DNA from: Gyromitra esculenta
Lineage: Eukaryota > Ascomycota > Pezizomycetes > Pezizales > Discinaceae
Length of the DNA stretch: 64,000 nucleotides
Assembly: GCA_038503075.1 (NCBI GenBank)
Contig: JBCAML010000019.1
Location: forward strand, 868,001-932,000
Direction of reading: 5' to 3'
Shown here piece after piece: positions 1 to 64,000 of this stretch. The translations under genes and the position numbers were made by a program. The first letter of the stretch is position 1; the number at the start of each line of letters is the position of its first letter. The notes under the pieces are model-generated. The model was not told the origin of the DNA and did no database searches. It saw only the letters and a program-made list of their open reading frames with translations.

Positions 1-433
1 GGTAGGTCTCGTGGATTTGGCTTCGTCAAATACACTAACGACGACGACGCCAATCTCGCTATGAATACAATGAATGACATCGAGTGGGCTCCAATCACTT
101 CACATACATGGAGCTATTAGCATTTCTAACAATAATTGTAGCTTTGACGGACGTAGGATTAGTGTTGTCATTGCTGAAGATCGTCGTGGAGGCGGAGGAG
201 GAGGTTAGTTTCTTCTTTTAGTGATTATTTTCTTCCTCAGCTTATAGATACCTTGTAGCATACCGCGAAGGCGCTCGTGAGGGGCGTGATGCTTCTCGTT
301 ATGGTGGTAGTGATGGTAGTAAGTTTTCTGGCCTATGTGTGTGACGATCGTTTTGCTTACATTTTTATTAGGCTATGGGGGTCAGGGTGGCTACGGTGGA
401 GGCAATGGGGGTGGCTACGGTGGTGGATACTAG
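1..433 (+). CDS. Glycine-rich RRM RNA-binding protein, 3' part (5' end outside window)
   Basis: Partial gene; the N-terminal half of the RRM lies upstream of base 1. Exons by eye: 1-83, 142-203, 259-318, 372-433. The first exon carries the RNP1 motif RGFGFVKY, then the last RRM strand (GRRISVVIAEDRR), then a Gly/Tyr/Arg-rich tail ending GGGYGGGY and TAG. Introns 83/142 and 203/259 sit at the same place and phase as in the full paralogue at 12722-13456, which supports the model. Family knowledge: small single-RRM glycine-rich proteins bind RNA and act in splicing, stability or stress response. The tail differs from the paralogue (SYGGQGGYGGGN against a nearly pure Gly run). Intron borders in the tail are less certain than the RRM. 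Confidence 0.75.
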
Positions 434-2796
434 ATTATCCTTTCCTAACCGAATACTAGAAGGATATGAACCATAATCGGTAATGTTCTACGTCCTGTTA
501 AATTGGCCAAATTTAACGAATCGAAGTTGAAATATAAAAGTATTTCATTCAACCCCTGCTTCGTGTTTTACTATCACCAAGTGATCGTGAGATGAAATGG
601 AGATAGCTTGAATCACATTCAATTATGCAAAGAAATTTCTCTCATATTTTTATTGCTGTTGCCAAATCCTCTATTTTAGCGAGTTAGCCTTTAGTTCTCT
701 AGAGTGAAATTGCCTTTCTGGCCTGCCTTTCCTACCCATTGAATTTCAAACTCTCTTTATAAGTTGACGCTCTGTTTTTCATTTTATTCTTGTTTCACGA
801 ACTTGAGCTGTCACCAAGAGCATGATCCTTTTCAGCTATCCCCTATCAGCTATGATAGGGGGGAAACAATAGCCCGTATGTGGCCATCATCTTTGGGCTA
901 CCACCCGATGAGGTTATCACTGCAAAGGCTCAGATAAAAATACTATTGCGACGCTTTATCCAAAATATTATTTGTTTGCTAATTGGGCTCCCCAATACAT
1001 GTAGTTTTGACTATTGAATGATTGCTAGGTTCTTTTTTAACATTAATAGATATCTTTTGGTTGTCGCAGTGCATAGGCATCGCTACCAAGGGTGCTGAAA
1101 CTATTGCTAAACTTTACAAAATCACTACACTAACCCACCAACCATCAGTTCAGCTTGCCATGATTAGGTACTTTTATTTTACTTTGGCTTGTTTTCAAGA
1201 GTAGCTACTCTATGCTATGTTTTTACTGAGTTTCTGCCTAGAGTAAGCTAATTGAAATCTTCTTAAGCTCAAACACAGCCATTCCCTGAAAACTTCAAGT
1301 CAGTGGACGAACGCGCAGCAAGCAACGCATACGTGTATAAGGTGAGTGTCCAAGTAGGTTCTCTATTATGGAATAAGACTTAATAAAATTGTAGGCTTGT
1401 TCTAACAAAGAACGCTGTGCATATACCGAGAGCTATTACTTTAAAGTCTCCTGCAGTGAGCACCGTTTCCTGAAATACGCGAAATATTCGAGCTCTATAA
1501 ACACTCCCTGCTGGTAGGCCTGGCAGGATAGATGCTCCTTGAGATCTTATCCCTCGCATCTCTGATACCCTGACTTTAGGATTCTGCAGTTGGCCCTAGT
1601 CCCGGGTATGGACCCTAAGGCTAAAATTTGTTATCCTTGTCATTGTAACTCCACCCATTGAAGCAAGTAAGTTACATATCAGATACCATTTCCCATCAAA
1701 ATAGAACGTTAAGGGATTTCGCTTACAGTCCTCGACACACTCATTGAGTTCTATTGGAAGCTAATAATCTAGTAATGTCATGTGGCAGATGGTTCGTACA
1801 ACGGCTCTCGAACCTCGTGTGGGTGACAAGAATTCATATAGTTAACGCCCTGTGGTTGACCTAATCGGGGCCAACGTGGTTTCGTTGCTGCACAGCCAGA
1901 CACCCAAAACCACACATGGGTTAGTCAACGTAAACGGCACAGTACATGTATGTACAGTTGCGTCCAACAAGACCTTGCGGTTTTTGGGGTACCACAACAC
2001 GATGAAACAACATGAAATTCAACTAAAAAACAACCTATTACAATATCCTCTTCTTGTGCGGCAATAAAAACTTAATAGCATGATGGGGCTATCTTCTCTA
2101 TTGTGCTTTTAAAGCAAGGATGTGTTTTCTGATTTTTTTAGAGGGAATGACATGGCATCATTTGCTATGTTGCGGTACTTCAAAAACCGCAGGGACTTGT
2201 TGGACGCAACTGTACGTAAAATATAACAATATTTTTGGTAGAATCCCCCCCAGAGAAAGTTATCTCCGGACATTAACTTATATCTGGCGAAGGAATGAGC
2301 CCCTATATTCTTCGTTCTCAAAAAAATACTTATAGCTTGAGCAGGGCATGGGTAGGAACACGTATGGCAGGTACAGCCTTTTCTCGTAGATCATCGTAAC
2401 CGCGCCGTCCACGCGCTTAACTTCTATGTGGTCTCAAAGCCTTTCGCTCAGCGCCCAGTGCTCTTTTGCGGTATACAGCCTATACATGACCAACACTACA
2501 GCCATTCCAATTTTATGATATAAAGCTGGCTCGCCCAAGATACCTTGGAGTTCCGTGACGATTTCCATCTTCAACTCGTTAGTCTCCCCGTCCTCAAAAA
2601 CGTACATATAGCTATATAAAGGTAATCGAGTTAGTCTCGGGCCCAGCCAGCTTGCCTCTGCAATTGAGTTGCCCTTCTACCCGTCAAACCATCCCACTCC
2701 TTAGGTCACATTTTGCAAAAGAAGGTGGTCAGTTTGTGACTACACCTAGTAACAAAACTAGACTAACATTAGGAGTCTTTAGAGAAATCGCACAAT
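434..2796. other. Intergenic, no confident gene
   Basis: About 2.4 kb between the RRM gene and the TPR relic. It holds one TA-flanked inverted-repeat element (1955-2212). Two exon-like open stretches (about 1066-1167 and 1270-1341, the second followed by GTGAGT) could be remnants of a coding gene, but I do not recognise the protein. Confidence 0.5.
1955..2212. mobile_element. TA-flanked inverted-repeat element (Tc1/mariner-like MITE)
   Basis: The ends read CAGTTGCGTCCAACAAG and its complement, directly flanked by TA at 1953-1954 and 2213-2214. The arms stay similar for about 60 bp (left CCTTGCGGTTTTTGGGGTACC, right strand CCCTGCGGTTTTTGAAGTACC). The 258-bp element has no transposase frame. 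TA flanks and CAGT-type ends are what Tc1/mariner-derived MITEs leave; the superfamily is inferred. Confidence 0.75.
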
Positions 2797-3837
2797 ATGT
2801 CAACCCCGTTCACCGGAACCACAAAATCTTTAGCGGAGACTGGAGTGAGATCGTCGATCGATAACATGAAAGTCAGTCAACCAGCTACAGAGAAAAACAA
2901 CGAACGGTTAGACGAATCCGAATTTTCCGAGACAGAGGAGGAAGACGAAGAGGAAGTGGAGTTGTCCAAGTACGAAAAAGCCCTCAAACTCGATAAGCAA
3001 GACAAATACGATGAGGCAATCGAACTTTATGTAGAGGTGCTAGACAACTGCGAAGAGACCCTCGGGTATATCGATACTGCTACAGTTCGAGTCGCCAATA
3101 AATTAGCAGAAGCCTATCGCAAAAAATCTCTCAATACCGGCGAGCGATCCAGCCCACCAGGCAGCAAGAGACCAACATATAGAAAAGCGCTTGATACATA
3201 CAAAAGGGTTCTCAGTTACCAGTCGAGAGTAGTAGGGCCGGGGGATCAGGAGTCACTTCAAACTGCTCATTCGATCGCTGTTCTCCATGGCGAGCATGGC
3301 TATTACTCAAAGGCGCTCAGAAAATTTCAGCGTATATCTGTGCCCTAGGAGAGGTATCTCGGAGCGTCTCACTACATTACCATTACCACCGTCACGAGCA
3401 TGGCCGATTGCCTCATGGCCTTGAAGAAAGATGTTTTGGCATACCCTTTGTACCTACGAGTGTTGGGATTCTGGGAGAAGGAAGGGGGGGTGACCGATCG
3501 AAATAAGGGAGGTATGGAAGTTGTCGAAAAAATCGTTATAAACATAAGTAACTTGGCCATAAGCTGCTCCCTAGCGGCTAAGATTAAGTGGTACGACAGA
3601 TCTTTGAATATTTTGGAGAGATAGAAAGGGACGACGCACGAAGAGACCCTCGCGGTCGTCGATGTAATGGCCAATACCCTTTTTGAGCAAACGGAGTACC
3701 AGGAGGCGTTGAAGTATTATGAAAGGGCTTTCGCCGAGTACGATAAGGCTCGAGGAAGGGACAGCCAACTGACGAAAGATGCCGCCTATGGTATGGCTTC
3801 CTCCTTCCGCAATATCCGTCGACCCAAGATGTCTTGA
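2797..3837 (+). pseudogene. TPR (kinesin-light-chain-like) repeat protein with two in-frame TAG codons
   Basis: One frame stays TPR-like from the ATG at 2797 to a TGA at 3835-3837 but is cut by TAG at 3346-3348 and 3622-3624. The first part has an acidic stretch (SETEEEDEEEVE) and a TPR (KYDEAIELYVEVLDNCEETLG). After the first stop comes YLGASHYITITTVTSMADCL, like the LG-x-H-x-x-T-L spacing of TPR_12 repeats. After the second comes THEETLAVVDVMANTLFEQ, then YQEALKYYERAF. No plausible intron removes either stop. Both fit CAG to TAG (C to T), as in RIP. Family knowledge: such repeats are protein-binding scaffolds, often in NLR-type fungal proteins. It could still make a 183-residue product from the first part. 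Upstream domains, if any, are not visible. Confidence 0.7.
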
Positions 3838-4511
3838 ATTCTATCTTACTACAAATATCACTCGGAGGATGATATATAACTTGTATTTTTAAATGGATAC
3901 ATAGTGAAGCTAGGATTGAGTGTAGGAAGGGAGATATATGTGGCACGTAGAAGGGAGCTTTAAATTTTAAACTTTAAAATGACCCCGAGAAGAGAATACG
4001 AATTTAAGGCCAAAGCCTTCGGGAAAGTTTGAAATTGGGACGGGATTATAAAATGATATTAACACCTAGGCATAGAGTACACTAGTTGATACCCATCTTT
4101 AGATTCTCGCAACCCTTTCCTATACCAACTGAGTAAGGAGGATTCAGAGGTCAGGACAAAAAGCTGAGCCTCCTAGGTTCCCCAAAATAGAGACCAAAGA
4201 CATCACAACCTAAGATTTTCGTGGGCCTTTTTCTGAGCTTAATTAAACCATTTGGATCTCTCTTCGCTACAAGAGCCGCCAATAATAGAAGTAAATTCAA
4301 TACTACATCCACTAAGAGCGGCTTCAAAGATGGCGAAAAATAGTGACTTCGTTTTAGCGACAGGGAAATACGGAGATTAGGGATTAGTGATTGGCACATT
4401 CCTTGGGGGCATCCCTGGGGGCACCGAGACATCTCTATTTAGACACCTCTATCCTGATGGCGCTGTTTTGTGTTCTCCCTTTCCCAATTCCCCGCCCTAG
4501 ACGTCTCCTTG
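3838..4511. other. Intergenic, nothing recognised
   Basis: AT-rich spacer between the TPR relic and the 3' end of the snapin-like gene. I see no gene or repeat in it. Confidence 0.5.
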
Positions 4512-5048
4512 CTACTGGTGAGGATTGTGGAGAGGCATTCGCTGCTTGCTAAGTTGGATGTAGAGCTTGTTGACGCGCTGTTGTATTGATTGAAGGGCAT
4601 CTACGGCTGGTTAGAATAGCCTAAAAATCACGTGGCGGCAGTAGTTAAGAAGGGATCCCACTATTAACTGCGGCCAGTCTTTTGCTAGTTGCTGCAAGCT
4701 TCACCACCGTCGGCTTCAACGCCGGTGGGTCGGTGGTCTCGAGGTAATGCTGAAGTTCTACGTCATCCGCTTCGTATCAGCTGCTGAGCGAAGCTCTGGC
4801 CGTGGCAGCGTAAACTCACGGGAAATCAAGCACATAAGCTCCGCGTTTAATTCCTGCTGCGATTGATGTACTTGCAGCAGCTTCTCTGTGGTCTGCTTGA
4901 TCGTGGGATCCAGCAGAGACTTGAGGCCTACTGCAAGTGGATCGGCTGGCCGGGAGGGAGGGATGATGTCTGAGAGCTCAGGAGTCGGGGAGACAGTATC
5001 ATCACCGCCATTGAAGTTTGACTCCGGGATTGCTGTTGGTGAAGACAT
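4512..5048 (-). CDS. Snapin-like BLOC-1 subunit
   Basis: Three-exon model on the minus strand: 5048-4820, 4757-4662, 4606-4512, giving 139 residues. The first intron has a GTGAGT donor; the second donor (GTGGGA) is weak, but the frame is kept exactly through all three exons. The N-terminus is Pro/Ser-rich. The core DPLAVGLKSLLDPTIKQ (from about residue 36), then SQQELNAELMCLISQLQHYL, matches the snapin pattern (DxLAxGLLxLLxPxIxxx...SQxELxxxIxxL). The tail VDALQSIQQRVNKLYIQLS is an amphipathic coiled coil, also expected. Family knowledge: snapin (BLOC1S7) is part of the BLOC-1 complex in endosome/vacuole trafficking and binds SNAREs. The start at 5048 is the first ATG giving the conserved region without an odd basic extension. 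It diverges from NPR2. Confidence 0.72.
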
Positions 5049-5199
5049 AGCTGTAATCACGAGCGCGTCTGTGGTTTGTTTTAGCAAGCGCGGGGCACAA
5101 AGGAGCCGATCTGCGCTATGGGCACGCGGCGAACAATCCCCCACGCAAGATGTAGCCCGCGGCAGCCCGCGAACAATGCTTCCCAAGAACCATGAAAGC
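5049..5199. promoter_or_regulatory. Shared divergent promoter of snapin-like gene and NPR2
   Basis: Only 151 bp separate the two start codons, so both transcripts must initiate from, or inside, this short GC-rich stretch. No TATA box is evident. Co-regulation is inferred from the arrangement. Confidence 0.6.
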
Positions 5200-6588
5200 A
5201 TGATCAAGTCGATTTTCTACTCCCACTTTCACCCTGCAATAGGTACGTCTCCACCCTCTCATATGTCACTCATGCTAACTCCAATCAAGGCCCCAAGGTA
5301 GTCTACCAGGTCCCCGATGGCTCTGTAACTACGGGTTCGCACTCTACCTCCCCACTTTTCGATTTTGACACCGTTTCCGAATACATCATCCCAAAACAAG
5401 AGCTCTGCGACCGGCTCGTTACAGTCTGCACGAACAAATACCGGATCCTTGGGTACCCGGTAGTTCTCGAGGACCGTAAATATGAACGAAACAGGTTCAT
5501 ATTCAATTTCGCGATCGTGCTAGATGAAGATGTCGAGTTCAGCACGTATAAAAGCGTCGTGAGGAAGGTCGCAAAGCTTTTCAAGGCGCTTGAAGAACAG
5601 AGTGGATTCTTGAGTAATGAGGTTACAAACGCTGGGGTTTATGCGCTTATTGAGCAGGTTATGGAGGATTTGAATAATTATTCAGAGTGCATGATTCCAA
5701 TCAGTACGGTTTTCATGCTCTGTGACCTACTGGTGACGTGGTGACGGAAAACTAACAAGGGCGCACTAGATGAAAGCAACACGATCAATATCAAACTGTT
5801 CCCTACATACGCTCCTCCTCCACCTGTTAAGCCTTATTATGTACCATTATGCACGGTCCAGTTAGAGCTGCTAATGGATGTAAATTGGGATTTGACAATG
5901 CAGAAAGTTCAATCCCAGCCCTTCACCACAAAAAGTCACCTCCACTAACGAGTACAGATCGTTCCATTCATCGACGGCATCAACTCCGTCAAACGAATAG
6001 CGGAACTTGCTGACGCCGATTATACCCTAACCAAGAAATGCATAGAACATCTATTGTGAGCCCTCAATTCTCAAGAGAACTAGACACCAGTATATCCTAA
6101 TGCATGCTCCTAGATACTATGGTTGTCTCGTAATGGTCGATCTCTTCCAGTTCTCTGCCATATACGCCTGCACAGCCGAGATCTCATGTCTTGTTGCCGA
6201 TGTTTCCCTGCAGGAAGAATGCCAATCTTACGTTTCTTCATCGGGGCCTTCAGGCCCGAAAATGCCCTTCCCACAACTTCTTCAGCTCTATACATCACTT
6301 ACGCAGGGTCTTACGCTGAAGAAGTGGTGTATTGAGAACGCGTCTAAGTTGGGTGAGATTGATGTGAGGCGGTTTATTAGTTTTGGTGTTGTCAAGGGAT
6401 TTTTGTATAGGAGTCATCGATATCCAGTTCCGGGAGAGGGGAAGAGAGTAGGGGAGGGGAGAGGGGAGCTAGCGAGATGGGTGGATGGGGGGAGGCATTT
6501 TGATGAAATTTGTACGGATTTAGGGGTAAGTGAAAGGGAGGTTATGGGGATGCTGGATGGATGGGACGTACAGATTGTGCACAGATAG
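5200..6588 (+). CDS. NPR2: Nitrogen permease regulator 2 (NPR2/NPRL2), GATOR1/SEACIT subunit
   Basis: Five exons by eye: 5200-5242, 5290-5703, 5770-5906, 5958-6055, 6114-6588; 388 residues, all junctions in frame. The protein begins MIKSIFYSHFHPAIGPKVVY, the signature start of the NPR2 longin domain, continues with IPKQELCDRLVTVC and KYRILGYPVVLEDRKYERN, and ends in winged-helix-like segments (RRFISFGVVKGFLYRSHRYP). Family knowledge: NPR2 pairs with NPR3 and with DEPDC5/Iml1 to form GATOR1 (SEACIT), which turns down TORC1 at the vacuole when amino acids are low. An upstream in-frame ATG at 5176 exists; 5200 is chosen because family members start at this motif. It is shorter than the yeast protein, which has long inserts. 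The gene looks intact. Confidence 0.9.
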
Positions 6589-8410
6589 AAATAATCTAGA
6601 AGACGGGAATAAAGAGCCTACTTCTTGGAGTATGTTTTATGGGGAATGTTAAGCGGAACATTTGTGAGGAATGCTTGGTATCTTCATTCCCCCCTCCATT
6701 CCCCCCTCCATTCCCTGCAGATGGCCTGGGTCCAAAGGCGGCATTTTTATTGTAAGGTAATACAAAACTGAGTTAATCATAGCCTCGATGTTTCGCGTTA
6801 AAATTTTAAAATGTTTGACTTTAAGGTAGTTGGAGCTTTTAGCCTTTTGTTCAGCGTGATTGGAAAACCTCAAGTTTGTAATTTTTAAAATTCTGAGGTC
6901 TGTAGGAACACATGACTGACTGGTTCGGCAATCTCTCTGCAATACGGATAGCCACACACAGGCGGAGGTGGCCGCCCGCCAAATCTTTGAAATGGGTTTA
7001 TCGTAAGTCTTGCAACTCTATTTGTACAGGGTTAACGATACTAAACCTTACTATTCTCCTCTTAACTTCCTCTCATGTATTTCGCCTGCAGAGCTAGCAT
7101 CTGCCCCACCTTCCCAAGTCTACTATCTACCCTACTCTAATCAGCTACGGGGCAGGAAAGTCTTGGTAGGCCTTAAGGATCCCGCATCCAATATAACGTC
7201 TTATACCTGGAATGTGTGGAATTTCTCCTGCAAGTGGTGGAGTTGTACTCTATTTCAGCCTCCACCATTTAGCGCAGCGGGTCTTGCGCATATACCAATC
7301 TACTCACTACTTTACCTGCTCTGCAAACAGATAAGATATGTTGTGTAAATGGCATAGGAGAGTAATCAAGTGCGTTTCTGGTTGGTAGATGTCCAAAGAT
7401 TGAAGCCTCTGCTCTAATAGTTGTGCCAGTTCTCTAATCAGGCTTGCTGATTCGCTCAAACGTTAAATTGACGTCCGAGGTAAAACCGTCTAACACGCCG
7501 ATGAAGAATCTGAACCCTGGTCGCCGAGATTTCTTCACGGTGGTTGGTCAATAATAGCAAGTGCCTACAATAGATCAGTGTGCCAAGCAAAGCTACCAAC
7601 CCAACTTGGCAGTTCAGACGTCGCAACAGCGGTTTTGTCGACGGTTTTGGAATCAAGACCGTGGTACCCATTTCCTTACAAAGCTCTTCAATGAGTTATC
7701 TAAAAATCCGTTGAGTACCAATATTTAGCTGGCCATCCACAGAAAGCCGAGGAGAAAAATTGATTAATTTCGAATTCTCCTGTCGACTTCCACTTTTATG
7801 GATTTCGCAACAAGTCGTGAATACAACTGGACTTCCCAGATTAGTAAATTTGATATACCTAAACCTTTCTCGCGGAGATCGTCTTATTTTGGATCCATGA
7901 GCAATCGGTTAAAAGTCATGACCACGTTGAATTGCGCCACTTCCTCTTAGCATTTATCCAGGTTGAGGGATCTTGCATGTTTCCAGCAGCGGAATGCTTC
8001 CCGTACCTGATGATAGCAAGGGGGAAAACCCAGATAAGGTCGGGGGTTGGTCTTGGCTCGCCATCATCTTTCACAAGCGATGCAATTCACCTGTCGGCGA
8101 TCTCCATTTTCCGGTACATTGGTACAGGTGTAGGTCTTATCTGCTGTTTATTGGAGGGACCAGCTGCCAACCATGCAATATGTCACATGGATGTGGTTGG
8201 CTTCACGATGGCCTCTTTCTCTCACCAGCCTCTTGATGATTTCCCACCTTCCAAAAAATTGTAGGGGTTGAAAAGAACATCAAGCATATGGCGAGAAAAC
8301 TAGCCTTTGATGAGGAATATATAAGTTCCCTTGCAGCTGCACCTTTGACGGAACCTCATCCCTTGCAGTCGCTTCCAATCTTAGAGATACTCTAAGACAA
8401 AAACTTCACG
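6589..8410. other. Intergenic; upstream region of the subtilisin gene
   Basis: About 1.8 kb with no gene I can support. A 12-bp unit (ATTCCCCCCTCC) is repeated at about 6684-6715. An open stretch at 7010-7348 has no family resemblance and is not called. The 3' part probably holds the protease promoter. Confidence 0.5.
8318..8325 (+). promoter_or_regulatory. TATA box of the subtilisin gene
   Basis: TATATAAG lies about 90 bp upstream of the ATG at 8411, the normal distance for a fungal core promoter with a short leader. It is the only TATA-like match close to the start. Confidence 0.55.
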
Positions 8411-11278
8411 ATGAGATTTACTCACTTTTCTACTGCTGCTTTACTTTCCAGTGCTGCTTCTGTTTCTGCCCAAGCTACATATGGGAAGGGGAAAGCAGGT
8501 ATCAACAAGCAGGATGCAAAAGCTCAATATATTCCAGGGAGGTTTATTGTAGAATTTGCAAAACCTAACGATTTTCGAACCGCGGAAGACGTGAGTATCT
8601 TCATTCCTTATTTTATTTCAAAATGCGAATCTTAGAGCATAGCTAATAACGTGCATTTTATAGCCTCTTGAGAGTTTTTACAGGGTTCTCTCGGATAACG
8701 ATATCGAGGCCAGACCAGCAGTGAATATCACATCTTCAATATTCTCGGGAACTTCATTCGACACCAACAATTCAACAAAGCCTGAAGAAATTCTGGCTTT
8801 GGATGAGGTACTCAACATCTGGCGTGTACGGAGGGTACCACGACCCAACCCGCAAATTCATGCCACTGGAGCTCAAGCTGAGGGAGCAGCTGTGTGGACC
8901 AGCCATGGTAAGCTCTAAAATCTAGGTTAATTATGAGCGATCTTCTAACTTTTCCAAAGCAAATACTGGAGTTCTCCAGCTTCATGAGCAAGGATTTTTA
9001 GGAAAGGGGGCTGTTGTAGCAGTTGTGAGTCCCTTTAGTAGCTTCATACTCTAAAATTATAATAGCTTACACCCATCAGGTTGATACTGGTACCGACTAC
9101 ATGCACCCCTCGCTTGGCGGTGGATTTGGTCCTGGCTTCAAAGTTGCCGGTGGCACTGATATTGTGGGCGACAGATACGCTGGCGCTGCTTTCTTCCCAG
9201 ATAAAGATCCCTACGATTGCGTTGGCCATGGAACTCACGTTGCTGGTATTATTGCTGGCGAAGACAAAGATTTCGTTGGCGTGGCCCCCAAAGCAACCCT
9301 CAGATCCTATAAGGTTTTTGGATGCAACTATGGTTCCACGGGTGACGATGCTTTGATCCAGGCGTTTGTCACTGCCTACGAGGACGGCGCAGATGTTATC
9401 AATGCTTCAATCGGCGGGCCTGGCGGATGGCCAGAAGACGCGTGGGCGGCAGCTTCATCCAGAATTGCAGACCGGGGTGTTTTCATTGCAATCTCTGCTG
9501 GAAATAGTGGAGACGAGGGAATTTGGTATCCGTCATCAGGAGATGTTGGTAATTCTGTCACCGCAGTAGCTTCAATCACGAATGAGCAGTATATCGCTAT
9601 GTCGACTATCATTGAGGGCGTCAATGGAGCTACACGGAATGTGGGTTATCTCGACAAATCTGCGCAAGGTTTCGCTCTTAAGGGCAGAGTTCCGGTCTAT
9701 ATCCTTTCCCACGACAAAAACGTTGCCAATGATGGATGTCTCCCACTTCCCGATGATACTCCAGACCTTTCAGGATACCTAGTTCTCATCCGCCGTGGAA
9801 CATGTACGTTTCAAACTAAGGAAAATAATGTCGTCAACTATGGTGCCAAATATGTTTGGTTCTACAACTCCCGCACCACCCCCGTTATTTACCCTGATAT
9901 TACCGCTTCAGTCTCTGAGGGTTACGCTATGATCACCGCCGAAGACGGTGAATGGATCGTTGACCAGTTCAAGGCTGGAGGAAACGCAACCATAACCTTC
10001 CCTAATACTCCCGAGAAGAGTGCTATCGATAACACCCTAAGCGGTGGGAAACTTTCTACTTTTACTTCATGGGGACCTACCTTCGAGGCTCAGATTAAGC
10101 CCGAGATTGCGGCGCCAGGTGGATACATATATGCAACCTACCCATTGAATCAAGGAGGATATGCTATTCTTTCTGGTACATCCATGGCCTCCCCTTACAT
10201 TGCTGGTGTCGCAGCACTTTACATGGCTGCGCACGGTGGCCGTTCCAGAATGGGTGGTGAGGGTGTCGCTGAATTGAAGAGAAGGATTATCACCTCCGGA
10301 ACTCTTATCAACTGGAATGACGGGAGCGTAACCGATTGGTCTAAGCTCGCCCCTGTTGCTCAGCAAGGAGCTGGATATGTGAACGCTGAGAAGGTTCTTA
10401 ATTATGCTACATCTCTCTCACCTGGAAAGCTCGAACTTAACGACACCGCATACCTGAAGAGTGATCACTACATTAACATCAAGAACTCTGGCACGAAGGA
10501 AGTCGACTACTTCATTACTCACGAGCCCGCCGCCACTGTCAACTCGTTTGAAGTAGGCTATATCACCCCACAGATTTTCCCACCTACCTTCATCAATAGT
10601 ACTGCTACCGTCAAGTTCACCCGTACAAATGTGAACGTCCGTCCCGGTACTACTAATTCCTTTAAAGTCACTATCACGCCCCCTGTGGTGGACTCAAAGC
10701 TTTTCCCCGTCTACTCTGGTAAGATCATCGTCACCGGCACCAACGGCGAAGTATTGTCTGTCCCTTATTTGGGCATTGTCGGTAAACTCTACGATGTTAA
10801 ATCTTGGGACATTGACAATGGGTGGCCACTCATCCTCAAAGATTCCGACGGAACAGAGATCACCGGCCCCGCAAACTTCACACTGAATGGTATGGACCGC
10901 CCCGCTGTGGCAGTTGTTAACAACTTTGGCTCTGCCGAGACCCGTTGGGATATCGTTGAAGAGAATTGGGCACCACATGAATGGAGATACCCTCCTGTTC
11001 CGGGACAGAACAAATACGTTGGATCAGTCGTCACAAAGGATGAAGGGCTTGAGTTCCCACTCCACTATCAACCACGCAACGGACCTAACGAGGATGCCTG
11101 GTATAATTATTACAACTGGGCAGGTGATCTTGCGGACGGAACGAAGATCGAGCCTGGGAAGTATCACTTCCTCCTTCAAACTCTAAAGGTTACTGGGCAA
11201 AAAGCGAGGAACTCAGATTGGCAGAGGAAGTTGAGCGGCGTTATCACTATTCTACCTTCAAACTCTACTAGGCCTTAG
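8411..11278 (+). CDS. Secreted subtilisin-like serine protease (S8, with PA insert and C-terminal Fn3-like domain)
   Basis: Exons 8411-8590, 8664-8907, 8960-9024, 9080-11278; 895 residues, all junctions in frame. The start gives a signal peptide (MRFTHFSTAALLSSAASVSA). A propeptide-like region follows (PGRFIVEFAKP). Catalytic residues are visible: Asp165 in VDTG, His213 in GHGTHVAG, oxyanion Asn305 in SAGNSG and Ser531 in GTSMASP. A protease-associated (PA) domain sits between His and Ser at about residues 365-470 (LVLIRRGTCTFQTKENNVVNYGAK). The last 300 residues look like the Fn3-like domain of lactocepin/C5a-peptidase-type subtilases. Several N-x-S/T sites fit a secreted glycoprotein. Likely role: extracellular protein degradation for nutrition or host interaction. 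No breaks seen. Confidence 0.93.
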
Positions 11279-12721
11279 TCACTATTACTACGTATATGAC
11301 GACGACGATTCATGTATATTTTTATTTGACTTGCATTCTTTCATTGTTTCATTGTAAATTATCTGGCGCAGCTTGTTAATTTAGGCAGAATTTAAGGGGA
11401 TGTATATTCCTCTATATTGTATAGCTAACGGGAGCTGTTTCTCGTATTAGTCAATCTATTCATAATTACCTACATATATTCCCAAGAACTTAGGCCGTGC
11501 TAGCAGTCCCAGTCCATATTCACCCCCGGCCCAACCGAAATGAGATCTTAATAATATTATTTACAAAACCCATGATGCGTATATGTAACACCAGGTGATG
11601 CAAGAAAATAGCGACCAACCCACCTCTTAGGTTGAACCAAGGTTGGCAGGCTATCCTAACTATAATGCTAAAATTGGAACCTGCTACCCAGACTCTCACC
11701 ATCACGACCTCCAGGCCACGTACGAGTACGAAAGTCCCCCCTTATTGTGAGAAATCTGCTGTACTCAAACCCGAGTGAGAGATTGTGCATCATTATTCGC
11801 CGTGGCTATCTTAAACCTATACTATCCTCGATCAGCCAAATGTCAGGAGGGTCAGTTGTATCTCTCACTGGACAAAAATTGGCTACTCTGCCGGATATAA
11901 ACAGGTTTTCTTACCAAAATCTCTAGCATTTGGCTAATCAGGGATAGACTACTCAAATTCCGTGTTAGTGACCGCCAAGCCTAAATCACAGCCACAGCCA
12001 CAGCCACAGCCACGCTCAGAGCCACGTCCACGATACCCACAACCACAATCTAAAACCTAATTTGGAAAGCAGAGTCTCTATCCAAAAATTTGTGCTTTAA
12101 CGTTTCTAATATCGAGTATATGTTTTTCTCTTAATATAGTGATCCATATATGTATTTTAAAAGCATGATACGTTATTATTTTTGCTTGTGGATGCAGTCC
12201 CGCACACATACTGCACTAGTTGCCAACTTTAGCTTCAGTCCATCGTGTTTGTGATATCACTCAGTATTCTATTTCACAAATTCTCTCACGGTTTGCATGT
12301 TAGTTGTGCGTTTATGCCAACAACCAAGTTATTGCTAGGGATTCTTGCCGTGAAGTAGACACGAGGCTTACCTATGCATTATCCGCTTCAGATCATGCTT
12401 GCTTGTAGTCGTCGCTGACTTTGAGTTGGTAGTTTCATCGAAGAGTTCACGTATCCAGGATGATGAGTTGTGCCTCTTCGATGCCGGCTAGTCTCAAATT
12501 GGGGGGGTGGTTTTTTTTTTGCGTGGTATTCATTATTATTTCTTCATGGCGAAATTAAGATAACGGGTTTTCCAGCATTGTATAGCAGGTAAAACCTAAC
12601 CTCCAAGTACTCGGAACTCCAAGAAACCCCATTCTTCGCTAGAAGACGTCATAGTCAATCCCTCTCCTCCAGAATTCTTTTTTCAACAATCAAAATGCCC
12701 CAGGGACCGAACTAGCAGTCT
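11279..12721. other. Convergent 3' intergenic region
   Basis: Lies between the 3' ends of the subtilisin gene (+) and the RRM gene (-). It contains a (CAGCCA)4 microsatellite and otherwise nothing recognised. Confidence 0.5.
11989..12012. repeat. (CAGCCA)4 hexanucleotide repeat
   Basis: Four perfect tandem copies of CAGCCA in intergenic DNA, followed by degenerate copies. Confidence 0.9.
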
Positions 12722-13456
12722 CTAGTTTCTCTGGTCGCGCCAGCCGCCGCCACCGCCGCCACCACCTCCATATCCTAAAATGAAAGAGTGAGCATGATCG
12801 CATTCAATATATGGCAAAAGTATTAAACTTACCACCACCGCCACCCTGGTATCCACCTCCACCGCCGCCACCTCGGTTGTATCCACCTCCGCCACCACCA
12901 CCGCCACCACGACGGTCTTCAGCGACGACAACAATGATTCTGCGTCCCTCGAATCTACAGAAAAAAAGATTAGTAAGGATAAAATTATACACAATACAAA
13001 GATTAAGAAACATACTCGACATCGTTCATTTCGGTCATAGCGGTATTGGCATCCGTTTCGTTGGTGTACTTCACAAAGCCAAACCCACGCGAGCGGCCAG
13101 TCTCACGGTCCTTGACGACAACCTGCAGTGGGAAAGAAAAAACCATTAGATTTTTATTCTCTCATTAAATCAAATAGGAGTAAAAAATTCGAAGAAAGAA
13201 ACTTACGGCTTCTTCGACTTCACCAAACTCCTCGAACTTTTGGCGGAGCGAATTATCGTCCGTGTTCCAAGAAAGGGATCTATAATAAGCAGAATTATTA
13301 TTTTAGCAAGCGAATCGAAAAACATCGTGCACACACACAAGCGAATAGGCGGGGTAAGTGGGGTAACGATGAGGTGTCGAACGGTAACGATAAGAACAGA
13401 TGGCAGGGAAAAACGAGAGGGAAGTGAATAACTAACCTGATAAAAAGTTTCGACAT
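12722..13456 (-). CDS. Glycine-rich RRM RNA-binding protein (complete)
   Basis: Five exons on the minus strand: 13456-13437, 13279-13207, 13122-13016, 12954-12833, 12774-12722; 124 residues. It opens MSKLFIRSLSWNT (RNP2-like LFIRSL), has RNP1 RGFGFVKY at about residues 43-50, ends its RRM with [13 protein letters not shown] and then runs into nine- and seven-glycine blocks broken by Tyr and Arg, closing GWRDQRN. This is the usual single-RRM plus Gly-rich tail design of small fungal, plant and cyanobacterial GRPs, which bind RNA and often respond to cold or stress. The gene has an intron after only 20 coding bases, common in these genes. It is a paralogue of the partial gene at 1-433 in opposite orientation. 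Confidence 0.9.
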
Positions 13457-14574
13457 TGCTGCGAATACAATTTACGACGACTCAATGGAGCGGAATAAAC
13501 TAAACTGAAGATGTAAGTTAACACCGTGTTCGAGAACGCTGTGCATAGTGCATTTGGGAATAACATACCTCGACGAAGAGAAAAGAGTGAATAGTTACTT
13601 GTAGCTGCGTGTATTTGCAGATACGGTGAAATTGGTTGTCTTTACTAAAAAGTAAGAGACGGTTGCGGGATGAGGAAGGAAGAGAGGGAGGGAGAAAAAT
13701 ATTTTGGTTGTGTAGCGAGTGGGAAGAGCGGGGTATGTATCCCTGTGATTTGCCCCCAACGAAAACTCTTCAATAAAACGACCTGATGGTGCGATTTTCT
13801 ATAATTCGTTTTTTACAACTCAAGCAAAAGATTATTTCTTTGTAGAAATGTGCTTCTCGGGCGTCCTAAGCACGTAAAATCTAGATCATTTTCGACAAAC
13901 GATTGGGGTACGAGACCTAATCCCATAGCCCGACCAACTCGAGTGACCGAGCATGATACACAAAGTACTCCAACAACTCCATGTACTCGTATCTAACTTA
14001 TAATGTCTCACCTTCCCAATTTCGGCAACACATACATATACTCTCTTCAGTATTTGTAAGTACACCCTGTTCCTAAACTCTTATTCCCCGACTTATTCCC
14101 CGTTTTCGCGGCTCCTCGACTGGGATTTGGACGGGATTCTTATCTCGCCAAAGCAGTGAACGCACGAGACCAAATAGACACCATTACAGATCGTCTTTGC
14201 TGATACCCAAGGATAAGTGCGGTCCAGTTAGTTGGAGGTTTCATTTTGACCAAGGGCATACCCCTGGTTTAAAAGGTATTTTCGCCTCGAGAAGTAGCCC
14301 GAATCATTCTGTCGGAGAGACCCTGTAAATCGGCCAGCCCAATCACGTGTGATCCATAATCTCTTCAACTTCTATACGAGGATTCTCCCACCGCACGTAT
14401 TCTGCTACAGAGACAGGAGAACTGATTGCTAATGGTCTTTGTAAGTACATTTAGGATATGGGTTCGGCAAATTAAACATCTGTTACGCGACATCTGGCTC
14501 CCCAATCTAAGCAGGAATTGACATGTAGATCTCGGCTTACATGAATTGGCTATGGCCTTAGCCCTAATACATCA

Positions 14575-14813
14575 CAGATACCATAGGAACTGGGCAAATA
14601 CAGACCGTTACCGAGAGGAGACGTCTGGGATACGATCCCAGTAACAGAGCAGATCAAGCCAATGCTGGGGAGTTTTCTCTGCGAACGGACTCTAACAACC
14701 TCGGCTGAGCTGTCTTCCCTTAGTTTTTGATGGAAATTTATCCCCTAAGAGGTATAGTATCCAGACACCCCCTCTTGGCAACGGTCTGTATTTACTTAGT
14801 CTCTACGGCACTG
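14575..14813. mobile_element. Inverted-repeat element (MITE-like)
   Basis: Arms of about 60 bp: the left arm has AAATACAGACCGTTACCGAG, and the complement of the right arm has AAATACAGACCGTTGCCAAG, followed in both by GTCTGG. The right end is flanked by TA; the left flank reads CA, so the left boundary is uncertain. No coding capacity. Confidence 0.6.
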
Positions 14814-15175
14814 TATGGGGTTGTCGAGGGGAGGGGTATAACGAGGCTTGGCGACCTTGGCAAATAAATTAATATTTGTTGCTGGGTTGGGTCTTTGTGA
14901 ATCGTTGACCGTTGGGTTAAACTCAAGGTCGTGATCGTTCAGACTCATCGGCTTTGATACCCTTTTGGCTTCAACATTTAGGCACTTAGCACTGTGAACC
15001 AGTAGAGTGACTGTGCCCCAAATGCCCCTTCAGTTCACTATCTACTGACAATTTGAATAGCAACACACCTCTAGAATTCAGCTCCTTTAAAGAAGAAACA
15101 CAGAAGCAGCGGCCGGTGGGGCAAAGAGGTGTCTGACTCCTCAGCAACTAAGTGCTCATAGCAATGATATTCGTA

Positions 15176-15286
15176 TTCTCATGACATTTTTAAAATGGGC
15201 CAGGTCCGCATATCATATAAACTGCCCTAAACCTACCTATTTTATATGGGATGCAGAGGTAGCCTGTTTTAAAAACGTCATGAGAA
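15176..15286. mobile_element. MITE, family A copy 1
   Basis: TA-flanked (15174-15175 and 15287-15288) with arms TTCTCATGACATTTTTAAAA and the complement TTCTCATGACGTTTTTAAAA. It shares CGTATT, TGAC-TTTTTA-AATGGGC and AGGTCC with copy 4 at 43163-43302, so I place it in family A. Ends are approximate. Confidence 0.65.
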
Positions 15287-15775
15287 TACAAATATAACCT
15301 CTTGATGCGTGCATGCACATACAGAGTGCATGTAGAGTACCGTACAAACTCGTGGAATTCGACCTGACGCAAGTGCAGCACTAGCACAAAGTCGGCAAGT
15401 CTTTTCGTGACTTACATGCGGAATTGTGACTTTAGCCACAGAAAAATTTCTGGTTTAAGGATAGCGCTTCATTAGCGAATTTCACGAGTTTATACGTTAT
15501 GTATGACATACATGTATTCTACACCGCCAGGCTGATCTTGCTTATTAATTTCTATTCGAACCATAAAGGGTAACGAAAGTAACGTTTTACAGGCGACCCC
15601 TTTGTCCCCGGCATTTGGGGCATCCCCACCATCAGCATTTAGGGCAATATCGACAAACAAACCTCCCCGTTATCGCCTCGTGCAAAACCTGTCCTCCTTT
15701 CACGCTATACGAACCAGCTAAGGGCTATTACTGGACTAGGCGAGGCCATTGCTATCAATTGACAGATTATTCACA

Positions 15776-17109
15776 ATGCTCGAAGAATCCAAAATCTCCA
15801 AGCTTATCACCCAGCACCGGCCAGCCATGAGCTACTACGAAGACCTGTACCGAAGGCTTCACGCCAACCCCGAGCTTTCCAGGCAAGAGAGTGCAACCGC
15901 TGCCATAATCGCAACCCATCTAAAAACGTTAGATGGGTTTGAAATCCGTGGTAACATCGGTGGCCATGGTGTCGTCGGGGTCCTCAGGAACGGCGCAGGT
16001 AAAACCGTACTTCTCCGAGCCGACATGGATGCGCTGCCCCTGAAAGAGCAGACTGGCCTAGAGTATGCAAGCACCAAGAGGATGATTGATATAGCGGACA
16101 ACATTGAAAAGCCGGTAATGCATGCGTGTGGTCACGACATGCACATATCGTCTTTGCTAGCTGCCTCGGAGCTTTTACATGCGTGCCGAAGCTCCTGGTC
16201 CGGTACGCTCCTCGCCCTATTTCAACCGGACGAGGAGCATGGCGCCGGCGCGCAAGCTATGATCGATGATGGGCTGTATGATGAGAAGAAACACGCCGTT
16301 CCAAAGCCGGATATTGTTCTCGGCGGACACGTTATGCCCGGGAGAGCAGGGCAAATTAGCACCCGTGCGGGAGTATTTAACAGTGCAGCAGATAGCTTTA
16401 TAGCGACACTATATGGCCGCGGTGGCCATGGGAGCCGGCCGCACACAACGGTCGACCCCGTGGTGCTAGCGAGTAGCACGGTGCTACGGCTGCAGACCAT
16501 TGTGAGTCGAGAGACAAATCCTCAGGAAGCCGTGGTAGTCACTGTTGGATCCTTGCAGGCTGGGGCTACGGAGAATATCATTAGCTCAGAGGCAACTATG
16601 CGGATAAATATGAGGACGCTCAGTGCACCATCGCGAGCGCGTGTCAAAGCAGCTATTGTGCGTATCATCAAGGCCGAGTGCGAGGCCTCCGGTTGCCCCA
16701 AACCACCACTGATACAGCAGACGGGTTCATATCCTCTACTCTACAACGATGAGGCTGTTACCGAAATTGTCGCACAAGCAATGAGGGGTCATTTTGGCAA
16801 AGACTTTGGGACAAATGCGCCGATCTCAATGGGGAGCGAGGACTTTGCAAATTTAGCCGATCCAGTATCGGCGCCAGGCTGCTTCTGGACTTACGGAGGG
16901 ATCGATCTACAGCAATGGGATGATGCGGAGAAGAATGGAAAACTTGACGAGATTCCAGGTAACTAATTCTGACCTGTGACACTATCGCAAATTACTAATA
17001 CCTCGTGCATATAGGCAATCATAGTGCATCCTTTAGACCCGTGATTCAACCGACTTTGACAGTTGCTATTGATGCTTTTGCTACTGCAGCATTGGCGTTC
17101 TTAATTTGA
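15776..17109 (+). CDS. M20D metallopeptidase-family amidohydrolase (hippurate/IAA-amino-acid hydrolase type)
   Basis: Two exons, 15776-16958 and 17015-17109; 425 residues. ATG at 15776 has a good context (TCACAATGC). Metal and catalytic residues of the M20D family are visible: HACGHDMH (Cys118, His120), the glutamates in FQPDEEHGAGA (Glu153/154), His185 in LGGHVMP, and the C-terminal His in NHSASF. That last ligand comes from the short second exon, so splicing is needed for activity. The dimerisation-type insert is at GRGGHGSRPH. No signal peptide, so probably cytosolic. Family knowledge: these enzymes hydrolyse N-acyl or N-aryl amino acid amides (hippurate, IAA conjugates, N-acetyl amino acids). 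Substrate cannot be told from sequence. It converges on the gene at 17777-20056. Confidence 0.92.
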
Positions 17110-17776
17110 ATACATATTGTGGCAAGTGGGTAGTGGATGAGCGATTGTATTCTAGAATTTTCTTTATACCATTAGAAATAGAAGCCATACCTTCAAGTAG
17201 TTAGCGGTGAAGGCCAGGGCTGGAAATTGGTTTCGAAGCATTGTCTAATTGAGCGTAAATTTCCTGGGACTGGACTTTCTTTTCTTTCGAGTATACAATA
17301 TTTTGTATTTAATTGAGATACAAAGTAAGAACTCTGTAGGGTATCCAACGGAGCTCAGAGCAAAGAGTAGAAGGCTAAGGAGTTAAATACAAGAAGCTAA
17401 AAATAAGAAGAAAAAATGAGATAGCGCGAGTGGGAAAAGCACAAATGAAGAAGCGGACAACTTTGCCAGGTCGATAGGCTCAGAGAAACATAACTCCCTA
17501 CTTTAGAACATCCCTTCCTTCGTAAGAACCCTTAGTATGCTAGAAATAGGTAGCTGAATAAACAAGTATGATCATTTTGTTCCCGCGTGTGTCCTTTGTT
17601 AAAAGAAACGGAGAGCATGAAGACCCTCCCTGCAAAAAAAGAAGAAAGCAGCAAGTCAATTGAAAGTAGGCAATTTTACCCCCCAACTGAAGGTTAAGCG
17701 CGCCCTGGGGCGAAATATCATGACTTTTCTACGTCACTCGTGCTTGCTTTCCTCCACTCCTAAATATAAGCCTGTG
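17110..17776. other. Convergent 3' intergenic region
   Basis: AT-rich spacer between two convergent genes; nothing specific seen. Confidence 0.5.
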
Positions 17777-20056
17777 TTATGATCTGTTTTCGTCAAAGCA
17801 ACCCTCAATCTCCGCTCTTCCGAGACTATACCCTCTACAGAACTCTCGATGTTGGAGTTCATTATCTTTGAGCTCTTCTAGGCAGGTTTTCAGGCTGTCT
17901 CGCTCTCTACGTACTATCTGCCCTAATAGGTCTCTACTGATAGTAGAGAGCAGTGTGGACGATCTCATTGCATCATGCAAATCCACAAATGCCCACGCCA
18001 ACCCTATCAATAATCCCGTATTCCCAATCGGCCGCATAGATGAGTGCAACATCATGAGCGCAAACTCTGAGTGCCAATTCCCTAGAACTTCTTTGAGAGA
18101 TTCCGGTTCTGGGAGCCCGTAGCTCTTCATCATTTCCAGCCCAAGCTCAACAAGACCTACGCTCTCTGTTCGACGAACTTCGTCCATGCCGGCGACGCCG
18201 GGAGTTTCAAGACCAAAGCCAGATTGGGCACGCAGAAGACGGAGGATCGAGCAGACGGTTTTGGAGGTAGTTTTGGCGGGAATGCTGATGAAGGACTCGA
18301 GGAGGCATGGGTGGGTGAACCAGAGGGGAAGTAATTTTTCCATGTTTGGAGTTGTGGTCATTTTGATAGCGGAGCTCAAGACTGGAAAAGGCAGTGTTGG
18401 AGATGACAATGGTTGGTCTGGGAGGTCGCTGATTAAGATTGGCGAAAATACTGGGTAGTCGACGCAGACATCTTGATTTTGAAAGAAATTAATAGACGTG
18501 ATCTCGGTTTGGCCGGTGAATGACCAGTAGAGTCGTGGATCAGGACGTCCTAAGGAGTCAATCCATCGCTGGACGGCCTCGACCTCGGTTTGTGTGAATG
18601 ATCCAAACATCCTTCCCTCCCAAGATATCTCTTCGATTAGTTTGCTCCTTTTGCTATCACCCTTGTATACCCAAGGTTTCATATTGCTCAGATCATCTAG
18701 AAACTCCATTTGCCACTGCTTTGAAGCAAAAGAATTTGGTTCAAGCCAATTGACCAAAGTCCGACGCCCAATCTTCATTCTACTGCTGCAGTGTATTTTG
18801 TGTGCTACAGGCGCTTTGGCTTGGAATATCTTGACTACTTCGGCTTCGTGTTCGCTGCGGGGGAAAGAGTCGACGGCAGGCTTTTTCTGGGATGGACAAT
18901 CGGGTGTTGAAGAGAGACCTTGAGAGAGAACGAAACCTGCCTGAACACGTTTCCAGGCTTGCTGAGCTGCGACATCTCCCTGCACCCTCTGTATGTACTC
19001 GATATATCCAATTACGGCTTGCATTGCTATCGCTGTGTGACCTGAATCGGCGTTGTCGATGGAAATATGGAGGAGGAAGTAATACGCATTTATCTTTAAT
19101 TCCTTAAGTTCTCTGGAGACCTTCAACGTCTCTAGTGCCACCCCTTCAAAATGCATATTGAAACCGAGGATCTCTGGTAAGAACTGATGCGGGAAAAGAG
19201 ATATCAGTAGTTGAGCGGTTGCTGCTTTCCAGGAGCATAGTTCGTCCATTTTGTGTCGTGGATGTATATAATCGGCGGCGTCACCAGCCGGTAGCCCAGG
19301 CTCAAACCCTTTCATCAGCTCATGATAGATATGAACGTGATTCTTTTCCAAATCTCCATCTCCCAGTTCTTCCGATAGTACTTGCCAAGCGTCTTTTGCC
19401 GTTCGACGGAGAGCAAAGGGGGTCGTGATTTTGTTGATGTGGCCCAACCAAGCACCATCGACAAATTTAACGGGAGATATCTGTTTGAGCCACCATATAG
19501 CTTCTTCTCTGTCCTTAAACAGCTCTCTCGAGCATCCCGCCCTCCTGCCTGCCAAATACTTTTCCCATTGCTGAGCGATCTTGTCGTTATCGTTTCGCAG
19601 GAAATTTGCCAGATTCTCTCGTGAGTAATTTTCGATCGACAGGATTCCGGTTTCCGGTTTCTTGCGCGCATCTGCAAGCGTTTCCGAGAAAAGTGAGATC
19701 AATAAATCTCTCGCTTGCGGTAAAATCTCTGGGTATTTCTCAAGATGTTGCAGTTTGAAATACAAAGTTTTGTAGAGTTGCACCTCCTCGGCTTGGTCGC
19801 CGTCTCGTTTCTCCTCTGGATCGGATACGTCTAGAATCGCTGCATCCTTTTCGTCAGAGGAAGTTTTAGCTATCAATATCAGGCTACGTGGTAACTCACC
19901 TTCCTTCTCTTTAGCTCCCTTCCTTAAAAAGAGCCTTACTTTGGTTTCGTGCGTTCGAATAACCGATAACGTAGAAATAAAGAATGCAAACATGACGATT
20001 GAGAGCGCCTGCGGAAAAGACATATCGATATTGATTTCGAGAGGTATGATTCTCAT
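17777..20056 (-). CDS. Membrane-anchored heme-oxygenase-like (iron-containing redox enzyme family) protein
   Basis: Single-exon gene of 759 residues starting at ATG 20056. A hydrophobic segment at about residues 13-33 (SFPQALSIVMFAFFISTLSV) looks like a signal anchor. The middle (about 185-350) resembles the heme-oxygenase-like fold of the Haem_oxygenas_2 family: an EELGDGDLEKNH stretch (Glu229/230, His240) and DNADSGH (Asp334/337, His340), which fit the Glu/His and D-x-x-H pattern of di-iron HDO enzymes. The C-terminal 400 residues are unrecognised. Family knowledge: HDO enzymes use a labile di-iron centre for oxidative cleavage or N-oxygenation. The reaction here is unknown. The gene is intact. 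Alternative: a non-catalytic HO-fold protein. Confidence 0.72.
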   Translation of the reverse strand: MRIIPLEINIDMSFPQALSIVMFAFFISTLSVIRTHETKVRLFLRKGAKEKEGELPRSLILIAKTSSDEKDAAILDVSDPEEKRDGDQAEEVQLYKTLYFKLQHLEKYPEILPQARDLLISLFSETLADARKKPETGILSIENYSRENLANFLRNDNDKIAQQWEKYLAGRRAGCSRELFKDREEAIWWLKQISPVKFVDGAWLGHINKITTPFALRRTAKDAWQVLSEELGDGDLEKNHVHIYHELMKGFEPGLPAGDAADYIHPRHKMDELCSWKAATAQLLISLFPHQFLPEILGFNMHFEGVALETLKVSRELKELKINAYYFLLHISIDNADSGHTAIAMQAVIGYIEYIQRVQGDVAAQQAWKRVQAGFVLSQGLSSTPDCPSQKKPAVDSFPRSEHEAEVVKIFQAKAPVAHKIHCSSRMKIGRRTLVNWLEPNSFASKQWQMEFLDDLSNMKPWVYKGDSKRSKLIEEISWEGRMFGSFTQTEVEAVQRWIDSLGRPDPRLYWSFTGQTEITSINFFQNQDVCVDYPVFSPILISDLPDQPLSSPTLPFPVLSSAIKMTTTPNMEKLLPLWFTHPCLLESFISIPAKTTSKTVCSILRLLRAQSGFGLETPGVAGMDEVRRTESVGLVELGLEMMKSYGLPEPESLKEVLGNWHSEFALMMLHSSMRPIGNTGLLIGLAWAFVDLHDAMRSSTLLSTISRDLLGQIVRRERDSLKTCLEELKDNELQHREFCRGYSLGRAEIEGCFDENRS

Positions 20057-20703
20057 TACCTATGGGTGTAGGTGTTGGTTTTGGTTGATTGGGATATTGA
20101 AGTCAATAAGAGAAAGTTCATGTAGATAATCAGACTGGCGCACAATATCACGAAAGGCCTAACACCACACAGCCGGAAGGTATCCGAATGGCGTTATTTC
20201 CCTGTTTCTTCCTCTCCCCTTCAGCTGCCAAGCAGCATCACGCATACCGACGACGTGTTTTGGAAGGTAGCAATGCATATCATGTAAGTAATCGATCACA
20301 TCAACGCATCTCTTGTCATATCTAGTAGTACTCAGCACCGAATCAGTACTAAATTGCCTGCTGCTCAGTTACCAATGTGGTAGCTGAGTACTAATTGGAT
20401 GCATTCTGGTAAAAAATGAGAAGCACCCCAGAGCAGTAAAGTGGACCGAGACACCCTAGACAATCGATCTGACAACTTCATGTAGAATCATGGCGATGGA
20501 TGACAACCAGAAACTACACTAGAAGTCACACCGACGAGAGGTCGCCTATGCCAGTTCTACGGTCGCAATTCTACAAGTGCCGAGAGAAAAAACGTTTTCT
20601 TGCAGGGCCACAGTGGCCTTGCATAATGGAAGATATCTGCTAGTTCTCAGGGTGTTCTTGTGAAAAAGGTGTTATGGTGTGTTTATTAGTAATCGTCGAA
20701 CTA

Positions 20704-20826
20704 CTCGTATTCCGTTGACGTTTGTGAAATGGGCTGCCTTTGCATTCCATGCAATATCATACATTGAGCACGACTTTGTAGGGTATGTCAACCTGGCTCA
20801 TTTCACAAACGTCAACGGGATATGAG
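20704..20826. mobile_element. MITE, family A copy 2
   Basis: TA flanks at 20702-20703 and 20827-20828. The left arm reads CTCGTATTCCGTTGACGTTT, the complement of the right arm CTCATATCCCGTTGACGTTT, and both go on with GTGAAATG. 123 bp, non-coding. Confidence 0.8.
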
Positions 20827-20888
20827 TAGTATTAGTAGATCTGAAGTTTGTGATTAAATTTCGACTTTTGCTGGTCTGAGGTAATCTA

Positions 20889-21023
20889 TTCGGGGCAGAC
20901 ATGAAGAACCCGAAAATGTCTTTTTATCTGGTAAGATATTTTAATTTGCTCTCCCTAGCCACATTATCTGGTTGATTGGTCAACTTCTGCTCGCATTTTC
21001 GGGTTCTTCATGCTTGCCCCAAG
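20889..21023. mobile_element. MITE, family B copy 1
   Basis: TA flanks at 20887-20888 and 21024-21025. Ends TTCGGGGCAGACATGAAGAA and, on the complement, CTTGGGGCAAGCATGAAGAA, then CCCGAAAATG on both arms. 135 bp, non-coding. Confidence 0.8.
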
Positions 21024-22026
21024 TAGCCCTGACTCCAAATTTTATGGGAAGACATCCAGTGACTAACGGCCATGTCAATGAGGGATAGTGATTGGTCTAC
21101 GCGCCATTCACACCATTCGGCAATTAAATCATTTCCCCTGCATTACTAGGCTCTTAATTCTCACCGCATTCCCTAAATTCTGAAGACAGGAGTGTTTACC
21201 TTCAGAGCGGTGAGTTTGCTACCGTGATGTATTATTAAAGCTTAGTCATGTTATGTTCGTAACGAACTAGCCTAAGCTCGGACCACAGGTATATTGATTG
21301 ACACTCTGAATGGGTAGAAGGACCGATTTTCAGTTGAACACGCTTCTTATCTACTGGCTATAATTGGGTTTCAAGTTGACTACATCGGTTGGGGCATATA
21401 TTCCATCATATGGTCTGAGTTCAGCCCAGTTTATCATGACCGAACTTTATAAAAACGCTTATCAACAAAGGAAGCTAAGTTATGTCACGATTTCTAGAGT
21501 GCTGACAAGCAAAAAGATATCCGGGCGATCCCGGAGAGCACGGATGAAACACCTATGATAGTCATACAAACAGTGTCAGAAAACAGGAAATGCTGTCAAG
21601 ATTTCCACAAAAGGATAGTTCATCGGTCTTCACAAGGCATTCAGGCCAATTTGCCGGCATTCCGGTTTGGTAACTGAGTACTGAAAAAACAGCATAGTCC
21701 CTTTTCCGCACCAGACCGAGGACTACCCAGTAAACCATGGGGTATTCTGCACGATAAATTTTACAACCTCTTCTAAGAGGATACAAAGTGATCGAAATCT
21801 GGGGCCAAACCCCGCCAGATAGGAGTACGTCATCGTATGATCTCTTATTTGCGGTAGCTATCCCTACTTGTAATCACATTTTCAAAATTTTTACTCTAGG
21901 GGTCGTGATAGGAAAACGATCCAAAAAAACCCCTCATCTTGGAAAAATATTTTGGAGGCGTGGCAGCTTTCAACTATAGCGAATCATAATAGATAGGTAA
22001 TCAGATCCGCGGATGCAAAGCTAGTA

Positions 22027-22159
22027 TTCGGGGCAGGTATGAAGAGCCCGAAAATGTCTTTTGCTGGTAAGATCTTTTGATTTGCTCTCCTTAGCTACAT
22101 TATCGGGTTAATCAGCCAACTTCTGCCCACATTTTCGAGTTCTTCATGCCTGCTCCAAG
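22027..22159. mobile_element. MITE, family B copy 2
   Basis: About 133 bp, closely similar along its whole length to copy 1, including the interior (GGTAAGAT, TTTGATTTGCTCTCC). The left flank is TA; the right flank is TT, probably mutated. Confidence 0.8.
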
Positions 22160-22798
22160 TTCTAAGGTAGAATCAGCAGCTAGGCAGCCATATGTTTGCA
22201 AACATACATGTATTAGTAAGGAAACGGAGGGTGCAGGACAAGGATATATACTCTATGACCTAGATCTGTGTGGTGAGGAAAAAAGGAATTTTCACGATCC
22301 TAATTATTACAGATGCATAAAGCTGTCAGGTAATAGGATTGATAAGGGACACAGAACAAACGCAGTGAATTGCAGCAACCTAGGCCTATCAATACTTAGT
22401 CTTAGTCCCAACTAGAATAAAAGGAAAAAGAAAAAGTAGTGCCCCATATGTCAAACAGCAGCAACAACAAACTCGTTGAGGTGTCGATTATACAAAATTT
22501 CATCTCTTAAGTTTAGCTCGATTAAAACCATTGTTTCTTTTTATAAAATCGGGTTTTCTTTCACACCGACTCAAACTGCAAGATGGAATGAGGTAAGGAG
22601 GAGGCAAAGTTAAACGAACGACCCCCCCTTACACACGTGGGGGTTGAAGCAAGTGATAACCCTTTAAAAGTATAGTCTGGTAGGGTTTCCGAATTTCGAG
22701 TTTAAATTTCGAATTGTTTAGTGCGTCGGAGATCTGTTGAGAAAGGTGCTTTCCGCCAAGAATTTTACGGCAGTGCAACAATAAGGTGATCAACGGTA

Positions 22799-22935
22799 CA
22801 ATCGCTCCTAGGGTCGTGACGAAAGTAAGCTGCGAAGCTGCACTTTTGATATGAGTAACGAGGAATGGGGCTTGGAACTAGAAATTTCTATGGTTGCAAA
22901 AAGCACCAGCTTCGTCGCGACCCCAGGAGCGACTG
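22799..22935. mobile_element. TA-flanked inverted-repeat element
   Basis: TA at 22797-22798 and 22936-22937. Arms CAATCGCTCCTAGGGTCGTG and, on the complement, CAGTCGCTCCTGGGGTCGCG, then ACGAA on both. 137 bp, no coding capacity, one copy in this window. Confidence 0.75.
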
Positions 22936-24268
22936 TAATTTCACATTCCGTCAACAGAATGCCCCTGTTTCCCATACAAGGCAAATACGAGTATAGCTTT
23001 CAGCAAACTAATTATGCGGCTGTCAGAAATTTAAAACGCAAACTCATCTGGGAACCTGCTGCAGCCAAAACGCTCTAATGCAATAACACCGGTATACGCG
23101 GACACATTACCTTATAAACCGGTGAATACATATATCAAACGAGGCCGAACCGAGACAACGCTGTTACTAGGATCTATCTTATTAGCATGAGATCCCGAAT
23201 CCGTACAATCGGGCTTAAACTCTTTCTGTTGCAGCGTGTCTCGACACTTGTCTTCCTGCTGTCTCAGCTCAGCCCACAACTGCCCATTATTTCGAGCTCA
23301 CCAGAATGACAAACAGCTGCACGTACAAGGGTGTGCTAGGCTACATGTAACCAAACAACAGTTTGATGTACTCTACAGCAGATCCAGAAACACCGGCCGA
23401 CAACATACACTCTGTAACATCTCCTCCGGATGCTATCCATCACAATTCACAAAGTCTGTCAAATAAACCGCATGCGTGTTTGATGGAAACATGAAAATAG
23501 GGAAAATGTTTAGGATACCAAGCTTCCGACGGGTTTGTATGCCGGATACCACAACTCCTTGGCTCGCCATAACTAAACCTATGCTATCAGTCGCTAACCC
23601 CGTTTAGTCTACCTAGCTGGGTATGGAGAACTCTAGATTTTTAGTTATAGCTTCACGGAAAATCAGGCAGTATTTTATTTTTTTCTCAGTTTTCTTGAAT
23701 AAAATAGTGTACTATAGGAGGTTCTTTGGCATGAAACCTACAGTAGTTTAGGGAATGGTGTTGTGGTGGGTGGGTAGGTGCTGTCAGAGCAAATTATCTA
23801 GCATACAAACACATTAGGAATATGGATGGTATCCTGAGCGTTTTCCCATGAAAACAAGATGCTGGCGATTGTGCAATTCGAACTTAAGACCTGCGGGGTG
23901 GTTGCTAGATTACCCGGCTTTAAGTTATGCGCTTTAGGCGCGCTTTTTTACACCGAACATTCGTGGGATCCGTTTCTGGGCATGAACACTACAGCACTAA
24001 AAAAGGGGATGCGGTTGGTACGGGATGTGTGCGGTATTTCTGTAAAACACAAGGCTAATGTGGATTTCTGCGGTGGCTACGGCAGTAGTCCGGAGTTAGG
24101 CTGTAATTTCCTAGCAATACAGTAACAGATCTACCCCACTTTTTTGCACTGTAGTCTCAAGACCCAGATGCAATATTGCCGTATCTAGGTCCAATGACAA
24201 GAGGAAAAAAAATAGTATTTTCGGCTACTCTATAGATCTAGTACCTACAAGCACCACGTTTGATATCT

Positions 24269-25214
24269 TCAAAATTTAATCGCCTTCTCCGGCCGCAAGA
24301 AGTACGCCACAAGGAAACGTTTCTGGGTGCCATCAATTGGCTGAGTGACACGATGTACACACGAATGGAGCCTTTTCCCCGACAAAGCGTCCAGCGAGTC
24401 GGCGACATTGATCATGGCACACCCAGCTTTCGGCTCAATAAACGCCCATTTCTTCGTCTCGGGCAGCTCTAATTCCGTACCCCACAGATCGCAGAAGAGA
24501 ATCGTCAGGGTGCCACTATCGGTGTGCTCACCCCCAACGACATCAGTAACAAGATTTTGGCATGGCTCATTCATCAACTTAACGCCGCTGTCGCTGGGCT
24601 CGCCTTCACGATTGCTATTCTCGAAACGATCGGTGCCTTGGAGGTTGAGTGCATCGGACAGGCAAGAAAGCATCTTATGAGCGATGTAATGGGAGACCGA
24701 GCCGAACCGTTCAAGTAGCTCTGCATCTTCTTGGAGGATAGCAGGAAGCACAAGTGTCTTTTGAATCACTTCATCGCGTGCAACCTAATGCATGTCAATA
24801 AAGCTAACTCCGAAAATTCGCAGAGATACCTGCCTCGAAGCTGCTATATATTTCCCCTGGCTTGTAGCTACGCCAAGTGTGTCAGCACTTATCTGCCCTA
24901 GAAATCTCAATCTCAATCACAACATACCCACGGTCTTCGGTCTCCCTATAGTCCTTCATCTTCAGCTCCTGGGGCTGATTAAAGTACTTCTCGGTGACAG
25001 CATATAAACTCTGCACATCTGCGAGATACTGCTTTGTGGAGTCGCTCTGAAGATCAAGGTAGAAAAATCCAGGGTTTTCAGCGGCCTTCAAAAGTTTTTG
25101 AACTTCGGCAGGCTCGTTGGAAACAAGGCGCACGAAATCAATGACTTCAAGGGAAGCAGTTTCAACCGGAGTGCTACCGATCATGGTGGTATACGAAGCA
25201 GCGGTAGGAGACAT
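24269..25214 (-). CDS. 2-oxoglutarate/Fe(II)-dependent oxygenase (isopenicillin-N-synthase-like)
   Basis: Model on the minus strand: exons 25214-24928, 24867-24834, 24784-24269; 278 residues. An N-terminal DIOX_N-like region (VIDFVRLVSNEPAEVQKLL, then GFFYLDL) precedes the 2OG-Fe(II) core with HTD (His194, Asp196) and His251 in HSCVHRV as the iron triad. Arg263 in RFLVAYFLRP is the likely 2OG-binding arginine. Intron 1 has a GTATGT donor and a CTGAC branch point. Intron 2 keeps frame only with a GC donor (GAG|GCAGGT), which restores FEVARDEV, a conserved family segment. Family knowledge: fungal members hydroxylate, desaturate or epoxidise small molecules, often in secondary metabolism. Substrate unknown. 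It diverges from the TyrRS-GNAT gene, with 1.57 kb between them. Confidence 0.82.
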
Positions 25215-26780
25215 GTTTGTGATGCTTAAAATTTTTTAGAGAAATTCCAGCTGTAGGTACTGAGTCTAGGTGTAATTGAAGTTGTAGATTTTGACCTCTG
25301 CAACTAATGTTAACCTATGTACTCTATTAACTAGGAGAACGAGATCACGCTAAGACGTCTAAATAAAGTGTGGCTGGAATATCTTACTAGAAAATATTCG
25401 GTAACAGTAATTCTTTTGCTACTCGCTACACCTAAGGAGTGGGGGGTCTTTCGCTTCTCTTTGCTCAATTAGGTATAGAAACCATGTATAAGGCTTAGGG
25501 ATGAGAGGAGGCTGCATATGCCAAAAAACCTGCCGGGTTGGGAGGGGGAGGGGGAGGGGGAAATATTGATTCTGAAGAAACCACTACCACAAGTGCCTAG
25601 GGAGGCAACGAAAAGAAAATTTGTGCAGATATCCGACGAACCTATTATACATAGTATCTCACCTGAAGAAGCAATGAGATAATGCCTGATGAGGAGGGGT
25701 AGGATCATATTCATGGCTTTTCTTATGAATATGGATATTTTGTTTCGGATGTATCCAGAACCCCTCAGAGTCATGGAAAAACTATAAGGGCTAGAGGATA
25801 ATTTTTTTTGTTGAATCCGCTTTCATTTGGTGATCGGAATCTTGGGCGATGGGCGGTTACACGGTGATATGCATTATGCGTGTCTCACGAGTGAATTGTA
25901 ATCACAACTGCTTACTATTATCAGCCGTTCCTATGTTACCCCATACTGCATGTAGACCCCTACCACCGGTCACTAATTGCCAGAGCCTTGTAGGGTACGC
26001 AGCTGGGAGGGGTCAGTTTTACTCGGATCTTCTTGGCGATGGTCGGGGTTTCTCACCGTTCAGATCTAGCCATATCGACTTATCGATTAGCCAAATTCAT
26101 CCCATATTTCAAGTTCTTCATGATGATGCAAGTACTGTACTTCATGCTAGAGCGATCCACGACGGCACTTGCAACGCAGAGTCCATGTAGCTACCGCAAA
26201 ATCTCAGCTTCATTCAGCAACTACTTAGCACTTGGTCCAATCAACCCATGAAGGTAACGTCACACTGTTGACAGATACCGTGTGCTGTTGAATACTCTAC
26301 TCTCCGAACAATAACGATTAGCATACCAAAAATGGAAACTTCCGATCTGTGCATGGCACCGGTGAGATTCTGCGGGGTTCAGCCACGAGACAGAAGATGC
26401 AATCGAGCCTGCAGTGGGCGCCATCTCCTGAAGGAGAGGTTAAATTGATTACAATCGTTCCGGTGTTGACGCCGTTTCAAAGCTGGTGGCATCCTAGGAT
26501 CGACGCCACTCCGGGGTTGATATCACTTTTAGGGTTGACAGTATTACTTATCGAATTAGACGATGCTAGAGAGAGGAGTCTGTAGGCTTCTGATAAGTAC
26601 CTGTACTTGGCATTAATAAATACTCTTAGCCATCAATCCAACTTAGTAGGACAGGATAGAAGAAACAAGTACTAAACACCAGCAAATCACCTCTCAAACT
26701 TCAACTCAGTCTGTCCGACGGGGCTGGATAGAAAAATATACTTCTAAATAGTTCTCAATACTCTCTTAATCATCAATTCA
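25215..26780. other. Divergent upstream region of the oxygenase and TyrRS-GNAT genes
   Basis: About 1.57 kb. It has a G-rich tract near 25540-25560 (GGGAGGGGGAGGGGGAGGGGG type) and several open frames (e.g. 25849-26190, 26349-26585) that I cannot match to any family. A small unrecognised gene here cannot be excluded. Confidence 0.4.
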
Positions 26781-29065
26781 ATGTCAAATCCAGAGGATGC
26801 AGAGCAGAGGTTCAACCTCATGGCTCGAGGGCTACAAGAATTTCAAGGCCAGGATATAATCAAGAACATCTTGGCCGAGGGCAATAGCCCGAAAGGCATT
26901 TGGGGTACGTATACTATCCAGTTACGTGCCTAAGTATGGATAGAACTGTCAACTAAAACATCGAGCAGTAACGGTGCCCACGGGGAGACGTGAGTGTAGA
27001 AGCTTTAATGGCCCCTCAATTGGCTAGCACTGAGAGAATAGTACAGCACATTTAGGTTATCTCGTCCCGTTGGCAAAGATGGCCGATTTCATACAGGCAG
27101 GATCAGAGGTATTTAGACTCTTCCTTGAGTTTACTATGGATTGTGTTGATCTTTTTGAGCACAGGTTACTGTCAGCCTTGGAGGTAAAAAATCTTAAATG
27201 AACGTTGTGAGTAAATATACTGAACGTCTATCTGTAGACATCTACGGATTCCTCATCAATTACATACACTCGTGGGAGGTTGTAGGCTACCGTGCAAGAT
27301 TTTATCAGTTCGTCATGACCGCTGCCTTTGAGGCGGTTGGTGTCCCGGCTTCAAGCGTACGCTGGGTGAGGGAATCTACCCACCACCTGGAACGGGAAAA
27401 CGTTCTCGATAACTACAAACTTTTGGCACTAGTGTCTCAACGTCAGGCCAAGGAAACCGGAGATGAACTCATCAACAGCACTATGCTGGGTCCACTGCTC
27501 ACCCCTAGTTTACAGGCGCTGGATGAAGAGTACCTCGGATCTGATTTTGATTTTGGTGGAATAGACCAGGTAAATAATAGAACCGTAATGTTTATTGTAG
27601 TACTCTGATTGACACCCTCTTGAAAGCTTGGACTCTTTAATTTCGCCGAGAAATTCCTTCCTGAGCTCGGCTATAAAAAACGCGCTCATTTGATGAACGT
27701 AATGCTCCCAGGACTCACAGGAAGCAAGATGTCAGCCTCCGACCCAAACTCCAAAATTGACCTCCTCGATTCCCCGGAAACAGTTTACAATAAAATCACT
27801 AAAGTGGACTGCGAAGCGAGTGATGTCGTCGAGAACGGCATTTTATCTCTCGTCAAAATACTCTTGATCCCTATCAGCAAGGTTCGGTTGGAAAGAATGA
27901 AGGGCAATGTAGCTGAAAAACTCACGGGACGCCAAGGCACTATAGGAGATCAACGCCCATTCATCAGTGCAGATGCTCCAGAAGGCACCGTATTCACCAT
28001 CCAATTGGATTCAAAGGGTGGAGACGTGCTTAAACACTACAAGTCGTACGATGAGGTTGAGCGAGACTATGTGGAGAAGCGACTGTCTCCTGAAGCACTC
28101 AAGAATTCAGTTATTAGTGTTGTGAATCAGTTGTTAGTTCATATCCGCAAGTCATACGAAGAGAATGAGGAGTGGCAGGCAATTGCGAAGCTAGCTTATC
28201 CTGATGTAGAGGCAGAGTAAGTTTTAGATCCATCGTAAAACCAATAACGGTTAGTTATGAGACTGAGAGCTAACACTTCCAGGACCACGCCAACTGCAGT
28301 AATAAATTTCTGCCTTCCAGTTCGGGAGCTATCCAATGAGCGTGTCAAAGTAACACCTTTTATTGTGAGTCCAGCTATCACTGAACCAATAACAAAATTT
28401 ATATGCTAAAGATCCACTCCAATAAGCCTCCAATCCATGCTCTTAGTTTCTTCAAGCAATCACGACTGCACCCAGAGCTATATGCTCATTTACCAGTTGG
28501 CCCATACGTTACAACAAAAGACTTTGTGGATAACTTTATCGATAGAATGATACATCCAGATCCTACCATGACGCTATACGCTATCATCGACAAGACGCGC
28601 CCTCCTACCAAGGAGGACAAGGACGGAGCACTAGCTGGTATTATTACCTATATAAACACTTCGACAACCAATCTATCCACCGAAATAGGCTACGTAATCA
28701 TCTTGCCACCCTATCAGAAAACACATGTCACCACAAATGCCGTCGGGCTCATGCTCCAGTATGCGTTAGAGCCCCCGTCGAATGGTGGTCTAGGACTACG
28801 ACGAGTTGCATGGCAAACAAGCTCTGCGAATACCGCTTCCATACGTTCTGCTGAGAGGTTGGGATTCGCAAAGGAGGGAGTGCTAAGGTGGGATCGAGTA
28901 TTTCACGAAGGTAGAACTAAGGGAAAGACCGGGAATGGTCGTAAGATGCCTCCAGGTGATGATGAAAACTTGGGGAGAGATACGGTCGTGTTCAGTCAGT
29001 GTTGGGATGACTGGGAACAAGGAGGGAGGGAAAAGATGCAAACCCGCATGGATAGGCGTAGTTAG
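26781..29065 (+). CDS. Tyrosyl-tRNA synthetase paralogue fused in frame to a GNAT acetyltransferase domain
   Basis: Eight-exon model: 26781-26904, 26969-26989, 27035-27108, 27165-27183, 27238-27569, 27627-28216, 28283-28364, 28412-29065; 631 residues, every junction in frame. Residues 1-386 are a eukaryotic/archaeal-type class I TyrRS: HLGY (54-57, HIGH motif), LQALDEEYL (171-179), FGGIDQ (185-190), KMSAS (224-228), and the usual core ending at AYPD. The stop codon after VEAE overlaps a GTAAGT donor; a 66-nt intron with CTAAC branch point and TTCCAG acceptor leads into a RimJ/RimL-type GNAT (LPVRELSNERVKVTPF; EIGYVIILPPYQKTHVTTNA; SIRSAERLGFAKEGVLRW). Alternative: two genes, TyrRS ending at 28220 and GNAT starting at ATG 28257, only 36 bp apart. 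Pocket residues differ from normal TyrRS (Ile40, Thr168). It is probably not the housekeeping enzyme. Confidence 0.7.
28217..28282 (+). other. Intron joining the TyrRS and GNAT parts
   Basis: GTAAGT donor, CTAAC branch sequence 12 bases before the end and a TTCCAG acceptor. Removal skips the TyrRS stop at 28218-28220 and keeps the frame. If retained, translation ends after the TyrRS, so splicing could switch between the short and long proteins. Confidence 0.6.
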
Positions 29066-29454
29066 GCATTCAAACCTAGAGATTGCTATACTTAGTGCAT
29101 CAGTGACTAGCGTGATTCACCACCCTCTAGATTAGATGTAGATTTGCATATCTCGAAAAATTTAAAGTTTTACATCTGAATATGAAGCGATAAAATTCTA
29201 GGTGACATCGAATTGTTTGGTAACATTCCTGAAGGCTGAAATAAATCATTAGAAGATCACGATACTCCAAGGAACGATTGACCATTTCTACGTAGTCCTG
29301 TAGTTAAACCCCTAGAGCTGTTGACTCTAATATCTACAGTGCGAAAAAGGAAGATTAAATTAGTATAGCAGTGGTATAGCGTTATGGTAAAGGACAAATT
29401 AGTGTGAGGTCCATCCAGTTATGTGATGCGATTCCCCAGGAGATGTCGTAGATA

Positions 29455-29546
29455 CTCACGTCGCCGATTTCCAAATTGATCATGTGATAAGTTAATAAGT
29501 AACTTAATATATGTCACATGATCGAGTTAGAAATCGGCGATATGAG
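29455..29546. mobile_element. MITE, family A copy 3 (divergent)
   Basis: TA flanks at 29453-29454 and 29547-29548. Arms CTCACGTCGCCGATTTC and, on the complement, CTCATATCGCCGATTTC, then TTGATCATGTGA on the left and a matching inner arm. 92 bp, almost a perfect hairpin. Only the outermost bases match family A, so membership is tentative. Confidence 0.65.
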
Positions 29547-29609
29547 TAGTGCTTCAGGCTTATTCCAACACTCTTTTCAAATCCGGTAACAACTTTACCC
29601 CGTACTATA

Positions 29610-30117
29610 CAAGATGCGGTCGGAAAGTCCTCGCCCACTCCCCAAATTTAAAACACCAAAATTAGGCCGCTTCACGATTTTTTAAACCACATTTCGGGTT
29701 ATTGAATAAAAAATTTAGCTATACCAGAGGCTTGAGGGATCCATAGATCTCTACTTTATTACTTTATTTTACCCTCAAACTCATATCACCAATAACAGTG
29801 GAAGAAAGCTCAGGGGGGAAGTTTGAGGAGTGTAGCTTTAAATTTTATATAATACTATGGCGTTGCCATACAAATCTACAAGTACTACAAGTGCATGTAC
29901 TGATCACTTGCAGACCACTAGTTCTTGGCTCCCATCCCTTCAACAACAATAGTTGGAGTGGGAAAAGGACTAGGGAGTAGATATTTATGAAATCGTAGAT
30001 CTAACAGTAAAGCTAATTTATTTACTTATTAACCAGAAGTGTGGTTTAAAAAATCGTGAAGTGACCTACTTTTGGTGTGTTTTGGGGAGTGGGCAAGGAC
30101 TTTCCGACCGCATCTTG
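29610..30117. mobile_element. Fold-back element with ~100-bp terminal inverted repeats
   Basis: TA flanks at 29608-29609 and 30118-30119. Both arms begin CAAGATGCGGTCGGAAAGTC and run about 95 bp with few differences (GCCCACTCCCCAAA; CTTCACGATTTTTTAAACCA). 508 bp, no transposase frame. Confidence 0.8.
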
Positions 30118-30373
30118 TACTGTGAACCACGTGACCACGCCACGATGGGTTTAGCAGTAGCAAATATATATTAAACATGCCCTTCATCTCAACGGGGTCA
30201 CGAAGCGGGTAACTACCGTAGCAATACAGCTTAGTGTTAAAAATCACATGTAGCCTTGTATCTGACGTCTTCAGCTATATTCATATATCAAAAATAGTTA
30301 TATGTTGGTACATTTACAGCAAAATCGAGTGATTGTCCGCATCATACAGACGTTGACTACGTGTATATATATA

Positions 30374-30986
30374 TATGTTCCGGCCCGTATGTCATTAAAC
30401 CCCGTTTACAAAGTGGCTGGCCATTTTGTAAATGGGCCAGCCAGTTTACAAATGGAGCAACTTTGCAGATAGGCTGGCCCACCAGCAAAGTGGCACTAGT
30501 TGGTGGCCCGTATCCAAAGTGCAACAGCAAAGCTCAGACCACCATCGAAGCTTGGGCCATGAGGCCTTGCTAAAAATCTACTCAGAATGCCTGAGTTTCA
30601 ACCCAAGGTATCAGAATACTCCATTGCAGCCCACTACTATAGCAATTTTATCATGAACTCAAACGCACCCATCGGCTACTAGTACAAAAAAATGTCACTC
30701 CAACTTGAAGTTAAAGAGCTCGGCGCACTCGGGTGCTGGATAATATCATGATGATGGTCGTTGTGGGGAAGCTGACATTCTTTTAGTGTAAGTTGACTTA
30801 CATGTAGTTGTGGTTAACTTGAATGAAAACCATTTTACTTTGAATACGGGCCAAGTTCGAATAACACTTTGGAGATGGGCTGGCCCATCTACAAAGTTGC
30901 TCCTTTTGTAAATGGGCCAGCCCATTTGTAAAGCAGGTTGGCCACTTTGTAAACGGACATTCTTGACAAACGGGCTAGAACATATA
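30374..30986. mobile_element. Fold-back element with ~150-bp terminal inverted repeats
   Basis: Left arm 30374-30530 and right arm about 30838-30986 are inverted copies at roughly 80% by eye. Shared blocks are CGTTTACAAAGTGGC, GGAGCAACTTTG and GGCCCGTAT-CAAAGT. Inside each arm the unit TTTGTAAATGGGCCAGCC recurs in both directions. Exact ends are blurred by flanking TA repeats. No coding capacity. Confidence 0.75.
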
Positions 30987-33400
30987 CACATACACATAGT
31001 CTCCAATCCTCTAGGGTTTTTGTTCACGCCATAACTTCTGTTGCATGCGAAAAGAATTCAACTCAAACTATGATTTAACCAAACAAAAAAAAACAGCCCC
31101 CAACCCTCTTGTATAGCGTATCATCTTTCATAATTTAGAACCCCCTTTAGCGCCTGCACTTGCGCATATGCCTTGTGCATCAAGATCTCTAGTGCTGGAC
31201 CTCTGGATTGGTGAGTGAATCTCGCGCCTGCCTATGTCTGCATATTGCATTTACTTCTATCTCTATTGATGGCAGCTGCTAAGCACTTAGCGTGTGTGTG
31301 ATGTCACTCCGGTCTTATGCAAACTCTACAGCATACACACATATACGCTACCTAAAAACTATTAAGCTTAGTTCTCGTACCGGTACCGCATCTTCTTGCC
31401 CGCTATTGCTTCGTAAATACGTATAACGCCTCACTCTACTTTCTTAAATATCAGTCTACGGTCTAGCTCCGTTGGAAGTAGCCAGCTCTTTATGGTGGCT
31501 GCGGCAGTATTCATCACTAAAACTCGACGTCCCAATTGTCGCGTGTCGGGCCTAGCTCTCTCCGTCAATGAAATCCACGGGATCGCACCTGGTGCGGGCT
31601 GTTCAAGGGAAAGGTTCCAGTTCTTAAAGCCATTTTATTTGCCGTAAACCGGACTAGATTGTAATGTAGCTGAACCAGTGACTATGTAATTCTCACATCT
31701 GCGTGTGAAATTCCTTATAGTTCCAGGCTAGCACGCATCGACACCCGACTAGGAAGCGTATTTTAGTTTAGAGGGTTTCATTACGCTGCCGACAGCCGAG
31801 TGATTCTTCGTGATCACGTCTTTACTCTATCTAGCCTTGCTCTAGATCACAATCATTTGCATCAATCCGGATCCGCCTCCACGTTTTTATTCACCAGATA
31901 AACTCCCAAATCAGAACTTGGAAGCTAGATTTGGACACCAATACATACATGCACTCTATACATGAACACGCTAAATCACAAAGAAAATAATAACAATAGT
32001 ACTATTCTCCTATTAAACACTTGCACAGCAAGCTCATAGACCAACGTTACAAAAACTCAAAGCTAGAGAGTGGGAGCGAGAACTACTCTATCGTACATGA
32101 AAACTGACAAGCTCACGCTACATACATGTACTTACCTGGAGTAAAGAAAAAGAACTTGGGGGGGGAGGAAAAAAAAATACAAAAGAAATATCAAAGCATA
32201 AAGAGCGTATAAAGAGTTAAATCTACATTAAAAATCACACAAATCACACGTCACGACTGGTGGTGGGAAAGAAAAAAAAAAGGTAAGCTCATAGTACGTA
32301 CCCGGGCCCGCCGTAAACCACAAGGATCAAATAAAATAAAGGCATAAGTGAGATAGATGATGGAAGTATTTGTTTAAAAAGAGAGAATTTATAGTTTGAT
32401 AAAACTAAGAGTGCCTTTAGCCCCCTATAACCGGGGACTTATAGTCTTGGAGGGGGGAGAGAGGAAAGAAAAAAAAAATCTGGATAAAATAAAACAAAGA
32501 AGAAAAGTAAAAAAGATATCAAACAAAATGAGATTCGTCAAGACCTTTCCAGGCCGATCCCCCCCTACCAGCCGACTCCTTCCAACCCCAAACCCGACCC
32601 TGTTTCCCCCAACCCCGATATAAAAGACGCGACCATCCACGACTACCATGAGAAAATAATACTAACAACGGCGTTCCCCCCTCCTTCCACTCTCAGATCC
32701 TATTTCCGAAGTGTTTCCCTATCTCCCGTAGACCGGCGGACGGGAGCGGATGCGGGGTGACAGGACGTCCATCCACCTTCCTAAGGGATCCAAGCAGGCT
32801 GGCATAGGTTCAAACGAGGACCACCCCCGCCGGGTATCTCTTGATGAAGGTGAAAAGGCTACACCTCTCCCTCCCCGAATCCGTCAAATCCGTCGAGAGA
32901 AAAACCATATCTGTCTCATCTTAACTGCTTTATCGAACTCGAATTCGATCTTGGGTATCCCTTGAAAAAAAAAGAAAAACACACACAAACATAAAAGGAA
33001 GATGAAGAAGAAGAAGAAGGAAAGAACGCAGTAATAACAGAAGCTTGAACACCATGTAAAATTAGTCATGCAGAAAGTTAGAAAAAAAAGCCCCCCAAGA
33101 AGTAGAAAAAAATCAAATAAACCCCGCTCAAATACACCTTAGAATTTTTTTTTTACTACATGGAACATGGAAAATGTCCAGCTTTTGTTGTTGCCCCTAG
33201 TAAAGCTAACCCCAGGGAGAAAAGAAAAATATTAATCCCCGGGACAGTCGAAAAGAAAAATAGTCGAATGGAAAGCTTTAAACCGACGAAAGCCAGCATG
33301 CCAAATTATGCATCACTATCTGGAAAAATAAAAAGATATTGCTAGATAGATAGAGAAAGAAAAGTTCATCATGTCGAACACGTGACTGACTAACTTCTTT

Positions 33401-34957
33401 TTAGTCGATGGTCATTCGCGAAGGCATGGGGTGAGCAGCATGGTTGCTCATCTCGGTCATGCTGTGCTTCTCCTCCTCATCTGTCATCTTTCGTCGGGTG
33501 ATATGAGGTTTCAGACCTTTGTCGAAGTTGACCATGCAGCCTATCGCGTTGGCAATGGTGAGGATGATGAGGATGATTGTTATAACAGCTATTGCATAGG
33601 TTAATACTCGTGTCCCACGTGCAGATTAAGGCATTTATAGAGCTTACCAAACGTTGTTAAACTTCTCCTAGCGGGTTTGTAGTTCATATCATATGGAGGC
33701 TGATACATCCTGACCAACTTAAAGATGAAGTACGCCAACGCAGCGAAAAATATCACAACGACGAGTCCCATAGCAATCTTCTTCTCCCTCCTAGTACACC
33801 ACGCCGCAAGAACCAGGAAAGCGATGGTGAGTGGGAGCACGACGATCGTAAGGTAGAATTCGTAATCTCTGCCAGTACCGGGGATCCTCTGATTTCCATA
33901 GTCCGGAGTAGAGGCGACGATGACGATGAACTGAACGGTGAAACCGACGAAGAAGAAGAAATCGAATTTGAGAAGGGCGATGAAAATCTAAAAGTAGCTC
34001 AGTCGATATTGTTAGCGGTTATTCGAATCAGGGATCACGCTAATCTAGAGTCTCCGCCACGACTCATATGGAGCCTAGCCAGGCACGGTGATGTACCTGG
34101 AAAGTAAGATATCTCTTCCTCATCCTCAAGTCTGCGCTGATATGCTTGTAAATAGTCCACGCAAACTCATCGTACAATTTCCAGCAAACCACACACATCA
34201 ACACAGTTGACAAGGCAATAATACAAGGGATCGCGATCAGAGACGGTTGGATAAACGGCCAAATATTTTCTTCAAGGGCACCCTGCGTTTTCAGGTCACC
34301 TTTAGCCCTGAAATCCGCTGTTACGCCCAAAGTCTTCAAGGCGTTGTTGGCGTCTTTGATTTGGTCCATTTGGATAGCTGCATACACCAACATGGCTCCA
34401 TTGAAGATGCAAATACCAATGACTTGGATAGTGTTTTTCAGCCGCAGCGCATCATAGCACAGAATCACAAGAAACATATGAGCAAAAATGAAAAGAGTGA
34501 GATAGCTGAGTCAAACGACACGATTAGCCACAGGTATAAACGGGATCACGAACATTGCCATCCAGATAGGAAATGTGCACTCCAAAAAAAACTCACGTTG
34601 GGATGGTGCGTGTCTGGGCTGACTGAAAGGCGCTCGCAGCGGTACCCGTTTCTATGACATCTTGGTCGACATTGTTTTGGAATTTCGCGAATACGTATCT
34701 AGACGATTTCAACCTCGCGCATTAGCTTTGCTCCAAGTGAATTAACCCTGGAGGGCTTTTTTTTAAAAAAAAAAAATATATCCTCTCCTTCCCACCAAGG
34801 CACAAAACTTCAGCCTCATATAGGTGAAGCGAAAGAGAAAGAAAAAAATTGACAGAAAGGACGAAGCATACCCTTCGAGTCCAAGTACCGCACAAGACTG
34901 GACAAGGGCTAGGATCAGAAGACTCCACGACCACGTCGTTGTGGGTTTGTAAAACAT
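33401..34957 (-). CDS. UPF0658-type Golgi apparatus membrane protein
   Basis: Five exons on the minus strand: 34957-34872, 34698-34597, 34505-34097, 33987-33648, 33588-33401; 374 residues, all in frame. It starts MFYKPTTTWSWSLLILALVQ and continues LEGYVFAKFQNNV, TRTIPTYLTLFIFAHMF and YDALRLKNTIQVIGICIFNG, a pattern I recognise from the UPF0658 family. Eight hydrophobic segments are visible: one in exon 1, three in exon 3, three in exon 4 (FDFFFFVGFTVQFIVIVA; FYLTIVVLPLTIAFLVLAAW; LVVVIFFAALAYFIF) and one opening exon 5 (VITIILIILTIANAIG). The tail is hydrophilic and charged. Family knowledge: localised to Golgi in fission yeast; molecular function not established. An open but ATG-less stretch precedes 34957, so an extra 5' exon is possible. 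Confidence 0.8.
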
Positions 34958-35584
34958 CCCTGTTCTTCGCGGCGGTGGAAGACTTCCTCCGAGGAGGGAA
35001 TTTCTGCTACTGTCGAATGGAATCTTGACGGTGTTAATATGCGAACCGGGGAGCGATGTGTGTAAAGAGAAGGAAGCCGCGTCGTCGTCGACGGTTCCTT
35101 AAACTAAGGTGTCGGAACTAACAAGCTCTTTCTTTCTCCCACTTCCTCCCTTGTCTTTATTTTAGCTTTCTCCTAGTGATTGTGGTGGTGATGGGGATGG
35201 TGATGGGGATGTGGTGGATGTAGTGGCAGTGGTGTTGGTGGTGTGATTTATTTTTAGGGATGTCGAATAACCGCGCTCCCCTTTTGCGAAGGAAAGAAGC
35301 GAAAGACGTTGAAAGCGAAACGCAGAAAGAGGGTAAACGAGGGAGGGTAGTTAAGGCGAATGAAGGACGGTGGAGTGAGTCAGGAAAGGGGTGGGAGATA
35401 TCGTGGCGTTGCTTAGAATATGGGGGTGGAGGGGAGAGGTGGAGGGGAGAAAGAGCGAGTGGGTATTTGTTACGGTGAGAAACGTCTGACAGGCCTGCTG
35501 AAGGAACGGGGTGTATAAAGAATGGGGGGGAAGGGATTTGGGGCGGGCACAAGGCTGCGGCTGTAGTGCAGGCGGTTTTGCTGC

Positions 35585-35586
<2 letters not shown>

Positions 35587-35616
<30 letters not shown>
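35587..35616. repeat. (GCT)10 trinucleotide repeat
   Basis: Ten perfect GCT/CTG units upstream of the UPF0658 gene, likely in its promoter or an upstream non-coding region. Confidence 0.9.
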
Positions 35617-35617
<1 letters not shown>

Positions 35618-35821
35618 CCTGTGTTTCTACCGGCGGTTACAATGGCAAGCGACGGATAGGCTGGCTGGGCAGGAAGGGGTTCAAGTTCGATGTTGCGCAG
35701 CACAGCACCAAAGAGAGCGAGGTGGGCGTGGGCGCGGGCAAGCGAGAGAAGAAAGAACACACCGGGCACTGCTGCTGTGGGCGATAGAGACGAGGGAAGC
35801 AGAGTAGGGAAAGTGGGCACT

Positions 35822-35847
35822 GGTATTGGTATTGGTATTGGTATTGG
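35822..35847. repeat. (GGTATT)n hexanucleotide repeat
   Basis: About four tandem GGTATT copies followed by degenerate GGTATG/GGTGTG units. Confidence 0.85.
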
Positions 35848-37748
35848 TGTGGGTATGGGTATGGTATGGGCATGGTACGGGACGGTATTGGGCATTGGCA
35901 CGTATCGGTACTCGTATTGCAGGAACTACATGTAACTCTGCTCCAGTCAGGCGCGAGAAAAGAAAAGAAAAAAGAACCAAAAGACGGCTTCACTTTGGCA
36001 TGTTATTCCCACACTCCCGACAATCCCAACTTCCCTGCAAGTGATGTTCCCTCATTCTCTCGAGCCCTTCTTCAGAGCAGGCACATAGAGAGCACGATTC
36101 GTATGTACCATCTGGCATCTGCTGCTCCCCAGACAACCCCTGCTGGGATTTCTGGCCGCTTACATGCTGGTATCTAATCTTGCCTCTAACGGCAGCAATG
36201 AGCCTCAGAAGCGTAAATTTCCCTCCGATCCCCCTCCCATCAATCGTTGTGGTAATAACAGGACTTTCCTCTCGCTAAGCTGGTCAAACGTCACCCCCCG
36301 GAACAGGCCAATGACAGCCATGACTAAGGAACGCCGAAATGGACTTGCGCGCCAAAAATATACATCCGTTCTGTGGGATCGGGCTGCAGTCGAGCTGCTT
36401 CGGGAATGGCTTTGGCGGGTCAAGGAGGCTGTGTTTCACCCGCTGCCCGAAACAAGGGGAGCCAGACAAAAAAGCCAAATGGCCCAGCAGCTGAAAAAAA
36501 AAAGGCTCCAAAGGCTGTGGCAGGACCATGATTTCGCATGAATGAGCCTCGCTGTTGGTATTCCATGCCCTTTAAACCAGGCTTGAAAACACCCCGATCG
36601 CTCTTGTCTGCCTGCTGTGAAACCCCTTATGCTGTTGGAGTGAATTCTATAAGCTTTCTTTCTATTCGTGATCCGGGAGTAAGATGCTGATGATGGCCTG
36701 CTGATAATGCTTGACAAATCCGAAGCCTTGAGTCGTCCAGATCTCGCGTGAGGATTCAGGAACAGAACCTTCTTCTTTGTCAGGGTCTCTCTGGTGTGCT
36801 AGAAAAAAACCCGCGTGGATACCCGGCATGCTGGTTAGGATCCATCCTGTAGCTTCAGATCCTAATGTAGCACTTCAACAAACCACCAAACTGGCAGCTA
36901 TATTTTTTCATTTCCTCTTGAAGCGATCTCCCCCTTCCCTCCCCTGCCTCTTTATCACCTTCTCTAAATTTCGGCACCTACTGTTTAGAGTCCGCGGCAG
37001 TCCGACCAGTTCTCCTGCCGGCCGAGATGCGAAAACCGCAAACTGTTAATCGGATGTATCTAATCTCTTGGCAACCTTGTGCATTCCCGGGCGAACAGAT
37101 GGTGGTGGAACATCCAAACCAGCACACGGAAGATCTACAATATGTTACATTGTAGTGGAGACATATGGCACCAATCAAATATGGAAGAGAAAAGAAAGTA
37201 AAGGCACCCCATATTCGCAAGGGTTGTGATTTTATATGGAATAGAGTTAAAGTGGCTTTGCTCTGCCGTACTGTTCCACAAGACGCCCAGCCTCCCGGAA
37301 TCTTCCTCCAAGCAAAGGAAAGCCAAAAAGAAAAACCAAGGTTTTTTAAATACTGATTTTCTATAGATACCTGGGCTTATGTGGTATGGTATGCCTTAGA
37401 CAGTCGTCAGGGCTGACCGAAGAAAGTCAACTTAGCATTCCAGAGCCTAACTACTGCTAACTACCTGTTCGTCATCAGTAATCACCCCCGCACTGGCTGG
37501 CTGGCTAACTGGCGTTTTTAGCCTTCCCAGATAACAACGGCAGCGCCATCTGAAAGACAAGCTGAACAAACCTGATACCTTAAAATAAAGTACTCTCTTC
37601 CCGAATTAGACTAGCGGGTGCCAGCAACGTACATATAGGTATATATGTGCTCGTGGAGAAAACCATCTTACTCTCTCTCGCCCTCTCTCCCACTATCACG
37701 ATTAACAAAACCCAAGGGAGGAAAAAGATACATGTAGGTACATATGTA

Positions 37749-37891
37749 CTTGGGGCAGGCACTTAGTATCCGAACATGTAAGTGGCATGTGGGGTTTTCT
37801 AACCAGCTAGAAAGCTACAATTCGCCTTACCCTCCAATAGACCAAAGCCCTCCAGCAACTTGCTGTTCGGGTACTAAATGCCTGCCCCGAG
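37749..37891. mobile_element. MITE, family B copy 3
   Basis: TA flanks at 37747-37748 and 37892-37893. Arms CTTGGGGCAGGCACTTAGTA and, on the complement, CTCGGGGCAGGCATTTAGTA, then a -CCGAACA block on both. It shares the terminal C-T-x-GGGGCAGGCA with copies 1 and 2 but has a different interior. 143 bp. Confidence 0.75.
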
Positions 37892-40542
37892 TACTTGCTA
37901 GAAAAAGCAAGCCCCACAAAAAAAGCGAACGAGAAAAGATGACTCCCAGCCGAACTAATCGCCCAGTACAGTACAGCCGCACCCTGAAAATGACAAGTAT
38001 GTCTGCAGATATTCTATACATGTGCATATAAGAGGCCGATTCTATAGACCATTCCCCAGGAAGACACTGTTGGCTGTGAGGTGTGAGGTGAGGGGATTAC
38101 AGAAGGGGTCCTCTGACCAACTCTCAAGGCACATCCTATTTAAGAAAGACGCCGTCTCTTGGCGTGTAGTTGTGCTTGTAGAAAAGATTAAGTGGCGGTG
38201 GCTTATAGCCGGTAATGTGCCTGGGTTGTTGCGCTGGGCCTGTGCTCTGTGAAGTCTCGCGCGCTAGAGATGCGGGGACCACTTTAAGCTCTATATGTGG
38301 GATATGTGGGATATGGTTATTGCTAAAGCTTATAATAGTTGGCTAAGAGTTACTTGTGTGTGGATCCTCGCTCGATTACCTACTCTGGAGATTGAATGCG
38401 AGTGAGTTTTGGTGATTTGGCGTGTGGTGCGATCTCAAGGCTTAGATAAGTGAGATGGTTGGTAGCGGTGTTGTTTTCCGTCCGGGTGTCTAAATGAGGA
38501 GAACTAAAATAGAAATAAAGAAGGATATTCTTGTTCCCACTATTTTGGGTATCTCTCGTTATCCTTGCTGTATTGTGGCTAAGTGAGGGTAGAAAGCTGG
38601 ATTTGGTAACTGGGTGGCCATGGATATTATTAAAAGATTAGCTACAACGATCGAGAACTAATAGACTTGTTCGAAAAGATATATACCGTGTGATTCTCGA
38701 AGATATAGCTAGAGATGTCGTTGGTGCACTATTAAGACTAGTTTCAGTGGATTTTGGCGGGAAATTAGTAGATATCCTTGACAACGTGCTCGACAAATTC
38801 GAACCTCTCCTCTAGATATTAGGTATGCTAATCAAGCCATAGACGGGGATTGTAACCAATAAGATTAAATATTCCTGTGAAATCTTAGTTGCAACCAATC
38901 AAACCTAGGCTACCTGCAATTACTCGATATTGCTACACGTGAATACCCAGACTAGTTAATCTTGATCGAGCGATTGCGAAAACATATCCAATATTAATGG
39001 CATATCGGTCCGATACCCCATAAAGTTTTATCAACCCTCCAAGAGAATCGGCCAAACTTGTTTGCCGCCACATGAATGGATAATGTATGTCTGGTAGGGC
39101 TGTGACATAGATACTGCGGTGGTGGTAATGGCTGGCGTTGCATAGCTTAATTTCTATGAAGTGCGAGATTGCAGTGTTTTACTCTTAAAGCCGATCTCGC
39201 TGACTGTCTAAGAGGCTATATTATTGGGTTTCCGCTCTGTTGACATGCTCTATGTCAATGGCTTAATTTGTTTATTATCCTTATGATTGGTAACCGTAGC
39301 TACGTCGGGAATAAACCTCCTATTCCGGTGACGCAGCACCTAATAAGTAGAGAAGTAGTTTTCATCTGAGAATTGTAATATCTTGTATCATCGTATCTGG
39401 GAATACTACCTCTAGCAATGGCTTTTGAGTTTGCTGCTATTCCTTTGCAGTTTGCATTCCTGACCGGTAGCAGTGATTAAATCTACACCATCCTGCAGCT
39501 GGCGGAAAACTGCATGCATGCATGCACGTCCCACCGAGCGAGAGGTAATCGAGCCATGGGTATGATACTAGAATCATGTTTGGTATTTTATTTTATCTGT
39601 GTTTCTATATTTAGTAATGGTTTTTGGTAGCTCTCGTTCGAGCCTGCATTTGGGAACTCGAAGGTTACATGTATTTATTTTTGGATTTGGATGTGCATGT
39701 GATTTTCTCGTAGAAGCAGAGTCTGAAAATAAATAGAGACCGTGAAATGATCGATGAAAACCCGATGCCTTCGGATGCCATTTGAGGAAAAAAAATATGT
39801 AAAACTGAAAATAGTTTTTGTCCTGGCTGGAAGATCGCCAAGCACTTTCGCACCACCATGTGTCTGTTCCACCATCAAGTACTTCTCCTTTCACCGGCAA
39901 ATATATGACTCGCTACTCCTAAATTTACCGCCTCATTGTTAAATTTACTTTTCGGTAGATCCTTACTAGAAACTGTCTTTACTTGATCTAACCGGATATC
40001 TGTGATGGTGGAGCGAGTAGGTTAGCTAGTAAACATTACTGTAACTGGGGCTCTTCAAGCGCTCTTAAACTCCGCGACAAAATTCGTTTTTTTGTTCTTA
40101 AGAAGTAATCGAACTTGCTCGGTCCGTTCCAAATTCCTCAAGCGAGATGACTGATGGTTCCGGCCATGGCCAAGAAAAAGCTAAATTACGCGTTGTAGAG
40201 GCCAGAGACGTCATAAAACTATGTCTACCATAATCATCACTTAGAGCTCAAAGTCTATATAAGGTTGGCGTCCGGTATGCGGCTTAGGGGATAGTACTAT
40301 GAAGTCTAAGACTGAAGATTGGGGGAATAAGACTGCTTTGCTACTTCGTTATATTTAAAGTTCTCCGTGTCTATCTGGAGGTCTCAGTTCTTGGTGAAAA
40401 TCCGAACGTTGAAAACGTAGTCTTTTTTTAATTACTAGAGAGCTAATTAGTGCGTATGCTCTGAAAGCTAACGGAGTAGTAGGAGGGGTAGGAAGGTCGA
40501 AACTCTGTTTAGGCTGAAGCTTAAGCCGAACGCATTAAAGTA

Positions 40543-40730
40543 TCCCTTGGGCTGTAGCTGGTGAAACTTGTAGATTCCCCGCCTTCCGTATTAGGTTGCG
40601 GCCAAGTCACTTCGCGGTTAGAGAAATGATTGGGATCCCACAAAGTTACTGAAAAAAGGCGACCAGGCCGCCGTATATACCTCCTAACTCTGGAAGGCGG
40701 GGAGTCTGCAAATTTCACCAGCCCAAGAGA
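40543..40730. mobile_element. TA-flanked inverted-repeat element
   Basis: TA at 40541-40542 and 40731-40732. Left arm begins TCCCTTGGGCTG, the complement of the right arm TCTCTTGGGCTG; both contain CTGGTGAAA and CTCCCCGCCTTCC-like blocks. The left arm has a few extra bases (TAG) after GGGCTG. 188 bp, non-coding. Confidence 0.7.
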
Positions 40731-43162
40731 TACGTATCTGGCGCTACCTATCGACATGATGTAGCTCGTGAGTACGTTTGTACTTACTACCGTAGGTCTT
40801 TTCGACCAGCCCACCATCACCCAAATCAAAATTCAAGATTCATTATTTGTTTCAGCTCTAGCCAATGCAAGGCATGCTGTGATCATGAGTGAGAAGGCTT
40901 CCAAGACAACGTCATTACCGGGCGATAAAAACATCTAACTCCATGGAGGGGGGTATTGATAGTGGCAATCGGCTTATAACCGATACTGGGCCTATGGAAA
41001 TATATACTCGGGGTGCGAAAGGCCGGCTGTCTTCAAACATCTTCAGATATAGTTGATACGGTGGTTTCGGCGCTCAACTGCCGTCCTAAACACACCATCC
41101 GATTCCGATGTCTGCAATGGAGTCAAATCATAATTGCCACATCTCTCCCTATTCGCAGCATTTCCGAATACGATGTGCTTTGGCTGAAGATTGGTAGCTG
41201 CGGGTGTTAATGAAAGAATACAAGAGTTGGTCGAGTATCCCACGTGTTTTGTGTCAGCTCTGGAGTCACAGCAATGGCATTTCTACGTATACACTTTAGG
41301 ACGAAGGTAGGATATCTAAGTTAGCTAACTGCATAAAAATGCTAACAGAGAAGTAATTAAAAAAAAACCCCTTGTTTTCATATAAAAGAAGACCTAGAAG
41401 AGACTTTGAAATTACAAGAACGGAGAACCTCTCCTTCGGTGGGATTCATTTTTACGACTGTTCCCTTTCCCTAGAGAACAATAACTCGGAAATCATACAA
41501 AGCTTCCAATCAAACTAGCTGTGAGTGCAGAGGACTCAGACTATATTAGCTAAAGTCTCAAACTTGGGCAACACGTGATCTCGCGGAACTTAGCTTTTGT
41601 TGCATAGAAGCAAGCTATTCCTAATTAGGGGGATGCCCAGGTGAAATATCACTATGGCATGGTAGATTGTTGAAAGTAGTAAGCTCTTGACACCTACCCA
41701 GGCAGGGTAACTGACTACTACACTCTGTACATGACAGGCAGCGCACACAAGACTTGCAAAAGGACGTCCACTGATGTATAGAGCCCCTCCTAGGCACCGA
41801 GGAGTATATTTTATACCAAGTACTGGCGGCATTGAGGCCGCACCAAATTTTTGCGGTCTGCGTGTTTTAGGGGTTGACGGCGAGGCTCAGATCGTACGCA
41901 TAGGAGGGACAACGTGTAAATAATAAATAAGCGTAGTAAAATAATTTTAGTGACTTCCTAGGAGATGCTAACTCCAACTTGTATAAATGAGGAGGAGGAT
42001 GTGGGCCATGTGTGAGATGGAAACAATCTAAATCTGGGCCCCGGAGCGGAGGAACTCCTGCTACCGTCATTGGAGGTACTACATCTGCTCATTCTTGATA
42101 TTCTACTAATGGGGATTACTTATAATGGGCTGGAATATGCCTGCGCTATATATGTGGATACAGAGGCGAGTTTTATCAATTTCTATAACTACACCAAGAG
42201 AGCTAGTTACGAAGGAGTTTGTACGGGGAGATGTATTTAGGAGATATTATGTGTGGGGTGAAAAGAACGCTGATTCAGATTCATGAAGGCGCCCAAAATT
42301 AAAGATATCGTCGTTGGCATTATCGGATAACTCTTCAGCGTATTAATATTCCAAGGTTGTTAATGAAAAGAGACTACTCGATCGGAGCTTAGTTGCAGGA
42401 CTATACTTCTGTTTTGATGAATGCAACAACTAATACACTCCTCGGCCCAACGGGTTCCCCAATATATAATAACTCTACAAACTAGTGACCTTAACCGGCT
42501 TCGCCCAAAGTAACCATTGAGCTAGCATGATGGCGCCACGAAAATGACTGACACGGCCATTTAGGGAGCAATCTGCGTAAAATGTAGCAGGCATTGGATC
42601 CCTAGAAGCTTATTTAGGCAATAGGTTAAGATCTAACAAGTTAGGTCTGACGACGAGACTACTTTAAGATAACGTGTAAAGCATTCGAGTTGGGAGTAAT
42701 CATAATGTCTGAATTAAAAAAATTAAAAAAATCAAGTCAAGATCTAGTAGATCGACAACTGCAGGATGTCGATCTTTATACACGTCCTAGCAACCGGGCT
42801 TACGTCTCTCAATCCTATATATCTTGAGTACGTGCCGGCCGTAGCATGAAGGACAGCATACATACATACATGCGCATATCGAAGGTTTTTTCCCTACCGC
42901 GTTAGAAAGAAGGGAAAACAGACAACGTTTTCGAGCTCTTGCGCGGTAGTGTGCACGTGGGCGCCGAGCATCCCGCCGCTGTGGTTGATACATGTACATA
43001 CTGGCAAGGAGAAACATACCTCAGATGACTAGGAAGATATACTAGTACACATATATATGCATGATAGTTTCCTTTTTCTTTTCTTCTTTCTTTCTTTTCT
43101 CTCCCTCCGCCATTACCATTCATGACAGAACGCGCGGGCTAGGATCTAAGAGAACCTCACTA

Positions 43163-43302
43163 CTCGTATTTGACTGACGTTTTTAGAATGGGCTAGGTCC
43201 CGGCCCGCATACCTACAAAATTGTAATTGTACCGAGTCTGTGGTTTTGTATGGGAAGCGTACTCTAGGCAGCCCGTTTTAAAAACGGCAGTCAAAATACG
43301 AG
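43163..43302. mobile_element. MITE, family A copy 4
   Basis: TA flanks at 43161-43162 and 43303-43304. Arms CTCGTATTTGACTGACGTTT and, on the complement, CTCGTATTTTGACTGCCGTT. 140 bp, non-coding. Confidence 0.8.
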
Positions 43303-43651
43303 TACATGTGTGTTGATGAACATAACATATCCCTAAACCTTGCACGTAGGTAGATGTACCTTGACAGAAAAAAAAAATAAAAAAATTGCAATCGAGCTAC
43401 AATTTCTGTATGCGGTTTTGGTTATCTTGCGGGGAGGCCCAGCTAGGGGAGTCGGTGAAAAAAAAAAAGTAGTTCAAAGGATCCGGAATGTTCATGATTG
43501 GATCAGAATACGTACGTGTATATTTGTTGTTGGCTTACACTGCAGTCATGGAGCTATTCGAAACTTTGAGAGTCCGGACCGTACCGACCCTGGCTATAAC
43601 CTATAGCTACATGTATGTAAGTAGCAGCCCCAAAAACCCCCCCTTCCACTA

Positions 43652-43764
43652 CTCGTAAATGACTGACATTTGTGCACCAGGCTGGGCCCGTGCCCTATAC
43701 GCTTTTTGCAATTTTGTATGGTATGCAGAGCCAGCCTGGTGCAAAAACGTTAGTCAATTACGAG
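43652..43764. mobile_element. MITE, family A copy 5
   Basis: TA flanks at 43650-43651 and 43765-43766. Arms CTCGTAAATGACTGACATTT and, on the complement, CTCGTAATTGACTAACGTTT, then TGCACCAGGCTGG on both. Lies 350 bp from copy 4. 113 bp. Confidence 0.8.
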
Positions 43765-45998
43765 TAGTAGTCTAGAATCCAGCAGTGAGTGCATGGCCGG
43801 GTTAGTTACAAAAAAATAAAAAAGATACCTAGGCCTAGCAGTATACACCAGCGTCTACCGTTTTGCTATCGAAGGAGCTCGAGGGTTCGAGCTAATGCCC
43901 CTGCGACGTAACCGTCGAGTTCTCCGAGTTCTCCGAGCTCAGGTTCAGACCTAATTTCAACTTATAGTGCCGGAATGCACTCGTGCTATATAGGTATGCT
44001 GGCTCCTAATAAAGCCAGGCCAGTGGGCTTTACATTTAGGTGTCTAGGTAGCTTTCGATATTGTATTCTTCCGATCCGCTGGTAGTTGCCGATGGGTGGG
44101 AGTTTTTGGCTTGCGGGAGAGAGGGAGAGGGGGGGGGGAGAGAGAGAGAGAGAAGGTTGGTTACTAGTAGTCTGGTTGTCTCTCAGGTCATCGATCCCAC
44201 GCACGGCGGAATCTGATACCCGGCTGCGGCGCTGCATTTTTGTGGTGGTTGGTATGGTGTGGGTTTTCAAAAGCCTTATATATGGTGGTTACATTTTTTC
44301 ACTAGCTAGCTTCGGCATGTATTCGATTTGGATACTGCTCTTGCAGGCTGAGATAGACTATCTGTGCTTGTATTTGGCTGGCGTTTTTTCGAATTCGGGA
44401 TGGGGGCGCTGGGTCCCGCATATATACGCTGCGACATGGTACCGATTCGAATGTATGGTTGTGCGTGGGAGGTAGAGACTGTCTGCCTGTCTGCTTCGGA
44501 GACTTCTGTCAAATACGGGCATAGTCGACGGGGTAATGTCAAGTTACCATATGATCTATTATACCAGCATATACGTACCTGTAGGCCCATTGCTAGGTCT
44601 GCTTTGTATTAAACTTTACAAAGAAGTAAGTAGATAAATGGCGTCCCGGGTATTAAGGCGACGTTTCAACCGTACTCGCAGTCGGGGGGGGGCCAGGTAT
44701 AAAGAACTAAAGCATACCTTTTTTTTTTTTACTATACTGGCAATGGGCTCAACTCAGCTCGTTCTTGCCACGGGTATCTCACAGTGAGACCATCAATGTG
44801 GGATTATCTTGATAGTGCTGTAATGATGCGAGGGATGCTGAGTGCTCTATTGGTGCATGCATTGTTTAATTAACCAAGGGAGAGATTGGGATAGTTTCGG
44901 TTTTTGATTTCTATCTAACCGTGGTGCTGTTGGTTATGGATCGCTTTTGGTTTAATTTGAGTTAGACCATTTGGATGGTACGCAGCGCAATACTCTTAAA
45001 CTTACAGAGAATCAACAAGCGCGTATATGTTCTGCTTCTGGCTACTTTGATATCCGTTGACAAAAATCACGACAGCGGCCTAGCTCATGTTACGGATCTT
45101 ACCTGTCGAGTAGATGTTTGGTGGTCCATATATACGGGCAACAGGAGTGAAAGTTATCTGTCGCTGTTGGGTATGACGAGGGACTTCTTGAGTCTGGCAT
45201 CATTGACAACGCCCAGACCCTTCTCCTGCCAGACTTGGATGGATTAATCGCGATGGGCTATCCGCATTCAGTTTTTTTTTTTACTAGTGGAGGGGCTAAA
45301 GATTCGAAGCGGGAGAGATTTATTCAATTTCAGATTTGTCTAGTGATGGCTGAGAGCAGAGCAGGCGTTGATAAGTAGGCCACTATTAAGTGTTGCATCC
45401 CAGCGCAGCACCCCAAACGTTTGGTTTGGCTTGGAGACGGGGTGCTGCTGCAACCTCAGCATGATCCCCGTAGGGTGCCGCACAGTAAATTGGGCCTCGC
45501 GCAATCTTGTTTGAAATCCGCGCTCCGAGAAATTGAAACAATTAGTGGGGGAAGAGGGCCACTTTCGCTGCTCTGCGGCGACAGAAGGGCAGACGCGGTC
45601 GCTGGGGCGCTGTGGAATTTCAGGCGGCCATTAGCCATGCTCAAGCGGGAAAGAGGAAAGTGGAGGGGAAACCGGCACGCAGGCCCAAAAGAGGCACTGG
45701 CCAGCAGTTTGGGGGCCTCTGTTGACTGTTGACTGTTGCTGCCAACTCATGCCTGGGCCCAACCCTTCGCAGGCTTTGCCAGCCAGCTCCCGGGCACGCT
45801 GGGCAGTCCCCATCGCCCCAGTTTGGCTCCCATCTGTCAAAACCGGCCCCGTCCACGTCCTCCCTCCCCCATTCCTCCCCAACATCCCCTCCACTCCACC
45901 TCCCGCCGCGAATAATTCAGAAACAATTCCTGCCCCGTCCCCCGTCCGCCGGTCAAGCATCCCCTCTCGCCCATCTCGCAATCGCTATCGCTGCTACA

Positions 45999-47315
45999 AT
46001 GGGGCGAGGACCCGCTAAGGACAAGGCTATCGCCCTTGCGCCCGCCACTGCTGTGCACACCAGCAACGACCTGGACGACCTGATCCGCAAACGCGACGCG
46101 GTAAGCACAGCACAACCCCCATCTCTGCCTGCCTCTCCCTGAAAATACCCCCCCACGCCGTTGTCGTGATCCCTCCCAGCCCATGACGCGTCGCTGTTGG
46201 CTTGGTCTTGCCATAATAATAGTCGACTGCCCATCGCGTGCCTCGTTTCCGCTTTTCTGCTCGTGCTGACATTTTGATAATGCCCCCCAGTTCGTCACCT
46301 CAATGACCCTGCTCCGCAACGCTGCCGAGGGCGCGTCCCGTGCTGGGCTAGCCTACTTTGACCACATTATTGGCACGGCCCCGAACGGTGACCACCCCTT
46401 CGCCTTCCAGCGCGGGGTCTCCGCGCCTGTTCGCGCCATCACCGAAGAGCCAGAGGCCGGCATGAAACGCACTCGCCGCAAGCGCGAGAAGCGGGATCCA
46501 GACCTCCCAAAGAGGCCCATGACCGCGTATCTGCTGTTCTGCAACGACGGCAGGGAAACCGTCAAGAAGGATTTAGGTGAGAACGCGACACATAAGGAAG
46601 TCATTGCGGAGCTCACAAGGCGCTGGGCGGAGGTGCCGGAGGAGCAGAAGAAGGTATGTCACCCATCTATTCTATTTTTTTTGCACGGAAACTTTAACTG
46701 ATTGAATTTTTTTTTCTTTCTCTTTTTTTTTTGTGATAGGCCTGGCAAGATCTATATCAAACGAACCGTGCGGTCTATGACAAAGATCTCGCAGAATACA
46801 AGGCTTCCAAGGACCCCCACTTCAATGCCATCCCCTCCGCTGCTGCTGCCACTCTCGCCGCTGCTGCTGCCCCCGCTGGCGGGTTTACAGCCGTCAACCA
46901 CACCGAGACTACCGGCGACTCTGAACCCGAGTCCGAGCCCGAGCACGAAGAAGAACCTGTTCCTGCACCCGCCAAGGCCCCCGAGCCTGAACCGGAACAA
47001 GAATCGGAACTCTCTGAGGCCGAGGAAGAAGTGCTTGAGGAAGTCGAGGAGGAAGAGGAAGAGGAAGAAAAGTCTCCTTCCCCGCCCCCTAAATCCCCAA
47101 CCCCACCCCCCAGACCTAAGGCCACCCCGCGCGGAAAGAAGGGCGCGGTCAATGGCACCAAGAAGACACCGCTCCCGGCAAGCCCCCCTAAGGAGAAAGA
47201 GAAGAGGAAGCGAACGTCCACCAGGAAGAAGGCAGCGGCAGAGGAAGAAGCCGTGGTTGCCGAAGAGAGCCCTAAGAAGAGGGGAAAGAAGAGAAGAAAG
47301 AGTACCGGTGATTAA
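45999..47315 (+). CDS. HMG-box DNA-binding protein
   Basis: Three exons, 45999-46100, 46291-46653 and 46740-47315; 346 residues. The HMG box spans about residues 103-175: DPDLPKRPMTAYLLFCNDGR, then KKDLGENATHKEVIAELTRRW and AWQDLYQTNRAVYDKDLAEY. The intron between exons 2 and 3 splits the box after EEQKK, a usual place. After the box come an Ala-rich stretch, a long Glu/Pro-rich acidic region (EEVEEEEEEEE) and a Lys/Arg-rich tail (KKRGKKRRKS) that looks like a nuclear localisation signal. Family knowledge: such NHP6/HMO1-like proteins bend DNA and act in chromatin. The N-terminal 90 residues are unrecognised. Start at 45999 is the first ATG after a C-rich leader. Confidence 0.88.
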
Positions 47316-49164
47316 AAACGGGCGGTCTCTCTATGTTGTAAGGTGGAAGAGAAAAAAAAGAAAGCAGTTTTTCATTGTTAAAAATTTTAGGGAACGGACG
47401 GGTTTTCCTTAACTGTTTTTTGCTGGAGGTGGTATTTTTGTGTGCGTGTGTCTGTGTGTGCGTGTCTGCCTGTGTGTGTCTGTGTGTGTGTTATGTAAGG
47501 CTTCATTGAGAAAACCATCCGTCACGTCAAAACCCTCCCCCCCTCTTTTTTTTGTTAAAAGATGAAGCGGGAATTCCGCGTGTAGTGTAGTAAATACAAA
47601 GAAAGGGCCTTTTCAGTTTTTGTAGTGTAATAAAGATTATTTTTTTATTTACAGTTTTATGGATTCCGAAAAACGCGTTTGACCAAGGTAATGGAATCCA
47701 ACTGAGTCCAACGTGCAGTACACTCTACGCCGGCGCGGCGAGAACTTCCAGTCGGGCCACGGGGTGTCCTCTTCTCTTCTCTACCCGCGCCGTTGTACAC
47801 TGGCATAACTATCACTAGGCCAAAACAAAAAACAAAAAACAAAAAACCGCCGAGTGATGATTTATGATCACGTGTGCAAGCAATCACCTCCTCTTCCTCA
47901 CCAAGCTGATGGTGATGCTAGTAGAACTGGGGTATTAGTAAGAGGGTATAGCCTGTTTTTCGCAGTTGACATATATCATAGATCTGGATTCGGAGAGAAA
48001 ATGACATCTAACTTTTATAAGAGAGGGAGGGAGGGAGAGAGAGGGTTGTAGTATACCGAGTCGAGCCCAGTCGCAGCATCCTATATATACGTGTATTTGA
48101 AACGTATATTTCGAAATCTCCCCCCAGCGACTATAGCTAGCTAGCTAGCTAACTAGCTGGTTTCTAACTCCCGCTCATTAGTCGCCGTCGCCGTCTGCAG
48201 GGAGTGTTGCGGCATTGAAGCCTTGCTTTGGTCTAGAGTTATGTGCTCAGCTGCAGCATTTGCACGGCGAATACGAGACTTGGTGAATGTGTTGTGTTTT
48301 GCGTATATTGGTTCTCAGGCCCCGCTGTGCTGGAGGGACTAGCTGGTTTGGCCGTGTAGGGAGTACGGGAAGCTCTGGTTTAAGATCTTGGGGCTGAGGC
48401 CGAAATAGTCCTGGGTGGGGGATAGAGTTATGTATTATAGAGGCTTCGGGACTGATCGTGTGTGGTTCGGGACACGATGGGAGCTCCTAAATTTCGATAC
48501 TTGGCGCTAGGGATCGTACTGCGGCATTGTAGGAGTGGTAGCTGTGGAGATGTGGACGGCTGGAGAACCCTTTGTGGCGCTGGGTCTGTATCATGGATGC
48601 ACACAGTTCGAAGAACTTGGCGTGATAGATTTGTATTTGGTAAGTAGACGGAGGTAAATAACTAGTGAAAGATTGCAAATTTAAAGGGAAGAAGAGGAAA
48701 AACATTTGTTATCACTCGCGTTCACCTAAGTAGATGGATTGTTGTTGTTATTGTTTATCCATTAGATATGTTCAACCCGAAGGTTATGGTACTCTTCGCA
48801 ACACACTAAAACAAAAACAAGACTAAACAAAAACCAAAACTAACTTCCATACACAAACCGCATTTCCGTAATGCTGGATGTCCACTTTCTCTACTCAAAG
48901 TGGTAAGTATAATAAACAATTTATCAGCCGTAAACCACATTCAGAACTTTTTCTCTTACAGCTATCTCACTCATCCTAATCCACTCCCTTCCTCTCCCTC
49001 CTCCCAGCAGTACTATGATTCTCGACACACGACCACCCCATCTTGTCAAACTTGGTCGCCTCCACTTTTAGCGTCTTCCTTGACTGCTTTCCAATCTCTC
49101 TATCCCACCAAGCAGATGGATCCTACATTGCTATAGTGGCAATCTGAAGACTTCTTCACGGAAA
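47316..49164. other. Intergenic, no gene seen
   Basis: Contains a GT-rich tract (about 47438-47492), an A-rich ACAAAAAA tract near 47824 and a TAGC repeat near 48135-48158. Open frames are short and unrecognised. Confidence 0.5.
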
Positions 49165-52100
49165 TTATTTATCACTCTTAGTCTTCCACAGTTGTAGTCC
49201 CTCAGCCATCTCTTCGACCGAAAAATGATCTGGGCTCACCCAATCTGCGTCGGCGTAGATATTTTTAGTGATGGTCATTTTCCCTGCCGCGATCATCTCG
49301 CTGCCTAATTCTGAGAGTTCTGGGTACACAGCGGCGGTGGGTTTGGGGTCTTTGAAGACCGATACATCGGATGCCCTCCCCTGACGAAAGAAGTTGGGCT
49401 TCTTCAACTCAGCGGCACCAAAGGGCTGCATCGAGATTTCCGAGGCGTCACTCACATATAGAACTGCACCACTCTCAAGGTCACTTACCAAGTGAGCGAG
49501 GGAATGTTCAGAGGTGACATTATCAGCCGAGTGTTGAATATTAGGTGCACGGAGGAGCATGCAGTCGACATGCGCTTGCTTCGGGGTGCCGTAGAGGTAA
49601 AACGGCATTCCGTTCACGGGGTAGCTGGGCCACGGTACTTAGCGCGTAGGTCTTGCTGCTTCAAAATACGTACGCTGGTGACTTCCACTTCCTTGACAAG
49701 ACTCATTCTAAAGTATTTGGGATTAATAAATCTTGCAAAATGATCGTTGGAAGTGATACATACCCATCACCATAATTGATATCTGCCTTAAAAGTTCCTT
49801 TATCTAGGATATCTGGAAGTTTCATTTGTCAAGCCTTCAAAACGAACGGGGTTCCGGGACAAACCTTTCTTGCCTCGACATATTTCTCCATGACTTTGGT
49901 TTGAGTTTTGGCAGTGATAATGAGCTGTTGGCGATTCTCCGCCTCGTAGAACAAGGGTTTGTACACAAGATAAAGCTTCTTAATACCTTGCATAACGAAG
50001 GTATGGTCTGTTTCGTCGACTGAAACGCTTTCTGCAATACTAAGTAGTCAGTATAGAAATATAAAAGATGAATTTTGAAGTCTAGGAATAGAAAAACTGC
50101 GATCACATACTGCGACCTCCTCTTTCACAGCCCCTTTAAAGATCTCGGCTTACTTCGCGATGAAATTCCTTTCAGTCGGGAATGGTGATATTGTTACACT
50201 GCTTACTGTTTACTATTTCATTCGGCAAATCCAACCGTCAGGCTATGGTGTTCTTGACGCACAAGCAAAATACACAACACAAACAAACCAACACCCAAAT
50301 AACAAAACAAAACAAAACAAAACTCAACCCAAATCAAACGTACGCTCATTCGCCTACCATCCCCATTACTCTTCTTCACACGCCCTCTGTTCTTCCGCAT
50401 GACCTATAGGCATCGTTACGTTCCTAGGAACAAATAGATCCTACCACCCTTAAGTCTAAGGCGCTCCTTGAAATTAGTCGCACAACCGCCATATTCATGT
50501 TGTAGAAACTCGATGGATGTGAGAAAGAAGGGAGCTTTAGCAGGTAGCTTATTAGGCGACGAAGTTGAGGTTACTTGCTTCCTCCACGGCGTCGTTTAGG
50601 GTTCCCATCAGGAAGACGGAAATTGCCCGCAAGCACATTGACGATCAAATCTGAGCCAAGAGCGCCGAGAAACCTCATCGCTTTCGGGCTCTGTCTTACT
50701 TCCCAGTTGTTCTTGCCAAGGATAAGTTCACGAATAGCTTTCCTCTCCTCGACCTTGTCTGGAGTTGAACCTTTGGCTTCTTCTGATGGAAGCATATTAA
50801 AGGGATAACTACGAAGTCCTTGTTATCCATAGTGGTCTAATGGACAAACAGCCATAAGGATAGGAAATATTAACAGTTGTTCACTTGAGAGTTGGTGTTT
50901 TGACCAAGCCTCGGACTTACCCTGCTACATGTGAGCATAGTTTCGCTGAATAGACCGCCATACCCCCTTTCGTTTAGGCCGATGACATTATGGGACAGGG
51001 AAGCTGCACCTACAGCAGCACCAGGCTTACTAGTAGTCATACAAAGAAAAAAAGAGTCAGCTTCTTGTGATTCCTAAGACCGACGAAAAAAGAATACAAG
51101 TTCTTACCCTTCCTCAGCGCCGTAAATCCCGATGCTCTCGGCGATAGGATCCTTGGAGACGTATGGGGCTGTCTATGTTACTAGATATTTCATTATGTTG
51201 CCCTGGTAGCACAGTGCGCTGGCTGAGTATGGAATATACCCAGTCTTGCGCGGGTCAATAGTTACAGAGTCAGCACGACATTGATGAAGTAGCTGATTTG
51301 TGGTATTCCCCCGTAGGGGGAGGTGAAGACTCATAATCACCTGGATCTTTGAAGGAGGCTTTTGGGAGTGTGGCTGCAAAATAACCTCCCCAAACGGGGT
51401 CGGCGTGAACAATGGAAGATATGTCTTTTTCTTAGAATTTCTCACGGAGCTCGACGACCTTGGCAAGAAGATCCACGACACCCTCCTCTGTCGTGCCAGT
51501 AATTGCTACCACCGCATATACTACATATTTTTCTTTGAGCTGTTCGTTCAAAAGCCGTTCTAATTCTTCAACGTCGAGGCGCCCGCCGTTATCAACATGG
51601 ACGTCGACAACGTTGTTAGAACTGATACTAGTGATAGCTAGGTCCACCAAGATCTAGATTAATTTCACCTGAGGCATAGTAGTATGATTCTAGCACTCAC
51701 CGGCACCCTTGGGCCACAAATAATGCTTAGTGGCTGAAACCATATACTGTATGGGCAAAATCCTAAATCCCTTCCCGAAGACGTCGTTTCCAGCTGATTG
51801 GATACTATAATTTTCTGAAACCTTCTGCCAGTAATGTGATGAGACGCCATACTCCTTTTGAAACCTTTCGGGGATATCCAGGATCATGAAAACTTTAAGG
51901 TTAAGTAGGTCCTACATATACATGCTAAATTTATTGAATAATTTTGGCTCGCCGCCTTTGTAAGTTTCAGCCTTGAGAGTATCGGAGATGAACAGAACAG
52001 TGTGGTCCGCGAGGCATGGCCGCTCGAGGCCTCGACTCGAGCCAGTACGAGGTTGGGAGCTCACGAGCACGAGGTGCCTCGAGGCATGTGTAGCTGCTCG

Positions 52101-52992
52101 CCTCGAGCCGCTCGAGCATTCAAGTTAAATCATAAGTTGATTGTTGTTTAGACGAGCCTGTATGTCCCAGGACCGTTACTAGGCATGATTGGTGGAAAAA
52201 AAATAGCTATAGTTTGGGGGATGTTTCTAGCGAAACAGCGTGACTTTATAATATCCTAGCTAGTGGCTCTTTTTTTTAAAACTTTTTTAGTATATATCTC
52301 GAGTTTATCGAGCCACCTCGAGCCGACTCGAGGCAGCCCCCCCATGTGCTCGAGCTGCTCGAGGCAGGCCCTCAAATGTACGAGCGGCCTCGAGGCATAC
52401 CCATCCGCTCGCCTCGAGGCGCCTCGTGGACCACACTGGAACAGAAGTTCTTTTTACATAGCTTTCTTAAGTGAAATTGGGCAGAACTTTAAATTTCGGG
52501 CTAGAAAAGGTAGTAGCTTCTACTGGTCGTGCGAAAATCGTAAATAAATGAAAAAAAAAGTTGCATATTTGAATTTTACCAGTCTTATAGACCATAGTTA
52601 GCGCCAATCAAACTATTGTTGATAACCATTCGCTTTTTATATCAAGCAAAACGTAAGAATTTGCTTACAACATCGACTCCAAGCTAGCTACCATTCCATC
52701 GCGTGTGATGTGACTCCATGCAACTGGTAGGCCTTCCGGGTTCTCTGGATCGAGATTGTACCTGAGCATTGTGCAAAGCTGCCCACCAACCATCATCTCG
52801 AGCAAAATGGTGATTGGGTTGGTCTTGATAGTGACGCTATTTGGATTGTGGAGCATAGTCGTTGAGTAGCCTAGGATGGCTAACATACAGGTATCACACG
52901 TCATATGTGAACCGTAAAGAGTTGACTAAAAAGGGATTGAATTCTTGTTGAGAAGATTGGAAAGCCTATCAGCGCAGTTTTCGAGTTTTGCT
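49165..52992 (-). pseudogene. Group II PLP-dependent decarboxylase (tyrosine/glutamate decarboxylase-like), degraded
   Basis: Read on the minus strand. Family segments in order: KLENCADRLSNLLNKNSIPF, LGYSTTMLHNPNSV, GGQLCTMLRYNLDPENPEG, HITRDGMVASLES, ARNLKFCPISLKKAM, LDIPERFQKEYGV, VYAVVAITGTTEEG, IVHADPVWGGYF, TIDPRKTGYIPYSA (the Lys is the PLP lysine), GSDLIVNVLAGNFRLPDG, FYLYGTPKQAHVDCMLLRA. In-frame stops lie at 52926-52928, 52454-52456, 51912-51914, 51432-51434 and 51173-51175; frameshifts near 51285 and 49625. The stops at 51912 and 51173 replace tryptophans (TGG to TAG) and that at 51432 fits CAA to TAA. A 441-bp MITE interrupts the exon at 51998-52438. The usual His before the PLP Lys is Arg. 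Normally such enzymes decarboxylate aromatic or acidic amino acids. This copy is dead. The 5' end is not resolved. Confidence 0.85.
51998..52438. mobile_element. hAT-type MITE inserted in the decarboxylase pseudogene
   Basis: 441 bp, with ends CAGTGTGGTCCGCGAGGC and, on the complement, CAGTGTGGTCCACGAGGC. A perfect 8-bp target duplication GAACAGAA flanks it (51990-51997, 52439-52446). CAGTG ends with an 8-bp duplication are diagnostic for hAT. The subterminal regions are packed with CTCGAG/CCTCGAGG motifs on both sides, probably transposase-binding sites. No transposase frame. Confidence 0.92.
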
Positions 52993-55900
52993 ACCTGCCA
53001 TAGGTAGGTATATATTTAGGCGAGTCTTTCATAGCGGAAGTGACGAATTTCTGGTGGAAAACTGTATCAGCACTGAGTACGATAAAATGGGAGAGGAGGG
53101 AAACAGTACCCCATTAGTAGGGTAATAAGACGTTCCAGCACGTCTTTGCTGGGCAATAACAGAGTTTATGCAAGACTTGAGCTATTCAAAGTTCTTAGCT
53201 TATGGGCCAAGGAACCCCATGCTAACGGCCTGGTTTTAAGTGTTGACCTCCACTGAGGGACCGATCTATTCCCTAGAGGAATTTGACGGTCAGACACTTT
53301 CGAAACCGAAAAACATTGTAGGTAATTTTTCATGAAGATGGGGGATAGAGGATTTAGTGATCTAGCCGTCTGAGGGGGGCAGATGCTAGCCTTTATATAA
53401 GGTTAGTGTCATTCATCAATCCTCACTCGAAAAAGCTTTTTAGATAGGCACTAAAGGTCTATGTGACAATTTTACGCCACGAAGTGTCCATCATACTTTC
53501 CACCATCTAGATTAAGGGGGTAATAGAAAGGGAGAAAGAAGGAATCGTCATTATGCAAGGATACGATCATGAGAGGCACTTTCTCCCATGGTCGCATTTC
53601 AGCTAAAGGATTAAGGTTGGTTTAACAAGGGAATGGAGGATCGGCATTTGGTCAACTAAGGATCGTAGTAGTACTGGATGGTAACAGTTGTTTAGTGCCA
53701 CGGAGAAAAGGTAGACGCATTGGTTTACATGAGAGCTAACGATCTAACAAAGCACTTGGCAATAATCATGACGGGTGTAAAAAATTGCGGGGTTCTTTGC
53801 CAGGCTCAGCCGCGGGCTTCAATCCTATTTTTGGTATTACTTCGCCAATGCATTACTCTCTGATGTAGATGTCTTACATGCCAGAAGCCGTAGAATCCAA
53901 CGGGCGTTCATGGGAGAATACCGTTAGTACAGCTGCTGGCTGAGTGATCTTGGAAGCGGAGAAGGTGTTGAAGTCCAGAAGGTGATGTCTACGAGTTGCT
54001 TGGCCCCGGAAACGGCAATTATACGTGCATTGAAGTAGTGACCGGACAAGGGCATGGGTGGTACTGGTGGTCGCCAGGTTGCTCGTTGTTGCAGCAAAAA
54101 AGTTTATTTTCGGGTAGTAAAGGGATTGATATGTGTATTAGAGCTGTCTATGCGTAAAATGTAAAGACAATGCATGTACGAGTTTTGGTGGTTGATATGT
54201 GTTGCGATAATGGCACGCTGATCGGTCCGAAGGTGTACGTGTGGATTGATTATGTTTGTAGTGTAACACCAACACTGATGTATGTCTTGCAGAGCATACT
54301 TCAGTATTCCTCGTCACAGGATGCATTGGCTTGGGGATACCACTGCTGTAGCTTCTCTCGAAAAACAAATCTCGAAACTTAATTTCTGGTCCATATACTT
54401 TGAGGGGTAAAAAAAGACCCTCGAGATATATAACTCAGAACCTGGTTCTTTTTTAATTACGAATTTAACCTCGGACCTTGAGCACCACCTCCATGATATC
54501 ATCTCAAACTCCTAGCCATAGGCAGCCTCTCCACTTAAAGGTTAGCGAGTCGGAAGCCTAGGTACATGTATAGATAGATTCTTGGTGAGTAAGTTATGCG
54601 TATGCATGAAAGCCTCAACCAGCCATCTCTTAGGATGAGATGTTTTTGTTGATGACCTCTTTTGTTTTTAATCTTTGTGTGAGATCTTTTATTTACGATG
54701 GACCGATGTGGTCTGACTTAGGTTTGAAGGATATGAGGTTTAGAGTTTGAGGGCTTTTTCCAAATTCACTTCTTTTCTTGGGTGTATTTCTTTCCTCCCG
54801 TCTCATACGTACATCTTTAACTCACGTCAGGATTGTTGATATGAACCTTCCTTTACTCTTGCTACCATAGCAATTAAGTGATGGTACTTTGCTTTACTTA
54901 ATTGTCAAATCTAGAGATATCGTTAGCGATGCCCCTTCGCACCCTACCCAAAACTTAGTTTAAAGATCAAAATCCACGGTTAACAGGACGTATACTCTGA
55001 TCTCAAGTAGGCGGTTGGCATTGCTACGGAAGCGTAGCACACTACTATAATATAGCTAACATACCGCGGCCGTCATATGCTAGGTTATAATTGCAACTGC
55101 AATATAGGAATAATAGGTAGTAGGGATATCACACGCATCTCCTAAAAACCAAAAACAAACTTTTCCTATTTCCTTTCACGCTAGATATCCTTGCTTATTT
55201 AGTTCATTGGCCCGTAGCCAGTACCTAGTATAGTGGAGAACATTAGATAGCGGATCGAAAACTTACGGTTCTAGAGCGGTTTGTACGAATACACAGATCA
55301 TTACTTGGCTCTACTGGCAAAATGGTGGTTTTCTTCTCTTATAAGCTCAAGTAACCCAAAATTACTTCCCTTTGTAGTATACAAGGCTACTAGGTGCGTT
55401 CTATCGCTAAATTCTCTGGGGTATCTGGCACGCGCTCCCGGTTGATTAATGATACTAGCGATTTTCACTGCTCAAATCAATTTTTCTCAGTCAACTTAAC
55501 CCCACACCACAACATACATATAATTTGCCAAAGTGGCTATGGCTAGCAAAATTGTTCCATATTCCCTCCTATATAGCGTGGAAGTTCTAGCCCCAAATTC
55601 CTGTTTAAATCAAGGAAAAAAATGGAGGTTTAACAAAGAGCAACATGCATGAGAGCCAGGAAAACAATGAACAACCAAACATGCAGGATACCACGCATAC
55701 TTCTAGAATTTGCCAGCTTCTAATTTTTAAAGAGAAATTAAAGGCTGAGAGAGGCAACACTTGCTGGATCGCCGAACTCAAGTATATCAAAATCCGATTT
55801 CAAACTGAGTAAGGTAATCTTTATAGTTAGGAAGTTCGCTCGCCCCCCAATTCTGAAGTACTGACGGTAGGCGGTACCAATAGCTTTGACAGGATTCTTC

Positions 55901-56119
55901 TAATTGTTGTAGCTATCACTTCAATTCACCGTGCTAGCCCCGTCCATACCTCCCCAGATCCAGGCCTAACCGCTTTTGATTCTCATGGAACATCGCCGCC
56001 TCCGCTATAGGTCGCCCAATACTCCCCCAGCCGCAGCCAAAAGCCGTGAGTTGGAGCTTGTAAAGAAATTTGTGACTTCCCCCGGTGGGTCCTTGGATTA
56101 AGGAATTAGGGCCCATGTA
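52993..56119. other. Intergenic, no gene seen
   Basis: About 3 kb of AT-rich DNA rich in stops between the two pseudogenes. No clear inverted repeats or coding regions were recognised. Confidence 0.45.
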
Positions 56120-56990
56120 ACTGACTGCTCTGAGAGTCTCATTGGGTGCGCTTCATCCCATCTCGTTTCCGTGACTTGACCACAGTAGTCTTCGTCACCG
56201 CTAATCTAGATCGTAATCGCATACTCCAACGTAGGGTATGGATTTGTTCCAACACAGCTTGCGTGGAAATGGTGTTATAAAGCGTGGCGTCTTCTGCAAA
56301 AGCCGCAATCGCCATTACTGCAGAGTCCCCGTATGCCCCCTGGTTCATAAGAAGCGGTTGCTGGATAGTCTGTCCATCTCGTTCTAGGCCTGAGCGCGAA
56401 TCCTCGTGATCGTGGCGAGATACACCGTCGTATCTGCCGCTGTCCGTCCCGATGACGGAGACTCACGAAGTATTTCCGCTGCAGCGATCATGTACGTTGT
56501 ATCTTCGCCTCCTCAGATCTGCTCATTGAGGTGATTGAGCATCGTAGACCACCAACGGGCTACAGTGGATGGTCGTGTCAGTCAAGTAGAGTTTCCGGCA
56601 GCATACCAACCCAAGGCGAGGATGTATGCAGCTTTCTCATCGCCCTGGAGTGGGACGTTGTGTCCATCTGCACCAACCTAGACTACCTCTGCATGTAGTC
56701 CGCTTATAGACCAAGTTACAGATTCGAGGAAATTGGGTTTGGCGGTAGTGTTGTCGAGGGCGATCGTGAAGGGTGCCTTGTTTGCGATTAGATTCTGTTG
56801 AGGAGAGCGCGGCTATGGTATATACCAGGATGCGTGAATCCACTCGACTTTGACTCTTTGCGAGTTGGAAGACTGGTACGGAATTGGAGAGCTACGTGAG
56901 GATGGATGAAAACGCTTCCGGCAAACAAAACTTCTGAGAAAATGGCACGAGTGATCAATACTGCAGTTAGGGAAGAGACAGAGTAATGAT
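56120..56990 (-). pseudogene. Alginate-lyase-like (polysaccharide lyase) gene relic
   Basis: Pieces of one protein appear in shifting frames on the minus strand, in family order: GFTHPGIYHSRALLNRI, ADGHNVPLQGDEKAAYILAL, GWYAAGNST, YMIAAAEILRES, NQGAYGDSAVMAIAAFAEDA, NPYPTLEYAITI, and GQVTETRWDEAH, a damaged form of the G-Q-x-x-E-x-GRDQ-x-H motif of the alginate lyase/heparinase-like (PF05426-type) fungal proteins. Stops interrupt it: TGA after GNST at 56582-56584 and others that could come from CGA or CAG codons. There is also a frameshift after LLNRI. A hydrophobic segment upstream (about 56920-56990) may be the old signal peptide. Live members act on acidic polysaccharides outside the cell. 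Family call is from memory of motifs and moderately sure; the pseudogene state is clear. Confidence 0.6.
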
Positions 56991-57132
56991 GAGGGCAGAA
57001 AACTCGATAGAGGAGAGAATGTCGATATCTTATATGGATTTGTGCAAGATAGGCATAAGCTGAAGCCAATCCATACGACGTACCTCGATCATTATAGTGT
57101 TTATCGTACTTTAAACCCTTGTAATAGTACAA

Positions 57133-60100
57133 TGTATGGCTTGTGTACTCTAATCACGAGCCTGCAGTGATTACAAGCCCCGAAAAATCAAAGTGCTATA
57201 TTCCTATAACGCAGCCTGTAAATCGTGTTGGAGAAAAATCGCCTAACCATCACCATAAAACGTCAACAATGCTAGAAAAATGAGCAGCGGAGAAGGATCT
57301 AGGAAAGCACCACCCGAGCGGAACATCTGGCGGGGACCTCTTGAGGAGTAGAAGAGACCTTTGATGTCGCCATCTATAGCTAGATAAAAACTAAAGTTTG
57401 CTTTTACTCTTACCCCGGAGTTGAGTGATGTTTAGGCAGAAGGTGTTGGAATATGAACACGCCTAGCCCCTAGGAAACGAAAATCAATCACTTAAGTTTC
57501 CTCAGGAGAATAGAATGCGAGGTAATACGAGGAAGTCCGGGTTTTGGGTTTTGAAGAGGTAGACCTTTATGGAGGGTGGACATGTACAATAGGACTTTCT
57601 ATAGCTACATGTAGTTACGTTCTCTCTACTCAAACTCTCACCCCAGAGATGTGCAGATTTGTGACTGCCGGCCAGTTATTGACATTAGCCTCCTCCGGAC
57701 CCATTGACCCATGGGGAGACCTCTTCTCGCATCCGGCTGCTACAGAGTTAACCACCAAGGTTCTTGCGTTAAGCTTCGTTACCATATAGCTCTATCTAAC
57801 TCGAGTATAGTGTAGGGCTACTGCGGCCTAGATCTACCGTTGCCCATGCGAAGTGCTTTCCTAGAACAAAGCCACGGCCCACGGCGCGGGAAGTATCACT
57901 TTTAAGCTTACAGCAGGCCATTCAACATCCGGATTTAATAAGGTCGAAGCACGTATTGGAGCCTCTAATCTCAGCATAGTTCTCAGATCCTCCTGTAGCG
58001 TAGTTCTAGAGCAAGTCATACGCGCATGTTCTTAATGAAACAAGTAACTCATCGCGACCATAATTTCTCAGCAAAAGAGGGAGTGAAGCCACTAGAAATA
58101 TATCCACTACTCACGTTATAATGATTGTCACCCAACAAGCGGAGGGCTTGGGTTCTGAAGGGCACTGACGCTCAAAACCCTGCCAAAACCGACTTGCCAC
58201 GGCCACTCACGGACTCATACGTTTAGATACGATGCCCAGAAGCAGAAAAGAGCAGCTCTTATAATTCATCTATTGTACATAAAAAAGCTCCAAAGAGAGT
58301 CCGTGATCAGCAGTCTAGCCCTTACCACCGAAAAAAGCAACCACCGAACTTCCTAAGGCCCAGCGAGAGATCCAAACACAGTATCCTACCACCCATCGGC
58401 TGGCCAGACCACCACATGTGCGACCAGAGATCTAATAATTCCGCCCAGTTGGGATTAGCTCAGCTTTGGAGTTTCCATAGCAACGAGGCTAGGCCAAAAT
58501 GGGTGCTAGTACTCGCCACTAGAGTACCCCTGATACCAGTCTTTACTAGTTCCGCTCTTGCTTTCTTCTCAAATTCTCCCTCAGATTACCTCGTAGCAAG
58601 GGCTGGATATAGCATACCCATCCCAGCCTGCTTTCACTACTGCCAGAGGGAATATATTACGAACCCGCTATTTGAGAAGACTTCAATTGCAAGATCGCCA
58701 GATAACCCTCCTTTGCTACACGTAATTATTAGCAGCTACGTGTGCCTGCTCGTAGAAATGTCGGCGCTCTTAGCGGCCAATTTGCAAACAACGTTATTGC
58801 AGAATGCTGGGAATTTGTGAGGGATGGGTGACGATCCGGAGTCACCCCCGGCATTCATCCGGAGGCCCTGAGAAAAGCCCAACAAAAACAAAACTCCCGA
58901 TAAATGCGGAGGTTTTGTTTGCGGGGAGAGAAAAACACATAGACTCGAAATTGACAGGAAGTTACACAGATCTGTGAAGAGTTTCTTTCTACGGCTTCCT
59001 TATGCTTCCGTTATCGTAAACCTGGCCATGGATGTTACAAGCCCCTCAAGCAATTATTTATTATTTCTAGGATATATCTAGTGGTTAATCACTCTATAGC
59101 CAATAAGGTGTCCAAGACGTATCCACTATATTACACAACGCCTATCGCTAGCGTGCCTCGTTATTTATGACTTTTTACGCCATACCAACTCCAGCCATCA
59201 ATCTCACGGGCATATCCGCAATCCATCTCGAGCTCAGCCAGCACCATATCTAGGAGCAAATGTTTCTCGCACCCAGAAATACCTCTACCGCCATAAAAAT
59301 CCCGAGGAAAACCCCAACCTCCAAAGCTAACACGACCGATAACCTCCAAGAACACTTGCATATAGCAGCCTTCAGTTCAGCGGGATCTATATCTCTATTT
59401 GAATACACATAAGTAAGAAGATCAATCGGAACCACAGCGATTACTACATGCAGTAGAGTATACGTAGACGGCAAAATCACTAGCTGTGGTATGGGGTAAG
59501 TGATCCAATCCCTCTCTCTCACACACACACCGCTTTTTCCAAACTAGTCAGAAATCAAAGCCATCCAACGCAATTAAGAGCGCGCGCCTAAGCGCCCCCA
59601 TCACCAAAAGATGCCATCTAGAGCAGTACAGCCACTCCACCATATGCTATCATTGAGAAATAACCTCTGCCCTGTACACCGCACACCGTACACCGCACAC
59701 TTCAGTGGTACATACTAGATATAGGACTTCCATTAACATTACTGATAGCCACCAAAGGCTGTGTCGATTTGCACTAAGTACTTTATACAGCAAGACGGTG
59801 GAGATAGTGAACTCAGTGTCCACTCCATCCCTATATTACCACATGACGACCCCCGATTGAATCAACCCGGTGCAGCAGAAAAAATAGAAAGATCTAAATC
59901 CACAAAGCGATGAACATAGAACTGATATAAACGCTACCGAGCATGCCTTGAGCCCAAAGTAGCAGTCGGCGCAGTGATACTGCCACTGATGCAGTGATAG
60001 TCTCGTACTCAATCTCATTCCCACTTCCCGTGCGCGCTAAGCTAGGCGTGTAGGACTAGACTAGATATCGCCCTTCAGAGGTAGTAATACGTGATTGCCA

Positions 60101-60452
60101 TGAGGACCTAGACATACAGCACCGAGTGATACACCGTGCACCTAACTTCCCACATCCACCCTCGCCATACACACGCCCCTCTTCCCATCTCAGTATAAAC
60201 AATGAACAAAACTCCAGATCATAACGGCATTTACAATTCTCTAAAAAAAGTATATAATAAAAAAAAGGGGGAACCATTACACAAGTAAAAATACCACCAA
60301 ACCCTTTTACTCCCATCCGCCCCAACAAATCCAATCAAAGCCAATAACATTCCCACCGCTCATCCCCAAAGAAGAAAATAATCATGATAGTAGAAAGATC
60401 ATTCATTAAGCCAACCACCTTCTAGAAAACCCTCCCAAAAAAAATAGAAAAT
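57133..60452. other. Intergenic, no gene seen
   Basis: About 3.3 kb. A small hairpin at about 58886-58925 (ACAAAACTCC / GGAGGTTTTGT) is the only structure noted. Frames at 58416-58820 and on the minus strand at 59250-59528 are not supported by motif, start context or introns. Confidence 0.45.
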
Positions 60453-62364
60453 TTACTCATCTTCCACACCACCCTCCTTCTCCTTCTCCACAAGTTCGCC
60501 AAGCCCGCCAAATATACTCCCCGCCGGCAGCCGTGTGATGTTCTCATCAAACACGGGACCAATTGAATTCATCCATTTCTTTCGTCGTTCCATCAGGGTA
60601 CGTGCAGCCTCGCCGATACCGACGCGAGCCTGCGCGACGCCGACGCCATTGGGTACTGATTTTTTCTTCTTTGTAGCTTTCATATTACGAGTTCGTTTCG
60701 AGTATGCTTGTTCGACCTATCGACCAACGAGGGTTAGTATAAGACAAAAATAGTTGGTGGGACAGAGGGGGGGAAGGATACCTGTTTATCTAGATCATCT
60801 AGTATGGTCGCATATTCTTGGTGAGCCAACTGCTCTTTCAATATCTCGGCGATTCGTGCCTTCCTAGCTCCGTTGATTACGCTCTGTTCTCGTAGCTCTT
60901 TCTGTAGCTCTCTCAGCTTCGCACTGACATCGTCGTCTTCCCGCGCTTTCCAGTCAGGCTCGCTATTGGTGCCCAGCAGTCCAATATATTGCATCTCCTT
61001 CTGTAATCGCTCTTCCAATGTATGGTAATCGCTCTTCCCCACAGGCACCTTCCACGCGGGCCCCATCACCTCCGGCACTGTCGTCGCTGATGGCGCCGAC
61101 GGCAGTGCTTCGGTTGGTGACGGCGGATCTGGTGATATCGGTGTGTCCTCCGGGATCATAGCGGCCAAGATGCGGCTCAGTAGCGGGCCGCAGGAGACGT
61201 CTGAGGTCTCCAGGAGATCGTCAGATAGCTGGTCTGCAGAGCCACGCGGGATATTCGGGTTACCAGTGCTGCCGCGGGTTACACCTGAGAGCTCGCCGGC
61301 GCCATCTTCGGCGGCCCAAACCTCGCTGTAGTGTGCACCGAGTGTGGGCATGATGTAGGGTGTGCTGCGGTCGCCGCGCTCGCGCAGGAAGCCGAGGTCT
61401 TCCTCTGAGAAAGGCCGGAAGTAGGCATCGATGTAGGTGTTGAAGGTGTTCATGGCAACTTGGTTGGAGGGCTTGGCTTTGGAGAAATCTTCGTCGGGGG
61501 GGTCGCCGGGGCCCAGGGGGGTCAGGTCGATGGTTGGAAAGCGGGTGACAGAGAAAGCACGTGCTTTGGCTTCGTAAGTCCAACCCGTGGTTGAGGGTGG
61601 GATTTCGTATACGGTATGATCATCCGCCAGGGTTTCGGTGATGGTGTAGGGGGGTGCTGGGGGCGGTTGGTGAGAGGGCGGTGAGGTGCGGGATTGAGAC
61701 GGGGAGGGGGGTGAGGGTTTATGTTTTTTCTTTTCACCTAAATCAGGAGATTAGTGGCGTGAGTAGTAAAGTGGAGAGGGGAGGAGCGACACGAACCCTT
61801 GATGATAACGTCAGAGGGACCCTGGTCTGCGGGCTGGTGGGCACCGACTGCCAGTGGACGTTTACCATCACCGGAGGCCTTCTTCTCCTTCTTTTTCCGA
61901 TGATTCTCCTCCTTGACTTTATCTCTTGCTTCCTTCCGCTCACGTTCCTCCTCGTCCTCCGCCGCCTTCCGCTTCTTCTCCAACTGCTCTGCCTCCATCG
62001 CCGCAGCCCGTTCTTTCTCTTCAATCTTCTTAGCTTCAATTTTACTACTTAGCTCGCGAAGTGCACCATCACAAATCTCACCACGACCCTTCGCGGTTGA
62101 GCCTAGTGACATAAGGTCCGAGAGGAGCGAGGTCAAGCTCGCGGCGGCGGGTATCGATGAGATTGAGTCGGGCGAGTTGTTGACGTACCTATCGAGGACC
62201 TCGTCGTAGTTGACACGCAGGGGCTCGAAGGAGGATAGATGGGTGATTTCGGAGAGCGCTGAGGCGGGAGTTGTGTTACGAGAGCGAGAACGGCGTTGGG
62301 AACTGGCGCCGCCTGGACCGCCGCCGCGAGTCTTGCCTTTGCCTTTCCCGCCTTTCCCGGACAT
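60453..62364 (-). CDS. NGG1: ADA3/NGG1, SAGA histone acetyltransferase module subunit
   Basis: Three exons on the minus strand, 62364-61797, 61737-60782 and 60716-60453; 595 residues, in frame throughout. The N-terminus is basic and Gly-rich (MSGKGGKGKGKTRGGG), followed by a long charged coiled-coil stretch rich in EEKERAAAMEAEQLEKKRK. The diagnostic C-terminal Ada3 domain is clear: SDYHTLEERLQKEMQYIGLL, REDDDVSAKLRELQKELREQ, HQEYATILDDLDKQVEQAY, KRTRNMKATKKKK, ARTLMERRKKWMNSIGPVFD and SIFGGLGELV. The intron after LDDLDKQ sits inside this domain. Family knowledge: Ada3 bridges Gcn5 and Ada2 in SAGA/ADA and is needed for nucleosome acetylation. Intact; single start ATG at 62364. Confidence 0.9.
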
Positions 62365-64000
62365 TGTACCGGGAGGGTGAGAGGAATGGGACGACGAACT
62401 GGAGGGCGTAGAGTCTGCGATTTGAGCGAGCGGGGGGGGGTTGTGTGAGTTGAGAGTGTGGACGTGTTTGCCGTCAAGGGGTGTCTGGAGCTGAGAAGGA
62501 GAGAAGACGACTGTGAAGCTGGCAGTCGGGGGTTTGACGTCGGAGAGACGCCAAGGAGAATGCCGTTAGCGTGGTGGTGGCGCCAGGGGAAACTATTCTG
62601 TAAACAGTTAGCTTATTTTGGATCGTGCAACACGAGATAATCGCGATAATCAGACGATGCTCCAGCCACAGAGCTCCAGCGGACCCATCACCATCGAGCT
62701 TTTGATGGGAATCTGCTGCTGCTGAGAAAACGTAACATACTTGCAGTAATCTCTCCTCGCCGTTCTGCTTTGCAATTGCTGACCTGCCGTTGAGTGGTGG
62801 CGGAGGCGTCAGTCAGTCAGCCCACAGGAGACTTCTCAGGATTCGAGATGCATCTAGAATGAGAATGGGGGTGTTTAATTGGGGATGTTAAGATCTGGCG
62901 AACGTCACTGTGCATAGAAGGATCTCGGGCTGGGAGATGCGTGATCCATTGGATGACTGGGCACGAGCTCTTTGTGCCGTCGACATACAGCCTTCGCTAT
63001 ACTTAAGTAGCACAGTGCCAACCCAAAGCAAATACAGCAGCCATGCACTTCACGTGACAATTGAAATACGTGTGGCATCAGTCCGTGAAGACCACTACAT
63101 GTATATGCATGTACTTATACCCCGTCAGCCCTAATCCCCATCAACAAGGCTCTTCTCGAGTCCCCAGCGTCATCAGCAGGGAACAGCCATTCTGCGTACT
63201 TAGGTATATAATCGAAATACCTATTCAGCATGTATCCTATTGCTATAACAGAATAGAAGCAAGATCGACGGGAGACATAAATTTAGAAATACACGTAGGA
63301 TACAATTCCGTCACAGCAGATCACTCGTATAGTAGTTTCATCGGCATCAAAATGTAAGCTATGAATAAACAACCTCTATTTTTAACAGCCTCACCAAAAA
63401 CCATTTTACGTCCCAACGGGACTTGGGCTTGGTTACTTTCAGCACTCTACTCACGATAGACCTTAGAGGATTGGTTTCGTCCCAAAATCGGCCCCTCCTT
63501 CTCCACGTGAAAGAGTTTACTCTAAACCTGCACAGAATTCGTCCAATCTACTCCACTATACTAGATGATGACACTTTTAAACTCTCCTCACGAATAGAAC
63601 AGTAAACCACTGACGCCTCACACGATCCCTTCCTCCACAGAGCACCCAGAAACAACCCACAAGCAACCATCCCAACACAGCTCCAGCAAATACATGTACC
63701 CATCCATCCATTCTTTCGTCCCACCCTAACGCCCAAAACTAACGCAAATCAGCATCCATCCCAAACCACCCCCCCAAAAAAATACTAACCCATAACCCTC
63801 CATTCCAACTCCAAAGCTCGCACCAATCCTCCCACCGCAATGCAGCTAGAAGCAAATACAGAGGACTACCTAGTCCAGTCCTAACTAATCTAGTTCTATG
63901 CATGCGTACTGCAAAAGATACAATATAATTACCACAACAATACAATACCTCTATCCCATAAGTGCCATTGCCAATCCGCACCACCGCGTTACCACTCCCC
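62365..64000. other. Upstream region of ADA3 and window end, no gene seen
   Basis: The first 250 bp are GC-rich and likely hold the ADA3 promoter. The remainder is AT-rich with short frames that show no family features. Confidence 0.45.

What the first reader, a model, noticed from the sequence alone, without database searches (positions are those of the whole stretch)
26781..29065. Tyrosyl-tRNA synthetase fused to a GNAT acetyltransferase
Seen: the TyrRS catalytic core ends at its normal place (AYPD), its stop codon overlaps a canonical GTAAGT donor, and a 66-nt intron with CTAAC and TTCCAG joins it in frame to a complete GNAT whose first strand (LPVRELSNERVKVTPF) has no convincing promoter or start of its own. 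If they were two genes they would be 36 bp apart on one strand, too close for separate fungal transcription units. Known: fungi have an AspRS fused to a GNAT-fold DUF2156 domain that moves aspartate from tRNA onto ergosterol, and bacterial LysX fuses LysRS to an aminoacyl-transferase domain. Inference: this may be a different aaRS-GNAT machine that uses an aminoacyl-tRNA or aminoacyl-adenylate as donor or acceptor. The GNAT here is RimJ/RimL-like, not DUF2156-like, so acetylation of an aminoacyl product is equally possible.
Basis: partly seen in the sequence, partly recalled or inferred. Interest (0 to 1): 0.88.

Follow-up and report, generated by a model that had tools for sequence, protein, structure and literature searches.

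The report
Fungal TyrRS-like enzyme fused to acetyltransferase
A fungus carries a relative of tyrosyl-tRNA synthetase, joined to an acetyltransferase and lying near two iron-oxygenase genes, that seems to have left protein synthesis for a small-molecule pathway we could not find described.

Summary
The fusion is supported. Eight exons encode an uninterrupted 622-aa protein: TyrRS-like domains, then a GNAT. Six of 120 listed homologues (Orbilia/Arthrobotrys, Phlyctema, one unnamed) share the architecture at 45-60% identity over 98-100% of the length.

It is not an ordinary second TyrRS. HIGH, KMSAS, Asp173, Gln170 and Gln188 are kept. Near-invariant canonical residues Tyr39, His77, Gln124, Tyr166 and the anticodon-contacting Asp308 are replaced in 7 of 7 fusions. 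Five clade members tested fail NCBI's TyrRS cut-offs; five canonical enzymes pass. The genome has a canonical TyrRS elsewhere.

Nearby lie a heme-oxygenase-like diiron protein (HDO) and a 2-oxoglutarate oxygenase, each the only copy detected. Linkage recurs, judged from locus tags: HDO two tags from the fusion in Orbilia javanica; the oxygenase adjacent to the TyrRS paralogue in Drepanopeziza.

Best reading: a biosynthetic enzyme that adenylates a non-tyrosine amino acid without reading the tRNA-Tyr anticodon; the GNAT acetylates the activated amino acid or product. Substrate, tRNA independence and GNAT role are inference. The GNAT lacks a conserved stretch in Phlyctema and is absent from the Drepanopeziza proteins.

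The parts
26781..29065 (+). TyrRS-like-GNAT fusion gene, 8 exons, 622 aa
   Evidence: gene model; six fused homologues; Pfam
26781..28216 (+). exons 1-6: TyrRS-like catalytic domain (HLGY, KMSAS kept) and C-terminal (anticodon-binding type) domain
   Evidence: fold of the homologue P0001
28217..28282 (+). intron 6 at the domain junction; if retained, translation stops at TAA 28218-28220 and gives a TyrRS-like-only protein
28283..29065 (+). exons 7-8: GNAT domain (PF13302), RimJ/RimL-like; intron 7 is 28365-28426
28257..28259 (+). alternative in-frame ATG that would start a separate GNAT gene (judged unlikely)
24269..25214 (-). 2-oxoglutarate/Fe(II) oxygenase, 278 aa, 3 exons (25214-24928, 24867-24834, 24784-24269) spliced by hand, second intron read as GC-AG; HxD, second His and Arg conserved
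17777..20056 (-). heme-oxygenase-like diiron protein (HDO; PF14518), 759 aa, intronless
15740..16963 (+). open frame of an M20-type amidohydrolase (passes TIGR01891); possible but untested member of the gene group

Best explanation
This is a biosynthetic enzyme derived from a duplicated or acquired tyrosyl-tRNA synthetase. The class I active site still forms an aminoacyl-adenylate, but of an amino acid other than tyrosine, probably one made or modified by the neighbouring HDO and 2OG oxygenase. It no longer reads the tRNA-Tyr anticodon, so it most likely works without tRNA-Tyr. The C-terminal RimJ/RimL-like GNAT acts on the activated amino acid or its product, most simply by acetylating the alpha-amine with acetyl-CoA. 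Shown by sequence: the joined reading frame and its fused homologues, the altered active site, the loss of residues that contact G34 and the repeated linkage. Inferred: adenylation activity, substrate class, tRNA independence and GNAT chemistry.
For: (1) Conserved fusion: P0001-P0006 cover 98-100% of the query with both domains; the seven fusions plus two Drepanopeziza paralogues form one clade, support 100/100. (2) Catalytic residues kept: H49, G51, K222-M223-S224-A225-S226, D75, Q170, D173, Q188 in 9 of 9 clade members. (3) Specificity residues changed in 9 of 9: Y39 (111 of 112 canonical) is I/V/F; H77 (112) is Y; Q124 (110) is H/S/C/A; Y166 (112) is T/C/V; K190 (112) is G. Residues 39, 77, 166, 170 and 173 contact resveratrol in the human active site (PMC6207623, passages); Tyr32 and Asp158 of the archaeal enzyme, the equivalents of 39 and 173 (equivalence recalled), bind the tyrosine hydroxyl (PMC9499402, passages). 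(4) Anticodon: D308 (109 of 112) is A/E/T in the fusions and S/A in Drepanopeziza; no clade member has an aromatic at 283, though the alignment is gappy there. Their archaeal equivalents (recalled), Asp286 and Phe261, contact G34 (PMC10135938, passages). (5) NCBIfam TyrRS cut-off 220 bits: window 148.9, P0001 162.5, P0003 161.2, P0006 147.3, P0009 144.7 fail; five canonical enzymes score 272-292. (6) A canonical TyrRS with Y39, H77, Q124, Y166 and D308 is on contig C2. (7) Linkage from locus tags and equal contig lengths: O. javanica HDO TWF718_009157 and fusion TWF718_009159; D. brunnea TyrRS paralogue LZ554_002960 and 2OG LZ554_002961; Diplodia corticola HDO and 2OG. HDO, 2OG and GNAT are each the only copy detected in this genome. 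[quoted passage not shown]
Against: No activity, product or transcript was seen. Loss of the G34 contacts does not by itself show that tRNA is not charged: the passages of PMC10135938 report a giant-virus TyrRS that lacks the loop with Phe261 and works better, and a D286R change that improves charging of a suppressor tRNA. The C-terminal domain is retained. The NCBIfam models are built for bacteria and archaea, so failing them is suggestive only. The Phlyctema GNAT lacks the QxTHVT stretch of the other fusions, although it still passes PF13302 (31.2 against 25.4 bits), and the Drepanopeziza proteins have no GNAT, so the GNAT may not be essential everywhere. The Orbilia HDO linked to the fusion belongs to a pair of rows split off within the Orbilia group, so the linkage was not simply inherited with the HDO. 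No Orbilia 2OG homologue was among the 36 hits. HDO relatives occur in fungi for which one search listed no fusion.
Confidence: 0.55

Rival explanations
1. tRNA-dependent transfer machine in the style of ErdS: the synthetase half charges a tRNA, by the acceptor stem only or a different tRNA, and the GNAT half moves the aminoacyl group to a lipid or metabolite.
For: The C-terminal domain is retained. A TyrRS can lack part of the G34 contact loop and still work (PMC10135938, passages). ErdS shows that fungi use such an architecture (PMC9437257, passages). GNAT enzymes can take groups from donors other than CoA: SbzI from a carrier protein, and SbzC, for which CoA did not serve (PMC6331615, passages).
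Against: The Asp that contacts G34 is replaced in 7 of 7 fusions. The GNAT is PF13302, not DUF2156. The GNAT is absent from the Drepanopeziza proteins and lacks a conserved stretch in Phlyctema.
Confidence: 0.25
2. Self-resistance copy: the gene group makes a TyrRS inhibitor and this is an insensitive TyrRS that keeps translation running.
For: An aaRS paralogue beside biosynthetic genes can be a resistance gene; the SB-203208 cluster was found by looking for one (PMC6331615, passages).
Against: A resistant TyrRS must still bind tyrosine and tRNA-Tyr. Tyr39, Tyr166, Gln124 and Asp308 are all replaced and the TyrRS cut-off is failed. It does not explain the GNAT.
Confidence: 0.07
3. Two separate neighbouring genes, the GNAT starting at ATG 28257.
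For: The ATG at 28257 is in frame with the GNAT and the TyrRS frame has its own stop. The Drepanopeziza protein P0009 ends at the junction.
Against: Six homologues are predicted as fused at the same place. The ATG lies inside a well-formed intron.
Confidence: 0.04
4. Non-catalytic or regulatory TyrRS-like protein.
For: aaRS-like proteins with non-catalytic roles are known, such as HisZ (PMC9437257, passages).
Against: HIGH, KMSAS and D75, Q170, D173 and Q188 are kept in 9 of 9 clade members, which relaxed selection would not be expected to preserve.
Confidence: 0.09

Closest known systems
Cytosolic tyrosyl-tRNA synthetase (eukaryote/archaeal type)
   Same: Fold (yeast 2dlc, Foldseek E 1.5e-31, TMt 0.92, for the model of the homologue P0001), HIGH/KMSKS motifs, D173, Q170, Q188; most of the closest named standalone relatives listed are basidiomycete TyrRSs
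   Different: Y39, H77, Q124, Y166, K190 and anticodon residue D308 replaced; fails TyrRS cut-offs; followed by a GNAT
ErdS (fungal AspRS-DUF2156, ergosteryl-aspartate synthase; PMC9437257, passages)
   Same: A fungal aaRS fused to a transferase domain
   Different: AspRS and DUF2156 in ErdS; here class I TyrRS-like with the G34-contacting Asp lost and a PF13302 GNAT
Cryptococcus TyrRS-SAICAR synthetase fusion (PMC4301749, passages)
   Same: A fungal TyrRS with a C-terminal enzyme domain
   Different: Different partner domain
Bacterial cupin/MetRS-like hydrazine enzymes (PMC11705231, passages and cited titles), MshC and SbzA (PMC9437257, passages)
   Same: aaRS-derived enzymes in small-molecule pathways; the hydrazine enzymes join an aaRS-like domain to a second catalytic domain (recalled)
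   Different: Bacterial, derived from MetRS, CysRS or IleRS; no GNAT fusion known to me
RimL / MccE acetyltransferase
   Same: RimJ/RimL-type GNAT; appears to acetylate the alpha-amine of aminoacyl-adenylates (PMC3817062, passages)
   Different: Not part of a synthetase; a detoxification role; the relation here is only at family level

Membership tests
Tyrosyl-tRNA synthetase (functional equivalog) | Score over the curated NCBIfam TyrRS cut-offs (NF006330 220 bits, TIGR00234 113.8) | tested here: not met
   Window 148.9 and 81.3; P0001, P0003, P0006, P0009 also below both; P0015, P0010, P0053, P0120 and the genome's own C2 enzyme above both
Tyrosyl-tRNA synthetase (functional equivalog) | Class I HIGH and KMSKS motifs | tested here: met
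   HLGY and KMSAS in the window; corresponding residues kept in 9 of 9 clade members
Tyrosyl-tRNA synthetase (functional equivalog) | Tyr39 and Tyr166 of the tyrosine site | tested here: not met
   Ile and Thr in the window; 0 of 9 clade members have either Tyr; canonical 111 and 112 of 112
Tyrosyl-tRNA synthetase (functional equivalog) | Asp recognising G34 of the anticodon (human 308; M. jannaschii 286, equivalence recalled) | tested here: not met
   Ala in the window; 0 of 9 clade members; canonical 109 of 112
Tyrosyl-tRNA synthetase (functional equivalog) | Charges tRNA-Tyr with tyrosine | not testable with these tools
   Needs an enzyme assay
ErdS-type aaRS-transferase | AspRS plus DUF2156 domain | tested here: not met
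   Only PF00579, PF13302 and PF00583 reach E 0.001
GNAT (Acetyltransf_3, RimJ/RimL-like) | Score over Pfam cut-off for PF13302 | tested here: met
   43.4 bits against 25.4; P0001, P0003 and P0006 also pass
GNAT (Acetyltransf_3, RimJ/RimL-like) | Binds acetyl-CoA and acetylates an amine | not testable with these tools
   QxTHVT stretch present in the window and five of six fused homologues, lost in P0006
HDO (neighbour) | PF14518 domain with conserved Glu/His/Asp metal ligands | tested here: met
   118.4 bits against 28.9; E230, E231, H241, E296, E305, E317, H331, D335, H341 invariant in 125 of 125 aligned rows, numbering of the 760-residue frame; which of them bind iron was not tested
2OG/Fe(II) oxygenase (neighbour) | HxD...H and a downstream Arg | tested here: met
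   H194 and D196 in 32 of 32 rows, H251 in 31, R263 in 30; their roles are recalled

The most novel reading that the evidence does not exclude
A new class of fungal natural-product enzyme. A TyrRS-derived, tRNA-independent domain activates a non-proteinogenic amino acid made by an HDO/2OG pair, and the fused GNAT uses that adenylate directly, as acceptor or as acyl donor, to build a previously unknown amino-acid metabolite.
Probability: 0.32. Interest if true: 0.85.

Novelty: new variant of a known kind. Interest (0 to 1): 0.72.

Why it matters
Sources name five of the six fused homologues 'tyrosine--tRNA ligase' (P0002-P0006), which hides what looks like a biosynthetic enzyme. If right, it would be a eukaryotic class I synthetase recruited to metabolism and fused to an acetyltransferase, with a small, recognisable gene set (HDO, 2OG oxygenase, TyrRS-like) that can be searched for and expressed. 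It would also give a natural example of a TyrRS active site rebuilt for another substrate, which engineers of synthetases now make by hand.

Tried and rejected
Self-resistance TyrRS: judged unlikely because tyrosine-site and anticodon residues are replaced. Two-gene model: judged unlikely on six fused homologues. Bacterial relatives of the GNAT: one scan of prokaryote genomes with a four-row GNAT alignment found none, but it used only two narrow patterns, so it is uninformative. Structure of the GNAT exon alone: poor model (pLDDT 49.4), not used. The HDO has no convincing relative among solved structures by sequence (best E 0.069, unrelated). Prior description: full-text searches (listings seen, not every paper counted) and passages of PMC9437257, PMC4301749 and PMC11705231 (no occurrence of 'GNAT' in any of the three) showed no TyrRS-GNAT fusion; the library lacks most subscription papers. 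Origin of the synthetase half: it shares an insert with basidiomycete TyrRSs that human TyrRS and this genome's own TyrRS lack, which hints at transfer, but no other ascomycete canonical TyrRS was sampled and the tree joins two long branches, so no claim is made. On rechecking I lowered the best explanation from 0.60 to 0.55 and the novel case from 0.35 to 0.32, and raised the tRNA-dependent rival from 0.20 to 0.25, because passages show that a TyrRS can lose part of the G34 contact and still charge tRNA. I also withdrew a claim that P0001 is an intron-free frame: its DNA was not seen.

Full report
WHAT IS THERE. The window lies on contig C19 of a 47.1-Mb genome in 23 contigs. Its intron-rich genes and their fungal homologues mark it as a fungus; no name is given. 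Reading exons from 26781 to 29065 gives 8 exons and 622 residues without a stop. The intron at the junction (28217-28282, 66 nt) has, by eye, the best donor and branch-like site of the seven introns: GTAAGT, CTAAC 13 nt from the end, CCAG. If this intron is kept, translation stops at its second to fourth bases, so a TyrRS-like-only form is possible. Pfam finds tRNA-synt_1b at residues 44-356 and Acetyltransf_3 at 423-557.

IS THE FUSION REAL? The protein search found 1448 hits and listed 120. Six of the 120 (P0001-P0006) cover 98-100% of the query and carry both domains: Orbilia oligospora (two clusters), O. javanica, Arthrobotrys conoides, Phlyctema vagabunda and one unnamed source (P0001, 60% identity). 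They are predicted proteins; I did not see their DNA. Two Drepanopeziza proteins (P0009, P0011) are close relatives that end near the junction. A tree of 31 rows puts the seven fusions and two Drepanopeziza proteins in one clade (100/100), with Drepanopeziza beside Phlyctema, so the GNAT was lost there or was cut off by annotation.

WHAT THE SYNTHETASE HALF DOES. I aligned the window protein, the six fused homologues, the two Drepanopeziza paralogues, 112 other hits (P0007-P0120 without P0009 and P0011; those with names are mostly basidiomycete), the genome's own C2 TyrRS and human TyrRS. Kept in 9 of 9 clade members: H49 and G51 of the HIGH-type motif, KMSAS, D75, Q170, D173, Q188. Replaced in 9 of 9: Y39 (111 of 112 canonical), H77 (112), Q124 (110), Y166 (112), G163 (112, now Pro), K190 (112, now Gly) and D308 (109). 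At position 283, where 95 of 112 canonical rows have F, Y or W among the residues listed, no clade member has an aromatic, but the alignment is gappy there. Positions 39, 77, 166, 170 and 173 contact a ligand in the human active site (PMC6207623, passages). In the archaeal enzyme Tyr32 and Asp158 bind the tyrosine hydroxyl, and changes there accompany new substrates (PMC9499402, passages); Asp286 hydrogen-bonds anticodon base G34, sandwiched by Phe261 and His283 (PMC10135938, passages). That these match human 39, 173, 308, 283 and 305 is recalled, not computed; the placing of Q124 and K190 near the substrate is also recalled. His305 is Ser in the window but also in the genome's canonical enzyme, so it tells nothing. 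The same passages of PMC10135938 report a giant-virus TyrRS that lacks the Phe261 loop and is more active, and a D286R change that helps a suppressor tRNA, so these losses show altered anticodon reading, not proof that tRNA is unused. NCBIfam TyrRS models, built for prokaryotes, reject the window, P0001, P0003, P0006 and P0009 and accept the five canonical enzymes tested, this genome's C2 enzyme among them. Inference: an active adenylating site with changed specificity that does not read the tyrosine anticodon in the usual way.

THE GNAT HALF. It passes PF13302. The best solved relative is 3pzj, named only a probable acetyltransferase (E 1.1e-9). It is the only copy detected in this genome. 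The window and five of six fused homologues keep a QxTHVT stretch where GNATs bind CoA (that placement is recalled); Phlyctema does not, though it still passes PF13302 (31.2 bits against 25.4). The GNAT may therefore matter in some lineages and be decaying in others. The best functional analogy I found is RimL and MccE, which appear to acetylate the alpha-amine of many aminoacyl-adenylates (PMC3817062, passages); the fusion would put such an activity next to an adenylate-forming site.

THE NEIGHBOURS. An HDO of 759 aa lies at 17777-20056 (-), and a 2OG/Fe(II) oxygenase at 24269-25214 (-), 1.6 kb from the start of the fusion gene. The HDO has nine Glu/His/Asp residues between positions 230 and 341 that are invariant in 125 of 125 aligned rows, and the oxygenase keeps its HxD, His and Arg in 30-32 of 32. 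Each is the only copy detected in the genome. In O. javanica an HDO (P0237, TWF718_009157) and the fusion (P0003, TWF718_009159) share a contig length of 2,940,744 and lie two tags apart. In D. brunnea the TyrRS paralogue (P0009, LZ554_002960) and a 2OG homologue (P0269, LZ554_002961, 38% identity) are adjacent tags with contig length 3,294,124. In Diplodia corticola a 2OG (P0255) and an HDO (P0273) share a contig length of 213,826. These linkages are read from locus tags and contig lengths, not from DNA. Against a simple story: HDO homologues are widespread (870 hits, 120 listed), many in fungi for which one search listed no fusion; the linked Orbilia HDO belongs to a pair separate from nine other Orbilia-group HDOs, while the window's HDO lies nearest P0121 and Morchella; and one search listed no Orbilia 2OG among its 36 hits. 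The linkage is therefore recurrent rather than simply inherited. An M20 amidohydrolase frame at 15740-16963 (TIGR01891, 244.8 bits against 153.75) could remove an acetyl group, but its linkage elsewhere was not tested.

MECHANISM AND ODDS. I hold that the enzyme adenylates a non-tyrosine amino acid in an HDO/2OG pathway without reading tRNA-Tyr, and that the GNAT acetylates the activated amino acid or product (0.55 for the whole statement; the GNAT step is the weakest). A tRNA-dependent transferase gets 0.25. The rest is shared by a non-catalytic role, self-resistance and two separate genes.

NOVELTY. aaRS paralogues in metabolism are known (MshC, SbzA, the MetRS-like hydrazine enzymes, ErdS), so this is a new variant of a known kind. 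A TyrRS-like-GNAT fusion was not found in the searches listed under Tried and rejected, within an open-access library only.

Noticed in passing
window 49168-52950, - strand: Scattered frames that look to me, by eye, like a broken PLP-dependent decarboxylase with an inserted repeat; three frames of this stretch and its surroundings gave no Pfam match.
   Followed up: partly
window 46270-46698, +: HMG-box domain (PF00505, 4.4e-8) in a GC-richer stretch with long frames on both strands.
   Followed up: no
P0209, P0212 (Orbilia oligospora): HDO proteins annotated as joined to part of a class I/II aminotransferase: either a second fusion or two neighbouring genes merged, hinting at an aminotransferase beside some HDOs.
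   Followed up: no
window 28217-28282: Retaining intron 6 would give a TyrRS-like-only protein, and the Drepanopeziza protein P0009 ends at the matching place; alternative splicing may make two forms.
   Followed up: partly
window 27627-28216 against basidiomycete TyrRS: The synthetase half shares an insert (RLER...DAPEGTVF) with basidiomycete TyrRSs that human TyrRS and this genome's own TyrRS lack, hinting at transfer between phyla.
   Followed up: partly
window 9029-11275 (+), 6046-6585 (+), 60737-61750 (-): Subtilase with PA and Fn3-like domains, an NPR2 piece and an Ada3 piece: ordinary-looking genes around the region.
   Followed up: no
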